From Trichocoleus sp. FACHB-46 (GTDB taxonomy: Bacteria > Cyanobacteriota > Cyanobacteriia > FACHB-46): a DNA stretch of 64,000 nt. The DNA is taken from NCBI RefSeq assembly GCF_014695385.1, contig NZ_JACJOD010000007.1:62001-126000 (forward strand). The letters run 5' to 3'. Both the position numbers and the translations under genes were made by a program. Below, in pieces: positions 1 to 64,000 of the stretch (position 1 is its first letter; each line of letters starts with the position of its first letter). The notes below the pieces were generated by a model. That model was not told the origin of the DNA, made no database searches, and saw nothing but the letters and a program-made list of their open reading frames with translations.

Positions 1-370
1 CAGTTGGCGCTGCACCGTAGTTGAGGTTGAGTAATCCTAGCTCGCGGGCCAAAATCAAGCGTTGTTCATCTGCCAGCATTTCATCTCGGAGTCGGCTGGA
101 GTTGATTTCTGAATCTGGAGCAGCGTGAGATTCTGTCACTTCAGCAGCAGGCTCGAAAACAGTCCGAGGCGGAGCCATAGGAATAGCACTATAGGATGTA
201 GCATGCTCAGAGGCATATATTGCCCTCTGGTAAGCGCGGGCGAGCCAGTAGTGAAGATTGGCATCTTGCGGATTGTCTGCTTGTACTTGCTCTAGCAATG
301 CGATCGCTTCTTGATAATGACCCGACTGAAGAGCACGAACACCAGCTTCTAAACTTGGATGAACAGACAT
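1..370 (-). CDS. TPR-containing protein, N-terminal part (runs off the window)
   Basis: Reading leftward from an ATG at 368-370, an open frame of about 123 codons continues past base 1, so only the N-terminus is visible. It opens MSVHPSLEAGVRALQSGHYQ followed by EAIALLEQVQADNPQDANLHYWLARAY, a clear tetratricopeptide-type helix pair. A more polar stretch and another helical segment (DEMLADEQRLILARELGLLN) follow. It lies 80 bp downstream of a CheW gene on the same strand, so it is probably the next gene of that chemosensory operon. In related cyanobacterial pil/hmp-type clusters this position holds a methyl-accepting chemotaxis protein. No receptor domain is visible here, so that identity is inference from gene order only. 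TPR call good; full product unknown. Confidence 0.75.
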   Translation of the reverse strand, partial: MSVHPSLEAGVRALQSGHYQEAIALLEQVQADNPQDANLHYWLARAYQRAIYASEHATSYSAIPMAPPRTVFEPAAEVTESHAAPDSEINSSRLRDEMLADEQRLILARELGLLNLNYGAAPT

Positions 371-410
371 GAGGGCAGCCTCTAGAGGAAATAAATAACC
401 AGTAGACAGT

Positions 411-439
411 AAACAGGCAGTCAACAAACAGGCAGTCAA
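411..439. repeat. two tandem 15-bp units between cheW and the TPR gene
   Basis: AAACAGGCAGTCAA occurs at 411-424 and again at 426-439, one base apart. It lies in the short spacer between the two leftward genes. No function is evident; it may be slippage in the spacer. Confidence 0.8.
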
Positions 440-450
440 TAAGCAAATGC

Positions 451-948
451 TTACCAGTGCTGGGATTGAGCGATCGCTTCTGCATCTAAGATCATTAAGA
501 AGCGGCCCTCGTAGTCATATAGCCCTTTGAGTACTGGAGCTAGCTCTGGGCTCACGTCCATAGCAGAAACAATTTGATCTGGATGGAGCGAGACAACTCC
601 CTCAACCTGAGACACCGCTACGCCTACATGTAACGGCAGCAACTGCATATTTTGCGGATCAGGAATTTCTAGAACCAGAATTCGGCCCTGAGCTCGCTGC
701 AATTCCACTACTCCGATGTTGCTCAAACCACCAAAATCTGCAACCACTAAAATTTCCCCTTGCAGGTTAGTTAAACCCAAAACAAAAGAGGCAGTATTAG
801 GAACTGAAGCTAGTAATTGATCTTTTAAGAAGAGAACTTCACAGACTTTAGTCAGCTCGATCGCGAAATAGCTGTCTTTTTGACGAAACAAAAGAAACTG
901 CTGAACGGTAGCAGGCGCAGCAATAGCAGGCACAGGAAGAACAGTCAT
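451..948 (-). CDS. CheW-like chemotaxis adaptor protein
   Basis: A 165-residue single CheW domain, which couples chemoreceptors to a CheA kinase in the cytoplasm. The typical pattern is visible: QFLLFRQKDSYFAIELTKV (strand 1 and start of strand 2), VLGLTNLQGEILVVADFGGL (the region corresponding to the usual NLRG-v-vID loop), and a C-terminal LKGLYDYEGRFLMILDAEAI. It sits between a CheY-like gene (100 bp upstream) and the TPR gene (80 bp downstream), all leftward. This order resembles the PilH-PilI part of the cyanobacterial type IV pilus chemosensory operons (pilGHIJL of Synechocystis, hmpB-E of Nostoc), so a PilI/HmpC-like role is a reasonable inference. Orthology cannot be separated from other CheW paralogues without alignment. 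Confidence 0.92.
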   Translation of the reverse strand: MTVLPVPAIAAPATVQQFLLFRQKDSYFAIELTKVCEVLFLKDQLLASVPNTASFVLGLTNLQGEILVVADFGGLSNIGVVELQRAQGRILVLEIPDPQNMQLLPLHVGVAVSQVEGVVSLHPDQIVSAMDVSPELAPVLKGLYDYEGRFLMILDAEAIAQSQHW

Positions 949-1048
949 TGCAAATAGCTACTCTGAAGGATATTAAAACAATTAACCAAGCTTCAAAAAT
1001 ACAGAAGTTTCTATAGTGTCCGAGCAAAGATTTACCAAAGCTCGGAAT

Positions 1049-1411
1049 TCACAAAAAGCGTTGCACAATGTTAAGCAATTGCCCTGAATCAAAAGGCTTA
1101 GTCACATAAGCATCTGCACCAATCTCCATACCCCAGATCTTGTCAATGTCAGTATTTTTTTGAGTACATATAATGATCGGGAGCTTCTTGGTTTTGTCGT
1201 CTTCGCGCAATTCACGAATTACTTCAAAACCATTAATTCGCGGCATAATCACATCTAAGATTACGAGGTCAGGTAGCTCTTGCTCTTGTAGTTTTTTAAT
1301 GGCTTCTTCACCATCGTGAGCCTGTACTACGTCAATGCCAGAACTCCGCAAAACACTAGAAATTCTCTCTAGTTCGCTATGTAGGTCATCAACCACTAAT
1401 ACTTTGCTCAT
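1049..1411 (-). CDS. CheY/PilH-type single-domain response regulator
   Basis: A stand-alone receiver domain of 120 residues. Visible are the acidic pair in VLVVDD, the phospho-acceptor Asp in DLVILDVIMPRINGFEV, the Thr/Lys switch region ICTQK, and YVTKPFD. I place the start at the ATG at 1409-1411 (MSKVLVVDD), which has a good Shine-Dalgarno (AGGTGGAAG) directly upstream, rather than at a longer frame opening further upstream. It is followed by the CheW gene and belongs to the leftward chemosensory group. It probably carries phosphate from a CheA/PilL-type kinase to pilus motors. PilH-like naming is inferred from context. Confidence 0.93.
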   Translation of the reverse strand: MSKVLVVDDLHSELERISSVLRSSGIDVVQAHDGEEAIKKLQEQELPDLVILDVIMPRINGFEVIRELREDDKTKKLPIIICTQKNTDIDKIWGMEIGADAYVTKPFDSGQLLNIVQRFL

Positions 1412-1543
1412 TCTTCCACCTGTAATACTTCTGCACTGACTCAACTCAATTAGATTCAATCATTTCAAAGCTAGTAAAATCTATCATTCACTGATAATTT
1501 CCAAACACAAGTAGCTCCGTTCCTAGGGTGCTGCTACTAAAAT

Positions 1544-1945
1544 TTAATTTTTAAGTGAATTAACTTCAATCAGCCTTTCAATAGTTTGGAGTAACTGACA
1601 GGCATTAAAAGGTTTAGTTAAGTATTCAGTTGCACCTGCTAGCCTACCTTGAACTTTGTCAAAGAGGCTATCCTTGGCCGTTATCATAATGATAGGTAGC
1701 TGATGGAATTGAGGTAAATTCCGAATCGTGCGACAGAGTTCTAAACCATCGATTTCTGGCATCAAAACATCTAGTAGCAAAATGGAAATTTGCTCATGAT
1801 AAATTGCTGCCAACGCATCAACCGCATTACTCAGCGCCAGAACTCGATATTTAGGTGATAAAGCTGTCTGGATTAAGTCTCGAATTACAGCACTATCATC
1901 TACTACTAGAACAGTATGTATCGAATCTGGAGAAGAGGATGGCAT
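1544..1945 (-). CDS. single-domain response regulator (REC)
   Basis: A receiver protein of 133 residues with no output domain. VLVVDDSAVIRDL supplies the acidic pocket, LLLDVLMPEIDGLELCR the phospho-acceptor Asp, MITAKD the switch, and YLTKPFNACQLLQTIERL the C-terminal helix with the conserved Lys. It heads the leftward CheY-CheW-TPR group, 130 bp upstream of the next regulator. It is strikingly similar to the regulator at 17273-17677 (shared blocks such as LPQF-x-LPIIM-T and FDKVQGRLAGA-EYLTKPF), implying a duplication. It lacks the PatA-type N-terminal region expected for PilG, so it is not a plain PilG. Confidence 0.93.
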   Translation of the reverse strand: MPSSSPDSIHTVLVVDDSAVIRDLIQTALSPKYRVLALSNAVDALAAIYHEQISILLLDVLMPEIDGLELCRTIRNLPQFHQLPIIMITAKDSLFDKVQGRLAGATEYLTKPFNACQLLQTIERLIEVNSLKN

Positions 1946-2348
1946 AAGTTCTGCATAACCATCACGATTGATGGGGCGATCGCTGTCAGTGGAATAGTAT
2001 TTGTATATTAGAAAAGCTGGATTTTCAGCTACAACAAAATCAAAAAAAGACAGAACAGAAACTTAATATTTGCTTAATCTTTGAGTTGTTCAAGCTGATG
2101 CCTGATTAGAAAGCTGCAAAATAAGTCAAATCTTAGTTTCTATCCTGTCTTGAGCTTCACTTCAACTAAAGTTATAAATTCCCTATTCAAACTTTAATTA
2201 TCTTTTGCTTAACATATCCTAAAAATACGGCGACTTGGCTTGCAACTTAGCTTTGCCCTAAGTTGAACTACTGACTAATACTGTAATAGCTGGCCTCTAA
2301 GTAGTAAAAACAGCAGTTGACTAAGCAGAAAAATAGAACTTAATTTGC

Positions 2349-2376
2349 TTAGAGTTAGCGATCGCACAAACTCTAA
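2349..2376. promoter_or_regulatory. 8-bp inverted repeat around a HIP1 site (possible operator)
   Basis: TTAGAGTT at 2349-2356 is perfectly complementary to AACTCTAA at 2369-2376. The 12-base spacer contains most of a GCGATCGC octamer. There is no T-run after it and it lies about 440 bp upstream of the kinase start, so an operator or a chance palindrome is more likely than a terminator. Confidence 0.4.
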
Positions 2377-2386
2377 AAATGAATAA

Positions 2387-2479
2387 CAATCAGAGCTTCA
2401 GCTTTTGCTCATACTGCTGCTTATTCAATCAGAGCTTGATCGGTAGAGCACAAGTGCAAATATAAAGACAAATATAAAG
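2387..2479. repeat. two pairs of short direct repeats upstream of the kinase gene
   Basis: CAATCAGAGCTT occurs at 2387-2398 and 2426-2437. CAAATATAAAG occurs at 2457-2467 and 2469-2479, a 12-bp phase. Closely phased direct repeats are typical of binding sites for OmpR-type regulators, but no regulator is indicated by the sequence. Confidence 0.45.
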
Positions 2480-2813
2480 TGGCTGTGCTTTTGGTTCTTG
2501 TTAGTAACTTTTAGGGCATCATAAATCAGAGTGAAAGTGCCCTGGGCCTGGTTGCTAGCAAAGGTTAAATGTCTAATCTTTAATAACTGTCCCAGTGTTG
2601 ATACGGAGGCTAAATCATTGGCTCCAGTTAGTTGCGATCGCAGATGTGTAGCGATGCTAAATCCTTATCCCTAAACACAACCCAACGACCCTTGTTAGTT
2701 AGTCCCGAAATTTGAATATCAATGTTCTGTGACATCTGTGATGACAGTCAAGCTGCACCGCAGATCAGGCGCTCAGCTAGCACAGGACTCAGCCAGTAGG
2801 TAGCAACCAGTTT

Positions 2814-5800
2814 ATGCAAGCACCCATCCCTAGCAACGAATTAATTAGACTAGCGGCTTTGAAGCAGTATCAAATCTTGGATACTGCTCCTGAAACTAGT
2901 TTTGATGACATCACCCGTTTGGCTGCTCATATTTGCCAAACCCCGATTGCTTTGGTGAGCTTGGTCGATGAAAATCGGCAATGGTTCAAATCTAAAGTTG
3001 GGTTGACAGCCTGTGAGACCTCACGAGAAGTTGCCTTCTGTGCCCATGCGATTTTGCAACCGCAGTTGTTCCTGGTTGAAGACGCTTTACTAGATGATCG
3101 CTTCGCGACTAATCCTTTAGTTGTTGATGCTCCCCACATTCGTTTTTACGCGGGCGCACCTTTAGTCACTCAGGCAGGATTTCCTTTGGGGACGCTCTGC
3201 GTGATTGATTATGAACCCCGCACCTTAAGTCCGGAGCAACAAGACGCACTGCTAGCCCTGAGCCGTCAAGTGGTGACGCAATTAGAGTTACGGCTCAATC
3301 TCCAAGCTTTGACTCAAGCTGTTAGCGATCGCCAGCAAGCGGAGAAAGCCCTTGAGGAAGAGCGCACTCTCCTCGCCACCGTATTGGATTCCACGGATGA
3401 CCTAGTTCGCAACTTTGTTTCTACCGTGCTAGAAACAGCTAATGCTTTGGTGGTGGTGCTCAATCCTCAAGGTCAAGTTCTTCGGATCAACGAAGTCTGT
3501 ACAGCGACAACTGACTACACCTTTGAAGAAGTCAAAGAAGAGTATTTCTGGGACTGGTTTATTGCTCCCGATGAAGGAAAGCAGGTCGAGGCTATTCTAC
3601 AGAAATTGCATTGGGGAGATGCAGCCAGTCAGTATGAAAGCCAATGTCTAACCAAGTCAGGACAGCACCGCACGATTGCTTGGTCACACACGGTTTTGTT
3701 AAATACAGATGAATCTATCAAGCACATTATCTGTACAGGCATCGATATTACAGAGCGGAGAAATGCTGAAGCGGAGCGCGATCGCTTCTTTACGCTCTCG
3801 CTCGACATGCTTTCTATTGCTGATTTTGACCACTATTTTAGATACCTCAGCCCAGCTTGGGAAAAGAACCTAGGTTTTACCAATCAAGAGTTATCGGCTC
3901 ATCCCTGGAGTGAATGGATACATCCAGACGATCAAGAAGCTACCGCAGCAGAACTAGAAAGATTGAAATCAGGTCTAGAAACACTCTGCTTCGAAAACCG
4001 CTATCGCTGCAAAGATGGTTCTTATAGATGGCTTTCTTGGAAAGCTACGCCTTTAGTAGAACAGCGATTGATTTATGCGGTCGCTCACGACATCACAGAG
4101 CGTAAAGCTTCCGAAGCAGAAATACGGCAGACCCAAATGTTTTTAGACTCGATCGTCGAAAACATTCCGCACATGATCTTTGTGAAAGATGCCAAAGAAT
4201 TCAAGTTTGTTAAATTCAACAAGTTCGGCGAAGAGCTGACGGGTCTTTCTAGAGCTGAAATGATTGGCAAAGATGATTATGACTTCTTTCCAGAATCAGA
4301 AGCCGACTTTTTTAGAGCCAAGGATCTAGAAGTAGTACAGGTTAAACAGTTAGTTAATAGTTCGGAAGAAAAGATTCGCACCAAGCACCGAGGCTCAAGA
4401 GTTTTACATACCAAAAAAATTCCTTTACTAGATGCCACTGGAAACCCGCAGTATCTATTAGGGATCTCGGAAGATATTACAGAGCGCAAGCGAGCCGAAG
4501 CAGCCCTACAGGAGAGCGAAAGGCAGTACCGCTCTGTGGTCGAGAGTATTAAAGAAGTCATCTTCCAACTGAGTGTGGATGGTCGCTGGACTTTCCTCAA
4601 TCCTGCTTGGACAGAAATTACTGGATTCTCTTTGGGAGAATCGATTGGCAGCCCCATTACTGACTACTTGCATCCGGATGAGCATGAGTCTACCCACGCC
4701 CAACTGCAAGCGATCGTGAGAGGAGACATAGAAGCTTTTCGGCAGCAACTCCGCTTTTTCACCGAAGCGGGCGAACTTTGCTGGCTAGAAATCTATATGC
4801 AACAGATGTGTGCAGCAAATGGCACCGTGATGGGTGCATCTGGCACGCTGAATGATGTGACGGAATGGGTGCAAGCCCAAGCGGCCTTAAAAGAGAGTGA
4901 GGCCAACTTCCAAAAGATGGCGATCACGATTCCTGGTATGGTTTACCAGTTTCTCCTGCGCTCCGATGGCTCGTTGGCTTTTCCCTTTATCAGCCCTGGG
5001 TCACGCGAATTGCTGGAGTTGGAGCCAGAAGTCATTCAACAGGATGCTGATGCCATTTTTAGCCTAGTCCACTTAGAAGATCGCCCAGGTTTAGATCAAT
5101 CTATTGCAGTTTCAGCTCAAACCTTAGGGTCGTGGACCTGGGAGGGAAGATTTGTTTTGGCCTCAGGCCAGGTGAAATGGATTCAAGGGGCGTCATGTCC
5201 GTCTCGGCAAGCTAACGGAGATCTCCTGTGGAATGGCATCTTGATCGACATCAGCGATCGCAAATGGGCCGAGGAAGAGCTGCAAAAGTCGAACAAGCGC
5301 ATCATCAATATTTTAGAGAGTGTCACTGATGCGTTTTTTGCGCTCGATCGCGATTGGCGCTTTACTTACGTCAACTCGCAAGCTGAGCAGATCTTATTTA
5401 GAGATCGAGCCGAGTTGATTGGTCAGCGGATTTGGGACCAGTTACCGGAGACTGTAGGATCTACATTTCACCGTGAGTATCACAGAGCTGTGAGTGAGCA
5501 GGTAACGGTACATTTTGAGGAATTCTACGCACCTCTAGAAACGTGGTTTGAGGTGCAGGCGTATCCTTACCAAGATGGCCTCTCGGTTTATTTCCGAGAT
5601 GTAACGGCTAGAAAGCAAGCGGAAGTAGCTCTGATTGAGCGATCGCGCCTCTCAACCTTAAGCGCTGAAATCGGGATTGCCTTAGCCCATGGCGGAGATT
5701 TACCAGAGGTGCTGGATCGCTTTGTTAACGCCGTAGCTCAGCAACTCGAAGCCGCCTTTGTACGCATCTGGACCTTCAACGCCGATACGAATTTATTAGA

Positions 5801-7622
5801 GCTACAGGCGATCGCAGGACAACACAGCCATACAGAAGACTTTCCCAGTTTGATCTCTTTGGGCATCTCTATTGTTGGCTTCATTGCCCAAAATCGTACG
5901 CCTTACTTAAGTCATGATGTGTCCAAGGATTTGTGCATTGGAGCTACCGAGTGGGTGCAGCAAGAAGGGATGCAGACCTTTGTAGGCTATCCGCTGATTG
6001 TGGAAGATCGGCTCGTCGGAGTGATGGCGCTCTTTAGTCGCAAGGTGATTACAGACACAGTCCAGAACTTTTTAGGCTGGGTAGCCAACAGTATTGCAGT
6101 TGCGATCGACCGAGCTTGGGCGCGAGAAGAGTTGCTGAGTCGGCGTGAAGCTTTAATGTTGCGCTTAGCCAATCAAATTCGTAACTCCCTCGATTTAGAC
6201 ACCATTTTAGAAACGGCTGTCACTGAAATTCGCAGTTTGTTAAAGATTGATCGGTGCCATTTTGTTTGGTGCTGGCCGCATCCAGAGCAACCCACTCTAG
6301 CCGTCACTCATGAAGCTCGGCATGCCACTCTCACTAGTTTGTTAGGAGATTTTCCGCCCCAGTACACTGATTTGGTCGTGAGACAAGTTCTGAGCGCCGA
6401 TGTCATTCAAATCGATGATGCTAGCAATGAGCAGAACATCGATGTGGATGTGAAAGCTCTGTTGTCCCATTTAGGCATGACTTCGCAATTACTGCTCCCC
6501 TTAGAAACTCGTTCGGGACAATTTGGAGCCATTGTTTGTAGCCATGCAAGTGGCCCTCGGCATTGGACTGAGGTAGAAGTAGAGTTGTTGCGAGCCGTGA
6601 CAGACCAACTGGCGATCGCGATTGATCAAGCCGAGCTGTATGCTCAAACTCGTGCTGCTGCCTTTGCAGCCCAGATGCAAGCAAAACAGTTGACAGAGGC
6701 GCTACAACATCTCAAACACACTCAAACTCAACTGATTCAGACCGAAAAGATGTCTAGTTTGGGTCAACTAGTGGCTGGGGTAGCTCATGAAATCAACAAC
6801 CCGGTGAACTTCATCAGCGGCAATCTCATCTACGCCGACAACTACATCCAAGACCTACTCGAACTACTGCATCTGTACCAAAAATGCTATCCCGAGCCTG
6901 TGGAGAGTATTCAGCAGCAGATAGAAGAATTGGATGTTGAGTTTATGACAGAAGATTTATTGAAGCTGCTTTCCTCTATGAAAATGGGGGCAGACCGCAT
7001 CCGCCAAATCGTGCTGTCGTTGCGCAACTTCTCCCGCTTAGATGAAGCCGAGATGAAACCAGTCAATATTCACGAAGGCATTGATAATACCTTATTAATT
7101 TTGCAAAACCGCCTCAAGCCTGCGGGAAGTCATCGAGGCATCGAAGTGGTGAAAGAATACGGAGAACTGCCTTTGGTGGAATGTTACGCAGGCCAGTTAA
7201 ATCAAGTGTTTATGAATATTCTTGGCAATGCAGTGGATGCGTTAGAAGAACAGCCACAACTGGGTCAGATTACAATTCGAACCGAACTGCTCACTCCTGA
7301 ATTAGCCGCAGCTTCAGAACTGTTAGGCTTAGCAACCACTAGTTCTAGTCCGCAAGTTTTGATTCGCATTAAGGATAATGGTCCTGGTGTGAGTGAATCT
7401 GTAAGAGGACGTTTATTCGATCCATTCTTCACGACAAAGCCAGTAGGAAAGGGTACAGGTTTAGGGCTTTCCATTAGCTATCAGATTGTTGTAGAAAAGC
7501 ACGGTGGCACGCTTCAGTGTGTTTCAGAGCCAGAGCAAGGGTCAGAGTTTTGGATTCAAATTCCGATCACTCCTCCTGCCGCTCTAAGACCCGTAGAAAC
7601 CACCACAGTTGATGTCGCCTAA
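2814..7622 (+). CDS. multi-sensor histidine kinase (GAF, six PAS, two GAF, HisKA, HATPase)
   Basis: A 1602-residue cytoplasmic sensor kinase with no membrane segments. Approximate order: GAF 8-160 (opening with the characteristic [20 protein letters not shown]); PAS 203-316, 325-432, 438-558, 564-684, 695-818 and 825-935, most ending in a DITER-type PAC motif; GAF 940-1100 and 1110-1272; a short coiled coil; HisKA with the H-box [18 protein letters not shown] (His about 1325); then HATPase_c with N-box [15 protein letters not shown]1 DNGPGV and [16 protein letters not shown]. All catalytic motifs look intact, so it should autophosphorylate. There is no receiver domain, so its partner regulator must be separate. 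It precedes the cheR cluster on the same strand by 207 bp and may feed into it. The ligand is not predictable. Confidence 0.95.
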
Positions 7623-7647
7623 ACAAAACTAGACGGCAGTAGTTTCT

Positions 7648-7682
7648 ACATCCACAGGCCACATCCACAAATCACATCCACA
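7648..7682. repeat. three 13-bp-phased copies of ACATCCACA
   Basis: ACATCCACA begins at 7648, 7661 and 7674, exactly 13 bases apart, just after the kinase stop codon. This is a short tandem repeat in the spacer before cheR, of unknown role. Confidence 0.85.
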
Positions 7683-7829
7683 GGATGACGGCATAAGCTA
7701 GTTTAGACTCTACCGCAGCGCTCTCTCGTTTATTAGGTAACTAATAGAAGTTAAGCTCAATACTTTTGGATTTTTCTACTGCTACTTCCCTAAAAGTAGA
7801 TAGTGATAACAATCAAGACCTTATAACTT

Positions 7830-9431
7830 ATGCCTCCAATTCAGGATAAATTTCAGCAAGCTCTTACTGAATTGATCGCAGCACGGACAGGATTACAAAT
7901 TCGTCTGCAAGATCAGCCTAATATTTACAAGAAGATTCTCAGCAGAATGCAGAGCCTCAAAATATCTGAATTGGCTCAATATTATAAGCTTTTAGAAATG
8001 CCTACGCCTCAAAGCGATCGCGAATGGCAAGAATTAATTATTTTGTTAACCACAGGCGAAAGTTATCTATTTCGTGACCAAGGACAAATTACTTTACTAA
8101 AAAATAAAATATTACCAGAACTAATTGACTACCAAAAAGATTTAAAAGTTAAGCAAGGAAAATCTAAAGCTTCACTCAAAATTTGGAGTGCTGGGTGTTC
8201 TACGGGGGAGGAAGCTTATTCGCTGGCAATCTTGGTGCATGAGTTGTTGCCAAGACAAGATGACTGGAACATCACTATCTTAGGAACTGATATTAATCCT
8301 GAAGCGATCAAGAAAGCTAAAAAAGGTAGCTATAGCTCTTGGTCTTTCCGAACGTTTGGCGCTGAATTACAGCAACAATATTTTTCTCCTCATCGATCCG
8401 GATGGGAGATCAATCCAAAAATTCGAGAAAGGGTGACGTTTTATCCAGGGAATTTGATTCAAGATAAACTTCCTAATCCTCTATCTGATATTTGTGACTT
8501 AGATTTAATCCTTTGCCGTAATGTATTTATCTATTTTGATGCTGCGGCGATCGCGGTAGTTTTGCAAAAATTTTACAATTGCTTGAGGCCTGGTGGCTAT
8601 TTAATTACGGGCCACGCGGAGCTGTACAATCAAGAACTGACTCAGTTTCAAACCCGAATCTGGCCAGAATCGGTGGTGTATCAGCGCCGTATTTTATCCA
8701 CTGAACCCAATGCTAATCCAGCCAGAAGTCAGGCTCATCAGCTAGGCTCCCAAGAATTCAAACTTCAGCGAGCGCCCACCCAAGAAGTTAAGCCCATCGG
8801 GAAAGAGCCATTGCAAGCAAGTTCGCTCCCCAGCCTTGAGGTAGGTTATAAATCCACTCACAGGACAGTTGGTGAGTTAGATACAAACTCGCAGGCTCAC
8901 TCTAACGCCTCAACCAAAATCCACTTGGCCCTATATCAAGCGTCGCTCACACAAGCCGAAAATTTGTTGAGAGATGGTCTGTGTGTATTAGCTCTGCAAG
9001 CAGCAAGCCAAGCTATTAAGTATGACTCAATTAGTTTCGATGCTTATTACTTAATGGCTCAGGCCCATGCTAACTTAGGGCAATATCAGGAGGCAAAAAA
9101 CTACTGCCAAAAAGCAATTTCCTTAGATATACATTCTATTAAGCCTTATTACTTACTAGCTAAAGTGTCTGAAGAAGAAGGAGACATTGAGTCAGCCAAG
9201 TCTATCTTAAAAAAAATTATCTATTTAGATCCTAAGGCGATCGCTGCTTATCTGGATTTAGGCGCAATTTATGCAAGAGAAAATGACATCATTAGGTCTA
9301 CAAAAATGCGTAGTACAGCATTAGATCTCTTGAAGGAAATTTCTTCTGATACAACTGTAGAATACCAAAATCATTCAGCAGCAGGTGACTTACTACTCTA
9401 CGTCAAGAAGTTATTGAATAAAAATACTTAA
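7830..9431 (+). CDS. cheR: CheR-type chemoreceptor methyltransferase with C-terminal TPR domain
   Basis: A 533-residue protein predicted to methylate glutamates on chemoreceptors using S-adenosylmethionine. The N-terminal helical part (1-80) is followed by the Rossmann SAM-binding core: WSAGCSTGEEAYSLAILVHE is the glycine-rich motif, then TILGTDINPEAIKKAKKGSY and DLILCRNVFIYFD, all CheR signatures. Residues about 285-365 form a variable linker. From about 370 onward are TPR repeats (ALQAASQAIKYDSISFDAYY, YQEAKNYCQKAISLDIHSIK, AKSILKKIIYLDP), as in TPR-type CheR proteins. It opens a rightward chemosensory cluster with CheW, receptor, CheA and CheB downstream. The TPR tail suggests protein partners beyond the receptor, which is inference. 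Confidence 0.95.
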   Translation: MPPIQDKFQQALTELIAARTGLQIRLQDQPNIYKKILSRMQSLKISELAQYYKLLEMPTPQSDREWQELIILLTTGESYLFRDQGQITLLKNKILPELIDYQKDLKVKQGKSKASLKIWSAGCSTGEEAYSLAILVHELLPRQDDWNITILGTDINPEAIKKAKKGSYSSWSFRTFGAELQQQYFSPHRSGWEINPKIRERVTFYPGNLIQDKLPNPLSDICDLDLILCRNVFIYFDAAAIAVVLQKFYNCLRPGGYLITGHAELYNQELTQFQTRIWPESVVYQRRILSTEPNANPARSQAHQLGSQEFKLQRAPTQEVKPIGKEPLQASSLPSLEVGYKSTHRTVGELDTNSQAHSNASTKIHLALYQASLTQAENLLRDGLCVLALQAASQAIKYDSISFDAYYLMAQAHANLGQYQEAKNYCQKAISLDIHSIKPYYLLAKVSEEEGDIESAKSILKKIIYLDPKAIAAYLDLGAIYARENDIIRSTKMRSTALDLLKEISSDTTVEYQNHSAAGDLLLYVKKLLNKNT

Positions 9432-9492
9432 CTAAAATTACTTGACTATCATTTCTTAAATCTTAAAAAAATTACTCATCTGTTATAAACCA

Positions 9493-10524
9493 ATGTTGCC
9501 GACTCCCTATTTAGTCTTCAGTTTACATGGTTCGCTCTATGGGCTAGAAGCTAACCTAATTCAGGAAATCTTTTATCTACCAGAACTCACAACGGCTGTA
9601 GAGATGCCGCCAGATTTTATTGGCTTGATTAATCTTCGGGGCAAAGTGCTGCCTGTTATGGATCTGAATCGTCGGTTTGGGCGGCAACCTCAGGATTATC
9701 AGCTTAGCGATAGTATTATCGTGCTGGAGTGGCAGGAGCTAATGATTGGCATTTTGGTCAATCAAGTTGATGAAGTTAAAAATCTCGATTTGGCCAGTAT
9801 TGAGGTAGCAGTTCCTTATGGTAGAGAGGCAGAAACTACATCGAGGTTCACCGCTGGGATTGCCAAGGTTGATGGCGAAATTATTACTATTCTTAACCAG
9901 AAAAATTTAGTGCGGTATCCCTCAGTAAACGAGGTTTTGACGTCCTTAGAGGGGGCAGTAGAGCCAACAAGCCACTCGACATCAGAGTTCTGCCCTCATC
10001 TCACCGCAGCCGAAAAAGCCATCTTACGGGAACGAGCCGCAAATTTATTACAGTTACCTCAGAATCAAGATTTTACGGGATTGATTCCACTTGCTGTGGT
10101 GGGGCTGAATGGAGAATATTTTGGCCTAGATCTCAAGTTTGTCCGTGAATTTACAGATATCCGCAAAATTACTCCAGTTCCCTGTTGCCCAGATCATATT
10201 ATTGGCAATATGAACTTGCGTGGTGAAATTGTCACACTCATTGATGTTCGCAGCCTCTTGAATTTAGCGGGCAACCCCAGTCATTCTGGCATGAAAGCCA
10301 TGATCGTGGACATTGACGGACTAATCGCTGGAATCACTGTAGATGAAGTATTTGATGTGAGTTATCTTCAGCCCGGTGAGCTAAAAGCTGTGCCCACGAC
10401 TCTGTATTCAGAAGGTAGTAATTTTCTTAAAGGTACAGCTTTCTATCGGGAAAAAATGATGGGAATTTTAGATATGTCAAAAGTTTTAGATCAAGGTAAC
10501 TTATTCGTGGAAGAAGAACTATAG
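9493..10524 (+). CDS. double CheW-domain chemotaxis adaptor
   Basis: A 343-residue protein of two CheW domains in tandem, at roughly 5-150 and 185-335. Each has its own loop: FIGLINLRGKVLPVMDLNRR in the first and IIGNMNLRGEIVTLIDVRSL in the second, the canonical N-LRG motif. It would bridge receptors and CheA, perhaps linking two partners in an array. It lies 61 bp after cheR and is followed by a 419-bp gap before the receptor gene. Tandem-domain CheW proteins occur in other large cyanobacterial chemosensory clusters. The family call is firm; the array role is inferred. Confidence 0.94.
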   Translation: MLPTPYLVFSLHGSLYGLEANLIQEIFYLPELTTAVEMPPDFIGLINLRGKVLPVMDLNRRFGRQPQDYQLSDSIIVLEWQELMIGILVNQVDEVKNLDLASIEVAVPYGREAETTSRFTAGIAKVDGEIITILNQKNLVRYPSVNEVLTSLEGAVEPTSHSTSEFCPHLTAAEKAILRERAANLLQLPQNQDFTGLIPLAVVGLNGEYFGLDLKFVREFTDIRKITPVPCCPDHIIGNMNLRGEIVTLIDVRSLLNLAGNPSHSGMKAMIVDIDGLIAGITVDEVFDVSYLQPGELKAVPTTLYSEGSNFLKGTAFYREKMMGILDMSKVLDQGNLFVEEEL

Positions 10525-10943
10525 ATTTCTTGATTAAATTTCAACTTTCACTTGATTCTAGTTTTAACTCTTATTAAGAGCTGTATTTTCAAGTTTTTAT
10601 CGCAGCCTATTTCTTTAAAACAAATCTAAAAGAAACTATTTCTAATTTTTAGTATCGTGAAATTTTATCAATAATCTATAGTTTTTAGGCAGGAATGGGA
10701 TTTCTTAAAGAAGTCAAGCTTGACTGAATATTGCTTTGTGGTCAGTGAGCCATGAATTTAATGTCTTTTGTTTAAATTAAAAATTAAAAACAGTGTAAAT
10801 ACTGAGATTCACTGGAGTTTGTGAAATCTTTAAAAGTGCTCCGATGTGCAAAATATTAAGTAGTTGTTTTAGGCAAAGCGATCGCCAGAAAAATACAATA
10901 ATTTGTACTGCAATCATAAAAATGCTGAGCCATAGGAAATAAA
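10525..10943 (+). other. 419-bp AT-rich intergenic region before the receptor gene
   Basis: No convincing coding frame or hairpin with a T-run was seen. It probably holds the promoter of the chemoreceptor gene. The receptor's Shine-Dalgarno (AGGA, six bases before the ATG) is at its right end. Confidence 0.5.
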
Positions 10944-12356
10944 ATGCTGCACAACAACATGAAGTTGAGTCGAGTTGTACCCATTGGATTTGGGACTATT
11001 TTTGCCCTGATGATTGGTGTTGGTTTGGCCTCAAAGCTAAGTATGCAGGTCTTGGCTAACTCAATGGCATCGGTTAACCGCACCTATCAAATTAAAGGAA
11101 GTCTTCAAGAGCTAGAAAAGTCTTTGATTAATGCTGAGACCGGCCAACGTGGATTCATTTTTACAGGCAAAGAAGAGTTTCTAGAACCCTATAACGCAGC
11201 GACGACCAGCCTTCCGACTGATATTAGTCAGTTGAGAAGTAAACTTAGCAATGAAGAGCAAAAGCGATCGCTGGTTGAGGTCGAAAGATTAACCCAGCAA
11301 AAATTAGATGAGCTGGCCCAAACCATTGCACTCAAGCGCCAAGGCAAAGAACAGGAACTCAGAGCTTTAGTTTTGTCTGGCCTAGGCAAAACCGTGATGG
11401 ACAACATTCGCCGCGAGCTTAACAAGATGCAATCCGTCGAGGATGACCTATTGGTCCAGCGGCGGGCAGCAGCCACACAAGCTGAGCAACTTGCCTCTTT
11501 GATCTCCCTAGGGGGAACTTTAGTGGCAATTATTTTAGGCTCCTCAGTAGCGATTTTTATTGCGCGGCGGGTAGTCCAGCCGATTAATCAAGTTGCAACC
11601 GCGATCGCTAGCTCTGCTTCAGAAATTGCGGCAGCCGTTGAGCAGCAGGAGCACACGGCTACCCAGCAAGCCGCAGCCGTCAGCGAAACCACAACCACAA
11701 TGGATGAGTTGAGTGCTTCTTCCCGGCAGTCAGCTCAGCAAGCTGAAGCAGCAGCAAACAGTGCCCAACAAGCGCTTATTTTGGTTGATGGCAATGGTTT
11801 AGGTGGGCGGCAGGGAGGAGAGCATAATTCTAGCCTGCGCGACAAAGTAGGACAGATTGCTGAGCAAATTCTGCGCTTAAGTGAACAAACAAATCAGATT
11901 GGCAGCATCTCCAGCTTGGTTAGCGATCTAGCCAACCAAACTAATATGTTGGCCTTGAATGCGGCTGTAGAAGCAGCTAGGGCGGGAGAACATGGCAGAG
12001 GTTTCGCTGTAGTCGCTGCCGAAATTCGCAAGCTGGCTGATCAAAGTCGTAAGTCAGCAGAACGAATTAGTTCGCTTGTTTCTGATGTTCAAAATGCAAC
12101 GAACTCTACCGTAATGGTGGCCGATGAAGGCACAAAAACTGTGGAGGGAATTGTGACGGCGATGAACAATATCACTGTCAATAACCAACAGATTTCGCTG
12201 ACTGCAAAACAACAGGCGATCGCGATTGAGCAAGTTGTAGATGCAATGATTTCTCTCAATCAGAGAGCCCTAGAAACAGCGAGCGGTATTAGTCAAACCA
12301 AGGCCAGTACGCAAAAACTGAACGAAGCTGCCTACGACTTAAAGGTAGTGGTGTAG
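10944..12356 (+). CDS. methyl-accepting chemotaxis protein with CHASE3-like sensor domain
   Basis: A 470-residue membrane chemoreceptor. A first membrane helix (about 12-34, [16 protein letters not shown]) precedes an extracytoplasmic helical domain with the CHASE3 hallmark [21 protein letters not shown] second membrane helix (about 183-206) runs into a HAMP-like start ([15 protein letters not shown]). The C-terminal signalling domain contains the conserved hairpin [20 protein letters not shown] followed by [18 protein letters not shown]. The ATG at 10944 has AGGA six bases upstream. The cluster's CheR and CheB are likely its methylation enzymes. The tip and methylation helices look standard; no C-terminal tethering pentapeptide is present. 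Confidence 0.95.
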
Positions 12357-12497
12357 TGAATTCATTTAAATGGAATTTATTTCATGTTTGAAGGTATGAC
12401 CCTGCGAATTAAGCTCATTGGTGCATTTCTTTTTAATGAAGCAGCGTCGCATTGGAAGAATTTAATCTAGATATTTCAAGTAGGTTGACCCCTGATT

Positions 12498-15086
12498 ATG
12501 ATGATCGACGACGATGAACTCCGGAGTATCTTTAAAACTGCCAGCGAAGAACATTTACAGCACCTCGAAGCAGGCTTACTGTATTTGGAGGAACATCCGA
12601 GCGATCGCACTAGATTAGAAGATTTACTGCGAGAAGCGCACAGCCTGAAGGGTGATGCCAACATGCTAGGAGTCAGAGATGTCGGCACCTTGGCGCACCA
12701 GATTGAGGATGTTCTAGGAACGGTTAAGCGTGGCAACATCAGGCTAGCGGCAGTGAGCGATCGCCTCTACTACGGCTTAGACGCAATCCGTAAATTAGTG
12801 CATGAATCAGTCACAGGAGAACCTGCTGACATTAATGCTTTCCACGTCCTCGCTCATTTAATGGGAGCACCGGAATCAGATTCTTCGTCCTCAGCCGTCT
12901 CTGCTGATCAGTCTGCAAGTACCACATTTTCCTTACCTACCGCCACAGATCTCCAGGGAATTTCCACTGATACATCTTTAGTAGCGAGCGACAGCGCTAG
13001 TGATACCGCTGAAGTACTAAACGGCCACCTGATACAGCCTGTTGATGCAGAAACCCCAGTAGATGCTGATACTGCTGATTCAGCCACAACGATTCCCTTG
13101 ATTGCGGCTGAGGGATTACCTCACGAGGGCAGCCATGTGGTTATCGGCGAATTTGTGACTGCTGAGCTGGGAGAAAACAGCGGAGACAACGGTTATCATC
13201 TTCTCTCAACTCAAGAACCTCCGACTCTCAACTCCACAGCAACTCCTGCGGCCCTTCCTCAAACTCCAGGGACAAATTTGCCAGCGGCTCCAGCGATCGC
13301 GGATGCTAACAATTCAGGTGGCTACAAGATTGAAACAATTCGAGTTGAGACGCAAAAACTCGATGCTTTGATGATCCAGACAGGTGAGCTAACCGTGACT
13401 AAAATCCGGGTGGCTCATCGCTTAAGTGAGATTGAAGCGATCGCGAGTTTGTGGGAAGAATGGAGTCGCGATACCTTTGTCAATCGGTTTGTCTTCAGTT
13501 CTAGCGATCGCCCCGCCACCCAGAGAGACCTCAAACAACTGCAAACGTTTTACCAACGGACAGAAGAACGTCTAGATCGGCTTGGATTGCTCATTAATCG
13601 CTTAAAAAGTGATGCCTACGAGGATAATGCTCGCCTAGATATTGTGGCCAGCGAACTAGAAGAAGGCGTTCGGACTCTGCGCCTCTTGCCACTATCCACG
13701 ATTTTTCAATTGCTGCCGCGCATCGTGCGAGACTTAGCCAAGCAACAAGGCAAAGAAGTCAATTTGATCATTGAGGGTGGAGAAACCCGGGCTGATAAGC
13801 GGATACTAGAGGAGATGAAAGACCCCTTGATGCACATGGTTCGCAACGCCATTGATCATGGTCTAGAATCTCCCACAGAACGAGAAAAATTAGGCAAGTC
13901 TCGGCAGGCTACGATTCGCCTCAAGGGCTACCAAACCGCCACCAATATCGTCATTGAAATCAGTGATGATGGTCGGGGTTTAGATGTTGAGAGTATTAGG
14001 CAGACAGCCCTCAAGCGAGAGGTAATTCGAGAAGCAGATTTGGCCATTATGACTCCCAGCCAAATTCAAGCACTCATCTTTTCGCCCGGATTTTCCACCC
14101 GAAACTTTGTTACCGAAATTTCTGGCCGAGGAGTTGGGCTAGATGTGGTCCGCACCAATGTCGAGCGCCTCAAGGGTACCATTCAAGTAGAGTCGCAGTT
14201 GGGTCAAGGTTGCACCTTCCGCATCCAAATGGGCACAACCTTAGCGACAGCTCATGTGCTAATTGTAGAAGTGCAGGGGCGGCCTTATGCGATCCCCGTA
14301 GAAGCCGTGCATACGACTTTATTAGTGCAACCTCATGAGATTTTTGCCATCGAAGGGCGGGAAACCGTTATCCTGGCAGACCAACCTGTGTCGATTGTGA
14401 AATTGGCGGATTTGCTAGAACTAAAATCAAGTCCACCGTCGCGTCCTACCCAGCCTGGTTTCAGCTCCAAGTTATTACCCTGTATCATCTTGAAGGTGGG
14501 CAGCGATCGCGTCGGGCTACTGGTAGAGGCTTTACTCGACGAACAAGATGTAGTGCTCAAACCCCAAAGCAAATTACTCAAGCGAGTCCGGAATGTGGCT
14601 GGAGCAACGATTTTAGGGACTGGCGAAGTTTGCATGGTGCTCCACCCCCAAGACCTGCTCAAGTCAGTGCGGCAGCGAGCTACCACTTTGGTTCCCAAGG
14701 CCTTTGCAGAAGTGCAAGCACCCAAACAAGTAGTCCTGCTCGTAGAAGATTCGATCACCATTCGGACTCAAGAGAAGCGCATTTTGGAGAGTGCTGGTTA
14801 CGAAGTAGTGACAGCAGTGGATGGCTTAGATGGCTTCAACAAGCTGAGAAATCGTGAATTTGATGCTGTAATTTCCGATGTCCAAATGCCCAACTTGGAT
14901 GGTTTGGGGTTAACTGCTAAGATTCGTCAGCATAAAGAATATAGCGAGCTGCCAATTATTTTGGTCACGTCTTTAGCAACCGATGAGGATAAGCGCCGAG
15001 GAGCAGAAGCGGGAGCCAACGCCTACATTACAAAAGGTACTTTTGACCAGAAGGTGTTACTAGACACCTTAAGGAGACTTGTTTAG
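12498..15086 (+). CDS. cheA: CheA hybrid histidine kinase with C-terminal receiver
   Basis: An 862-residue CheA. The N-terminal Hpt domain has LLREAHSLKGDANMLG, with the phospho-accepting His at residue 48. A long acidic, Ser/Thr-rich linker (about 125-270) stands where the P2 domain would be. P3/P4 follow, with ATP-site motifs HMVRNAIDHGLESPTE, SDDGRGLDV and GRGVGLDVVRTN. Next come a CheW-like P5 domain and a receiver domain at the end (VLLVEDSITIRTQ, AVISDVQMPNLDGLG, YITKGTF). It is followed at once by cheB, whose ATG abuts its stop codon. The fused receiver may act as phosphate sink or output, since no rightward stand-alone CheY lies in this cluster. Confidence 0.96.
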   Translation: MMIDDDELRSIFKTASEEHLQHLEAGLLYLEEHPSDRTRLEDLLREAHSLKGDANMLGVRDVGTLAHQIEDVLGTVKRGNIRLAAVSDRLYYGLDAIRKLVHESVTGEPADINAFHVLAHLMGAPESDSSSSAVSADQSASTTFSLPTATDLQGISTDTSLVASDSASDTAEVLNGHLIQPVDAETPVDADTADSATTIPLIAAEGLPHEGSHVVIGEFVTAELGENSGDNGYHLLSTQEPPTLNSTATPAALPQTPGTNLPAAPAIADANNSGGYKIETIRVETQKLDALMIQTGELTVTKIRVAHRLSEIEAIASLWEEWSRDTFVNRFVFSSSDRPATQRDLKQLQTFYQRTEERLDRLGLLINRLKSDAYEDNARLDIVASELEEGVRTLRLLPLSTIFQLLPRIVRDLAKQQGKEVNLIIEGGETRADKRILEEMKDPLMHMVRNAIDHGLESPTEREKLGKSRQATIRLKGYQTATNIVIEISDDGRGLDVESIRQTALKREVIREADLAIMTPSQIQALIFSPGFSTRNFVTEISGRGVGLDVVRTNVERLKGTIQVESQLGQGCTFRIQMGTTLATAHVLIVEVQGRPYAIPVEAVHTTLLVQPHEIFAIEGRETVILADQPVSIVKLADLLELKSSPPSRPTQPGFSSKLLPCIILKVGSDRVGLLVEALLDEQDVVLKPQSKLLKRVRNVAGATILGTGEVCMVLHPQDLLKSVRQRATTLVPKAFAEVQAPKQVVLLVEDSITIRTQEKRILESAGYEVVTAVDGLDGFNKLRNREFDAVISDVQMPNLDGLGLTAKIRQHKEYSELPIILVTSLATDEDKRRGAEAGANAYITKGTFDQKVLLDTLRRLV

Positions 15087-16181
15087 ATGTCGTCTTTGCC
15101 AATTCGGGTTTTTCTGGTAGAAGATTCTCCAGTATCTCTGGTTATCCTGCAACGGATGCTTTCTTCTTCAACAGACATTCAAGTTGTTGGAACCGCCCGG
15201 AATGGTATTGAAGCTTTGCAACTGATTCCCCAAGTGGAACCGACCGTCATTTGCACAGATTTCTACATGCCAGGGATGGATGGGCTAGAGTTTACCAAGC
15301 AAATCATGGCAGAGTATCCTCGCCCCATCTTGGTAATTAGTGCCTCTGTCCAGCCTGACAACACGCATAATATCTTTCAGTTGCTAGAAGCGGGAGCGGT
15401 GGATGTTTTCCCAAAGCCCGGTGCAGGGTTGGCCACTGACTACGAGCTAGTCAAGCAGGAATTAATCACTAAGATTAGAGTCCTGTCTGGTGTGACTGTC
15501 TTTACAAAGCAGCGTCGCTTCCCGGTGACTCAGTCTCCATCTTCAGGAAGTATGCCCAGTGGCAACTATCCAACCTCTACAGGGTCGCGTATCGGGTTGA
15601 ATACAGGGCCAAAGCGAGTACTAGCCATTGGAGCATCCACAGGTGGACCCCAAGCACTGCAAGCAGTTTTGAAACCACTACCTGCCAGCTTGCCCTTCCC
15701 AGTCTTGTGTGTGCAGCATATCAGCGAAGGATTTTTGCAGGGATTAGTGAATTGGCTTAAGGCTGAATGTCGATTGCATGTCAAAATTGCTCAAGCGGGT
15801 GAAGTGCCGCTGGCAGGAACGGTATATTTTGCCCCGGAGCGATCGCATTTAGAACTCGATCGCCAAGGTAAGTTCCTTTGCTCAGTTTCGCCCTTGGTAG
15901 ATGGGCATCGCCCCTCGGTCACGGTGACCTTTAACTCTGTGGCTAAGTTTTATGGTAAGGCGGCAATCGGTACTCTGTTGACTGGAATGGGCCGAGACGG
16001 TGCTGAGGGCATGCGAGCGATCGCTGAAGCAGGCGGCCTCACCATTGCTCAAGATGAGAAAAGTAGCATCGTGTTTGGCATGCCGAAGGAAGCGATCGCG
16101 CTGGGGGCCGCACAGCACGTACTACCCGTCAATGACATCGCCAATTTTATTACTAGCAAAGTCTTGCCCAAAAAGTTGTAG
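15087..16181 (+). CDS. cheB: CheB protein-glutamate methylesterase
   Basis: A 364-residue response-regulator methylesterase that removes methyl groups from, and can deamidate, chemoreceptors. The receiver domain at 1-125 has FLVEDSPVSLVIL, the phospho-acceptor Asp in ICTDFYMPGMDGLEF, and the CheB-type VFPKPGAG. After a linker, the catalytic domain begins with VLAIGASTGGPQAL (nucleophilic Ser about 183), VLCVQHISEGF (catalytic His) and GTLLTGMGRDGAEGM (catalytic Asp). Its ATG directly follows the cheA stop codon, so the two are translationally coupled. All three catalytic residues are present. Confidence 0.97.
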   Translation: MSSLPIRVFLVEDSPVSLVILQRMLSSSTDIQVVGTARNGIEALQLIPQVEPTVICTDFYMPGMDGLEFTKQIMAEYPRPILVISASVQPDNTHNIFQLLEAGAVDVFPKPGAGLATDYELVKQELITKIRVLSGVTVFTKQRRFPVTQSPSSGSMPSGNYPTSTGSRIGLNTGPKRVLAIGASTGGPQALQAVLKPLPASLPFPVLCVQHISEGFLQGLVNWLKAECRLHVKIAQAGEVPLAGTVYFAPERSHLELDRQGKFLCSVSPLVDGHRPSVTVTFNSVAKFYGKAAIGTLLTGMGRDGAEGMRAIAEAGGLTIAQDEKSSIVFGMPKEAIALGAAQHVLPVNDIANFITSKVLPKKL

Positions 16182-16368
16182 TTGCCAAAAACCAAAAGCA
16201 AAAGTTTGTAGGAGCGGCTGAAATCGATACAGACCGTGATCTTACTCACTGCATAACCTGTCGAAATAGGTAATAAACAGAGAAAATATTTAAGTATGCT
16301 ATTTAACTAAGTGCGTTAACTAAGCAGGATTAGCTCAGTAACTTTCAGAGGAATCTGTACTCGTTTCC

Positions 16369-17157
16369 ATGACAGACCTATCGAAGCTTAAAATTCTGTT
16401 AGTAGAAGATAGTCCTGTCAGCCAGAGAGTCGTGGTTAGACAGCTTAAGAACCTAGGTTGCGAACCTGATGTAGCAACTAACGGTCAAGAAGCTTTGGCG
16501 CTCATGGCTCAGGCAAATTACACCATCGTCCTGTTAGATTGTCAGATGCCTGTCTTGGATGGCTACGCTACTGTGGCCGCAATCCGTCGCCTAGAAGGGC
16601 AAAATCGACAAGCCGTAGTGATTGCGATGACTGCCAATGATGTCCAGGGAGAGCAAGAAAAATGCCTTCATGCGGGCATGAACGACCTTCTCAACAAACC
16701 TTTTAACGAAGCTCAACTCGTTGACAAGTTAAAGCGTTGGAGTCACGCTTGGGTGTGTGACGCGATCGCGCCTCCAGAGACGGAGCCAGTTGCAGAAACG
16801 ACAGGGGTTGTGACGCCTGAATTAGCTACGAGAGTTGGCTTAGACCTCGATCGATTTCAACGCATCACTCGTGGCAACGGTGCATTTCAGCAACAAGTAC
16901 TACAGCTATTCCTGCAAGATACTCGGAAAAACATTTCTCTGGCCAAGGCAGCCGTACTGAATCAAGACTTGAAGACCCTAGAGCACAAAGCTCATCAAAT
17001 TAAAGGAGCTAGCGCTAATGTTGGGGTCAAAGTCATTCAAAACCTAGCTGAGCGCATGGAAAAGCAGATTCAACAAAGAAGTTGGGAAGAGATCACAACA
17101 GGCATTACTGAAATTGAGCAAGCCTTGAACGAGATTGACAGTCTGATTGCCGCTTAA
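16369..17157 (+). CDS. response regulator with receiver and Hpt domains
   Basis: A 262-residue protein. The receiver at about 5-125 has ILLVEDSPVSQRVVVRQL, the phospho-acceptor in VLLDCQMPVLDGYATV, and a typical hybrid-kinase-type end (LNKPFNEAQLVDKLKRW). The Hpt domain at about 160-255 has LEHKAHQIKGASANVGV, with an intact phospho-accepting His. Such REC-Hpt proteins pass phosphate between kinases and regulators. It follows cheB by 187 bp on the same strand. It could relay phosphate between the CheA-REC protein and the lone regulator encoded convergently at 17273-17677, which is inference from position. Confidence 0.93.
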   Translation: MTDLSKLKILLVEDSPVSQRVVVRQLKNLGCEPDVATNGQEALALMAQANYTIVLLDCQMPVLDGYATVAAIRRLEGQNRQAVVIAMTANDVQGEQEKCLHAGMNDLLNKPFNEAQLVDKLKRWSHAWVCDAIAPPETEPVAETTGVVTPELATRVGLDLDRFQRITRGNGAFQQQVLQLFLQDTRKNISLAKAAVLNQDLKTLEHKAHQIKGASANVGVKVIQNLAERMEKQIQQRSWEEITTGITEIEQALNEIDSLIAA

Positions 17158-17272
17158 CTTAGCTTGGTTCAGACCGATAAAATACTGGCTCGAAAATAAG
17201 TTCTCGCAAAATATAGGCTCTGGTCCTAGATATTCAAGCCAAAGTCTTCCAGAAATAGCCTTGCAGCCAACT

Positions 17273-17677
17273 TTAGTTGGAGCTGCCCGGAGCCTGAGCG
17301 CCAACAAATTTTTGGATTAACTGGCGCAATTGAGTGGCATCAAACGGCTTAGTCAAATATTCTGACGCGCCTGCGAGCCGCCCTTGAACTTTATCAAAAG
17401 CGCGATCGCGGGCCGTCAGCATAATGATGGGCAACGCCTCAAACTGAGGTAATTTACGCACGGTTCGGCAAAACTCTAGGCCATCAATGCCTGGCATAGA
17501 AACATCTAGAAGTAAGAGCGCTACCTTTTCGCGACCTAGAACTGACAAGGCATCTACAGCGCTATCGGAAACCAAAACCCGATAATCTACCGCCAAAACT
17601 CGCTTAATCAGTTCTTGCATGACAACGCTGTCATCTACGGCAAGAATCGTTGCTTGATAACCTAAGTCTGAGGACAT
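17273..17677 (-). CDS. single-domain response regulator (REC)
   Basis: A receiver-only protein of about 134 residues from the ATG at 17675-17677 (MSSDLGYQATILAVDDS), preceded by AGGA. A longer TTG-started frame exists but has no ribosome site. ILAVDDSVVMQEL gives the acidic pocket, LLLLDVSMPGIDGLEFCR the phospho-acceptor, and YLTKPFDATQLRQLIQKF the conserved Lys region. It converges on the REC-Hpt gene. It is much more like the regulator at 1544-1945 than like the other receivers here, so the two probably arose by duplication and bracket the chemosensory block. Confidence 0.93.
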   Translation of the reverse strand: MSSDLGYQATILAVDDSVVMQELIKRVLAVDYRVLVSDSAVDALSVLGREKVALLLLDVSMPGIDGLEFCRTVRKLPQFEALPIIMLTARDRAFDKVQGRLAGASEYLTKPFDATQLRQLIQKFVGAQAPGSSN

Positions 17678-17953
17678 ATTCCTATCTCTAGTCTGCTGAC
17701 GCAGTCTAAATGAACGCAATGGAGCGAGATAACCCAAGGAGGGAATGCAAACTGAAACTAGAAGCGATGGTTCGGTTGCATATCCTTATTGTCGCCTCCA
17801 ACCAATCGATTTAACCTCAGAGTGCCCAGTTTTCCCCACGGACCAACAAGAAACGCGATCGCGAAGGCGATGAAAACTTCGTGGCAGCGATGCTTCATCT
17901 GAGTTAGTCAAGCGGAAGTTTGAAAAAAAGTTAAGTTACTGGCTAGAAAGTGC

Positions 17954-17984
17954 TTGACAGACTATGGGATTTTGCTGCTATTAT
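17954..17984 (+). promoter_or_regulatory. sigma70-type promoter of tRNA-Gln
   Basis: TTGACA at 17954-17959 is a perfect -35 box, and TATTAT at 17979-17984 is a near-consensus -10, with a slightly long 19-base spacer. Transcription would start around 17991, about ten bases before the tRNA. Confidence 0.7.
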
Positions 17985-18001
17985 TGTCAATGTGAATCCA
18001 A

Positions 18002-18073
18002 TGGGGCGTCGCCAAGTGGTAAGGCAGCGGGTTTTGGTCTCGCCATTCCTAGGTTCGAATCCTAGCGCCCCAG
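18002..18073 (+). tRNA. tRNA-Gln (anticodon UUG)
   Basis: A 72-nt cloverleaf. The acceptor stem TGGGGCG (18002-18008) pairs with CGCCCCA (18066-18072), with discriminator G at 18073. The anticodon stem GCGGG/CTCGC encloses the loop TTTTGGT, giving anticodon TTG (reads CAA). The T arm CTAGGTTCGAATCCTAG contains the GTTCGAAT loop. The starting U and U1-A72 pair are typical of bacterial tRNA-Gln. The CCA end is not encoded. It has its own promoter immediately upstream. Confidence 0.98.
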
Positions 18074-18165
18074 TTGTTAAATCCAAATAATTATACTTTA
18101 TTCTAAGCAGTTTACTGCCATAGGTGAGATAGTTCTTACCTGAAGCGCAGTTTAGAATCAAAGTT

Positions 18166-18972
18166 ATGTCCCCAAGTGCACCAAAAGTCCTCGCCCTTGA
18201 CTTTGATGGAGTTCTTTGTGACGGGTTGCTGGAATATTTTCAGACCGCATGGCGAACTTACTGTCACCTTTGGAATAGCCCTCATGCTGTAGCCAATCCA
18301 GAAGCTAGTCAAGAAGTGGCCGAGCTGTTTTACCAACTCCGTCCAGTGGTGGAAACAGGTTGGGAAATGCCAGTTCTAATCCAAGCGATATTGCTAGAGA
18401 TTCCGACTGCTAAAATTTTTCAAGATTGGCCTGCGATCGCCCAAGAAATCCTACTTGAAAGTAACTTACAGGCCATAGAAGTTGCTGCTGCTCTCGATCA
18501 AGGGCGCGATCAATGGATTGCTACCGATTTGAGTAGCTGGTTAGCTCTACATCGCTTTTATCCTGGAGTGATTGCTCGACTTCAGCAATTCTTGGCTGCG
18601 TCAGGGCAACCTGTGATTGTGACTACGAAGGAAGGACGGTTTGTTGAGCAACTGTTGCAGCAGCAAGGCATTGAGCTAGCTCCTAACCAAATTTTTGGCA
18701 AAGAAGTGCAGCGACCCAAACACCAAATTTTACGAGAGTTGCTGGCGACCCCTGAATATCACCTCACAAATGCTGCTGAGCTGTGGTTTATTGAAGACCG
18801 CTTAAAAACCTTACAATCGGTACAAAAGCAGCCTGATTTAACAGAAGTCCAGCTTTACTTAGCAGATTGGGGTTATAACACCGCCACAGACCGCAGCCTA
18901 GCTGCTCAAACCTCTCGGATTCAACTGCTCTCCCTCGCTCAATTTAGCCAAGAGTTTGCTGCTTGGCCCTAG
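18166..18972 (+). CDS. HAD-superfamily hydrolase-like protein
   Basis: A 268-residue soluble protein. VLALDFDGVLCDGLLEYFQT near the N-terminus is the HAD motif I (D-x-D, nucleophile and acid/base). PVIVTTKEGRFVEQLLQQQG resembles motif II (T/S), and LWFIEDRLKTLQSV carries the acidic ED of motif IV. A helical cap region of about 90 residues lies between motif I and the middle. It is probably a phosphatase, but the substrate is not indicated. It ends 10 bp before the NurA-domain gene, so the two are likely co-transcribed. A nucleotide- or DNA-end-related role is only a guess from that neighbour. Confidence 0.85.
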   Translation: MSPSAPKVLALDFDGVLCDGLLEYFQTAWRTYCHLWNSPHAVANPEASQEVAELFYQLRPVVETGWEMPVLIQAILLEIPTAKIFQDWPAIAQEILLESNLQAIEVAAALDQGRDQWIATDLSSWLALHRFYPGVIARLQQFLAASGQPVIVTTKEGRFVEQLLQQQGIELAPNQIFGKEVQRPKHQILRELLATPEYHLTNAAELWFIEDRLKTLQSVQKQPDLTEVQLYLADWGYNTATDRSLAAQTSRIQLLSLAQFSQEFAAWP

Positions 18973-18982
18973 GAATTGCCCC

Positions 18983-20197
18983 ATGCTTGATCTGACTAAA
19001 CTAGCGCAGCAGATGCAGGGAATTAGCCAGCACTTAGCGGACGAAGCAACTGCTTCGCGGCAGCGCTTGGAACTAGCCCAAAAATTACTAACCCAAGCTC
19101 AATCTCGGCAAGCAGAACTCGTCTTGCAACGACAAACCTGGAGCGATCGCTTGGGCTTTGCAGCAGCGGAACCTGTAGAACCACTCACCACAAGAGTCAA
19201 TTTGGGAGTCGCTCCGGCTATTCATACCGCGATCGCCACCGATGGATCGCAAATTGCTCCCAGCCACCATGAGATTGCTTACTGCTACTTGATTAATGTC
19301 GGGCGAGTCGTGCTGCATTACGGACAAAGTTTGCATCCTTTGTTGGATAGCTTGCCAGAAGTGTTCTACCGTCCTGAAGACCTTTACGTTTCCCGTCAAT
19401 GGGGAATTCGCACTGAGGAATGGATGGGGCATCGCCGTACCGTTTCAGAAGCAACGGTATTGGCAGATTTGGCGTGTCAGGTAAAGCATGAAGTAGGAAG
19501 CAAGCAAGATGAAAGACAGGCGGCAGAACAAGTTCCCCTACTGGCGATGGTAGATGGTTCGCTAATTTATTGGTTTCTGGAAGCGCTACCGAATGAAGCT
19601 CGCGATCGCTTGTTGCCAGAGATTTTACAGGCTTGGGAGCAACTGCGATTAGCCAAAATTCCTCTCATTGGTTATCTCAGTGCTTCTCGGAGTGGTGAAG
19701 CCCTCAACTTCTTGCGCTTACAAACCTGTCCTCACCCTGCCCCCGACTGCGCCACGTACTGCCCTGGCCAAAGCGATCGCGCTCCTTGCCATGTGTTTGA
19801 CCCGCTACGAGATATTGCGCTGTGGTCCGCATTTCTCGAACCAGGACAACGTAGCCCACTTTGGCGCAGTTCGGCTCGGATTTTAGATCTGTATGGTCCT
19901 CATAACATCTACTTTTGCTATGTCCACGTGGGCACTGAAATTGCCAGAGTAGAATTTCCTGCTTGGGTGGCGGAAGATACTACTTTGTTAGAGATGGCCC
20001 TCAGCTTAACGCTGGCTCAAGTGCAGAAGGGCTACGGGTATCCAGTCGTGTTGGCGGAGGCACATAACCAAGCGGTGGTCCGGGGTGGCGATCGCTCTCG
20101 CTTTTTTGCCCTTTTAGAGCAGCAAATGATTCGAGCGGGGCTACGAAATATTGGTACGTCTTACAAAGAAGCGCGCAAACGGGGCAGTATCGCCTAA
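18983..20197 (+). CDS. NurA-domain nuclease-like protein
   Basis: A 404-residue protein from the ATG at 18983, which has AGGA eight bases upstream; a TTG frame start at 18956 is less likely. The NurA-domain signature is visible: IATDGSQIAPSHHEIAYCYL (catalytic Asp), LLAMVDGSLIYWFLEALP (second DGS with Asp), and LIGYLSASRSGEALNFLRL. A Cys-rich insertion (TCPHPAPDCATYCP) and a C-terminal GYPVVLAEAHNQAVVRGGD block follow. NurA enzymes are 5'-3' DNA nucleases, best known from archaeal end resection with HerA; bacterial NurA-domain proteins are poorly characterised. No HerA-type ATPase is visible in this window. It sits convergent to xseBA and close to recA, consistent with DNA repair. Confidence 0.85.
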   Translation: MLDLTKLAQQMQGISQHLADEATASRQRLELAQKLLTQAQSRQAELVLQRQTWSDRLGFAAAEPVEPLTTRVNLGVAPAIHTAIATDGSQIAPSHHEIAYCYLINVGRVVLHYGQSLHPLLDSLPEVFYRPEDLYVSRQWGIRTEEWMGHRRTVSEATVLADLACQVKHEVGSKQDERQAAEQVPLLAMVDGSLIYWFLEALPNEARDRLLPEILQAWEQLRLAKIPLIGYLSASRSGEALNFLRLQTCPHPAPDCATYCPGQSDRAPCHVFDPLRDIALWSAFLEPGQRSPLWRSSARILDLYGPHNIYFCYVHVGTEIARVEFPAWVAEDTTLLEMALSLTLAQVQKGYGYPVVLAEAHNQAVVRGGDRSRFFALLEQQMIRAGLRNIGTSYKEARKRGSIA

Positions 20198-20204
20198 AGA
20201 GCCA

Positions 20205-20280
20205 CGCTATTTATAGCGACGAGAAAAAACAGCGATCCCTGCAACAGAAGTTAGCTACTGGAGGAGTTAGCTACCAGTAG
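20205..20280 (+). terminator. two hairpins between the convergent NurA and xseB genes
   Basis: CGCTAT at 20205-20210 pairs with ATAGCG at 20213-20218 around a two-base loop. CTACTGG at 20255-20261 pairs with CCAGTAG at 20274-20280. Neither is followed by a clear T-run on either strand, so termination is plausible from the convergent position but not certain. Confidence 0.4.
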
Positions 20281-20288
20281 GGCGAGTC

Positions 20289-20582
20289 TTAGTAAGATTC
20301 AGACTCATCGACTAATTTTTCAATCAGCAAATCCATCTGACGCTGACGCTGACGCAAAAAAGTTTCGCATTGCCGCAGTTGGTCAATTGCGATCGCAAAT
20401 TGATCAAAAACCTCAACGAGATCTAGATCTCCTGCCTCAATCTGACCAATAATCGTTTCAATTTGGTCCACCGTTGTTTCATAACTCCAGTCCGTCTGGG
20501 ATGAAGTAGAGGGTGAATTGGCACTGGCTACGGTGTCAGTTGGTTTAGAAGTGCTTTGATTCAAGCTTGTTAGGTCGTTCAT
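20289..20582 (-). CDS. xseB: exodeoxyribonuclease VII small subunit
   Basis: A 97-residue protein. An acidic Ser/Thr-rich N-terminal tail precedes the XseB core: [20 protein letters not shown] is the family signature (F/Y-E-x-A/T-l-x-L-E-x-I), followed by [20 protein letters not shown] and a coiled-coil end. It assembles in several copies on XseA to form exonuclease VII, which degrades single-stranded DNA. Its ATG overlaps the xseA stop codon by four bases (ATGA), so it is translationally coupled. The tail is longer than in the E. coli protein (about 80 residues). Confidence 0.95.
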
Positions 20583-21847
20583 AGTACAGTTGAAGACTCA
20601 CTGGCATTAGGCTTTGCCGGTAAAATTTCGGTCACTTGAACTTTGAGCTGACCTTGCCCTAGGGTAATCGATAGCTCTTGGCCCAAGTGTAACCCTGTGG
20701 TAGAGCGGGTAATGGTGCCATCTCCCTGTCTGACTATGGCATACCCTCGATGCAGAACTGACTGGGGATCAAGATTGGCCAACTTTTGCTGTAGGGTTTG
20801 ACAGTGATGCGTGGCTTGTTGAGATTGCCGTAGGGCACCTTTAATTAATTCTTGACGCAGCCAGGCTAGGTTGCCTACCTCCCGTTGCAATTGCCGCTCT
20901 AGGGGCAACCTGCGCAGGCGATCGCGCAACTGGCGTAGTTCTTCCTCTACTCGGCCAAACTGATGGTTCGCTGCCTCTTGTAAAGCCATCGCTCGCTTCT
21001 GATGTTGCGTGTAAAGGTCAGCTAATTGTGGCACAGCTTGCTCTGCGGCGGCTGTGGGAGTGTGAGCATACACATCTGCGGCTAAATCTGCCAACGACTC
21101 ATCCCGCTGATGCCCGATGCCAGCAATCACGGGAATGGCACAGTTGGCGATCGCCCGCACCACCCGTTCGTCGTTAAAGCAGGCCATATCTTCAGTCGCA
21201 CCCCCACCACGGGATAAGATCAGCACCTCAGCTCGTCCATCCCGTTCAACCCGCTCGATCGCATTCACAATTGAGACAGGAGCTTGATCCCCTTGCACTA
21301 AGGTGGGTGAAAACAGCACCTTTAAACCGGGATAACGGCGCTTGAGAGTACGTTGAATATCCCCCCAAGCCGCAGCCCGCGGAGATGTGATGACAGCAAC
21401 GGTTTGTGGATGTGAGGGGAGCGATCGCTTACGTTGGGGATCAAACAATCCTTCCGCTTCTAGCCGATGCCGCAACTGGCGGTATCGTAAAGCTCTTAAG
21501 CCCTCACCAGCCGGTAGTGCTTGCCAAACAATTAATTGATAGTGCCCCCGTTGAGGATGTAGATGAATCCGCCCTAGAATAATGATCTGTTCGCCTGGGG
21601 TGGGTAGGGTTACTACTTTGCCGAGCTGACTGCTCCAAACCACACAGCTGATGGCAGCCTTAGCATCCGGATCTTGTAACGTAAAAAACAACCCACTCCG
21701 ATAACGGTTAGCACTCGAAACCTCTCCAGTAACCCAAATCTGCTGCAACTGACTGTCTTGCTCTAGCAGGGCTTGAATATAGGCGGTCAGACCTGCCACT
21801 GAAAGTGCTGTATCGGGAACTAGGAGATCGGGAAGGTAGAAGGTCAT
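20579..21847 (-). CDS. xseA: exodeoxyribonuclease VII large subunit
   Basis: A 422-residue protein. An N-terminal OB fold (about 12-105: [43 protein letters not shown]) precedes the catalytic domain: [20 protein letters not shown], then [18 protein letters not shown] and [21 protein letters not shown], the conserved XseA motifs. A long helical coiled-coil region and a C-terminal [14 protein letters not shown] complete it. With XseB it processes single-stranded DNA ends in repair. It is divergent from recA, sharing a 305-bp control region that contains a LexA-like palindrome 74 bp from its ATG. Confidence 0.97.
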
Positions 21848-21920
21848 CGTAACATCATCTAGGGGCTATGCCCTCGTCATAGGGGTCTACCGAAGTGCCT
21901 GAAAACCTTAATTCTTTCTT

Positions 21921-21934
21921 AGTACGTTCGTACT
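21921..21934. promoter_or_regulatory. LexA-like SOS box between xseA and recA
   Basis: AGTACGTTCGTACT has 6-bp inverted arms (AGTACG/CGTACT) around TT. It fits the GTAC-N4-GTAC core reported for cyanobacterial LexA sites, except for one less-conserved spacer position. It lies 74 bp before the xseA ATG and 219 bp before the recA ATG. TAAAAT at 21945-21950 could be the recA -10 box. Whether LexA acts as an SOS repressor in this species is unknown. Confidence 0.65.
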
Positions 21935-22152
21935 GAAAACAAGGTAAAATTTTAGAGGGAGCAATTAGACTGCTTTGCCTGTTTCCAGAGTAACGAGACT
22001 TCAGCTAATTGGATAGATAAATTTAACTCTATTACGGTAATTTCGCTGCTGTTGTCACCCTCATATCGGCTCTAAATTTCTAGAATAGAGTCTCACCCCT
22101 CTGTCTTGTCCAGCCTGTTACATCCTGCAAAAAATCCTGTCTTGAGGCGTTA

Positions 22153-23226
22153 ATGGCTACCAAAATTACTGATAACCCCGATAAGCAAAAAGCCCTAAGC
22201 CTAGTGCTCACTCAAATTGAGCGTAACTTTGGCAAGGGGTCAATCATGCGTTTGGGAGATGCTACCCGGATGCGGGTAGAGACGATTCCCACTGGAGCGT
22301 TGACCCTCGACTTGGCCTTGGGTGGTGGGTTACCCAAGGGGCGGGTAATTGAGATTTACGGCCCTGAAAGTTCCGGAAAAACGACCCTAGCTCTGCATGC
22401 GATCGCGGAAGTGCAAAAAGCCGGGGGAATCGCCGCCTTTGTAGACGCTGAGCATGCTCTTGACCCATCCTATTCCGCAGCGTTGGGCGTTGATATCGAG
22501 AATTTGCTGGTTTCCCAACCCGACACAGGCGAAGCAGGTCTAGAAATTGTTGATCAACTCGTTCGCTCTGCGGCTGTCGATATTGTCGTAATTGACTCGG
22601 TAGCAGCCCTTGTACCGCGCGCGGAAATTGAAGGCGACATGGGTGACATCCACGTCGGTCTCCAGGCTCGGTTGATGAGTCAAGCCCTGCGGAAAATTAC
22701 TGGTAATATTGGTCGCTCTGGTTGTACTGTCGTTTTCCTCAACCAGTTGCGTCAGAAAATCGGCGTAACCTACGGTAATCCTGAGACCACAACAGGGGGT
22801 AATGCTCTCAAGTTCTACGCCTCGGTTCGCCTCGATATCCGCCGAATTCAAACCCTGAAAAAGGGCACTGAAGAGTTTGGGATCCGGGCTAAAGTGAAGG
22901 TTGCCAAAAACAAAGTGGCTCCACCTTTCCGCATTGCTGAATTTGATGTCATTTTTGGCAAAGGGATTTCGACGCTGGGTTGCTTGATTGACCTCGCAGA
23001 AGAAATGGGCGTGATCACTCGTAAAGGTGCTTGGTACAGCTACAACGGCGAGAATATCAGCCAAGGCCGTGATAATGGCATCAAGTACATGGAAGAAAAC
23101 CCCGAAGTCGCTAAAACCGTGGAACAGCAAGTCCGCCAGAAGCTCGAAATGGGCGCTGTGGTTTCTGCTAACTCCGTGGCTCCCCTAGAGGTTGAGGACG
23201 AAGAAGCTTTTGTTGAAGAAGAATAA
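22153..23226 (+). CDS. recA: RecA recombinase
   Basis: A 357-residue RecA, usual length. Walker [10 protein letters not shown] lies at about 69-77, Walker B in [20 protein letters not shown], loop L1 downstream of it, and loop L2 near [20 protein letters not shown]. An acidic C-terminal tail ([12 protein letters not shown]) is present, as is common. It forms filaments on single-stranded DNA for homologous recombination and stimulates LexA self-cleavage. The leader is long (about 200 nt if the -10 at 21945 is used). A strong terminator lies 54 bp after the stop. Confidence 0.99.
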
Positions 23227-23241
23227 ACCTAACCCCTGGCC

Positions 23242-23306
23242 CCTTCCCTACTAAGGAAGGAAGCAAGATTTGAAGTTAGCCTCCTTGGAAAAGGGGGTTT
23301 TTTATT
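23242..23306 (+). terminator. recA terminator (with an upstream hairpin)
   Basis: CCTCCTT at 23280-23286 pairs with AAGGGGG at 23291-23297 (one G-T pair) around GGAA, followed by TTTTTTATT: a classical intrinsic terminator. A smaller hairpin, CCTTCC/GGAAGG, sits at 23242-23260. The T-run overlaps the stop codon of the convergent murG at 23302. Confidence 0.85.
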
Positions 23307-24396
23307 GGTGTTTTTGTTCAACTAGTTGCCGTACAAGGGCGGCTAATTGCTCAGCGCTATCTGCTACGGCGAGGGACTCTGTTTTGGTTGCCATCTCTTG
23401 CAAGAGATTAGGCGATCGCAGCAGCTCCAGCACTTTCGCTTCTAGTAGTTCTGAGGTCAGGTCTGCTTGGCGATAGACTTGGGCGGCTCTTGCCGCTGCA
23501 AAGATAGCCGCATTATGCGCTTGGTGATCTTCGGCAGCGAAAGGGTAAGGAATCAAAATCGAGGGGGTGCCTGTGATGGCTAGCTCCGTCAGCGAACCCG
23601 CTCCAGCGCGGCTAATCGCTAAAGTAGCTCGTTGAAACAATCCAGCCATGTTGTCGTAGAACGGCAAGGCGAAATAATGTGGATGTTGCAAACTTTGCGT
23701 CTCTGGATCACTGTCCCCCGTGAGATGGACGATCCAAGCACCTGCCGCCAACCAGGCTGGAGCGGATTGCCGCACCATTCGATTCACTGCAACGGCCCCT
23801 TGGCTACCACCAACGACCACAATTAATGGGACATCAGCGGGAATAGGCAGATCCTCCAACGGCTGATTGGCTGCGGCTCGGAACTGCGATCGCACTGGAG
23901 TTCCGACGTAGACGTTGTGAGCTTTAGGCAAATATTGGGCTGCGCTTTCAAATCCTAGGGCGACTGCCGTACACCAAGGGCTAAACCAGCGCGTAACTTT
24001 CCCTGGTAGAGCGTTGGATTCGTGCAGGATAACGGGTAAACCAAGCGATCGCGCCGCAATGATGCTCGGTCCCGCAATATAACCGCCTGTCGTGAGTACG
24101 CCTTGAAAATTGCCTTGCTTGAGTAAGTGGCGCACCTGTCCAATCGAGCGAATTAAACGGAAAAGAATTTTGAGCGTCCCTAAACCTAGCCGTTGTTGAA
24201 AGCCTTCGACCGGGATAGTTCGTAGCGGATACTGAGCGGGAACGAGTTGAGTTTCGAGCCGATTCGGTACACCTAGCCACTCGATTTTGTAGTCAGGGAG
24301 TTGCTCTGCTACTGCGATCGCCGGGAACAAGTGACCGCCAGTGCCACTCGCTGCGATGAGTAATCGAAGAGGAGAATTTGCCGCAGGACTATTCAT
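23302..24396 (-). CDS. murG: MurG, UDP-GlcNAc:lipid I N-acetylglucosaminyltransferase
   Basis: A 364-residue GT-B enzyme that adds GlcNAc to lipid I to make lipid II, the last cytoplasmic step of peptidoglycan precursor synthesis, at the inner face of the membrane. LLIAASGTGGHLFPAIAVAE is the N-terminal glycine-rich loop. VLTTGGYIAGPSIIAARSLG and PVILHESNALPGKVTRWFSP are the MurG acceptor-site blocks. VVVGGSQGAVAVNRMV and ISRAGAGSLTELAITGTPSI then PYPFAAEDHQAHNA form the C-terminal UDP-GlcNAc site. The ATG at 24394-24396 gives the usual length. It is convergent with recA, with no dcw-type neighbours, as is common in cyanobacteria. Confidence 0.97.
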   Translation of the reverse strand: MNSPAANSPLRLLIAASGTGGHLFPAIAVAEQLPDYKIEWLGVPNRLETQLVPAQYPLRTIPVEGFQQRLGLGTLKILFRLIRSIGQVRHLLKQGNFQGVLTTGGYIAGPSIIAARSLGLPVILHESNALPGKVTRWFSPWCTAVALGFESAAQYLPKAHNVYVGTPVRSQFRAAANQPLEDLPIPADVPLIVVVGGSQGAVAVNRMVRQSAPAWLAAGAWIVHLTGDSDPETQSLQHPHYFALPFYDNMAGLFQRATLAISRAGAGSLTELAITGTPSILIPYPFAAEDHQAHNAAIFAAARAAQVYRQADLTSELLEAKVLELLRSPNLLQEMATKTESLAVADSAEQLAALVRQLVEQKHQ

Positions 24397-24546
24397 GGGA
24401 CACAGTTCAACTACTAGGCGATCGCTTAGGGTACTCTACAATGCAGGAAGCAGTTACAGGCTGCGATTGGAGATCAAACTGTCCACATCGCCGACTTCGC
24501 ATCCAAAACGTTGATCGTTGCTACTCAACTATCCAGGCTATCACTT

Positions 24547-25452
24547 ATGCACAACTCGCTCACGGGTCTATGCCGCAATCTCCAACCTAACTCCCGCCAC
24601 ATCCGGGCAAAAGCAGGGACTTGGCCGCTCCTGGGTCTGCTGACGCTAGGATTGACTGTTTTTGCGGGAGAGGGAGTGCAACCTGTAGCAGTGCAGGCTC
24701 AAACTAGACCAGTAGCGCCAGCCACGACAACCCCAGCGGCCCCAGCACCCCTGAAGAATTTACTGGCTCAAATTGATGCGGCTGCCAATAGCCACAATCT
24801 TTCGGAAGTCATGAAGTTCTACGGCTCAAACTTCAGTCACTCGGACGGTTTAACGCGCCAAGGAGTTGAAAAAGCCTTAGCGGCGTTGTGGAAGCAGTAT
24901 CCCCAGATCAACTACCGCACCGAGCTAAAGTCCTGGAAAGCCGAAGGAAGAGGCTTTACGGCGGAAACAGTGACTTACATGAGCGGCGTGCAGCAATTAG
25001 GTGAGCGGAACTTAGTTCTGAACACAACTCTGCGATCGCGGCAACGGCTGGAAAACCAGAAAATTGTGCGGCAAGAGATTCTAGCTGAGGAGACTCAGTT
25101 GACCACGGGAGAAGCGCCCCCCCGCGTAGAAATCACGCTGCCAGAACAAGTGCGGCCCAACCAGGAATACAGCTTCGATGCGATCGTGCGAGAACCTTTG
25201 GGAGACAGCCTCCTCTTAGGAGCAGCCGTAGAAGAACCGATCAAACCGAACAATTATCTCAACCCCGCTACGTTCAACCTAGAGCTGCTGTCGGCAGGCG
25301 GCATTTATAAGGTGGGTCGCGCACCTGCTAGACCGGAAGATCGCTGGATCTCAGCGGTTTTAGTGCGAGAAGATGGCATGACGATTGTGACTCAACGCTT
25401 ACGAGTTGTAGGTCAACCTGTTGCCACTCAACCTCCCAAACCTTCACGGTAA
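24547..25452 (+). CDS. secreted protein with a nuclear transport factor 2-like domain
   Basis: A 301-residue protein from the ATG at 24547 (MHNSLTGLCRNLQ). A basic N-terminus and a hydrophobic helix (WPLLGLLTLGLTVFAGEG) ending near VAVQAQT look like a signal peptide or anchor. After an Ala/Pro/Thr-rich linker, residues about 70-165 read LLAQIDAAANSHNLSEVMKF, YGSNFSHSDGL and further strands with TETVTYMSGV, a pattern typical of SnoaL/NTF2-like folds. The C-terminal part (170-290) is all beta-like, with LPEQVRPNQEYSFDAIVREP. The ligand is unknown. It is divergent from murG and followed by the SDR gene 38 bp downstream. Confidence 0.7.
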   Translation: MHNSLTGLCRNLQPNSRHIRAKAGTWPLLGLLTLGLTVFAGEGVQPVAVQAQTRPVAPATTTPAAPAPLKNLLAQIDAAANSHNLSEVMKFYGSNFSHSDGLTRQGVEKALAALWKQYPQINYRTELKSWKAEGRGFTAETVTYMSGVQQLGERNLVLNTTLRSRQRLENQKIVRQEILAEETQLTTGEAPPRVEITLPEQVRPNQEYSFDAIVREPLGDSLLLGAAVEEPIKPNNYLNPATFNLELLSAGGIYKVGRAPARPEDRWISAVLVREDGMTIVTQRLRVVGQPVATQPPKPSR

Positions 25453-25490
25453 GCTGAATCTGATGTGAGTCAGCAAGCTGAAATTGGGGT

Positions 25491-26267
25491 GTGATTGTGG
25501 TTGCGATTAAAGATCAAGTCGTTTTAATTACTGGGGCTAGCAGCGGCATTGGAGCGGCTTGTGCCAGAGCTTTTGCTGAGGCTCGGACCAAGCTGGTGTT
25601 GGCGGCTCGTCGGCGCGATCGCTTAGAACAGTTGGCAGATGAGCTAAATCAAGAGTTTGCTAGCGAGATTCATCTGTTGCAGTTGGATGTGCGCGATCGC
25701 CCTCAAGTAGAAGCTGCCCTCCAATCGCTGCCCGACTCTTGGGGCAACATTGATATTTTGGTCAACAATGCGGGCCTGAGCCGTGGCTTAGACAAGCTCT
25801 ACGAGGGCGATGTGCAAGATTGGGAGGAGATGATTGATACCAATATCAAGGGCTTGCTCTATGTGACTCGCTCTGTGGTGCCTGGGATGGTGGCGAGAGG
25901 CCGAGGGCACGTGATCAATATTGGTTCGATCGCAGGGCATCAAACTTACCCCAACGGCAATGTTTACTGTGGTACCAAAGCGGCTGTGAGAGCGATTTCG
26001 GAAGGGTTAAAGCAAGATTTGTTGGGTACGCCTGTGCGAGTCAGTTCTGTTGACCCTGGTTTGGTGGAGACAGAATTTAGTCAGGTGCGATTTCATGGAG
26101 ATGCGGAGCGGGCTGAGAAGGTATATCAGGGGCTAATACCTTTAACGGCTGAGGATGTGGCGGATGTGGTGTTGTTTTGTGCGACTCGTCCGGCGCATGT
26201 CAATTTAAGTGAGGTTTTGTTGTTGCCAACGGATCAGTCAGGGCCAACGTTGGTGCATCGACGTTAG
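25491..26267 (+). CDS. short-chain dehydrogenase/reductase (SDR family, YdfG-like)
   Basis: A 258-residue classical SDR oxidoreductase. The NAD(P)-binding motif TGASSGIGAACARAF is followed by a basic AARRRDRLEQL, which suggests NADP preference. NNAGLSRG, the catalytic Ser (INIGSIAGHQTYPNG), Tyr and Lys (VYCGTKAAVRA, where the usual YxxxK reads YCGTK) and the VDPGLVETEFS loop are all present. It resembles the YdfG group that oxidises 3-hydroxy acids and L-allo-threonine, but the substrate cannot be read. The start is GTG at 25491, or a second GTG two codons in; no strong ribosome site decides. Confidence 0.9.
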   Translation: MIVVAIKDQVVLITGASSGIGAACARAFAEARTKLVLAARRRDRLEQLADELNQEFASEIHLLQLDVRDRPQVEAALQSLPDSWGNIDILVNNAGLSRGLDKLYEGDVQDWEEMIDTNIKGLLYVTRSVVPGMVARGRGHVINIGSIAGHQTYPNGNVYCGTKAAVRAISEGLKQDLLGTPVRVSSVDPGLVETEFSQVRFHGDAERAEKVYQGLIPLTAEDVADVVLFCATRPAHVNLSEVLLLPTDQSGPTLVHRR

Positions 26268-26279
26268 TTAATCCGAGCC

Positions 26280-26340
26280 TTGAGGGCACCTGCCCTCAAA
26301 CTCCCGCTGAGGGACGGTTGCGTCCCCCAGACCCCCTCCA
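26280..26340. repeat. palindromic G+C-rich intergenic element (two hairpins)
   Basis: TTGAGGGC (26280-26287) pairs with GCCCTCAA (26292-26299) around ACCT. GGGACG (26311-26316) pairs with CGTCCC (26321-26326) around GTTG, and a C-rich tract follows. It lies between convergent SDR and leuA genes. The gggacg-gttg-cgtccc-cagacccc arrangement resembles dispersed intergenic repeats I know from filamentous cyanobacteria; copy number cannot be judged from this window. It may also terminate both genes. Confidence 0.6.
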
Positions 26341-26388
26341 AACGAATCTATGTGTGAGTGTTTCGAGTTTGGGCGATCAGAAATCTTA

Positions 26389-26445
26389 CTCTCTCACTCC
26401 TCACTTTTTCATCCCTCATCCTTCCTACTTCATCCTTCTTACACT
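26389..26445. repeat. low-complexity pyrimidine tract (TCACTCC/TCATCCTT-type units)
   Basis: Imperfect units of about 7-8 bases (CTCACTCC, TCATCCCT, TCATCCTT, TCATCCTT) follow each other up to the 3' end of leuA. Similar heptamer-like pyrimidine repeats occur between cyanobacterial genes. A short relative (CTCACTCCTCA) lies just after the barrel gene near 35527. Confidence 0.55.
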
Positions 26446-28055
26446 TCCGCCCCAATTCTCTCTGCATGAGGCAGGTTTGTTGGGGCGCTAATGGCGGCAT
26501 AGAGACGGTTGAGGGCATTGACGTAGGCTTGGGCGGAGGCCACGATGATGTCGGTGTTGGCGGCTCGCCCGGAGAAGACGCGATCGCCGTGACGTAAGCG
26601 AATCGTGACTTCACCGATTGCATCGATTCCAGCAGTGACGGATTGGACTGAGAACTCGATGAGTTCGTTGGGCACGTTCACCACGCGGTTGATGGCTCGG
26701 TACACAGCATCCACAGGGCCAGTGCCGATCGCGGCATCGGTGAGTTCTTCGCCTTCGGGGGTGCGGAGGCTGACGGTGGCGGTAGGACGGGCGCGATCGC
26801 CACAGGAAACCTGCACTAGTTCTAGCCGGAATAATTCGGGAGCCTGCTGAATTTCGTCGTTGACGATGGCTTCCAAATCCCAGTCCGAGATTTCTTTCTT
26901 CTTATCTGCCAGTTCTTTGAACCGAACAAAGGCTTTATTCAAGTCTTGATCCGACAGCTCAAAGCCCAATTCTTTTAAGCGAGTGCGGAAGGCATTGCGA
27001 CCTGAGTGCTTACCTAAGACGATTTGGTTATCGGTTAGCCCAATGGATTGGGCATCCATGATTTCGTAGGTAAGCTTGTTCTTCAGCACTCCATCTTGGT
27101 GAATCCCCGACTCATGAGCAAACGCATTGGCACCAACGATCGCTTTGTTGGGCTGTACCAACATGCCCGTCAAGTTAGAAACCAAGCGGGAGGTTTTGTA
27201 GATCTGGCGGGTGTCGATATTAGTTAGCGATGCTTCTGAGTCAGCAGGACGACCGAGGAAGGGGTTAAAGTACTGCCGCCGCACATGCAAAGCCATTACC
27301 AATTCTTCTAGGGCGGCATTGCCAGCTCGCTCGCCAATCCCGTTAATGGTGCATTCTAGCTGGCGGGCTCCATGCTTCACGGATTCTAGGAAGTTGGCGA
27401 CGGCTAAGCCGAGGTCGTTGTGGCCGTGAACGGAAATGATGGCTTGGTCGATATTAGGGACGTTTTCTTTAATGCCGCGAATCAAAGCGCCAAATTCGCT
27501 GGGTACGGTGTAGCCAACGGTATCAGGGATATTAATGGTGGTGGCACCTGCGGCGATCGCCCGCTCTAACACTTGATACAAAAATTCTGGCTCAGAGCGA
27601 CCTGCATCTTCAGGCGAGAACTCCACGTCATCAATTAAGGATTTGGCATAGCCGACCATTTCTTCGGCGATCGCCAGCACTTCAGAGCGAGACTTTTTCA
27701 GTTTGTGCTTGAGATGAATATCGGAAGTGGCAATAAAGGTGTGAATCCGACCATGAGCCGCTGGCTTGAGAGCTTCTGCTGCGGTCTGGATATCTTGACG
27801 AGTTGCTCTAGCCAAACCACAAATCACCGGGCCTTGTTCGGTCCCTACAGTCTGAGCGATTTTTTGGACGGCTTCAAAGTCTCCAGGGCTGGCAAAAGGA
27901 AATCCTGCTTCGATGACATCAACTCCCAGACGAGCCAGTTGTCGGGCGATGGTCAGCTTCTCCTCCACATTCAGCGTGGCTCCGGGCGACTGCTCACCAT
28001 CACGCAAGGTCGTATCGAAAATAATAATTCGGTCTGGTTGGGGTTGAACTTTCAT
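26439..28055 (-). CDS. leuA: 2-isopropylmalate synthase
   Basis: A 538-residue enzyme from the ATG at 28053-28055 ([20 protein letters not shown]). A TTG five codons upstream is possible but unneeded. It condenses acetyl-CoA with 2-ketoisovalerate, the first committed step of leucine synthesis. The TIM barrel carries [17 protein letters not shown] (metal and catalytic motif), [17 protein letters not shown] (metal His pair) and [20 protein letters not shown]. The C-terminal LeuA dimer/allosteric domain (about 390-520) contains [20 protein letters not shown], the leucine feedback region. Length and motifs are standard for the bacterial long form. It is convergent with the SDR gene. Confidence 0.97.
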
Positions 28056-28136
28056 AGCAGATTTAGCCAACTTGAGTGCAAGTGGACAACACTTTTCTTA
28101 TTCTAAGGAACCCCGTTGACGTTTAAGGTGCAACTT

Positions 28137-28661
28137 TTAGAACTGAGAATCGAATTTCTCAATTTTGGGCCGAATATCGTTGAGGTCAATATAGCGATCG
28201 GTGGCGTTGCGAAGTTCACGAGCAATCATGCCCTCTGTTGATACCACTGTAATATGAGTGCTCTTGGAGCGGAGTAGTTCGATCGCCCGCTCGAAGTCAC
28301 CATCCCCACTAAACAAAACCACGCGATCGTACTGCTCAACAGTGTTGAACATATCGATCACAATCTCTATATCCAAATTGGCTTTTTGCGAGTAACGACC
28401 CGAATTGTCGTCGTAATACTCTTTCAGAATTTTGGTGCGGACGGTATAGCCTAGACTAATCAGGGCGTCACGAAAGCCACGTTGGTCTTGAGGATCTTTA
28501 ATTCCGGTATACCAAAAAGCATTGACCAACATGACATCCGGATCATTTGTAAAATGTTCCAAGACACGTCTTGGATCAAAAAACCAACCATTTTTTTGTT
28601 GCGCATAGAACATATTGTTCCCGTCTACAAAAATAGACAGACGGTTCATTGAGCAAGGCAT
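28137..28661 (-). CDS. LabA-like NYN-domain protein
   Basis: A 174-residue NYN (PIN-like) domain protein. RLSIFVDGNNMFYAQQ holds the first conserved Asp, KANLDIEIVIDMFNTVEQYD the middle ones, and VVLFSGDGDFERAIELLRSK the last acidic cluster, so the predicted metal-dependent RNase site is complete. Close relatives include LabA of Synechococcus elongatus, which affects circadian output and kaiBC expression; no kai gene lies here, so that role is not implied. The start could be the ATG at 28661 or the one at 28649 (MNRLSIF). It is upstream of leuA on the same strand with an 81-bp gap. Confidence 0.9.
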   Translation of the reverse strand: MPCSMNRLSIFVDGNNMFYAQQKNGWFFDPRRVLEHFTNDPDVMLVNAFWYTGIKDPQDQRGFRDALISLGYTVRTKILKEYYDDNSGRYSQKANLDIEIVIDMFNTVEQYDRVVLFSGDGDFERAIELLRSKSTHITVVSTEGMIARELRNATDRYIDLNDIRPKIEKFDSQF

Positions 28662-29425
28662 AGAAGCTTAGACCTAATAAAAATTAGAGAATTAATTTGA
28701 AAGTTATGGACTTTATCTACTTGTCTATATAGGTGGTCTACTAGGCAATTGTAGTTAGCCCACATTAGAGCAGTTACTTGTGGATAGAGGCTAGCTGCCT
28801 GCGGAATTTATATCTAATCAGTTCTCTATTAGCTGCTATTGTCTCTTGGCTCTACCTCTATCGAGCGAGATAAAGTTGAGCCATCCTAAAGTATGTTTAT
28901 GAGGGTACATAATTTTGGGTTGTAGGTTGTTGTAGGTTATTTAATGTAAGTGTACAGAATATAACTCTAGAGGTTGTTATCAGTTCATCTACATTGAGGC
29001 GGGTTTGTATATAAGCTTCAGATTTTTGGGGAACTAAGCCCCTTTAGACTGCCATCATTATAGAGACCTACTCTCTAAGATGCATCTGGGGAAAACCTCA
29101 AGAACTGACTTAGGGTTCTAGCTTGAGATATGTTTCTATTTTTAGCTTTACGGCTCGGCCTGCTGACCGCAACTACTTATACTAGAGTTCTCTAGTTTCG
29201 TTGAATGCCATCAAACAAGAAGGCGGATGGTTCCTCTATAGGCACAGTATTACATAAAGATAACCTGTGCTCTTAGTCAGGGTTTGCTAAGTTGATTAGA
29301 AAGAACTCGTCCAGGTTAAGCAAATCTAAAAGCGATTAAATCCTATTCCTGAACATTGATAACTCATCTCCAAACCAACTCAAATTGCTTAACTTCAAAC
29401 GAGTGACAACGCCATAAGTCTCTGG
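28662..29425. other. 764-bp divergent intergenic region
   Basis: It lies between the LabA-like gene and the CHASE2 kinase gene. It is AT-rich with many stop codons in all frames. The only pattern seen is TTGTAGGT repeated with a 10-bp phase (28920 and 28930). It must contain promoters in both directions, but none stands out. Confidence 0.55.
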
Positions 29426-31909
29426 ATGAAACCAGCTAAATCACTGAGACAACCCATGCCAAAAGAACGAAGTTTGCTGCCAGCGCAGAAAAACATTGGT
29501 ACTACAGTTCGGCCTTTAGTAACTGAAAAGGTAAAGTCAACGAAGCCTGCACAGCGGTTTCTGAATCTGACTAACTTGGGTCACATCCTAACAGGCGTCT
29601 GGGCAGCAGCAGCAGCGATCGCGACGGCCACCAATATTCCGCTAGGCCAAATTATGGAGCGGCAAGCCCAAACTCTATTTTTTGAGTTGCGGGGTCCCAT
29701 TGCAGCACCGAGCAACATTGTAATTTTGGCGATCGATGATGAATCAATGTCTCAAGGGCAGTTCTATCGAGCCGATCCAAAGCAATATAAGTCGCTCGCG
29801 GCTCTAGAGACTTGGCCTTGGAAACGAGCCGCTTACGCTGAAGCCATTGACAAGTTGATGGCTGCTGGAGCCCGCTCTGTGGCTTTAGATATTGAGTTTA
29901 CAACGCCCAGCAGTTATGGCACCAAAGATGATGAGCGATTGCGTCAGAGCTTACAGCGCTATGCAGGTCGCGTCACTCTAGCCACTAAGTACGAAGACAT
30001 CATCAATGATCAAGGCGTTACTGCCCAGTTGACTCCCATTTATCCTCGTTTCCGCACTAATCCTCTTTCCGTGGGTTCAATTAATTTCCTGCTGGAGCCT
30101 GACAGCAAGGTGCATCGTCTAGGCAATCAATATTCTGCGCTTTTAGCTCAAGACCCTAACTTTGCTAGCGGATTACCTCAAAACGTACCTGATTTTGCTG
30201 AGGCGACGCTCAAGGCAGCCCAAGTAAAGCCTAGCAGCTCTCAGGGAGACCATATTTTTTTCTATGGCCCCGCAGGAACCTTCAAGCAAATTCCTTTTTG
30301 GCATGTGCTTGACCCTAGCTACTGGAATAATTACTTGAAACCAAATCAAGATTTTTCTTTCAAAAATAAGATTGTCTTGATTGGGTCAACGGCTGAGATT
30401 TTACAAGATTTTTTACCAACGCCCTTTTCTGCTAACTGGCTAAATTCTCAGGCCATGCCAGGGGTAGAAATTCATGCCAATGCGATCGCCACTTTAATGG
30501 AAGGTCGGGCGATCGCGGACGGGATTCCCGATCGGTCTTTACAAGGAATTTTTTGCTTAGTTGGTAGTATCGGCGTCGGTTTTTTATTGAGCTTCCCCAA
30601 GCGACCCTGGCTTCGGTGGCTATTAGTCATTGTCGCTCCTTTGAGCTGGGGGGGCGCTACTTACCTTATCTTTTCTTACGGTGGGTTGATTTTGCCCACG
30701 GCCTTACCAATCACCGCGATCGCTCTTAGTGGGCTTTCCTACACGTTTGCTAGCTCCACCCTTGAGCATTTCAAGAAGCTAAAGTTATGGCATACCCTTA
30801 AAAAATATATTGATTCTCCTCTCATCCAAACCATTATTAGCCAAAGTCAACAGGGACACGTCGGAGATCTATTACGAGAGCGAGAGACCGCCATCTTAGG
30901 CACTAAGCTTGATGGTCGGTATGTAATCACAAAGGTTCTAGGGTCAGGCGGATTCGGCGAAACCTACATTGCTGAAGATACCCGACGTCCTGGCAATCCC
31001 CAGTGTGTTGTGAAGCGACTGAAAACAGCCACCAACAACATCAATCTTTTAGAGATGGCAAAAAGGCTGTTTATCGGGGAGGCCGAAACTCTAGAGCGTC
31101 TTGGCAAGCACGATCAAATTCCTCAACTATTGGCCTATTTTGAGGAGAAGGAAGAGTTTTACCTAGTTCAAGAATTCATTCCTGGTCGTCCTTTAAGCCA
31201 CGAACTGACTTTAGGTAGACAGCTACCCGAAGCTCAAGTTATTGACCTACTTAAAGACTTGTTGCAAGTTCTTGCCTTTGTCCACAGTCAAGGCGTTATC
31301 CACCGAGACATCAAGCCTAGCAACATCATCAGACGGTTAACGGATGGCAAACTAGTCCTGATTGATTTTGGAGCTGTAAAGAGAATTCCTCACCTAGCCG
31401 AAAATGACACGCCAGACAGCATCACGGTTGGCATTGGTACTCAGGGATATATGCCCAGCGAACAATATGCTGGTACTCCGCGCTGCAATAGCGATCTGTA
31501 TGCTCTCGGTATTACAGCCATTCAAGCTCTGACTGGCATCCCCCCCAGTCAGTTCAAAAAAGACCAAGCAACTGAAGAAGTGTTGTGGCAGCATAAAACT
31601 GAGGTAAGCCATGAACTGGCAATCATACTCAGCAAACTCGTGCGTTATCACTTCAGCCAGCGCTACCAATCTGCCACTGAAGTTTTAGAAGCACTCCGAA
31701 AGCTAACAAGTACTAATCATTCAACTAGTTTTAACGCAGCGAATGGGCTTTCCCCTCTAGATATAGCCTATATGGATGTGGATGCCTCTACAGACCCAGT
31801 GTCGCTTACAGATGCTGCATTTTCTACAGTGGCTTGGCCCAATACTCTTGAAGGAGAAACAGAATCCACGGAGATCAGTGACCCCGTGGATAGTTCAGTA
31901 GATAGCTAA
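29426..31909 (+). CDS. CHASE2-domain serine/threonine protein kinase
   Basis: An 827-residue membrane kinase. A first hydrophobic helix (about 53-70, ILTGVWAAAAAIATATNIP) leads into an extracytoplasmic CHASE2 sensor domain (about 75-365: FFELRGPIAAPSNIVILAID, VALDIEFTTPS, KNKIVLIGSTAEILQD and GVEIHANAIATLM). Three membrane helices follow (about 370-450), then the kinase domain from about 494: VLGSGGFGETYIAED (P loop), CVVKRL (Lys), VIHRDIKPSNIIRR (catalytic loop) and LIDFGAVK (DFG), so it looks active. The C-terminal tail is Ser/Thr/Asp-rich. It converges on a FecR-domain gene 19 bp away. It is probably an envelope or stress sensor; the ligand is unknown. Confidence 0.95.
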   Translation: MKPAKSLRQPMPKERSLLPAQKNIGTTVRPLVTEKVKSTKPAQRFLNLTNLGHILTGVWAAAAAIATATNIPLGQIMERQAQTLFFELRGPIAAPSNIVILAIDDESMSQGQFYRADPKQYKSLAALETWPWKRAAYAEAIDKLMAAGARSVALDIEFTTPSSYGTKDDERLRQSLQRYAGRVTLATKYEDIINDQGVTAQLTPIYPRFRTNPLSVGSINFLLEPDSKVHRLGNQYSALLAQDPNFASGLPQNVPDFAEATLKAAQVKPSSSQGDHIFFYGPAGTFKQIPFWHVLDPSYWNNYLKPNQDFSFKNKIVLIGSTAEILQDFLPTPFSANWLNSQAMPGVEIHANAIATLMEGRAIADGIPDRSLQGIFCLVGSIGVGFLLSFPKRPWLRWLLVIVAPLSWGGATYLIFSYGGLILPTALPITAIALSGLSYTFASSTLEHFKKLKLWHTLKKYIDSPLIQTIISQSQQGHVGDLLRERETAILGTKLDGRYVITKVLGSGGFGETYIAEDTRRPGNPQCVVKRLKTATNNINLLEMAKRLFIGEAETLERLGKHDQIPQLLAYFEEKEEFYLVQEFIPGRPLSHELTLGRQLPEAQVIDLLKDLLQVLAFVHSQGVIHRDIKPSNIIRRLTDGKLVLIDFGAVKRIPHLAENDTPDSITVGIGTQGYMPSEQYAGTPRCNSDLYALGITAIQALTGIPPSQFKKDQATEEVLWQHKTEVSHELAIILSKLVRYHFSQRYQSATEVLEALRKLTSTNHSTSFNAANGLSPLDIAYMDVDASTDPVSLTDAAFSTVAWPNTLEGETESTEISDPVDSSVDS

Positions 31910-31928
31910 GGCGATCGCCTTAGTCTAT

Positions 31929-33776
31929 TTATTTGTCAATTGGAACCCGGCCAGGAAACTTACCCTCGGTTGCCCCACCACCTGGGAAGACACCATCATT
32001 GGCTTTACCAGGAAATTTACCATCATTGGCTTTACCAGGAAAATCACTACCCGGTGTTCCGCCATTAGGTGGCGTATTGCCAGTTGGATTGGTTGGATCT
32101 GTAGGTTGACCTCCGCCAGTCGGATTGGTTGGATCTGTAGGTTGGCCTCCGCCAGTCGGATTGGTTGGATTGGATATAGGGGTAGCAGGCGTTACTGGAG
32201 CTTGGCTAGGAAAATCGCCTCCCGTATTTCCTCCGCCAGGGAAGTTACCTCCGGTGTTTCCTTGACCAGGGAAGTTACCTGGCAAAGTCGGATCAATCGG
32301 CACTACTGGCACTCCTGATCCGGGTTCAACCAAGATAGGTGAACTCGGAATGATTACATCCGGTGAGCCGCCTGGGGGAGTATCAGTGGAAAGGTCTGGT
32401 AAAGCGTCAATAGGAGGATTTACATTAGGCTGGCCAATACCTGGATCATCTCCTTGAGTTTGACTGGGAAGGCTGGAGCCTGGAGTAACAGGAGAATTGG
32501 GGTTAGGAAGGGTATCAGGTTGCTTAGGCACCACGGGCAGCTCATCCGTGGGCGAAGGGGGCGTATTTGACCCTTGGGCAGGGGTGGGGGTAGGGGGAGT
32601 GGGTGTGGTGACTACGGGCGGCGTAGGAGTGCTAGGTTGCGAAATTGGAGTTGCTGGCTCTATGCGGCGAGGGGTGAGCAGTCTGGTGTCTGTTGGAGCA
32701 ACCGTCCTTGGTCTCTGCCCTAAGGAGTCTAGGGGACGAGGAGTTGAAGTGACTGGAGTGGGTTCAGGCGGTGAACTGATAGCGGGGTTGTCGCTAGGAG
32801 GTGGGTTTTGAGTAGAGGTGACTGGCTCCGGCGGTTGAGTCGCAGGTGGGGTAGTGCCAGCGACAGGTGGAACGCTACCAGAACCAGAACCAGGTTGTTG
32901 CGGTGAGGCTATGGTTTGATCGGATTGAGTTTTCTCTGGGTCGATAGCTCGGCGTACATCCACAGAATTGAAGACGCGATCGAGGTTGTTAACGGGAAAA
33001 TCAGCTGACTCAGAGGGCAAACGGACAAAGGTTGGGTTTTCGATGACGTTTGCGTTTTTGAAGGAGGACTGGCCTTGCAAAGCCTCTACTGTCTCAGCTC
33101 GAACTGCCGCGATCGCCTCATCTGAGGGACTAGCAGCATCCTTTTGCGTGAGATTCAGCCCTTTGACTAAATCACTGGTTTCATAGAAGGTATTGAGATC
33201 AAAGTCGTAGACTTGCTCAATCCGGTTTTTGACTATAACCGCCAACTGGCCAGCTCGTAAGCCTTGGCTTTGAGAAGCATCACGGTTATAAATTACCATT
33301 GGCCCTTGCGGGTTATTGGTCAGTGCCCCAACCAGGGTGGTATCTGTGTCAGGAATATAGCGGACAAACAAAGCAGAACCTTTAATGCCCGCCGCTGCAT
33401 TGGGGGTTCTTACTCCTGTAGGACCACGACCAGGCGGAATGAGGAGTAACATCGTGCCATTAGAGAGCTGAAATGTACGGGCATTAGGCACGAAACGAAA
33501 AACGGCTTGCTCACCCACACGAGCTAAAGAACCGTCATTAAAACGTAGCTCTGCTAGAGAAGCACGCGCCGTTGCTAGAGCATCGCCAGGAGCCATTGCA
33601 TCAGAAACTCGTGCCGATCGAACAGGTCGGGTTTTTTGCATTAACTGCACACGATTCCGGAGTGCCTGAATGACAGCACGAGTCAAGGGAGTTTTGGCAT
33701 CCGCAGGCTGCGTAAAGCTCCCAATAGTTAGACCCGACAGCATCAGAGCAAGGAACAGAGCTAATTTTTGAGACAT
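31929..33776 (-). CDS. secreted FecR-domain protein with long proline-rich tail
   Basis: 615 residues from the ATG at 33774-33776, preceded by AGGAA, in preference to a longer frame. A signal peptide is evident (MSQKLALFLALMLSGLTIGS, ending near ADA-KT). A FecR-like beta domain follows (about 40-160: MAPGDALATARASLAELRFN, ARTFQLSNGTMLLLIPPGRG, NAAAGIKGSALFVRY). Beyond about residue 270 the protein is Pro/Thr/Ser/Gly-rich and disordered, with 12-residue repeats (PTNPTGGGQPTD) and FPGK/FPGGG repeats to the C-terminus. The tail could span or bind the cell wall. It is divergent from the barrel gene and convergent with the CHASE2 kinase gene, suggesting one envelope-related locus. No sigma factor or TonB receptor gene is nearby, so classical FecR signalling is unlikely. 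Confidence 0.85.
   Translation of the reverse strand: MSQKLALFLALMLSGLTIGSFTQPADAKTPLTRAVIQALRNRVQLMQKTRPVRSARVSDAMAPGDALATARASLAELRFNDGSLARVGEQAVFRFVPNARTFQLSNGTMLLLIPPGRGPTGVRTPNAAAGIKGSALFVRYIPDTDTTLVGALTNNPQGPMVIYNRDASQSQGLRAGQLAVIVKNRIEQVYDFDLNTFYETSDLVKGLNLTQKDAASPSDEAIAAVRAETVEALQGQSSFKNANVIENPTFVRLPSESADFPVNNLDRVFNSVDVRRAIDPEKTQSDQTIASPQQPGSGSGSVPPVAGTTPPATQPPEPVTSTQNPPPSDNPAISSPPEPTPVTSTPRPLDSLGQRPRTVAPTDTRLLTPRRIEPATPISQPSTPTPPVVTTPTPPTPTPAQGSNTPPSPTDELPVVPKQPDTLPNPNSPVTPGSSLPSQTQGDDPGIGQPNVNPPIDALPDLSTDTPPGGSPDVIIPSSPILVEPGSGVPVVPIDPTLPGNFPGQGNTGGNFPGGGNTGGDFPSQAPVTPATPISNPTNPTGGGQPTDPTNPTGGGQPTDPTNPTGNTPPNGGTPGSDFPGKANDGKFPGKANDGVFPGGGATEGKFPGRVPIDK
32086..32173. repeat. 36-bp tandem repeat inside the FecR-domain gene
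   Basis: Two full 36-base units (32086-32121 and 32122-32157) differ at one base. A partial third follows from 32158. Each unit encodes 12 residues of the Pro/Thr/Gly tail. It is near-identical and in frame, so its length may vary between strains. Confidence 0.9.
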
Positions 33777-34092
33777 AAGCGGTTCCTGGCGGTGCAACAT
33801 CAAAATTTTATATGAAAGTTTTCCGATTTCCGTATATTCCCCTAAGGAAATATACATACAATCCAAGATTTGAATCTATTGACGAAAATTTTCGTCCGTT
33901 CTTTACTAACCAAGATGAACAAATTAGCTGGATTTCGTCTATTCCCTATATTAGGAATCACAACTTATCGGTAGGCATCCATTCAGGCGACGATCAACTT
34001 AGTTTGGTAGTTCCCTAAAACAAAAAATTTAAGCTAAAAACCCTGATTTATATTTCGTGCCACCCTAGCAACTAAGGAGAATTACTTCTACG
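33777..34092. other. divergent control region between FecR-domain and barrel genes
   Basis: 316 bp, AT-rich. A 68-codon frame at 33812-34018 has no ribosome site or recognisable protein features and I do not call it. An AAGGAG sequence lies 13 bases before the barrel ATG. No clear promoter boxes were identified. Confidence 0.5.
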
Positions 34093-35523
34093 ATGAGTTT
34101 CGGCTGGTTTTTCAGTAAATATACGGTATCCAACTTGCAAGTTTATCTACGCTTGTTTTATCATCCGCACCTCAGACTTTGGCAACACCTAGGTCTATGG
34201 CTGAGTCTTGCAGGTAGTTCAGCTTGTGCTACCGCAGCAACTGTTCCAATTCCGGAAGCTACTGTTGAGCCAACAGCCAATCCGGTTGTTTTGCCGCTGC
34301 CAAAATTTTTACAACCTGATAATAGCCTAGGAACAAAGCAGGATTCTGTATCCTTAGATGTAGGCTTCAGTTTACCAACCGTTGAAACTGAGATCCTATG
34401 GTCAGAGGTGACAGTAGAGCCATCCTTGACCAATCCAGCCTTAGCGAATCAAAACTTGCCGCTGAGATATCTGTCTCAGCTAAACGCGCCTTCTGAGGTT
34501 GAGGTGCAATCGCAGCAAGAGCGTCACCTGGAGCAAACATTAGCAGATCCAGAGCTGGGTAATTTGCGGTTGCAAAAACCAGGCGATGCCGCCCAGGAAA
34601 GTTCGGGAGAGCCAGAAGAGCCTGGAAAAACTACTGGTAATGAGTCTGATACATCTGATACAACAAATACAAGTAACTCTGAAGCAGAGCCACAAGCTGC
34701 TGATCCTGAGTTAGGCAACTTGCGCCTACAGGAGTCTGTAGAGAACAGCAATCAACAACTTGACCCAGAACTCGGTACACTGCACCTGAGACAACAACCT
34801 GTGCAGGCTGTTCGTTCCCAGCGAACTGTTTACTTGCAAGGTCGGGTTGATTTTTTCCAAAGTGACAACATTTTTTCCAGTGTTGACCCCATTAATGACA
34901 GCTTGATTCGCACGGGACTGAGCCTGTGGGCAACTCCAGCGATCGGGCCTAAAACCTATTTAATTGGCTCTATCAATGCCAATCTGATCAAATATGCCAA
35001 CTTGGATGACTTCGACTACAACGAAGTACGGGTTGGGGCATCCATCTATCAACAACTCACTCCCAAAATGTACGGGGAGGTGGGCTTAAGCAATCAACAG
35101 TTATTTACGGCTGGAGGCGGCGATCGCTTCCTAAATGACAACTCCATCCGTCTGGGTCTGGGCCGCCGAGATTCTCTTGGCAGCGCGGTAACCATTGATA
35201 GCTTCTACCAACTGCGCTATAGCTTTGCTGATCCGAGCGATCGCAGCCGAGTGGTCAATGCCTTGGGTGCATCTCTGAATTACAACCCGACTAGTAAAGT
35301 TCAGACAGGGCTGGACTATCAGTACGTACTATCGAGCTTTACGGAGCAAGGACGGGAAGACAACTATCACCAACTGCTGGCTCGTCTAAGTTATGACTGG
35401 TCTCGCAACAGCCGCATTACGGTATTCGGAGGCTTCGGCTTCGGCAACTCTTCTAACCGCAATGTAGATTTTGACAGCTCTATTCTGGGCGTCAGCTTAT
35501 CTGTCAACCTGCCCCTCTTCTAA
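34093..35523 (+). CDS. predicted outer-membrane beta-barrel protein with DPELGNLRL repeats
   Basis: A 476-residue protein. The hydrophobic N-terminal stretch LGLWLSLAGSSACATAATVP looks like a signal peptide. Residues 60-240 are acidic, Ser/Thr/Glu-rich and disordered, with three copies of a motif: DPELGNLRLQ near residue 151, DPELGNLRLQ near 203, and DPELGTLHLR near 223. From about 245 the protein alternates polar and hydrophobic residues in strands (VYLQGRVDFFQSDNIFSSVD, GASIYQQLTPKMYGEVGLSN, QTGLDYQYVLSSF, SRNSRITVFGGFGFGNSS) and ends in a terminal Phe, as outer-membrane barrels do. I recall the same short motif in other cyanobacterial envelope proteins but know of no assigned function. It is divergent from the FecR-domain gene. 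Confidence 0.7.
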   Translation: MSFGWFFSKYTVSNLQVYLRLFYHPHLRLWQHLGLWLSLAGSSACATAATVPIPEATVEPTANPVVLPLPKFLQPDNSLGTKQDSVSLDVGFSLPTVETEILWSEVTVEPSLTNPALANQNLPLRYLSQLNAPSEVEVQSQQERHLEQTLADPELGNLRLQKPGDAAQESSGEPEEPGKTTGNESDTSDTTNTSNSEAEPQAADPELGNLRLQESVENSNQQLDPELGTLHLRQQPVQAVRSQRTVYLQGRVDFFQSDNIFSSVDPINDSLIRTGLSLWATPAIGPKTYLIGSINANLIKYANLDDFDYNEVRVGASIYQQLTPKMYGEVGLSNQQLFTAGGGDRFLNDNSIRLGLGRRDSLGSAVTIDSFYQLRYSFADPSDRSRVVNALGASLNYNPTSKVQTGLDYQYVLSSFTEQGREDNYHQLLARLSYDWSRNSRITVFGGFGFGNSSNRNVDFDSSILGVSLSVNLPLF

Positions 35524-35555
35524 CTCCCTCACTCCTCACTCCTCACCCCTCACTT

Positions 35556-36386
35556 CTACAAATAAGAACACCAATCGCTCCAACTACCAGCGTAGAGTTT
35601 GCCTTGATCAATGCCCGCCAGTTCTAGGGACAGTAGATTGACGCAGGCTGTCACGCCAGAACCACAGTAAACCAAAATTTCTTGAGCTGAAGCGACTTCA
35701 GTCCAGCGATCGCGTTGCTCTACTGTGGGTCGCAGATAGCCTTGCTCGTTAGTGACTTCTTGCCAGGGGTAATTCACTGCACCGGGAATATGACCTGCCA
35801 CCGGGTCAATCGGTTCGCGTTCCCCTCGGTAGCGATCGCCTTCGCGGGAATCCACCAAAGCTACATTCGGTAAATCTTTGCGGGCTTTGACGACGTTAAT
35901 ATCAACCACTTGCTCAGGCTGGAGTTGCGGGGTAAAGTTCCCTGCTTGGGGAGTTGGCACCTCTGCGGTGACGGAATACCCTGCCGCTTGCCAAGCTGCA
36001 AAACCACCATCTAGTACCGCAACATTGCTGTGGCCAAAGTAGCACAACAGCCACCAGAGGCGAGAGGCAAAGGCCAAGCGAGAGTCATCGTAAGCTACGA
36101 CTAAAGTTGGCCCAGAAGAACTCTCAGAATTAACTCCGATCGCTCGTAACTTAGCGCCAAACCCTTCTGGATCTGGTAATGGATGCCGTCCGCCATGTTG
36201 ACCTACTGGGCTTGATAAGTCGCGATTGAGATCTAAATAATAAGCGCCTAGAATATGGCTGGTTTGATACTGCTGCTGCCCCAACTCAGGCTGCATCAAG
36301 GCAAAGCGACAATCCACTACTACCACTTGCGGATCGTTGAGATGCTCCTGAAGCCACGCAGCAGATATAACAGGATGGAAGACCAT
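35556..36386 (-). CDS. thiosulfate/3-mercaptopyruvate sulfurtransferase (two rhodanese domains)
   Basis: A 276-residue protein with an inactive N-terminal rhodanese domain (VVVDCRFALMQPELGQQQYQ, HILGAYYLDLNRDLSSP) and a C-terminal catalytic one (ALVDSREGDRYRGEREPIDP, HIPGAVNYPW, ILVYCGSGVTACVNLL). The active-site Cys is at about residue 241, in a CGSGVTA loop typical of the SseA family. It transfers sulfane sulfur to a thiol acceptor. The loop pattern does not settle whether thiosulfate or mercaptopyruvate is the donor. It is convergent with the barrel gene, with a CTCACTCC-type tract between them. Confidence 0.93.
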   Translation of the reverse strand: MVFHPVISAAWLQEHLNDPQVVVVDCRFALMQPELGQQQYQTSHILGAYYLDLNRDLSSPVGQHGGRHPLPDPEGFGAKLRAIGVNSESSSGPTLVVAYDDSRLAFASRLWWLLCYFGHSNVAVLDGGFAAWQAAGYSVTAEVPTPQAGNFTPQLQPEQVVDINVVKARKDLPNVALVDSREGDRYRGEREPIDPVAGHIPGAVNYPWQEVTNEQGYLRPTVEQRDRWTEVASAQEILVYCGSGVTACVNLLSLELAGIDQGKLYAGSWSDWCSYL

Positions 36387-36432
36387 AAGACCGAAGATTT
36401 AGAAGTAGTTGCCCCTGTAGTCTTACCCTGTT

Positions 36433-36756
36433 ATGCGTAGAAGAGTTCAACTTGATCAAAGTTTGCTGGTCAGAACTTTCATCGCCATATTTTTATTTGC
36501 CCTATTCATAGGGGGAACTGTAGTCTGGGCAATTGGTGGTGGGGACAAATCCCCTGCCTACCCAACCGTGCTGAATGTAGCTGTAATTGTCGGCTTGGCG
36601 ATCGCGGATTTCATTCTGGTTCCTGTGATTTACTATCGCTGCCCTACTTGTAAGCGCAAGCTTCCTAGAGCTTCAGCGCCAAAATCCGAAGTTCACTATT
36701 ACTGCGCTGCTTGTAACATCGAGTGGGATTTGGGCTTGCGTCCAGGCAGGTACTAA
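36433..36756 (+). CDS. small membrane protein with C-terminal zinc ribbon
   Basis: A 107-residue protein. Two membrane helices are visible, about 14-36 (FIAIFLFALFIGGTVVWAIG) and about 46-65 (LNVAVIVGLAIADFILVPVI). A C-terminal zinc-ribbon-like element follows: YRCPTCKRKLPRA, then HYYCAACNIEWDLGL, four Cys in two CxxC knuckles. The family is unknown to me and no enzymatic motif is present. It is divergent from the sulfurtransferase gene (46 bp) and convergent with the GDSL hydrolase gene. Confidence 0.75.
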   Translation: MRRRVQLDQSLLVRTFIAIFLFALFIGGTVVWAIGGGDKSPAYPTVLNVAVIVGLAIADFILVPVIYYRCPTCKRKLPRASAPKSEVHYYCAACNIEWDLGLRPGRY

Positions 36757-36781
36757 GCTAGGGCAGGGATACAGCGCTAGG

Positions 36782-37945
36782 TTATCTGACAGCAGAGTTA
36801 GAAGCAGCTGTAGCCGTGAGACGTTGATAACGAGCGATTTTGATTTGAGATTCTGTTTGCTGGAGGGCGACTTGCCAAACTTGATAACCACGCGGATTCA
36901 GGTGTAAGCCATCAGTGGTCAAGGCTCGATTCAAGGTGTCTTGCGTGTCAGTGAAGTAGGGGTACAGATCTAGAAAACTTACTTTTTCTTGTTGGGCGAT
37001 CGCGGCAATGCGTTGATTCAAGCCGCGAATCCGACTACTGGGAATCGCAGCATAGCGAGTCGGCAAAATTGACTGCACAACAACCTCAGCGCCAGGATGC
37101 TTCTGATGAAGCTGTCGCATAATTTGGCGCAAATTACTTAAAATCCGTTGGTCGCTATGACCCCGACGCAGATCGTTGATGCCAGCCATGACGTAAATAG
37201 TGTCAGGCCGCGTCTGAGTAAAGGCTGAAAGCCGCTGGAGAATGCCACTTGTGGTGTCGCCCGAAATTCCTTGATTCAGCCACAATTGCCCCTCAGGTAG
37301 GCGTTGGGTCGGGAACCAGAGGCTAAGCGAGTCTCCCACGACGACCGAGAGGCGATTGTCTCCTTGGCCTCGTGCTACCGCTCTGGCTTCTAGCTCTAGT
37401 AGTTGTTTCCATTGGCTGTAGCTGGGCTTCGTTGTGGCTTGAGACCAAGCTGAGTAAAAACTATTGCTAGCAATCCGGGTGTAAAGAGTACCTGCTCTTA
37501 GAGCTTCTAGTCTTTGGCGATAGAGCTGGTTACCCGATCGCGGAGCCAAAGCCTGAGCTTGTGGTATATCGCTAAAGTTAGGAATCAAAGCAGGACTAAC
37601 TTTAGAAACCTGCTGACTACCACGCTGATCATCTAGAATCGACGCGATCAGGTTGTCTTCTTGAGCGTGAATTTCTGTAGCAAGTTGTGGGCTGGGCGCG
37701 ATCGCCTCCACCTGAGCTGCCCCTATCTGAGCGGTGAGCTGAGGCTGACATCCGGGTTGGCTAAATTCTGGAGCACCAAATTCAACTCCGGTGGTAACCT
37801 GGGGTGAAGCTAAAGCAACCGTTTGAGCTTTGGTTAAATTGTCTGCTGCGAATAAGTAGCTAATCTGAGGTATTTCTGGTGCTGCGGTCTTAGCTAACTG
37901 ACTCTTCACTAAAACATCGGCTACCAGCAGACAAAGATCGCTCAT
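36782..37945 (-). CDS. SGNH/GDSL-family hydrolase with long N-terminal extension
   Basis: A 387-residue protein. The C-terminal half (about 190-370) is an SGNH esterase/lipase fold: VVVGDSLSLWFPTQRLPEGQ holds the nucleophilic Ser, LNQGISGDTTSGIL the Gly block, VMAGINDLRRG the oxyanion Asn, and TTDGLHLNPRGYQVW the Asp/His pair, so the catalytic set is complete. The first 185 residues are low in recognisable features, without a clear signal peptide. YRQRLEALRAGTLYTRIASN and a Trp-rich segment precede the hydrolase. It may act on acyl or acetyl esters; the substrate is unknown. Confidence 0.88.
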   Translation of the reverse strand: MSDLCLLVADVLVKSQLAKTAAPEIPQISYLFAADNLTKAQTVALASPQVTTGVEFGAPEFSQPGCQPQLTAQIGAAQVEAIAPSPQLATEIHAQEDNLIASILDDQRGSQQVSKVSPALIPNFSDIPQAQALAPRSGNQLYRQRLEALRAGTLYTRIASNSFYSAWSQATTKPSYSQWKQLLELEARAVARGQGDNRLSVVVGDSLSLWFPTQRLPEGQLWLNQGISGDTTSGILQRLSAFTQTRPDTIYVMAGINDLRRGHSDQRILSNLRQIMRQLHQKHPGAEVVVQSILPTRYAAIPSSRIRGLNQRIAAIAQQEKVSFLDLYPYFTDTQDTLNRALTTDGLHLNPRGYQVWQVALQQTESQIKIARYQRLTATAASNSAVR

Positions 37946-38082
37946 AAAGTAACTCCATCACACCTTCCCTTACCTTTGACAGGGAGAAGTGGATGGAGTC
38001 AGGAAATTTCACCAACGATTTATTTCAACCAAAAAATTTGAGAGCGCACCTCTCCCAAATCCTTAGGAATCGCCAGAGCGCC

Positions 38083-38418
38083 CTAGACCAATCGGAAAAT
38101 GAAGGGATAACGGAATGCGTGGTCAGTATCGCTTAGGGAAGTCACGATCGCCCAAATCGCCAAGCCCCAATGAGCCAGGAAGTAGAAAGGCACCAACAGA
38201 AGACCAATCAAGATCCAGGACAGGACTCCAATAATGGCGCCCCAGACCCAAATATTAAGGTGAAAGTTAATGGCTTCCTTGGCGTTTTCCTTCACCACGG
38301 GGTCATCAGAAACAAACAAAATCGCGATCGGCACACCAATAGATACCAAGGCAGCGCTAAAAAAGATCGAACCATGCGCTACTGCCGATAATAATTTCCG
38401 CTTATCCGTGTCGTACAT
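38083..38418 (-). CDS. DUF4870 / Tic20-like small membrane protein
   Basis: A 111-residue protein with three to four membrane helices (LLSAVAHGSIFFSAALVSIG, IAILFV, LNIWVWGAIIGVLSWILIGL, FLAHWGLAIWAIVTSL). The motif VKENAKEAINFHLNIWVWG is typical of DUF4870 proteins, small membrane proteins with a Tic20-like fold and no settled function. The ATG at 38416-38418 gives the usual family length. It is divergent from prfC across a 265-bp region with a structured leader. Confidence 0.88.
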   Translation of the reverse strand: MYDTDKRKLLSAVAHGSIFFSAALVSIGVPIAILFVSDDPVVKENAKEAINFHLNIWVWGAIIGVLSWILIGLLLVPFYFLAHWGLAIWAIVTSLSDTDHAFRYPFIFRLV

Positions 38419-38522
38419 TCCAGTTTCTCTCCATCACGGAGTTAAGGTGTTTGCGATTGCAATCAGGGCAATTGCCTTAATCATATCTAGCTAATCTTTG
38501 CCTGAAAGTATGACATAGATAG

Positions 38523-38579
38523 GGAAATCCGATGCTCTCCGGTAGGTATCTCCTCATCCTCTACCTGAGGAGGATTTCC
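38523..38579 (+). promoter_or_regulatory. possible structured leader upstream of prfC
   Basis: GGAAATCC at 38523-38530 pairs perfectly with GGATTTCC at 38572-38579. Inside, GGTAG (38541-38545) can pair with CTACC (38561-38565). Alternatively, CTCCTC (38550-38555) can pair with GAGGAG (38567-38572), so two exclusive folds exist. It lies about 105 bp before the prfC ATG. No known riboswitch class is recognised. Confidence 0.4.
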
Positions 38580-38683
38580 GCAGGCGCAGCTTTTGTCGCT
38601 ATCATCAAGTTTAAAGGCAACGTTGAATTTAGCGATTTAGCGTTGATAAGTTGCTTTACAGATTTACCCAGTCAGGTTCCGGC

Positions 38684-40348
38684 ATGTCCACTGATTCCCT
38701 TGCCCTTGACCAATCGGTTCAAGACAAATCGCTTCAAGTTGAGTTGGAGACAGAGATTGAACGTCGTCGCAATTTTGCGATTATCTCTCACCCAGACGCG
38801 GGCAAAACCACTCTGACCGAAAAGCTATTGCTGTACGGAGGCGCAATTCACGAGGCGGGAGCGGTCAAGGCCCGACGTGCTCAGCGCAAAGCAACCTCAG
38901 ACTGGATGGAAATGGAGCAACAGCGGGGGATTTCGATCACCTCGACGGTTTTGCAGTTTGCTTATAAAGACTGTCATATCAACCTTCTGGACACGCCGGG
39001 ACACCAAGACTTTAGTGAAGACACCTACCGCACCTTAGCCGCCGCTGACAATGCGGTGATGCTAGTCGATGCAGCTAAAGGTTTGGAACCGCAGACTCGC
39101 AAGCTGTTTGAAGTGTGCAAGCTGCGATCGCTGCCTATTTTTACCTTTATCAACAAGCTCGATCGTCCAGGGCGTGAACCGCTAGAACTGCTGGATGAAA
39201 TTGAGCAAGAACTAGGCTTACAAACCTACGCGGTAAACTGGCCGATTGGGATGGGCGATCGCTTTAGAGGCGTGTTTGACCGACGAGAGCAAAAAATTCA
39301 CCTATTCGAGCGCAGTGCTCACGGTAGCCGCGAAGCCACAGTTACAACCGTCGATTTGGGCGACCCTCGGATCGAAGACTTGCTGGAGCAAGAACTCTAC
39401 TACCAACTCAAAGAAGATTTGGAAGTGATTGAGGGGGTAGGTCCAGAGCTAGACCTGGCGCAGGTACACCGAGGCAAAATGACGCCCGTATTCTTTGGCA
39501 GCGCCATGACCAACTTTGGGGTGGAGCCGTTCTTGAATGCTTTCTTGGACTACGCCCTCAAGCCTGGACCTCATCACAGTACGGTGGGTGAGGTAGAGCC
39601 TACCTATCCAGAGTTTTCGGGTTTTGTCTTCAAGTTGCAAGCCAACATGGACCCCAGACACCGCGATCGCATTGCCTTTGTGCGGGTGTGCTCCGGTAAG
39701 TTTGAAAAAGATATGACCGTGAACCATGCTCGTTCGGGTAAAACGGTGCGCTTGTCTCGCCCGCAAAAGCTGTTTGCTCAAGAACGCGAATCGATCGAGG
39801 CGGCTTACCCTGGTGACGTGATCGGTCTCAACAACCCTGGAGCGTTTGCGATTGGAGACACGATTTATCTGGGCCAGAAGCTAGAGTACGAAGGCATCCC
39901 TTGTTTCTCACCAGAACTATTTGCTTACCTCAAAAACCCCAACCCCTCCAAGTTTAAGCAGTTCCACAAAGGTGTGTCGGAGCTACGGGAAGAAGGGGCG
40001 GTTCAGATCATGTTCTCGGCAGATGAAGCCAAGCGAGACCCGATCTTGGCGGCAGTCGGGCAACTGCAATTTGAAGTAGTACAGTTCCGGTTGCAAAACG
40101 AATACAACGTGGAAACCCAAATCGAACTGCTACCTTACAGCGTGGCTCGTTGGGTGACAGGAGGCTGGGACGCTTTGCAAAAAGTGGGGCGCTTGTTTAA
40201 TACCGTCACGGTGAAAGATTCTTGGGGCCGTCCTGTGCTGCTCTTCCGCAATGAGTGGAACTGCCAGCAAGTAGAAGGAGAGCACCCGGAGTTAAAATTA
40301 AGCACGATCGCTCCCGTAGTTTCTGGGCAAGAACCTATCTCCACTTGA
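38684..40348 (+). CDS. prfC: peptide chain release factor 3
   Basis: 554 residues from the ATG at 38684; a TTG 11 codons upstream is less likely. It is a translational GTPase that recycles RF1/RF2 after peptide release. The G domain carries [20 protein letters not shown] (G1), [12 protein letters not shown] (G2), [16 protein letters not shown] (G3) and [18 protein letters not shown] (G4). Domains 2 and 3 follow, with [20 protein letters not shown] and [19 protein letters not shown] typical of RF3. Length and motifs are standard. The M48-like gene starts 36 bp downstream and may be co-transcribed. Confidence 0.97.
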
Positions 40349-40384
40349 TGCTATGTTGGAGCGGATTATGGCAGCAGCATCTGT

Positions 40385-42835
40385 ATGTCTAGTTCCGACC
40401 CTTCTGCATCTCACCAACCATCTACCAACGCGACGCTGAAAGCAGGCTTAACTGCCCTGAAGCAGGGAGATTACCCCACCGCCATCTCGCTGCTAGAGCG
40501 CTGTGCCAACTTTTCTCCAAATCAGGTTGCAATACCTACACCCAATACCCCAACTAGCTTGCAAGCCCAGATTGGGTTAGTCACCGCCTATAAGCGTCAA
40601 GGGCTGACGGAGCAAGCGATCGCCCTTTGCCAAACCCTTACCCAAACACCTAACCCTCAGGCGAAAGCTTGGGCCGACAAAACTTTAGCTAGCTTCATCC
40701 AACGCTATCCTCAACTGGTGGCATCTACCGAGTTGCAACCCGCTACATCAGCAGCATCCGAGGCTCCATCTACAATCTCTGATGCTAGCGGAGCTGGATT
40801 TGTCCCGCTTGATGCCATCTCCATTCGCAAAAGTTCTCGAACTAGCAAACTGCGTCCTCAAACCACTTCAGGTAGTCAACCGCGATCGCCTCAGCCGGCT
40901 CCTGACGACACCTCTACGCCACCCACGGGAGTTGCGCAGGAAGTTCTATTTGAGAGTACAAACCCAGTTTTAGCAGCATCAACAGCGGCAACGGAACCGC
41001 ACGAGTGGAAGCAAGCAGGTCGAGCACAAAAGTGGCAACCGCTTAGCAAGCTCAAACTTACTCGCCTTGGGCTCTTGCAAGCAGGTAGCGCGATCGCTTT
41101 TTTGGCTTTCGCCTTGTTTGTCCTACGGTTCTCTATGCGAGCTACCAACTGGCTGTTGGTCAAGCTTCCTTTTGTCCAGCCGATTCAACTGCTCTACCGC
41201 AATCCAACGGTCATTTTTATTGTTGTGGTAGGGCTGATGTTAGCCTCGCTGCCTTGGCTGATGGATGCGCTACTCAAGTTTTTGTACGGCTTGAAACCCC
41301 TATCAACCGCGACTTTAGCGACCTATAGCCCAGAAGCCACTAAAGTTCTCAATCGTCTGCCTCGGCAGAAGCAGATTCCCACTCCTGCCTTACGGCTTTT
41401 ACCCACCGCTGCACCAATCGCCCTCACCTACGGCTCCCTACCTCGCTTCGCCCGCATTGCCGTCAGCCAAGGACTGCTAGAACAACTGGCAGATGACGAA
41501 ATTGCGGCCCTCTATGCTGGGGAAATTGCTCACATTGCTCACTGGGATTTTGCGGTGATGTCCCTAGCAGTGCTGCTGCTGCAAGTTCCCTACACGCTGT
41601 ATTGGCAGGTAGCCACTTGGGGCGATCGCTTGGAAGCTCGTAGAAAGCAAGCGCAGCGACAAAATACGGCCTTGTTTTACCTCTTCACGGTACTGGTCTA
41701 CATCATTGCTGCCTTTTCCAGTCTCAACTATGGCGTCTATTGGCTGCTCCGCTGGCCGCTGTTGTGGCTGTCTCGTCAGCGGCTCTACTACAGCGATCGC
41801 TTAGCTGCTGAATTTACGGGCAACCCGAACGGCCTTACCAGAGCCTTACTCAAAACCGCGATCGGGGTAGCTCAAGACGTACAACAGCAGCAACAAACCA
41901 GCTATGTCCTCGAAGGCTTCAACTTCCTAGCACCGCTCGATTACAAAACAGCGCTAACCGTCGGTAGCTTCTATCCAGCCGTCTCATTTGAGGCACTTTT
42001 GGAATGGGACCGCACCAACCCTCACCGCCATTGGCTCAATCTCAACCAATCTCATTCTTTATTAGGCAATCGCCTGCAACTCCTGAGTTCTTACGCCCGT
42101 CACTGGCGACTCGACTCTGAGCTAAACTTTGCTAATTCCGCTCAAGCACCCACGCCCAAACTCACCTGGCAGCAGTGGTTAACTCGCTATGGACAACGCC
42201 TAGCCCTCCAAGGCGCTCCCTTCTGGGGCTTGGGGTTAGGCGTTGCGATCGGATTAGGGATTTGGTTAATCGCTGCGATCGGTGAGTTCTTAGGGTTGTG
42301 GAATTTGTTTTGGTTGGTGGGTGACTGGGCTGTCCTCATCGGTTGTTTACCTTTGGGTCTGAGCTTAGGGATTTTTGTTCGGATCAATCCGTTCTTTCCA
42401 GACATCACTCCAGTGACGCTCCGAGCCACATCTCCACTCCCAACATTGGTAGCTAATTCTGCACTTCTCCCTATCGACAGCAAACCTGTACAACTCCAAG
42501 GCAAAGTACTGGGGCGCACAGGGCTGGCTAATTGGCTAAGCCAAAGCTTGATTCTCCAAACCGACACGGGTTTATTACCGCTGCATCACACTTCAGCCGT
42601 GGGGCCGTTGGGAGCATTTTGGGCGCGATCGCCCCAACCCCGTGACTTAGTCCACCAAGCCGTAACTGCTAAAGGTTGGTTCCATCGGGGCGCTACTTCC
42701 TGGATCGATTTAGAAACCTTACGAACTTCGAGCGGCAAAATTAGCATTAGTCGCCATCCGATTTGGTCTACCTTGCTAGCTGGGGTAGCAGCCTGCGTTG
42801 GCACTTATATCCTGTTATTTATTGGAGGATATTAG
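40385..42835 (+). CDS. TPR and M48-like membrane protein lacking two zinc ligands
   Basis: An 816-residue protein. The N-terminus has TPR-like repeats (about 15-115: LKAGLTALKQGDYPTAISLL), then a Ser/Thr/Pro-rich linker and membrane helices (about 230-310). Residues 350-560 form an M48 (HtpX/Ste24-type) domain, but the zinc motif reads GEIAH (379-383) where HExxH is expected. The later RExxAD element reads RLYYSD (466-471), so the first His and the third-ligand Glu are both missing. The following LAAEFTGNPNGLTRALLKTA block is typical M48. More membrane helices and a C-terminal beta region complete it. It is probably not a zinc peptidase, perhaps a scaffold or regulator. Confidence 0.8.
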   Translation: MSSSDPSASHQPSTNATLKAGLTALKQGDYPTAISLLERCANFSPNQVAIPTPNTPTSLQAQIGLVTAYKRQGLTEQAIALCQTLTQTPNPQAKAWADKTLASFIQRYPQLVASTELQPATSAASEAPSTISDASGAGFVPLDAISIRKSSRTSKLRPQTTSGSQPRSPQPAPDDTSTPPTGVAQEVLFESTNPVLAASTAATEPHEWKQAGRAQKWQPLSKLKLTRLGLLQAGSAIAFLAFALFVLRFSMRATNWLLVKLPFVQPIQLLYRNPTVIFIVVVGLMLASLPWLMDALLKFLYGLKPLSTATLATYSPEATKVLNRLPRQKQIPTPALRLLPTAAPIALTYGSLPRFARIAVSQGLLEQLADDEIAALYAGEIAHIAHWDFAVMSLAVLLLQVPYTLYWQVATWGDRLEARRKQAQRQNTALFYLFTVLVYIIAAFSSLNYGVYWLLRWPLLWLSRQRLYYSDRLAAEFTGNPNGLTRALLKTAIGVAQDVQQQQQTSYVLEGFNFLAPLDYKTALTVGSFYPAVSFEALLEWDRTNPHRHWLNLNQSHSLLGNRLQLLSSYARHWRLDSELNFANSAQAPTPKLTWQQWLTRYGQRLALQGAPFWGLGLGVAIGLGIWLIAAIGEFLGLWNLFWLVGDWAVLIGCLPLGLSLGIFVRINPFFPDITPVTLRATSPLPTLVANSALLPIDSKPVQLQGKVLGRTGLANWLSQSLILQTDTGLLPLHHTSAVGPLGAFWARSPQPRDLVHQAVTAKGWFHRGATSWIDLETLRTSSGKISISRHPIWSTLLAGVAACVGTYILLFIGGY

Positions 42836-42876
42836 TAATATCTACTTATTGATTTTTTTGCCACTATCAAATCTTG

Positions 42877-42926
42877 TGTAAAGAAAAGTTGCACTAATTT
42901 GGAAGTTTATGTTACTTTTCTTTACA
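42877..42926 (+). other. 13-bp perfect inverted repeat downstream of the M48-like gene
   Basis: TGTAAAGAAAAGT at 42877-42889 is exactly complementary to ACTTTTCTTTACA at 42914-42926, with a 24-base loop. It is A/T-rich, with no T-run after it. It could stabilise the 3' end of the upstream mRNA or belong to a small transcript ending at the terminator at 43034. It is too regular to be chance alone. Confidence 0.6.
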
Positions 42927-43033
42927 GAGAGATCCGATTTACCGAAGACGTGGCTCAGCCTTTAACAATGGCAGTTTTTACAGCAAAACCGTCTTGGTGT
43001 CAGGTTTTCTTCCTCCCAACACAGCAAGCTCGA

Positions 43034-43059
43034 CCAGCCGTAGCCATCGGCTGGTTTTT
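43034..43059 (+). terminator. strong intrinsic terminator
   Basis: CCAGCCG at 43034-43040 pairs perfectly with CGGCTGG at 43048-43054 around a 7-base loop, followed by TTTTT. It works on the plus strand only. It lies 200 bp after the M48-like stop codon and 450 bp before rbp, so it ends either a long 3' UTR or an uncalled small RNA. Confidence 0.85.
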
Positions 43060-43510
43060 ATTGAAACAGTCTAGAAATATACCTGCGTGTTACGTCAATC
43101 TATTGGTATATTCAAAGCTTGTTTCGCCAATCTACTGATAAAGATCTGGCTCAAGTCTGAAACTTATGATTTTACCTAGCTGCGTATCTAAGGCCGTGAT
43201 ACCTTAATGAATGGCATAGAAATCCTGGAAAAGCAGTTTAAACAGAAAACGCTCGAACATAAGCCTCCAGTGATCATTAAAAACCTACAACCATGATGAA
43301 GTTCAACTTGCTCTTTTCTGGAGTGTAAAGCATTGGATGAAGGGTACTGGACAGCTTTTTTGAGGCGAGGAGCTGTGTTTTCGATGTTAGCGAGGAGAGT
43401 ACAAGGCGTAGCTATTCGTAGAGTCGTCTATCAAGGCAATCTCTCGCTAACTGCGTGAGGTTAATGCTTTCAAGCAAGTTTATCTGAACCGATGTCTGGA
43501 GGTATCTTTC
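43060..43510 (+). other. promoter and leader region of the RNA-binding protein gene
   Basis: No coding frame is supported in this stretch. It contains a long-range hairpin: GTTAGCGAG (43386-43394) pairs perfectly with CTCGCTAAC (43443-43451), enclosing about 48 bases, 59 bases before the ATG. A strong Shine-Dalgarno (TGGAGG) lies just upstream of the ATG at 43511. Leaders of cyanobacterial RRM genes are known to matter for cold induction, so this may be a thermosensitive or autoregulatory leader. Confidence 0.5.
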
Positions 43511-43993
43511 ATGTCTATTCGTCTATATGTGGGCAATTTACCCAAAGAAGTGGAGCGCCAAGAGCTAGCAGCAGTATTTGCAGAAGCTGGTGATTCTGTC
43601 TCTACCAAGGTTATCACTGACCGCAAAACAGGCAAATGTCGAGGTTTTGGTTTTGTGACTGTCAAAACCGATGAGCAAGCCGATGAAATTATTGAAAAAT
43701 ACAACGGCTTTGTGCTCAAAGACTGCGCTCTAAAAATTGAGAAAGCGTTGCCTCGCGCCAAAGGTAAGGAAGAACAGGGTGCAGAGGGTGCAGAGGGCGT
43801 CAGCAGCAGTCCTAGCCCCAGTGCTCCTTCTACAGGTAGCCGTCGTAGCAAGGGCAATAGCAACAATAACAATAAGTCTCGACGAGTTGCAGCTAGCACT
43901 TCTACTGATAGCGATGCGGTTCAGCCTGACCCACGTTGGGCTCAAGACCTAGAAAAGTTAAAGCAACTGTTGGCAGCCCAAGCGACTAACTAA
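43511..43993 (+). CDS. RRM-domain RNA-binding protein (Rbp family)
   Basis: A 160-residue protein. One RNA recognition motif spans about 1-82: SIRLYVGNLPKEVERQELAA contains RNP2 (LYVGNL), and CRGFGFVTVKTDEQADEII contains RNP1 (RGFGFV). The tail is Ser/Asn/Arg-rich and low in complexity (GSRRSKGNSNNNNKSRR), then ends in DPRWAQDLEKLKQLLAAQ. Cyanobacterial Rbp proteins bind mRNA, are often cold-induced, and some help localise photosystem or membrane-protein mRNAs. Type I members have a Gly-rich tail; this one is Ser/Asn-rich and ends with the conserved PRW-type motif I associate with some Rbp proteins. It has its own terminator. Confidence 0.95.
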   Translation: MSIRLYVGNLPKEVERQELAAVFAEAGDSVSTKVITDRKTGKCRGFGFVTVKTDEQADEIIEKYNGFVLKDCALKIEKALPRAKGKEEQGAEGAEGVSSSPSPSAPSTGSRRSKGNSNNNNKSRRVAASTSTDSDAVQPDPRWAQDLEKLKQLLAAQATN

Positions 43994-44085
43994 AGCTGCG
44001 TACAGCAGAACTTCCATCTCACAGTCATCGTGTTTCATGATTAACGACAGGTGCAGTTGACGGCTCACCGGTCACAACTAAAAAG

Positions 44086-44128
44086 CTACCGAGGCAAAGG
44101 CTGGGAAGCCCTAGTCTTGCTTCGGTAG
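44086..44128. terminator. long hairpin between convergent rbp and hypothetical genes
   Basis: CTACCGAGGCAA at 44086-44097 pairs with TTGCTTCGGTAG at 44117-44128 with one G-T pair. An inner GGCT/AGCC hairpin lies in the loop, and ACAAC/GTTGT outside extends the stem. There is no long T-run, but it is placed to end both converging transcripts. Confidence 0.65.
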
Positions 44129-44150
44129 TTGTGTTGTACTTGGGCAGTTT

Positions 44151-44666
44151 CTAAGGCAATTGTTGTTTGAGTTGGCTCATTTGAGTTGAGTCAAAGGTGG
44201 CTTGCACTACGACTTTCTGGCGATCGTCTCGCAGTGTCAGTAAGTAGTTATCTCCGTTGGGAGCAACTTGCCACTGGGGATTTTTCATGACCACTGTCTG
44301 GAGCGCAACCTGCGGCAACTCTACCCGAATCACCACTTCCTTTTGTGACTGCGGGAAAATGTATAGTTGCTGATGCAGTTGGTCTAGTTCCAGTTTGTGG
44401 ACTGTGGTGCTGCGCTCTTGCGATGAATCAGGCTTCTGCCAGTAGAGGGTGATGCCACGAATAGTAGGGTTTACTACTAAAAACTTTTCATCAAAACGCT
44501 GGGGTTCCCAGTTGAGGTTGGTGGCCTCCGCAGTTGTAGGCATCAACCGTTGTTGCCACAGAATCTCTTTGCCGTTGAGGTTGTGCCACCATTGGCTAAT
44601 TGTGGCAAAGTGATTACTGTTTTCAGAACTATTGCTGCCATATTGCCAAATGCTTCTTAGTTCCAT
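44151..44666 (-). CDS. hypothetical protein
   Basis: A 171-residue soluble protein I do not recognise. No signal peptide, membrane helix or enzymatic motif is seen. The sequence alternates strands (KFLVVNPTIRGITLYWQKPD, LYIFPQSQKEVVIRVELPQ, NYLLTLRDDRQKVVVQATFD), suggesting an all-beta fold after a short helical N-terminus rich in Trp (ISQWWHNLNGKEILWQQRL). It is divergent from the HDAC-family gene by 78 bp and convergent with rbp. Confidence 0.7.
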   Translation of the reverse strand: MELRSIWQYGSNSSENSNHFATISQWWHNLNGKEILWQQRLMPTTAEATNLNWEPQRFDEKFLVVNPTIRGITLYWQKPDSSQERSTTVHKLELDQLHQQLYIFPQSQKEVVIRVELPQVALQTVVMKNPQWQVAPNGDNYLLTLRDDRQKVVVQATFDSTQMSQLKQQLP

Positions 44667-44744
44667 GATCAGCCTCGCTGAAGGGGTGAAGCAATTTCTA
44701 GAGAAATCGCTGTTGAGGATTCTGTATCCAGTGTAAGAAAGTCG

Positions 44745-45662
44745 ATGGACTTACCCTTGGTTTATAACCCAGTTTATGTTGCGCCTCTGCCAGCAGGACA
44801 TCGGTTCCCGATGGCGAAGTTTAAACTGTTGTACGAGATGCTACTAGCGGATGGGGTGGCGCATCTAGAGCAGTTTCTTACCCCTAAGCGGCCTGCCCAA
44901 ACAGTTCTAGAACTCGTCCATACAAGGGATTATGTGCAAGCTTATTGTGAGGGCACCCTCGACCCTAAGGCCCAGCGCCGCATTGGATTGCCCTGGAGTC
45001 CAGCTTTGGTCGATCGCACCTGTACTGCGGTTGGAGGCACGATTCTCACGGCACAGCTAGCTCTACAGCAAGGGCTTGCTTGTAATACGGCAGGCGGAAC
45101 TCACCATGCCTTTCCTAGTTATGGCTCTGGATTTTGTATTTTCAACGATTTGGCGATCGCGGCTCGTGCTCTACAAAAGTTGGGCTTACTGGAGAAAGTT
45201 CTGATTGTTGACCTAGATGTACATCAAGGCGATGGTACGGCCCTGATCTTCCAGGATGATCCGAGTGTCTTCACGTTCTCAATGCACTGTGAAGTTAACT
45301 TTCCAGGTACTAAGCAACAAAGTGATTTGGATGTGCCTTTACCTGTAGGCATGGAAGACGATGCTTATCTACAAACCCTAGCCGCCTACTTACCCGATTT
45401 ACTCACTGAGGTACGTCCAGATCTAGTCCTCTACGATGCAGGAGTTGATCCACATTTAGGCGATCGCTTGGGTAAATTGGCGCTCACCGATACAGGTTTA
45501 TTCCGGCGAGAAATGCAGGTCTTGAGTACCTGTGTAGCAGCAGGCTACCCAGTTGCTTGCGTGATCGGGGGTGGCTATGCGGATGATTTGCAGGCTTTAG
45601 TGTATCGTCACTCACTTTTACATCGTGCTGCTAGTGATGTGTATCGTCACTATCGACTGTGA
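44745..45662 (+). CDS. histone deacetylase-family protein (AcuC/HDAC-like)
   Basis: A 305-residue member of the zinc-dependent deacetylase superfamily. NTAGGTHHAFPSYGSGFCIF holds the tandem catalytic His pair, LIVDLDVHQGDGTALIFQDD the zinc Asp and His, and VLYDAGVDPHLGDRLGKLAL the third zinc Asp, so the active site looks complete. Bacterial relatives deacetylate acetyl-lysine on acetyl-CoA synthetase (AcuC), acetylpolyamines or other small amides. The sequence does not show which. It stands alone, without acetyl-CoA synthetase or acetyltransferase genes next to it. Confidence 0.93.
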   Translation: MDLPLVYNPVYVAPLPAGHRFPMAKFKLLYEMLLADGVAHLEQFLTPKRPAQTVLELVHTRDYVQAYCEGTLDPKAQRRIGLPWSPALVDRTCTAVGGTILTAQLALQQGLACNTAGGTHHAFPSYGSGFCIFNDLAIAARALQKLGLLEKVLIVDLDVHQGDGTALIFQDDPSVFTFSMHCEVNFPGTKQQSDLDVPLPVGMEDDAYLQTLAAYLPDLLTEVRPDLVLYDAGVDPHLGDRLGKLALTDTGLFRREMQVLSTCVAAGYPVACVIGGGYADDLQALVYRHSLLHRAASDVYRHYRL

Positions 45663-45774
45663 TTGGCTACTCTGGCAAAAGTACGGAGAGGGCTTGTAAC
45701 AATTTCTGTAACAGCAGAACCGTTTAAGAGTAGGCTCGTCTAGATTGGGGACGACCCTCTCCTGTGCTCTAGCC

Positions 45775-46689
45775 ATGCTGCTACAGGACGCGCGTGATTA
45801 TCAGATTTTGTTTCTCTCACTGTTTCTCATCCTGGGCTTAGGCACGAGAGACTGGACGGTTCGACCCGAATTCATTGTCGTGACGATCGCGACTTGCCTC
45901 ACGACTCAATGGGTTATGTCTGCTTTACAGGAATGGTGGCAGCGCCGGAACTCACAGCGATCGCTCACTTCACAAACCACTCAGACAGAAATTTCTACTT
46001 CTTCGACTCCAGTTAAGAAGCAGGGGCGATCGCTACGGAGTGCCCTGATCACGTCTTTAGGGCTGTGTTTGCTGCTCAGAGCGGATCATGCCAGCACAAT
46101 GGCTTTAGCCAGCAGCTTAGCGGTTCTCAGTAAGTTTATGTTTCAAGTACAAGGCAAGCATTTTTTTAATCCGGCTAACTTCGGCATTATTGCTGTGCTA
46201 ATGCTCACTCAAGATGCCTGGGTTTCTCCGGGACAATGGGGCGATGAGTGGTGGTACGGGCTGCTCTTTCTGGGGGCTGGGGGTCTGGTGCTACAGCGCG
46301 TCGGGCGTTGGGATACTTCAGCCGCCTTTCTAGCCACCTACGCTGGCCTAGAAGCCTATCGCAATTTCTGGCTGGGTTGGACTTGGGATGTCTACTGGCA
46401 CCGATTAATGAGTGGGTCTCTACTGCTGTTTGCCTTGTTTATGATTACTGACCCTCGCTCCATTCCCAATGCTCGGATCGGGCGATTGGTTTGGTCTGTC
46501 GCCATTGCCGCTGTCACGTTTATGCTCCGCAATCAGTTCTTCATCCCGACTGCTGTGTTTTGGGCCTTATTTGCGCTGTCTCCACTCACCTTGCTAATAG
46601 ACCTGATCTGGTCCGCGCCTCGCTTTACTTGGTCTCGGCCTGCTCCTGAATCTGGTGAGCCTCTCAGTCCCACTGCCGTTGAAGTATAG
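45775..46689 (+). CDS. orphan RnfD/NqrB-like membrane protein
   Basis: A 304-residue protein from the ATG at 45775; a TTG 10 codons upstream is possible. It has about eight to ten membrane helices. Family signatures are visible: FQVQGKHFFNPANFGIIAVL and LLFALFMITDPRSIPNARIG, matching the NPAN-g and f-maTDP motifs of RnfD/NqrB/RnfE-type subunits. The S-G-A-T flavinylation motif that carries covalent FMN in RnfD/NqrB is not present anywhere in it. No other rnf or nqr gene is nearby. The next gene, 46 bp downstream on the same strand, is a DUF2330 protein. Its job is unknown. Confidence 0.8.
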   Translation: MLLQDARDYQILFLSLFLILGLGTRDWTVRPEFIVVTIATCLTTQWVMSALQEWWQRRNSQRSLTSQTTQTEISTSSTPVKKQGRSLRSALITSLGLCLLLRADHASTMALASSLAVLSKFMFQVQGKHFFNPANFGIIAVLMLTQDAWVSPGQWGDEWWYGLLFLGAGGLVLQRVGRWDTSAAFLATYAGLEAYRNFWLGWTWDVYWHRLMSGSLLLFALFMITDPRSIPNARIGRLVWSVAIAAVTFMLRNQFFIPTAVFWALFALSPLTLLIDLIWSAPRFTWSRPAPESGEPLSPTAVEV

Positions 46690-46734
46690 GAGCAACATTC
46701 CTCAGCCTTCTTATTCATGCACCTGGAGAAAATT

Positions 46735-48051
46735 ATGATGAAGCCGTTACGGATATTGTTGGGCTTGCTTTTGGCGCTGGTTATTTTAATTGGGTATGTA
46801 CCCAATGCCTGGGCTTTTTGTGGCTTCTACGTCGCTAAAGCAGACACCAAACTCTATAACAAAGCTTCTCAGGTTGCGATCGCCAGAGATGGAGAACGCA
46901 CTGTCCTGACGATGGCCAATGACTTCCAGGGTGATGTCAAAGATTTTGCGATCGTGGTGCCTGTGCCAGTGGTGCTAAAGCAGGAGCAAGTTCATGTCGG
47001 CGATCCTAAAGTGCTAGAACGGCTGGATGCCTTTAGTGCCCCTCGTCTGGTGGAATATTTCGACTCCAATCCTTGTGAAACTCAAACTTTTAATGGGAGG
47101 GTGATGGCTCCGTCTGCAGCGATGGCTGGTGCGCCTACGGAAGCTGCGAGCGACAATGCCCTGGGAGTCAAAGTTGAAGCTCAATTCACGGTGGGTGAGT
47201 ATGACATTGTGATTCTGAGCGCCAAGGAATCCAGTGGTTTAGAAACTTGGTTGAACCGCAGTGGTTACCGCATTCCTAGAGGAGCGAAGCAACTTCTGCA
47301 ACCCTACATCCGCCAAAACCTAAAGTTTTTCGTCGCCAAGGTGAATCTAGCGGAATTTGAAAAAGCGGGCTATCAATTTCTCCGTCCGATTCAGATGGCT
47401 TACGAATCACCCAAGTTCATGCTGCCGATCCGTTTGGGCATGATTAATGCTGCCACCGAGCAAGACTTAATCGTTTACCTGTTGTCTCCTCAAGGCCAAG
47501 CTGAAGTCACTAACTACCGAACCGTGCAGGTGCCCTCAGATGCTGAAATTCCAGTTTTTGTCAAAAACGAGTTTGGCGACTTCTACAAATCTATGTTCCA
47601 GACTGCCTACACTCGTGAAGGTAAAAAGGTAGCTTTTTTGGAATATGCCTGGGATATGGGCAACTGCGACCCTTGCTCAGCTGAACCTCTCAACCCTGAG
47701 GAACTGCGTCAGGCGGGTGTTTTTTGGCTCAACGACAACACCTCCTCCAATGTTTTTCTGACCCGGATTCATGTCCGGTATACCCGTGACAAGTTTCCTG
47801 AGGATCTAATGTTCCAGGAAACCTCGAATCGACAGTCCTTCCAAGGGCGCTATGTTTTGCGCCATGCCTTTACAGCTGAGACGAACTGCGCGGCTGGACG
47901 ACAGTATAAGAGAGCTTTACCTGCCCGCTTTGAACAAGAAGCTCAAACCCTAGCTAAACTAACGGGTTGGAATATCCAGGATATCCGTCAGAAGTTGCCT
48001 GCAATTTCTAGCCAAACCGCTCCTTGGTGGCGCAATCTCTGGCCTAAGTAA
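46735..48051 (+). CDS. DUF2330 secreted or membrane-anchored protein
   Basis: 438 residues from the ATG at 46735, which has GGAG seven bases upstream; a further ATG lies 18 bases before it. The signal peptide is clear (MMKPLRILLGLLLALVILIG, with a likely cut after NAWA). The mature part begins FCGFYVAKADTKLYNKASQV and contains NDFQGDVKDFAIVVPVPVVL, typical of DUF2330, plus conserved Cys in DSNPCETQTF and DMGNCDPCSAEPL. No catalytic residues are known for the family. It follows the RnfD-like gene closely, so both may make one membrane complex with a periplasmic partner; this is inference. Confidence 0.88.
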   Translation: MMKPLRILLGLLLALVILIGYVPNAWAFCGFYVAKADTKLYNKASQVAIARDGERTVLTMANDFQGDVKDFAIVVPVPVVLKQEQVHVGDPKVLERLDAFSAPRLVEYFDSNPCETQTFNGRVMAPSAAMAGAPTEAASDNALGVKVEAQFTVGEYDIVILSAKESSGLETWLNRSGYRIPRGAKQLLQPYIRQNLKFFVAKVNLAEFEKAGYQFLRPIQMAYESPKFMLPIRLGMINAATEQDLIVYLLSPQGQAEVTNYRTVQVPSDAEIPVFVKNEFGDFYKSMFQTAYTREGKKVAFLEYAWDMGNCDPCSAEPLNPEELRQAGVFWLNDNTSSNVFLTRIHVRYTRDKFPEDLMFQETSNRQSFQGRYVLRHAFTAETNCAAGRQYKRALPARFEQEAQTLAKLTGWNIQDIRQKLPAISSQTAPWWRNLWPK

Positions 48052-48083
48052 CGCACGCTAGTCAAGCGCGATCGCGCCCTAGT

Positions 48084-49070
48084 TTAGTTAGAGCCTGAAG
48101 GAGTCTGTAGCGGACTAGGAGCAGCTTTAGCCTGAAGATTTTTTCTGAGGTAGTAAAACGGACTCATCAAGCTACCTAGAAAAAACTCCAGTTCGCAAGC
48201 GGCAATTAGATCTGTTTTGACTCGTTGGCGATACTTGAGTACATGCATCACAGCTCTCCGGGAATTGCCTAAAAAAGTTCTGGCCATGATCCAGGGCTTC
48301 TGGGCATCCGCAGTGTAGATCAGGCGTAACTCACAGGTCGCCAGCCCACACCCTCTAGCTAGCTCAGTCAAATAGGGTCGTTCTAAACGCCAATGAGGAA
48401 TTTGATGATAAGTTTGCATGGCAGGGTTGTACCAAATTTCCCAACCTGCCTTGTGTAGATACAGCAAAGGTTCGTAGTCATCCCCCTGCACCATGCACCC
48501 GCGAACTTTACCGCTCAAAGCAGGACGTTGTGGGACATGCTCAAGCCAAGCCTGCCGTCGGACCACTAAAGAAGCTGCTGGCGGTAAACTGATCCGCTCT
48601 GGCTCATACAAATTTGGATTTGGACCGCGCTGCCGAATCGCTAGAAATGCCTGAATTTTCTCAAAATTAGCGGGAGGCTCTACCTCATAATCTCCATAGA
48701 TCTGTCCGCCATAGGCTCCTGCCTGAGGGTGAGTTTGCGCAAATTCATAGGCAGCGGCGAGCCACTCTGCCGTTGGCAAATTGTCATCATCTAAAAAGCC
48801 AACTAGTTCACCCTGTGCTTCTCGAATCGCTCGCTGGCGGGCAAAAGCGGCTCCTTGTTCTGGCTCAAAGCAATACTTGAGAGGATAAGGGTGGGACCAG
48901 TTGGCTTGATACTGTTGCACCACAGCGGCAGTGCCATCGGTGCTGTTGTTGTCAACGATGATGATTTCCCACCGAATCGATTCAGCAGCAGTCTGCGATC
49001 GCAAGCGCTCCAGAATCAGCGGCAGGCGATCGGCACCGTTGTAGGTAGGAATTGCGATCGTTACATCCAT
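48084..49070 (-). CDS. family 2 glycosyltransferase, HpsE-like (hormogonium polysaccharide)
   Basis: A 328-residue GT-A enzyme with no N-terminal membrane helix. MDVTIAIPTYNGADRLPLIL opens the fold. EIIIVDNNSTDGTAAVVQQY supplies nucleotide-binding Asp, and GELVGFLDDDNLPTAEWLAA has the DDD metal motif. GAYGGQIYGDYEVEPPANFE and the C-terminal HWRLERPYLTELARGCG resemble HpsE of the Nostoc hps locus, which helps make polysaccharide used in gliding. It is followed on the same strand by nothing else and preceded 24 bp upstream by a clear paralogue, so the two are a tandem pair. Confidence 0.9.
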   Translation of the reverse strand: MDVTIAIPTYNGADRLPLILERLRSQTAAESIRWEIIIVDNNSTDGTAAVVQQYQANWSHPYPLKYCFEPEQGAAFARQRAIREAQGELVGFLDDDNLPTAEWLAAAYEFAQTHPQAGAYGGQIYGDYEVEPPANFEKIQAFLAIRQRGPNPNLYEPERISLPPAASLVVRRQAWLEHVPQRPALSGKVRGCMVQGDDYEPLLYLHKAGWEIWYNPAMQTYHQIPHWRLERPYLTELARGCGLATCELRLIYTADAQKPWIMARTFLGNSRRAVMHVLKYRQRVKTDLIAACELEFFLGSLMSPFYYLRKNLQAKAAPSPLQTPSGSN

Positions 49071-49094
49071 AGAGAGATTAGAACTTATGCCCTC

Positions 49095-50186
49095 TTAGTT
49101 TTTCAGGGTTTTCTTCCAGTGGTGGAAGGGACTCAGAAAACTATTGCGGAACAGCTCCATTTCGCAAGTAGCTACCAAATCTTGAGGGATGACCGTTCTA
49201 TATTTCAGCCAGTGCCGGAGGATTTTACGCATATCGTTCAGGATATAGGCCAGAGCTGCCAATGGACGCTGCCAAGGTTTAACACTGAGCATGCGAGTGT
49301 GGTAGCGACTCAGACCAATCCCTCGAAACATGGCGAGCAGATAATCTCGCTCAAAACGCCAGTGAGGGATTTTGTGGTGCATTTCCATGTCTGGGTTATA
49401 CCAAATTTCCCAACCTGCATTCTGAATATGCAGAAGCAGTTCTAGATCTTCTCCCGGTTCGCTGGCCGCGATCGCTTGCCCCTGAGACTGTCCGACTCTT
49501 CCTCTCAAGGTAAAAGTTTGAGGCACATAGCGGCTCCAAACACTTTTACGCACCACTAAGCCTGCTGAAGGAGGCAGCAGCTTTTTGCCAGGATCGTATA
49601 GCAATGGCTGAGGACCGCGCTCAGTAATCGCCAAGAAACCAGCAATTCTTCTAAAGTTTTGCGGAGGTGCAGCTTCAAAGTCACCGTGAATTTGACTCGC
49701 GTAAGCTCCTGCTCTAGGGTGACTTTGAGCAAAGGCATAAGCTGCTGCCACCCAGTCTAGAGCTGGAATGTTGTCATCATCTAAAAAACCAATCAGCTCG
49801 CTTTCGGCTGCTTGCACTGCTCGCTGCCTCGCATAAGCAGAGCCTTGGCGACCTTCAAACAAGTACCGGATGGGGTACTGGTTGGGCCAATCTGCCTGGA
49901 AGGTCCGAATGACCTCAGCAGTCTGGTCTGTACTGTTGTTATCAACTATTAGGATTTCCCAGCGAAAATCCTCTGTATTCACCTGCGCTCGCAGGCGCTC
50001 TAACAACTCAGGCAAGCGGTGCTCACCGTTGTATGTCGGGATGGCAACCGTAAATTCAGGAGCCAAGGGTTTGGAGACAAGAATAGGGCTTCTACTAGGA
50101 AATGTCTGAGAGGAGGACATTGAAGAGTAGGGCATTTGAGTTAAGAGTTTAAGTGAGTAAGGTATTGTTTTGGTCAACCTTGTCAT
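49095..50186 (-). CDS. family 2 glycosyltransferase, HpsE-like (tandem paralogue)
   Basis: About 363 residues from the ATG at 50184-50186; other ATGs at 50135 and 50120 are possible and none has a ribosome site. The core matches its neighbour block by block: EFTVAIPTYNGEHRLPELLE, ILIVDNNSTDQTAEVIR, LIGFLDDDNIPALDWVAAAY, GAYASQIHGDFEAAPPQNF and HWRFERDYLLAMFRGIGL. The extra N-terminal stretch (about 45 residues) is Ser/Pro-rich and not conserved in the paralogue. It is upstream of, and probably co-transcribed with, the 48084-49070 gene. The two enzymes may add different sugars to one glycan. Confidence 0.88.
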   Translation of the reverse strand: MTRLTKTIPYSLKLLTQMPYSSMSSSQTFPSRSPILVSKPLAPEFTVAIPTYNGEHRLPELLERLRAQVNTEDFRWEILIVDNNSTDQTAEVIRTFQADWPNQYPIRYLFEGRQGSAYARQRAVQAAESELIGFLDDDNIPALDWVAAAYAFAQSHPRAGAYASQIHGDFEAAPPQNFRRIAGFLAITERGPQPLLYDPGKKLLPPSAGLVVRKSVWSRYVPQTFTLRGRVGQSQGQAIAASEPGEDLELLLHIQNAGWEIWYNPDMEMHHKIPHWRFERDYLLAMFRGIGLSRYHTRMLSVKPWQRPLAALAYILNDMRKILRHWLKYRTVIPQDLVATCEMELFRNSFLSPFHHWKKTLKN

Positions 50187-50867
50187 GGCAACAGCCAACA
50201 AGGACTTGAAGCACTTAACTGTTGCAATAGGGTCACTGAAGTAGACTCACCGTTGCAAATTGCCTGATTCTTAACTTTAGGTAGACCCCTGATTTGCCGC
50301 CGAGTGTCGTATTCCTAATAGCAGCTATTAGTTAAACCAGTCGCTTTAAGAGTTTTGCAACTTTATTCAGTAGCTTTCTAGGTTAAAAGCCGACCACTTA
50401 AAATTCCTGTAGTGCTAACAAGAATCTTGCCCAACTCTTAAGTTCAGCAAACAAGTTTTCAACAAATAGTGATCAGGCAATAACTTACCCAGCGATCGCT
50501 TTGCTGCGATCTCACTCCCTTAAGGCGGAGTTTCTCCAACTTCTGCCATGACATTAAAATCCAGCATGGGCATAAAGAGGTAAATGCTGCCCCGATTCGC
50601 GTAGCGATATGCTTGCAATCGGTTATGTTGCTTCACTATCAAGCTCCCAGCTAGACATCTATCCAGGTAGCTCACTCATCTCTTATGAAATGCGCTCTGC
50701 TCTGCTAATCAGAAGGCCACAAATCTTAAGACAAGTAAGCCTCCATATTCTCGCTTTCAGTAACCGCTTCTAAACATCTGGCTTAAGAGAGATTTCGCAG
50801 CCAAATTTAAAGCAATGATGAGAGTTTCATCAAGCAGAGGCAAAGTTGAGAGATGATACGGAGGTGC
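50187..50867. other. 680-bp intergenic region between the glycosyltransferase pair and uvrB
   Basis: AT-rich with scattered stop codons. No coding frame, terminator hairpin or repeat stands out beyond a HIP1 octamer. It contains the promoter for the glycosyltransferase pair and the 3' side of uvrB. Confidence 0.5.
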
Positions 50868-52865
50868 TTAGTGGCCCAATAGCTTGTCGCGCAAGTGTTT
50901 GATGCGATCGCGATACTTAGCGGCCTCTTCAAATTCTAATTTTTTCGACGCTTCCTTCATCTGAGCTTCTAGCTGACCGATGAGCTGCGGAATGTTTTCT
51001 AGAGGGAGATCACTGGCTTGCTCATAGACTTGATCTAGTTCTTGGGCGTTGAGACGGCGGGATACCTCTAAAAACGACAAAATAGCGTTACTCGATTTTT
51101 TGATAATTGGCTGTGGCGTGAGGCCGTGCTTGGTGTTGTACTCCATTTGCACTGCTCGCCGCCGCTCGGTTTCGCTAATGGCCTTGGCCATACTGTCAGT
51201 CAGGTTGTCGGCGTAGAGAATGGCCTGACCTCGGATGTGACGCGCTGCCCGACCAATAGTTTGAATCAGCGATCGCGCCGCTCGTAAGAAACCTTCTTTA
51301 TCCGCGTCTAAGATCGCGACCAGCGACACTTCTGGTAAGTCCAAGCCTTCCCGTAACAAGTTCACACCAATCAAGACATCAAAGGTGCCTTCCCGTAAAT
51401 CCTGCAAAATCTCAATCCGCTCGATGGAGTGAATCTCAGAGTGCAGATAGCGGACCCGAACGCTGCGCTCCTGCAAGTACTCGGTCAAGTCCTCAGCCAT
51501 GCGCTTGGTCAGCGTTGTGATCAGCACCCGTTCCTGAAGCTGGACCCGCTCTTGAATTTCGCCAAACAAATCATCGATTTGACCTGTAGTGGGACGGACG
51601 AAAATTTCCGGGTCAAGCACTGCGGTAGGCCGAATCACCTGCTCCACCACTCGACCGTCCGAAATTTCCATCTCCCAGTCTCCGGGAGTAGCAGAAACAA
51701 AAATGCACTGTTTTGCCTTGCCCCAAAACTCCTCAGACTTCAGGGGGCGGTTGTCGGCGGCACTGGGTAAACGAAATCCGTGCTCAATTAGCACTTGTTT
51801 GCGGGCTTGGTCACCATTGTACATACCCCGAATCTGCGGCACAGTGACGTGAGATTCATCAACGACCAAGAGCCAATCTTGGGGGAAATAGTCGATTAAG
51901 CATTCGGGGGGATCTCCCGCTTGCCGCCCAGCGAGATGGCGCGAGTAGTTTTCCACACCGTTGCAGTAACCGACTTCTCGCAGCAACTCCAAGTCGTAGC
52001 GGGTGCGCTGCTCTAGGCGTTGGGCTTCTAGGAGCTTGTTGTTTTGCTCTAAAATTTCCAGGCGATCGCGCAGCTCTTGTTCGATGGCGTTGCAGGCTCC
52101 CTCTAAGCGGTCTTCGGGAGTAACGAAGTGACGGGCAGGGTAAATATTCACCCCCTCCATGCTTTGCAGCGTTACGCCAGTTACGGGATCGATGTAGCGA
52201 ATCGCGTCGATCTCATCACCAAAAAACTCTACTCGAATGATGCGGTCTTCATAAGCTGGGCCAATTTCTAGCACATCCCCTTTGACTCGGAAGCGACCGC
52301 GCCCCATCTCTAAGTCGTTGCGAGAATACTGCACAGAAGCTAAATCGCGCAGAATTTGGCGTTGGTCGGCTTCCATCCCCACGCGCAGTGGCACAGCCGC
52401 ATTCAGATATTCGGAGGGAATGCCTAAGCCATAGATGCAGCTAATAGAAGCGACCACAATCACATCGCGCCGTTCGAACAGCGATCGCGTGGCTGAGTGC
52501 CGCAGCATATCAATCTCTTCGTTGATCGAAGCTGTCTTTTCAATGTAAGTATCGGTCACCGGAATATAAGCTTCCGGTTGATAGTAGTCGTAATAACTAA
52601 TGAAATACTCGACGGCGTTGTTAGGAAAAAACTCTCGCAACTCGTTGCAAAGTTGGGCGGCTAGGGTTTTGTTATGAGCCAAGACTAAAGTGGGCTTCCC
52701 CACGTTTTCAATCACCGAAGCGATCGTAAATGTTTTGCCAGTACCCGTTGCCCCTAGCAAAGTCTGGAAGCGTTCACCTGACTGCACACTCTGAGTCAGT
52801 TGCTGGATCGCCTTAGGTTGATCGCCAGTGGGTTGAAAAGGGGCTTGAATCTGGAATTGCGCCAT
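50868..52865 (-). CDS. uvrB: UvrABC excinuclease subunit B
   Basis: A 665-residue UvrB. Walker [21 protein letters not shown] lies near the N-terminus. The beta-hairpin that clamps damaged DNA lies in the [20 protein letters not shown] region. [20 protein letters not shown] is the DExx helicase motif and [20 protein letters not shown] helicase motif [11 protein letters not shown] is motif VI. A C-terminal UVR coiled coil ([20 protein letters not shown]) binds UvrC. It verifies DNA damage in nucleotide excision repair. It looks complete and standard. I found no LexA-like box upstream, only a half-site. Confidence 0.98.
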
Positions 52866-53525
52866 AATCTCGACTCAATAAAAGCACAAAGTTGCTAGAG
52901 TTTCGGCTCTTGCGCCTAGTGACTTGAGAGCAATCTGGGGTCGCTCGGAGTCAACTAGCCACTCCTCTAGTGTAGCGATCTTAAGTAGTACATTTGGTCG
53001 CCTAGAACACGGTGAAATTCGCGATCGCCCGTTGAAATCACAATGAAACCAGCTAAAGCAACCCAGGATATCTCAACACTTCAATCTGAACTGCGAATTA
53101 CAACCATTAGTAACCCTCAATATAACTGTAGCGGATAGAACTGTGAGCTGAGGACTGATTAGAATCTAGGTCTTTACATTGAACAGTCAAATATCTAACT
53201 AGTAAATCAATTAGTGATTGGGCACAATCCTAAGAAACTCTTGAGACAGCCAAAGATAGGGCAACATTTTTTACCTTTCTCAGCTCACATTTACTGAATT
53301 AACAATTAAATTCAAGAGATTAATAAATAAGAAATTTCTTAATTCACAAACCGTAGTTCTTAAAGGCTAAATCAAAAGGCGCAATCCAGAGTAAGGCTAA
53401 TGCAACTTCTGACAGATGGCTCAGATCGTAGTTGTCGCTACATTAGGAATTGTCAAGTGGAATAGATCTTCGCTTTTCAACTTGATATTTGAATTTAGAG
53501 TTTTGAAAATTACGGAGTACATAAA
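52866..53525. other. 660-bp intergenic region upstream of uvrB and the CsbD gene
   Basis: A divergent promoter region. It contains AGTAC at 52986-52990, but the second half of a LexA site is missing. No coding frame is supported. The CsbD ribosome site (ACGGAGT) lies at its right end. Confidence 0.5.
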
Positions 53526-53708
53526 ATGAGTGCAGAAGATAGAGCTAAAGCAGCTGGCAAAAATATTGAAGGCAAAGCTCAAGAAGCTTGGGGAAATATA
53601 ACGGGCGATCCTAAAGACCAAGCAGAAGGACAAGCCAAGCAAGTTGAGTCTCAAGCTCAGCACGCTAAAGAAGACATCAAAGATAACATCAAGAAAGCAA
53701 TTGACTAG
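53526..53708 (+). CDS. CsbD-like stress protein
   Basis: A 60-residue hydrophilic CsbD-family protein: MSAEDRAKAAGKNIEGKAQE, then AWGNITGDPKDQAEGQAKQV, the family core, and a Lys/Asp-rich helical end. CsbD proteins are general-stress proteins in many bacteria, of unknown molecular function. It is preceded by GGAG eight bases from the ATG and followed by a perfect 10-bp hairpin, so it is likely monocistronic. It is often confused with plant-type LEA proteins because of its composition. Confidence 0.93.
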   Translation: MSAEDRAKAAGKNIEGKAQEAWGNITGDPKDQAEGQAKQVESQAQHAKEDIKDNIKKAID

Positions 53709-53732
53709 TCATAGCTAGTTCTAATGTGAGCG

Positions 53733-53756
53733 CTGGGTAGCTTGCGAGCTACCCAG
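53733..53756 (+). terminator. perfect 10-bp hairpin after the CsbD gene
   Basis: CTGGGTAGCT at 53733-53742 pairs exactly with AGCTACCCAG at 53747-53756 around a TGCG loop. There is no T-run after it, which is common for cyanobacterial terminators. Confidence 0.7.
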
Positions 53757-53997
53757 ATTACCTGGGTACTTATATTTCTTGAGTTTTCTGCATTTGAGTT
53801 AGTTACGAGTAATTACAAAACCGCTATTAGCTCCGAAGGTCTCACCTGTTTTCAAAAAATACTGTTTTTAACTAACTCAAATCTAGTTGCCATCTGTAGT
53901 AGACTCACCATTTGCTAAACAACTTCCAAACCCTACTTTTAAAAGTGGGAAGTTATAGCAATTCAAATGATTAATTAATTTTGCGAGGATACCTTTC

Positions 53998-54435
53998 GTG
54001 AATTTACTTCAACATAGTCGTAAGTTTTTCACGGCTTTAGCTTTGGTTTTGGTACTTACCATTACAACCGCTTGTGGTGGGCCATCCTCAGCCACTCAAG
54101 CGGTGAACCAGCCGACTCAAATTGAGAATCGTTCAGGTTATAGCCAACTGGAACGAGGTAACACAGCTGCAGGTGGCAACTTTGCTAACTGGGTTGTGCA
54201 GACAGCTCATGGTTTAGTGCAGGATGCTTATGTTCGGGATAACAACAAGCTGGGAGTAGTAATTTCCAAGCAAGTTAAGCCTAACGAAGTGCGGCCCTTA
54301 GCCAAGTCTTTGGTACAAGGCTTCCGGCAGAGTGCGCCTAACCGTGATCTGACGGTCTTGATGTATGCCCCTGACAAACAGTTGATTTTGACTGCTCGCT
54401 ACGATTCTGGCTCTAAGCAAGTTGAGTATCAGTAA
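53998..54435 (+). CDS. probable lipoprotein or secreted protein, unknown function
   Basis: A 145-residue protein starting at GTG 53998, with GAGGAT about nine bases upstream. The N-terminus FFTALALVLVLTITTACGGP is a signal sequence with a possible but weak lipobox (TTAC). The mature part contains SGYSQLERGNTAAGGNFANW, then VVQTAHGLVQDAYVRDNNKL, and a beta-rich end (RDLTVLMYAPDKQLILTARY). No family is recognised. It lies between the CsbD gene and another hypothetical, all rightward, 289 and 124 bp apart. Confidence 0.75.
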   Translation: MNLLQHSRKFFTALALVLVLTITTACGGPSSATQAVNQPTQIENRSGYSQLERGNTAAGGNFANWVVQTAHGLVQDAYVRDNNKLGVVISKQVKPNEVRPLAKSLVQGFRQSAPNRDLTVLMYAPDKQLILTARYDSGSKQVEYQ

Positions 54436-54559
54436 GGTGTAGACCAACAAGGCGTAGACCAGCGATCGCTATTCTACCGAGCAGCTTTCAATTTCAAATA
54501 GCTTTTTTTATAACTTCAGATGTTGCCAAAACTCTGATGATTAGTAGGAGATTAATACT

Positions 54560-55078
54560 GTGACTAGCAGCGAAGATTACAAGCGTCAAATTATGAATGA
54601 TTTGGCTCATGGCAGCACCGAGCAACTCGACGATAACTCGTCTCTAGAGAACTATCAAAGTTTTGACGATTTTGCTCAGCGTTCTTCTAAAGATGAGCGC
54701 CGTCATTTGTTTGGTCGTTCCTTCCATCCAGAGAAGATCCCTTCTGCTCAAATGGAGCCTGAGCTACAGAAAGCGATCGCCCAAATCAAGCCTAATGAGC
54801 GGGATGATGTAGCTCGTGAGTTTTTCAAGCACTTCAAAGAACGTGGGTTGAGCGATCGCGATTTGGAGCGGCAGCTGAGTCTCTCTACTCATCACCCCAG
54901 CCGCATGAATGCAGATGATGTGACCAAGCTAGCAAGCTTTGCTTATCACAATCATCCTGATCTGTTCCGCGATGTTTTAGCTGAGCAACCAGGCATTGTT
55001 AAATTCTTTAGCAATCCTATGGTAGGTGCTGCGTTTGGGTTGGTGGCTGCTAGATGGCTCTCTAACCGCAACAAGTAA
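54560..55078 (+). CDS. hypothetical protein with C-terminal hydrophobic segment
   Basis: A 172-residue protein starting at GTG 54560, with AGGAG nine bases upstream. It is highly charged and helical. The first 115 residues include QKAIAQIKPNERDDVAREFF, KHFKERGLSDRDLERQLSLS and then DDVTKLASFAYHNHPDLFRD. The end is NPMVGAAFGLVAARWLSNRN, a short membrane-seeking helix. The family is not recognised. It is followed by its own terminator. Position after the CsbD and lipoprotein genes hints at stress response, no more. Confidence 0.75.
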   Translation: MTSSEDYKRQIMNDLAHGSTEQLDDNSSLENYQSFDDFAQRSSKDERRHLFGRSFHPEKIPSAQMEPELQKAIAQIKPNERDDVAREFFKHFKERGLSDRDLERQLSLSTHHPSRMNADDVTKLASFAYHNHPDLFRDVLAEQPGIVKFFSNPMVGAAFGLVAARWLSNRNK

Positions 55079-55181
55079 TCCTGACCTTTAGTGAATCAGC
55101 ACTATTCGAGTCAAGGTTGATTGAAAATCTTCACTTTAATGGTGCTCATGATTTAGACAGTTCAAACTGTAAAAACTTTTC

Positions 55182-55220
55182 AACCCAAAGGTACCTTTAA
55201 TTAGCTGCCTTTGGGTTTTC
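55182..55220 (+). terminator. intrinsic terminator after the hypothetical gene at 54560
   Basis: AACCCAAAGG at 55182-55191 pairs exactly with CCTTTGGGTT at 55208-55217, then TTC and an AT-rich tail. The 16-base loop holds the two halves of a smaller AGGTACCT pairing. Confidence 0.8.
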
Positions 55221-55310
55221 AATTATTTAATGGAGCCAGCTCAGTCCAAAGGCCAAAATCCTCTAGAGCTTTGCCATTTTTAACGTCTACCGTTTTTTAT
55301 CAAAGACCAA

Positions 55311-55344
55311 TAAAAAAGCAAGCTACCAGGAACTAGTAACTTGC
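55311..55344 (-). terminator. rpe terminator
   Basis: On the minus strand GCAAGTTAC (55344-55336) pairs with GTAGCTTGC (55326-55318), with one G-T pair, followed by TTTTTTATT. It lies about 50 bp after the rpe stop codon. Confidence 0.85.
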
Positions 55345-55390
55345 CATTGCATTATCCAAGGAAAAGTTTTAAGTAACTGCGAGATTATGA

Positions 55391-56092
55391 TTAGACTGTA
55401 GCTAGCTCAGGACGCTTGCTGTTGCGGATACCTTCGATCGCAGTTGCATAATCGGGTGCATTGAAGACTGCAGAACCAGCCACGACCGCGTTAGCACCTG
55501 CTTCTAAAACTTGCCAAGTATTGTTAGCCTTGAGGCCACCATCCACTTCAATCCAAGGATCGAGACCTCGCTCATCACAGATTTGACGCAGTTTGCGAAT
55601 CTTAGGCAGGACCGCAGGAATAAAGCTTTGACCACCAAAGCCAGGGTTGACACTCATGATCAAAATGAGGTCACAAACTTCTAGAACGTAGTCAATCAAT
55701 TCTAGTGGGGTAGAGGGATTGAGGACTACGCCAGCTTTCTTACCGAGTTCTCTAATTTGACAGAGGGTGCGATGCAGGTGGGGAGAAGCATTGTGCTCGC
55801 AATGTACAGAGATAATATCGGCTCCAGCCTTAGCAAAACCTTCTACGTACTTCTCTGGTTCCACAATCATCAGGTGGACATCTAAAGGCTTCTGAGTTAC
55901 GGGGCGAATCGCTTCTACAATCAGCGGACCAATTGTGATGTTAGGAACAAAGCGGCCATCCATCACATCTACGTGAATCCAGTCTGCTCCTGCTGCATCT
56001 ACTGCACGAATTTCGTCTCCCAAACGGCTAAAGTCGGCTGATAGGATGGATGGAGCGATAACTATCTGTTTCTCGGATTGCGGCTGCGTCAT
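55391..56092 (-). CDS. rpe: ribulose-phosphate 3-epimerase
   Basis: 233 residues from the ATG at 56090-56092 ([20 protein letters not shown]), the family's usual start; a TTG-started longer frame is less likely. It interconverts ribulose-5-phosphate and xylulose-5-phosphate in the Calvin cycle and pentose phosphate pathway. The TIM barrel shows [39 protein letters not shown] (metal His and Asp), [11 protein letters not shown] (His), [16 protein letters not shown] and [19 protein letters not shown] (catalytic Asp). All active-site blocks are intact. Divergent from the subtilase gene. Confidence 0.97.
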
Positions 56093-56222
56093 GGCGAACG
56101 ATTTCTCCCGTGTCCTCTGTCGTATCCAGTTTAACAAAATGTTTAAAAAATATTTAATTAGAAGGTTGTCATTTGATCCTCAAATCCCCCTTGGCTTGTA
56201 AAGATTTCGTGGAGGAGAGGCT

Positions 56223-57839
56223 GTGACTCAGCCGTGGATGTTGAACAGCTTAGCAGGGTTATGGGGAGGACTCAGTGTTACTGTTCTGCCTGCCTCCTTC
56301 CAGGTTGCTGGAAGCTCGCTGGGTGAAGCGGGCATTGATGCCTATCGGTTGCAAGCTCCCCCCTACAACCTTACGGGCAACAAAGTTGCGATTGGTCAGG
56401 TAGAAATCGGTCGTCCGGGTAAGTTTGGTGTCGATAAGGCCGTTAATCAAAGCTGGGCGATCGCGCTGTTGCGGGTCTTCTTTCGAGATGGCCCTGCTAA
56501 AGGCAACACCCACGTTGATGGTCACGCTCAAAATGTGGCCAGCATCATGGTTAGCGCTGATCCAACCATGCGGGGCGTAGCACCTAAAGCGCGGCTTTAT
56601 GCGTCTGCGGTTGGCTTATTGCAGCGTAACGGCCAACCAGAAGAATGTTTATCAGCCCAGCATGTGGCGCAGCAAAATGGGGGAGACATCCGGGCCATTA
56701 ACTTCAGCTTTGGGGAATCGCTACAACAAGACCCGCGCCCCAGAGCCCGTCTTGATGGCAATGCCCTACTCACCCAATGTCTAGATTGGTCCACTCGCGC
56801 CCATGACGTTTTGTATGTTGTCGCTGGTAATCAGGGGAGAGGAGGCATTTCCATTCCCACGGACAACTTTAATGGCGTAAATGTCGCTTTTACTCGCCGT
56901 TTAACCAGTAATGGGCCTTTTGCGCAGGTAGATGCAGCTAACTTAGGTGATGAGGTTATTTCCCCATCCCAGCGATCGCTTGGTCTGGAGAGCAACGTGG
57001 GTCCGCGTCGCGCTATTAGCTTGGTGGCTCCTGGCAGTAACATCGTGGCGCTGAACCCAGATGGCAAAACCACCAGAGTTACTGGTACCAGTTTTGCGGC
57101 ACCCCACGTCACAGCTAGCGTGGCTTTGTTACAAGAATTTGGCGATGCTGCGATGCGCCGAAAAAGCAATCAGTGGGGGTTGGATGCTCGCCGCCACGAA
57201 GTGATGAAAGCAGTTTTGCTCAACTCAGCAGATAAAGTCCGAGACCGAGGCGACGGTTGGACTTTAGGCATGAGCCGCACCATTTTGGATCGCAATCAGC
57301 AAGACTGGTTCGCTTCAGATGCCTACCGCGATCGCACGATTCCCCTCAACCTGCATATGGGCACGGGACAACTCAACACGTTTCGCGCCTACCAACAATT
57401 TCAACCAGGCCAATGGAACCCAACAACGCCAGTTCCTCCGATTGGTTGGGATTACAGAACTGTAGCGACGCAAGCGAAGAGTTCGTTTCAGGACTATGTG
57501 CTGGAGCAGCCTCTACAACAAGGCAGCTTTGTCTCTGTCACCTTGGCTTGGGCTCGGCGAGTGGAGTTACAAGACCAAAATCGCAATGGTGAGTATGATA
57601 TCAACGAGAGCTTTAGCGATCGCGGCCTGAATAATCTAGATCTGTATTTGATGCGAGCTGAGGATAATGACCCAGCGGATAGCATCTGGGCCTCGGTTAG
57701 TGAAGTTGATAGCGTTGAGCATATTTTTTACGCGATTCCTACGACGGGGCGGTATAAAATCCGGGTTCTGTATCGCCAGCAGATGAATCAAGCAACTCAA
57801 CCCTATGGGCTGGCTTGGTGGACTGTTCCGGCTCGTTAA
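56223..57839 (+). CDS. S8-family (subtilisin-like) peptidase with Glu in place of catalytic Asp
   Basis: A 538-residue protein from GTG 56223 with a GGAGGAGAGG ribosome site. A weak N-terminal hydrophobic stretch may be an export signal. The subtilase fold is clear: GHAQNVASIMVSADP (His about 101), VVAGNQGRGG (oxyanion Asn about 203) and GTSFAAPHVTASVALLQEFG (Ser about 290). In motif 1 the usual D-T-G reads VEIGRPGKF, with Glu about 61 where Asp normally stands. A C-terminal beta region follows, about 390-538. Ser, His and Asn are intact, so activity is plausible but needs testing. Its stop codon overlaps the next gene by 25 bases. Confidence 0.88.
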   Translation: MTQPWMLNSLAGLWGGLSVTVLPASFQVAGSSLGEAGIDAYRLQAPPYNLTGNKVAIGQVEIGRPGKFGVDKAVNQSWAIALLRVFFRDGPAKGNTHVDGHAQNVASIMVSADPTMRGVAPKARLYASAVGLLQRNGQPEECLSAQHVAQQNGGDIRAINFSFGESLQQDPRPRARLDGNALLTQCLDWSTRAHDVLYVVAGNQGRGGISIPTDNFNGVNVAFTRRLTSNGPFAQVDAANLGDEVISPSQRSLGLESNVGPRRAISLVAPGSNIVALNPDGKTTRVTGTSFAAPHVTASVALLQEFGDAAMRRKSNQWGLDARRHEVMKAVLLNSADKVRDRGDGWTLGMSRTILDRNQQDWFASDAYRDRTIPLNLHMGTGQLNTFRAYQQFQPGQWNPTTPVPPIGWDYRTVATQAKSSFQDYVLEQPLQQGSFVSVTLAWARRVELQDQNRNGEYDINESFSDRGLNNLDLYLMRAEDNDPADSIWASVSEVDSVEHIFYAIPTTGRYKIRVLYRQQMNQATQPYGLAWWTVPAR

Positions 57840-58555
57840 ACCAGATTGTGCCTGTGGTTTGGATACTTGTTTGGGCCATTGTTTGGGCAGTTGGGGGCGG
57901 ATTATTAGGCGCGGTAGGGGGTGCCATCTGGGGGCCTGTGAATGCCGCGATCGCGGCTACGATCCTGACTTCAATTGGCAGTGTGACTAGTGCAGCGCTG
58001 TTCTGGGGAGTTTGCTGGCTGCTGCCTGAGGCTATCGTGCCGCTACAAGCGAATCTGCCTCATTTTGAGTCGATTGGCGCGGTGATCGTGGTGATCATGG
58101 GTGGGGCTTTAAGCAATTCCTTATTTAGTGCTCGGCCCCAAATCCCAAATGTGATTTTTTGGAGCGTTTATGGCACTTGCTTAGGGGGCATCGTCGGTAG
58201 CCTCGGAAGTCTGATTAGCCTCCTAGTTACCAGTATTACCCCAGAAGTCCTAATGGCTGCGATCGCCGCAGGTTCAGGTTATGCGGGCTATGGAGCGAGT
58301 CTTGGGGTGATAGGTGGTTTGCTCAATACGCTCTTGGCGTCTCAGCTGAGCTTTTTCTTTCAGCCAACTTTGGGTTCCATGTCGGGGGCTTTGTGGTCAG
58401 GAGCGCTAGGAGCAGTCCTAGGTACTATTGTTGGAGCCATGATTGGGGCGGCGATCGGCTTTATTTTTGTTCCTGGGGTGGCAACGGCGATCGCGCTCTG
58501 TACTGTGATGCTGGTGAGCAGCGGTCTGTGGATATTGAGCTGGAGCTACAAATAA
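57815..58555 (+). CDS. Gly/Ala-rich membrane protein of unknown function
   Basis: Up to 246 residues; no ATG is available, so the start is TTG 57815 or a nearby GTG (57818, 57848 or 57854). Starts before 57840 would overlap the subtilase stop, suggesting coupled translation. About six membrane helices are rich in small residues (VWILVWAIVWAVGGGLLGAV, AIIAAGSGYAGYGA-like stretches, GALGAVLGTIVGAMIGAAIG), the glycine-zipper style of packing. No family motif is recognised. A membrane partner or immunity protein for the adjacent protease is possible but not shown. Confidence 0.6.
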   Translation: MVDCSGSLNQIVPVVWILVWAIVWAVGGGLLGAVGGAIWGPVNAAIAATILTSIGSVTSAALFWGVCWLLPEAIVPLQANLPHFESIGAVIVVIMGGALSNSLFSARPQIPNVIFWSVYGTCLGGIVGSLGSLISLLVTSITPEVLMAAIAAGSGYAGYGASLGVIGGLLNTLLASQLSFFFQPTLGSMSGALWSGALGAVLGTIVGAMIGAAIGFIFVPGVATAIALCTVMLVSSGLWILSWSYK

Positions 58556-58723
58556 AGCCACATAGAATCAGCATGCCTAGCAGCTTCTGGATTACACAGT
58601 TGCCAAACTCAGTGACCAACCGTAATGAGATGTTGCGGAAAAGGTAACTACCCGGTGCTTTTATCCCGACCAGACTAATCTAGGGGAGGAAAGTTTTTCA
58701 TCCCTGAGCCGCAGAGCAGCCTC

Positions 58724-60013
58724 ATGAATTTACGGTCATTGCAACGAGTTGGCACGATTACCGCTGGCACCCTGTTACTGCTTAGCTTGGTCGGTAGCTG
58801 GCAACTGGTGACGCTTAGCGCTGCCCAGGCACGGCCTAATGCTTCTGTGCGGCCTCAGGCTCAGGCAACCACTTCGCAGTCAGAGGCCCTTGATCGTAAA
58901 CTTGTGACTGCCAACACCACCTTTGGCTTCAAGCTATTTGCCCAAGCTCTGAAAGCTGATGCTGGCAAGAATGTATTTATCTCACCCTCCAGTGTTGCGA
59001 TCGCCTTAGCGATGACCTACAACGGAGCCGAGGGAGAGACGCAGCAAGCAATGGCGAAAGCGCTGGAACTGCAAGGGTTAAGCTTAGCGGACGTGAACCG
59101 CAGCAATGCAGCCCTGATCTCAGGATTGCAAAAAGCAGACCCAGCGGTAGAAGTAGCGATCGCCAACTCGTTGTGGACCCAAAAAGGCACGGGATTCCAA
59201 CGAGAATTTTTGCAGCGCAACCAACAGTTCTACAAAGCCCAAATCACGGAACTGGATTTCACCCAGCCTCAGGCAGCTAGCCAGATCAACCGTTGGGTGC
59301 AGCAGAAGACCCGAGGTAAAATCAGCCAGATTGTGGACCAAGTGCAACCGAATTTGGTGCTGTTGCTACTCAATGCGGTCTATTTCAAAGGCAAGTGGAG
59401 CGAAGCCTTCGACGCAGCAGCTACGGTAGAGCGTCCTTTTACGCTGGCGAATGGTACCCGCAAGCAGCACCCCCTGATGACCCAAACCGGGGAATACGAT
59501 TATTACGAAACTAATAAGTTTCAAGCGGTAAGCCTGCCTTATGGAGAAGGGCGCTTGAGCTTGTATCTGTTTTTGCCTAAATCTAAATCTAATCTGCCGT
59601 CCTTCTACCGCGATTTAACCGCCGCTAATTGGGAGCAATGGATGAAGGAGTTCCGAAATCGTCCCGGTTCCGTTCAAATTCCCAAGTTCAAGCTAGAGTA
59701 CGACCTCAATCTCAACAACGCGTTGAAAACGTTGGGCATGGGCATTGCTTTCAATGGCAGCAAGGCAGATTTCTCGGGAATGAGTCAGGCAGATTTGGCG
59801 ATCGATCAGGTGCGACACAAAACCTTTGTGGAAGTCAACGAAGTCGGCACTGAAGCAACAGCAGCAACTTCGGTAGAGATGATCGTCACCTCAACTCAAT
59901 TTCCACCAACGCCGTTCAAGCTAGTGGCCGATCGCCCCTTCTTTTACGCAATCCGAGACAATCAAACAGGTAGCTTGCTGTTCATGGGTTCGATGGTAAA
60001 TCCTCAGACCTAG
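58724..60013 (+). CDS. secreted serpin (serine protease inhibitor family)
   Basis: A 429-residue serpin with an N-terminal signal peptide (hydrophobic ITAGTLLLLSLVGSWQLVT, with a cut near AQA-RP). NVFISPSSVAIALAMTYNGA is the family's NxxxSPxSi motif, and LLLLNAVYFKGKWSEAFDA the central strand. The reactive loop begins VNEVGTEATAATSVEM, the short-side-chain hinge of inhibitory serpins. Counting 17 residues from Glu about 373 puts P1 near Thr 389. DRPFFYAIRDNQTGSLLFMG is the C-terminal signature. It is likely an inhibitor of serine or cysteine proteases in the periplasm or outside. It lies close to a subtilase gene on the same strand. Confidence 0.95.
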   Translation: MNLRSLQRVGTITAGTLLLLSLVGSWQLVTLSAAQARPNASVRPQAQATTSQSEALDRKLVTANTTFGFKLFAQALKADAGKNVFISPSSVAIALAMTYNGAEGETQQAMAKALELQGLSLADVNRSNAALISGLQKADPAVEVAIANSLWTQKGTGFQREFLQRNQQFYKAQITELDFTQPQAASQINRWVQQKTRGKISQIVDQVQPNLVLLLLNAVYFKGKWSEAFDAAATVERPFTLANGTRKQHPLMTQTGEYDYYETNKFQAVSLPYGEGRLSLYLFLPKSKSNLPSFYRDLTAANWEQWMKEFRNRPGSVQIPKFKLEYDLNLNNALKTLGMGIAFNGSKADFSGMSQADLAIDQVRHKTFVEVNEVGTEATAATSVEMIVTSTQFPPTPFKLVADRPFFYAIRDNQTGSLLFMGSMVNPQT

Positions 60014-60032
60014 GCTCGAATTGGGTGGAGCG

Positions 60033-61289
60033 CTAAGCTTCTGGTACCTCTTTGAGCGTGGGGTCTTCTGGCGGGTGCATGGGTGCGGTTTCCACAATCG
60101 TACGTGGAGCAGCGAGACTGGGCCCTTCCGTCACAAAATTGTGACTTGCGGCTTGGCCGAGGTTGGGCGATCGCAAGGCCATTAAAGCAGTCTTGATCAC
60201 GACTGCTGTGGGCACCGCCACAATTACACCGAGCAATCCACCGACCCGTGCCCCTGCCAAAATAGAGATTAGGACCCAGACTGGGTTTAGGCCTGTCATA
60301 CTGCCCAAGATTCGGGGGGCAATCAAGTTTTCCAGAATCTGCTGGACGATGACCGAGGCAATCAAGACTCGCAGCCCTAGCCACACGTTTTGCAAAGTTA
60401 CCAGTAGCGTCACGAGGGCAATGCCGACGGTACCGCCAAAGGGCACCAAGGCCATCAAACCAATGGTCAAGCCAAACAACAAGCCAAAAGGCACCTTCAA
60501 CCACAAAAATGTGGGAATCAAGGCGGAGGCCATGCAGGTGGCAAGAATCAACTGCCCAATGAAAAAGTTCTGAAAACTCAGTCGCAACGTCTGGGTGAAA
60601 GGCTGACGCACGGGAGCGGGTAGCCACTCGACTACGCTGAACCAGAGGCGATCGCTGTGTTGCAGCAAGTAAAACGACAGCACAATGGTCAATAGACCAT
60701 CTAGCAAACTTGTAACTGTAATTACCGCCAAGTTGAGTGCTTGCCCTGCAATTCCTTGTAATTGTCCCTTCAAGCGATCGTTGATTTGCACTACCAAGGC
60801 ATCAAAATTAACGGGCAAATTCAACGCTTCCGCCCGCTCATTCAACATCAGCAATTGCCGCCGCCCAGAGTCAATCCAGTCGGGCAAGCGACTGACTAAT
60901 TGTTGAGCTTGGCTGAACACCAAAGGCACCAGCGTCACGCCCAAGGCCAACAACACCGACAAAGCTAACAGAAACACCAAAATTGCTGCTTGCTGCCGTT
61001 GTGCGCCATGCCGCTCCAACCAACTGACTGGGTAGTTGAGCAGAAAGGCGATCAAAGACGCGCCAATCAAAATCACAATCAGGGAGTGGAAGTACTCGAA
61101 CATCAACGCCAGTGCCCAAGCATTCAGCACGAGGAGGGGTGCTGCCAGCGCGATCGCCAAAAAGCGCGGAAACGGCTTGAGAGATTGCCACCAATTCAAC
61201 AGCCGCCGAGCTTGCGTAGGCCGCTGGACAGGGGGTTCAGATTGAGTTTTTAGTTGCAACCGATCATCAGCCACGGAGGTCAAGCCCAA
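60033..61289 (-). CDS. AI-2E family transporter (TqsA/PerM-type)
   Basis: Up to 418 residues; the start (TTG 61289 or a codon shortly after) is uncertain because no ribosome site is clear. About eight membrane helices: FLAIALAAPLLVLNAWALAL, SLIVILIGASLIAFLLNYPV, AILVFLLALSVLLALGVTLV, then a soluble central loop (LVSRLPDWIDSGRRQLLMLN), and FGLLFGLTIGLMALVPFGGT with IVQQILENLIAPRILGSMTG typical of the family. Members export small molecules or act as ion antiporters. The AI-2 name is historical and no lux gene is here. Convergent with the serpin gene. Confidence 0.9.
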   Translation of the reverse strand: MGLTSVADDRLQLKTQSEPPVQRPTQARRLLNWWQSLKPFPRFLAIALAAPLLVLNAWALALMFEYFHSLIVILIGASLIAFLLNYPVSWLERHGAQRQQAAILVFLLALSVLLALGVTLVPLVFSQAQQLVSRLPDWIDSGRRQLLMLNERAEALNLPVNFDALVVQINDRLKGQLQGIAGQALNLAVITVTSLLDGLLTIVLSFYLLQHSDRLWFSVVEWLPAPVRQPFTQTLRLSFQNFFIGQLILATCMASALIPTFLWLKVPFGLLFGLTIGLMALVPFGGTVGIALVTLLVTLQNVWLGLRVLIASVIVQQILENLIAPRILGSMTGLNPVWVLISILAGARVGGLLGVIVAVPTAVVIKTALMALRSPNLGQAASHNFVTEGPSLAAPRTIVETAPMHPPEDPTLKEVPEA

Positions 61290-61440
61290 TCTAGTAAATA
61301 AACTCTAGTAAGAGTATTACCAAGGATGAATATTCTTCGCTAGACAGAGCAAGCCTGGTTCGGCCTAGCTCTACATTCAATGTAAGAGAATCTGCTCAGA
61401 AAAAAAGCTATCCCAGGTTTGAGAGGCGAAGGATTTAGGC

Positions 61441-62118
61441 ATGTGTGGACGATTTACTCAGAGCCAATCCGCAGCAACCATTGCTGCCACATTTCACTTA
61501 GCGGCAGTACCTGATCTCGCACCCCGGTACAATATTGCGCCGACGCAGCCGATCATGGCAATTCTCGCGACCGCAGAACCCGCAGAACCGCCCGAGCGAC
61601 AGTTGCGACAGTTGCGCTGGGGACTGATTCCCAGTTGGGCTAAAGATATGAGTATGGGATCTCGGTTGATTAATGCTCGCTCGGAAACAGTGGCGGAGAA
61701 GCCTGCTTTTAGATCAGCATTTCGGCAAAGACGTTGCCTGATTGTGGCAGATGGTTTTTATGAGTGGCAGCGCTTAGAGAAGAAAAAGCAACCCTTCTAC
61801 TTCCGGCTGCAAGATCAGCAACCGTTTGCCTTCGCAGGGCTGTGGGAGCATTGGCAAACCCCAGAGGGCGATCGCCTTGATTCCTGCACCATTCTCACTA
61901 CTCAAGCCAATGCGTTACTCAGCTCAATTCACGATCGCATGCCAGTGATTTTGCCTCCGGAAAGCCATGACTTGTGGCTTGATCCCACTGTGCGCGAGCC
62001 TGAGCAGTTGCAACCCTGGCTCCAGCCTTATGCAGCCGAGGCTATGACTGCTTACCCGGTTAGCACCAAAGTCAACAGTCCTGCCTATGACCATGCTGAA
62101 TGTATCAACAGTCTTTAA
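61441..62118 (+). CDS. SRAP-family protein (YedK/HMCES-like)
   Basis: A 225-residue SRAP protein. MCGRFTQSQS places the catalytic Cys2 after the initiator Met, which must be removed for it to cross-link abasic sites in single-stranded DNA. YNIAPTQPIMAI, the LINARSETVAEKPAFRSAFR block (conserved Asn and Arg), CLIVADGFYEWQR (Glu) and IHDRMPVILP (His) complete the active site. It protects abasic sites, a replication-repair role that fits the other repair genes here. The final 14 bases overlap the 3' end of the convergent hybrid kinase gene. Confidence 0.96.
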   Translation: MCGRFTQSQSAATIAATFHLAAVPDLAPRYNIAPTQPIMAILATAEPAEPPERQLRQLRWGLIPSWAKDMSMGSRLINARSETVAEKPAFRSAFRQRRCLIVADGFYEWQRLEKKKQPFYFRLQDQQPFAFAGLWEHWQTPEGDRLDSCTILTTQANALLSSIHDRMPVILPPESHDLWLDPTVREPEQLQPWLQPYAAEAMTAYPVSTKVNSPAYDHAECINSL

Positions 62119-64000
62119 CTTGCTGGAGCACCGTTCTCACCTTTCTGTATTCCAGGTCTAAGCGGGGCAGCAAAACCACGGCTTCTTCCAGCGTTGCCTG
62201 ACACGCGATCGCTTCCAGTTCTTGGCAAAGCTCAGCTAGTGGCAAAGCCCCGACCATCACACTCAAAGATTTCCAGGTTTGGGCGGCTTGATGTAAAGCG
62301 GCTGGATCGTGATTCGTCACCGCTAGGGCGATCGCCTGCATCAAATCAGCGGCTTCCTCTAGATAACTGTCAATTGCCTGGTAGAAGCTACTGGCAGCTA
62401 GGTCTTCGCCCTGTTGCAAAGACTGCAATATTTCCAAATCAATTACAGTCTCTAGCGCCCCAAAGGCAAAAGTACTAGCTTTTTGGGCTGTTATAGCCTG
62501 ACCCTCTCGCAGCACCCGCATTAATTCTTCGACTCGAATCGGCTTGCTGATATAGTCATCCATCCCTGCTTGCAGACAAACTTCTCGGTCTCCTTGCATG
62601 GCGTTGGCAGTCATGGCAACAATGCGAGGCCGCTCAGTCACCGACCAAGCCTGACAAATCTGTTTTGTTGCCGTCAAGCCATCCATTTCGGGCATCTGCA
62701 TGTCCATCAGAATCAGGTCATAACGCTGGCGGCGCAGAGCAACTAATACTTCCAAGCCATTACCTGCCACATCAGCGCGGTAGCCCATCCGTTGCAGCAA
62801 ATGCAAGGCTACTTTTTGGTTGACTACATTGTCTTCAGCTAGCAGGATTCGTAAAGGATGTTGCGCCGCCAGCCAAGGAATCTCAGCTTTGACTTCCGAA
62901 GCCCGCAGGCTAGCAGATGAAGCAGAGCCTGCATCTGGTCCCCAAACTTGCATCAGGAGTTCGTAGAAGTGCGATTGCTTAATCGGTTTACTCAGGATTG
63001 CAGCAATCTTAATCGAGCTTAGCTCGGTCTGGGCTTTGGAATTGCCTACAGAGCTCAGCAGGGCGAGGGGGACGGTTTGACCTTGCGGCTGTTGGCGAAT
63101 CGCTGTCGCCAAGCTCAAGCCATCAAAGCCTGGAACCTGCGGGTCCAGCATCACCAAATCGAAGGCGGGAGTTTGCGTAATTTGCTCCAAGGCTGCCTGG
63201 CTAGAACCGACGGCTTCAGCCGTGACGCCCCACATCTGAGCTTGTTGAACCAAGATTTGGCGAATTGTCACATTGCCTTCCACGATCAGCAGTCGTTTTC
63301 CAGCAAACTGGGGCGATCGCATTGATAGCTCGCTCTCTACAGCATCAGGTGTCGCCTCAACCACAATGGAGAAATAGAAAGTAGAGCCTACCCCGACTTC
63401 ACTCTCCACCCAAATGCGGCCTCCCATCAATTCGCTTAAGCGCTGACTAATGGCCAACCCTAACCCAGTACCGCCATACTGACGGCTAGTGGAAGCGTCA
63501 ATTTGACTAAAGGGATGAAACAGACGGTAAAGGCGATCGCTAGGAATGCCAATTCCGGTATCTTTCACCGCCACACGAATCGAATATTTCGCTGCCCCAG
63601 AACTGGCAGAAGCGTGGGTTGCCCCTAACTTGCGAGCTGCGACGGTAACCACCACCTCTCCGGCTGCCGTAAACTTAATCGCATTGCCGAGCAGATTAAC
63701 TAAGATTTGTCGGAGCCTAGTGACGTCACTCACGATTGAAGTAGGAACTTGTGTCTCCAGGATATAAGCCACTTGCAACCCTTTTTCTGCCGCCTTGGGT
63801 GCTAGTAAGTCCAGCACTCCCTCAATACAAGTACAGAGATTAAAGGGCTGTTGCTCTAGCTCCAACTTGCCAGATTCAATCTTAGAGAAATCTAAGATGT
63901 CATTGATGATGGTTAAGAGCGTTTCTCCACTACTACGAATGGTTTCAGTAAAATCTCGCTGTTGAATAGTCAGCCCTGTATCGAGCAAGAGGCCTGCCAG
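62105..64000 (-). CDS. hybrid sensor histidine kinase, C-terminal part (runs off the window)
   Basis: About 630 residues are visible; the N-terminus lies beyond base 64000. Order seen: end of HisKA (FTETIRSSGETLLTIINDIL DFSKIESGKL), HATPase_c with LVNLLGNAIKFTAAGEVVV (N box), VKDTGIGIPSDRL (G1) and YGGTGLGLAISQRLSELMGG, then receiver 1, receiver 2 and an Hpt-like end. Receiver 1 has VEGN in place of the usual acidic pair but keeps VMLDPQVPGFDG. Receiver 2 is standard (LLAEDNVVNQ, LMDMQMPEMDGL). The Hpt region reads AAQTWKSLS where AAHTLKGSS is expected, so the phospho-accepting His is Gln (codon at 62279-62281). Domain order is otherwise like BarA/ArcB-type kinases. Confidence 0.93.
   Translation of the reverse strand: MAGLLLDTGLTIQQRDFTETIRSSGETLLTIINDILDFSKIESGKLELEQQPFNLCTCIEGVLDLLAPKAAEKGLQVAYILETQVPTSIVSDVTRLRQILVNLLGNAIKFTAAGEVVVTVAARKLGATHASASSGAAKYSIRVAVKDTGIGIPSDRLYRLFHPFSQIDASTSRQYGGTGLGLAISQRLSELMGGRIWVESEVGVGSTFYFSIVVEATPDAVESELSMRSPQFAGKRLLIVEGNVTIRQILVQQAQMWGVTAEAVGSSQAALEQITQTPAFDLVMLDPQVPGFDGLSLATAIRQQPQGQTVPLALLSSVGNSKAQTELSSIKIAAILSKPIKQSHFYELLMQVWGPDAGSASSASLRASEVKAEIPWLAAQHPLRILLAEDNVVNQKVALHLLQRMGYRADVAGNGLEVLVALRRQRYDLILMDMQMPEMDGLTATKQICQAWSVTERPRIVAMTANAMQGDREVCLQAGMDDYISKPIRVEELMRVLREGQAITAQKASTFAFGALETVIDLEILQSLQQGEDLAASSFYQAIDSYLEEAADLMQAIALAVTNHDPAALHQAAQTWKSLSVMVGALPLAELCQELEAIACQATLEEAVVLLPRLDLEYRKVRTVLQQVKDC

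Follow-up and report, generated by a model that had tools for sequence, protein, structure and literature searches.

A CHASE2 Ser/Thr kinase, a secreted FecR-domain protein and an outer-membrane barrel as a candidate split trans-envelope receptor in cyanobacteria

Gene content of the locus

Three adjacent genes lie in the order kinase (+), FecR (-), barrel (+) in the window, a 64,000-nucleotide stretch of the Trichocoleus sp. FACHB-46 genome. The first (29426..31909, + strand) encodes an 827-aa CHASE2 Ser/Thr kinase, with Pfam CHASE2 and Pkinase matches far above cut-off; the second (31929..33776, - strand) a secreted FecR-domain protein of 615 aa from its ATG; and the third (34093..35523, + strand) a 476-aa outer-membrane barrel protein, identified from a 35-sequence family and its AlphaFold model. 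The FecR gene is convergent with the kinase gene across a 19 bp gap and divergent from the barrel gene, with 316 bp to the barrel ATG, so that by strand alone the three do not constitute a single transcription unit. The divergent intergenic region (33777..34092) contains blocks conserved in two congeners, as well as a 16-bp palindrome, GACGAAAATTTTCGTC (33881-33896), for which the genome has no second match, even with 1 mismatch allowed. Pfam identifies the other neighbours as NYN, rhodanese, zinc-ribbon-like and GDSL proteins, LeuA and a translation-factor-type GTPase, and neither the list of open reading frames nor Pfam places a sigma factor or TonB-dependent receptor gene next to the locus. 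The adjacency of a membrane kinase, a secreted FecR protein and a barrel, reported in an earlier note made from the sequence alone, is thus confirmed by the Pfam domains and the modelled barrel, each at the place described.

The kinase matches the published cbSTKII-with-CHASE2 pattern (PMC2176072) of an N-terminal CHASE2 domain and a Hanks-type domain with its catalytic residues. A hydrophobic segment by hydropathy (aa 48-69) precedes the extracytoplasmic CHASE2 sensor region (aa 62-372, 29609..30541, + strand; PF05226, E 1.8e-47), which is followed by further hydrophobic segments, probably transmembrane helices (aa about 372-435, 30539..30730, + strand), and by the kinase domain (aa 499-754, 30920..31687, + strand; PF00069, E 3.6e-35), which retains an intact glycine loop, Lys, HRDIKPSN and DFG.

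The FecR gene likely starts at the ATG at 33776 and not at the TTG at 33866 where the mechanical open reading frame begins; its orthologues align from near the Met at 33776, and the N-terminus read from there resembles a signal peptide, with no lipobox Cys in MSQKLALFLALMLSGLTIGSFTQPADAK. The FecR domain itself passes the Pfam gathering score (PF04773, 26.4 bits against 24). As neither this protein nor the barrel has a convincing sequence relative of solved structure, both were compared by fold. AlphaFold predicts an all-beta FecR domain (aa 31-240, 33057..33686, - strand; pLDDT mostly 85-96) that superimposes on the cell-surface-signalling domain of PupR (6ovk_R, Z 15.1, 137 residues, rmsd 2.2). 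Beyond aa 270 the protein is disordered, and its Pro-rich tail with FPG repeats (aa 271-615, 31932..32966, - strand; pLDDT mostly 34-63) comprises 345 aa with 23.8% Pro and 6 FPG, in agreement with the secreted protein and very long Pro-rich repeat tail of the earlier note. The composition of this tail is highly variable among FecR orthologues, some of which are Pro-poor.

Classical FecI/FecR/FecA signalling, which the earlier note had considered unlikely, can be rejected, given that a sigma factor, an anti-sigma domain, an STN subdomain and a TonB-dependent receptor are all missing. In the FecR protein the signal-peptide-like stretch leads straight into the FecR fold, with no second Pfam domain and no cytoplasmic anti-sigma domain by Pfam or AlphaFold. 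Pfam likewise detects no STN subdomain, and the fold match spans PupR 111-267, whereas the STN of PupR occupies 250-324 (PMC7186176).

In the barrel protein Pfam gives weak barrel matches only. The AlphaFold model of its C-terminal part (aa 246-474, 34828..35514, + strand) nevertheless consists of 12 long strands, mostly at pLDDT above 90, with a C-terminal Phe, and among solved structures it comes nearest to outer-membrane channels and autotransporter barrels, which bears out the predicted outer-membrane barrel. The disordered N-terminal region carries three DPELGxLxL motifs (34546..34781, + strand; at 34546, 34702 and 34762). DPELG(N/T)L occurs 3 times in the barrel protein and 0 times elsewhere in the 6.56 Mb genome, a count that by itself is not above background, so that the location alone is notable: throughout the 35-sequence family the motif is kept just ahead of the barrel, with LG invariant in all 35 rows.

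Conservation and co-inheritance

The gene-neighbourhood survey that had been set beforehand as the refuting test did not refute the earlier suggestion: it found barrel and FecR genes to be neighbours in most genomes that have them and kinase and FecR genes in about 40%. Across 116 cyanobacterial genomes, 40/46 barrel genes have a long FecR gene of the locus type within 4 kb (27 pairs divergent, 13 on the same strand), and the kinase orthologue has FecR next to it in 18/44 cases, the two being either convergent or in tandem as kinase-FecR-barrel; it is unlinked in about 60%. All 20 of the unlinked orthologues inspected are CHASE2 Ser/Thr kinases. When neighbours were clustered across regions, only CHASE2, FecR and barrel emerged as wide families. 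A recurrent fourth gene was sought and rejected: leuA, the NYN gene and the sseA-like rhodanese gene belong to a neighbourhood common to several loci, and the NYN (11 loci) and rhodanese (8 loci) genes look like old synteny.

The kinase orthologue is present in 135/388 genomes of the class, nearly always as a single copy, and follows the barrel closely: 131 genomes have both, 4 the kinase only, 6 the barrel only and 247 neither, with the proviso that Fisher values for this co-occurrence ignore shared ancestry. The two are also jointly missing within families and in one genus; one family comprises 13 genomes with both and 9 with neither, with 0 kinase only and 0 barrel only, and another 10 with both, 0 kinase only, 1 barrel only and 17 with neither. 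Linkage does not account for this pattern, because kinase and barrel are 0.04-3 Mb apart in 19/26 genomes that have both on one contig. We consider the coupling of kinase, FecR and barrel, as opposed to a chance neighbourhood, to be well supported by genomics.

FecR is also linked to CHASE2 more generally, even where a barrel of the locus type is missing. In FecR-centred cyanobacterial regions, counted with an earlier profile since the iterated one drifted and lost the long cyanobacterial FecR proteins, 55/56 CHASE2 genes have FecR at a distance of 1 kb or less; in 35 of these pairs a short FecR gene immediately precedes CHASE2 on the same strand. Among CHASE2-cyclase loci of other bacteria, with all FecR profiles pooled, 35/79 have FecR within 2.5 kb, as against 2 FecR genes at a greater distance in these loci. 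In the Trichocoleus sp. FACHB-46 genome, which has 8 CHASE2 genes, each of the two FecR genes is next to one of them. It is tempting to suppose, though we would put the chance at somewhat below even, that FecR-fold proteins are extracytoplasmic partners of CHASE2 receptors in general, and that the cyanobacterial pair gained a dedicated 12-strand barrel docking through DPELGxLRL, an outer-membrane receptor that would signal directly to a Hanks-type Ser/Thr kinase.

Relation to known systems

The closest precedent is NsrA of Sinorhizobium meliloti, an outer-membrane receptor that acts upstream of the CHASE2 cyclases CyaK, CyaD1 and CyaD2 (PMC7529298) and displays the same genetic tie between FecR, barrel and a CHASE2 inner-membrane receptor; nsrA overlaps cyaK. 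NsrA is a single polypeptide with a FecR domain (PF04773, E 2.3e-15), TPR domains and a larger C-terminal barrel, whereas the cyanobacterial FecR and barrel are encoded by separate genes without TPR, and its output is cAMP from adenylate cyclase rather than Ser/Thr phosphorylation. The two barrels show no profile similarity (hhalign probability 0.6%); they may have been recruited independently, but barrels in general diverge too far for profiles to recognize, so the missing match does not prove separate origins.

Other systems share parts of this arrangement. A Campylobacterota cluster, described from genomes, likewise groups a FecR-domain outer-membrane protein with a CHASE2 receptor, but consists of a different gene set with a CHASE2-cyclase, a TPR protein and a phosphodiesterase, and has cyclase output (PMC9239204). 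The Burkholderia BiofilmReg operon, with a response regulator, a LysM-FecR protein, a CHASE2 histidine kinase and a DUF4136 protein, resembles the cyanobacterial short-FecR/CHASE2 operons in placing a periplasmic FecR next to a CHASE2 kinase, with no barrel reported (PMC5192318). FecI/FecR/FecA and PupI/PupR/PupB have the same FecR fold and the same route of the signal, from an outer-membrane protein through periplasmic FecR into the cytoplasm, but their FecR is membrane-anchored and that of the locus is secreted; the PupR domain docks on its outer-membrane receptor and requires STN to do so (PMC7186176).

Proposed mechanism and alternatives

We propose, with a probability of roughly 0.6, that the products of these genes act together as a single signalling chain across the envelope, comparable to the rhizobial NsrA/CHASE2-cyclase receptor but divided among several polypeptides and with Ser/Thr-kinase output. 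The 12-strand barrel would report either on a cue from outside or on the outer membrane's own state; the periplasmic FecR protein, with its PupR-type fold, would connect the barrel, probably via the latter's periplasmic DPELGxLRL motifs, to CHASE2 and hence to the inner-membrane kinase, which would then phosphorylate cytoplasmic targets. Several points weigh against this chain: the kinase gene is unlinked in about 60% of genomes, the barrel has no profile similarity to that of NsrA, the FecR protein lacks the STN subdomain on which PupR depends for docking, and a FecR protein of S. meliloti is dispensable for signal perception. Signalling by barrel and FecR to CHASE2 is the best reading because NsrA, a published receptor, adjoins a CHASE2 cyclase. 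The earlier suggestion that FecR protein and barrel present a signal to the kinase is favoured by the genomic coupling and this precedent, while physical contact, a ligand and the outside-in direction, as well as the roles of the DPELG motifs and the Pro-rich tail, are what we infer.

It is possible, though we think it unlikely, that FecR and barrel are instead the output, the barrel anchoring or exporting a Pro-rich FecR surface structure whose production or assembly is regulated by a kinase that senses by other means. The FecR-barrel pair is indeed tighter than the kinase link (40/46 versus 18/44), the long disordered tail looks like a segment that is secreted or exposed at the surface, the FecR model in its N-terminal half resembles the cell-surface anchoring domain 5ix9 (Z 9.6), and FecR domains elsewhere are fused to adhesin-like cadherin and Ig repeats. 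Moreover, the FecR gene SMc02177, beside S. meliloti cyaD1, belongs to the cascade's targets, and its product is dispensable for signal perception (PMC5498481), which calls for caution in taking FecR as the signal input. However, FecR and CHASE2 genes lie together also where the locus-type barrel is missing, and the NsrA fusion works upstream of its cyclases.

Less probable still is an envelope-integrity sensor analogous to RcsF, in which the tail might thread or plug the barrel such that failed assembly or outer-membrane damage would free FecR onto CHASE2. RcsF threads through a barrel lumen (PMC4942254), and the Rcs phosphorelay similarly combines an extended segment and a barrel that report to an inner-membrane kinase pathway, in keeping with the long extended tail and dedicated barrel seen here. 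RcsF, however, is a lipoprotein that uses several general outer-membrane barrels, with no sequence relation found to the locus, whereas the FecR protein has no lipobox and its tail varies widely in composition among orthologues, some containing little Pro. That the genes are neighbours by chance or inheritance only, with no functional link, is strongly disfavoured: leuA, NYN and rhodanese genes do represent old synteny in several loci, and the strands differ, yet CHASE2, FecR and barrel alone recur widely across regions, and the kinase is found together with the barrel also at great distance, both being absent from the same genomes within families and one genus.

Significance

To our knowledge, little is known of how surface signals reach Hanks-type kinases in bacteria with two membranes. 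The ligand sensed by CHASE2 domains has been stated to be unknown (PMC5192318). In the literature that we searched on CHASE2 with FecR or barrels, the cyanobacterial set is not described and no experiment on these proteins is reported, nor are NsrA, the Burkholderia biofilm operon and the Campylobacterota cluster, which we join here, linked as one architecture. The statement in the earlier note that the set had no described function thus stands for the split version with a kinase and fails for the principle, already known from NsrA; our results suggest its realization by separate proteins with protein kinase output in many cyanobacteria. With FecR as a regular partner of CHASE2, and a barrel co-inherited with one particular kinase, these genomes offer a testable wiring from barrel through FecR and CHASE2 to kinase.

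Results

The genes for a CHASE2 Ser/Thr kinase (29426-31909, + strand), a secreted FecR-domain protein (31929-33776, - strand) and a predicted outer-membrane barrel protein (34093-35523, + strand) are indeed adjacent in this 6.56 Mb genome. However, the FecR gene is convergent with the kinase gene and divergent from the barrel gene, and therefore the 'one envelope locus' of the earlier note stands as a neighbourhood and not as a single operon. The FecR reading frame most likely starts at the ATG at 33776, because orthologues also begin near there. Each of the genome's two FecR genes adjoins one of its eight CHASE2 genes. A perfect 16-bp palindrome (GACGAAAATTTTCGTC, 33881-33896) lies in the FecR-barrel divergent region; a one-mismatch version is kept in two congeners, no second copy occurs in the genome at ≤1 mismatch, and it may be an operator. 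An NYN-domain gene (28137-28661) adjoining the kinase occurs in 11 of the regions surveyed, and together with leuA looks like old synteny.

Kinase and barrel are inherited together. Among 388 genomes, 131 have both the kinase orthologue and the barrel, 247 neither, 4 only the kinase and 6 only the barrel, the discordant genomes being mostly fragmented drafts. The overall Fisher value (4e-90) takes no account of ancestry, and contrasts within families (about 1e-6) are the fairer figures; one family (f32) has 13 genomes with both, 9 with neither and none discordant, and one genus (g84) has 2 with both and 6 with neither. In 19 of the 26 genomes with both genes on a single contig they are 0.04-3 Mb apart, and the pattern is therefore not a product of linkage. 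All 20 unlinked kinase orthologues that we read are CHASE2 Ser/Thr kinases; as a control, CHASE2 relatives of cyclase-like length are present in many barrel-less genomes.

The gene-neighbourhood survey suggested in the earlier note was run, and places FecR beside both partners: 55 of 56 CHASE2 genes in 100 FecR-centred regions are <1 kb from a FecR gene, and 40 of 46 barrels have a long FecR within 4 kb, several of the remainder sitting in fragmented assemblies. Second barrel copies (e.g. G094:C39, G102:C55) also retain an adjacent FecR gene. Cyanobacterial FecR genes take two forms, short (about 300 aa) and long, the latter often Pro-rich. In 35 cases a short form lies 5' of, and in the same orientation as, a CHASE2 gene, which mostly encodes a histidine kinase or cyclase. 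Long forms accompany CHASE2 receptors that are for the most part Ser/Thr kinases; of these long forms, 11 are convergent and 8 downstream in the same orientation. In three genomes (L045, L072, L076) the barrel's other flank holds a CHASE2 cyclase together with a short FecR gene, and one barrel therefore lies between two FecR/CHASE2 systems. An apparently secreted small protein family adjoins short FecR genes in nine loci (L108:7527-7970 and eight others).

AlphaFold, run for the barrel protein on a 35-sequence alignment, predicts a 12-strand barrel at residues 246-474 (pLDDT mostly >90) behind a disordered N-terminal half that carries the DPELG motifs; among solved structures, outer-membrane channels (CymA, OmpG and FapF, for example) and autotransporter barrels are nearest in fold (Z 15-17). 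In the FecR protein, a confidently predicted all-beta domain (aa 31-240) is followed, as had been noted, by a long Pro-rich tail (345 residues, low-confidence, 24% Pro). This domain aligns with the signalling domain of PupR (6ovk; Z 15.1, rmsd 2.2, 137 residues), scoring well over unrelated folds, and in its first half also with a domain that anchors to the cell surface (5ix9, Z 9.6). PupR uses its complete two-subdomain region to bind an outer-membrane receptor at the receptor's periplasmic domain (PMC7186176), whereas the FecR protein here retains the first subdomain only.

Discussion

The three parts, their pairing and their co-inheritance are established, and the earlier note's proposal that FecR and barrel could present a cell-surface signal to the kinase is partly supported; contact among the three, the direction of signalling, the ligand and the targets we infer. 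Most likely, the barrel would report a cue from outside or the condition of the outer membrane, FecR would couple it to CHASE2, and the kinase would phosphorylate cytoplasmic targets. The main rival reverses the direction, with FecR and barrel a regulated output; another possible arrangement threads the Pro-rich tail through the barrel, RcsF-like. A functional comparison comes from S. meliloti, where cyaK on pSymB is overlapped by nsrA and signal perception via CHASE2 cyclases needs NsrA (PMC7529298). NsrA contains a FecR domain, TPR repeats and a barrel portion (residues 600-1200; PMC7529298), and is thus a natural fusion of two kinds of protein that have a gene each in the present genome. 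No relationship is recognisable between its barrel and the one described here, so the likeness is one of design, with common descent not proven. A caution against too simple a reading is that SMc02177, a FecR protein encoded beside cyaD1, is dispensable for perception (PMC5498481).

FecR-CHASE2 clusters already described in Burkholderia (PMC5192318) and Campylobacterota (PMC9239204) fit this picture. Outside the cyanobacteria, 35 of 79 CHASE2-cyclase loci show FecR no more than 2.5 kb away, compared with 2 FecR genes at a greater distance in these same loci. In two loci FecR domains fused to cadherin-like and Ig adhesin repeats adjoin CHASE2 cyclases (L211:2-2239, L212:2445-7790). On a Sphingobium plasmid (L194) a CHASE2 cyclase gene has a gene for a CHAT-domain protein on one side and, two genes away on the other, one for a ShlB/FhaC-type barrel of two-partner secretion, another neighbourhood of CHASE2 and an outer-membrane barrel. 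FecR-linked loci come from Nitrospirota and Sulfurimonas, among others, and even from two genera without an outer membrane, Clostridium and Paenibacillus; in the latter two, large FecR-domain proteins are encoded directly 3' of CHASE2 cyclases (L259:9797-14785, L269:9933-12233). FecR thus appears to be the more widespread partner of CHASE2, with the barrel apparently added in bacteria that have an outer membrane.
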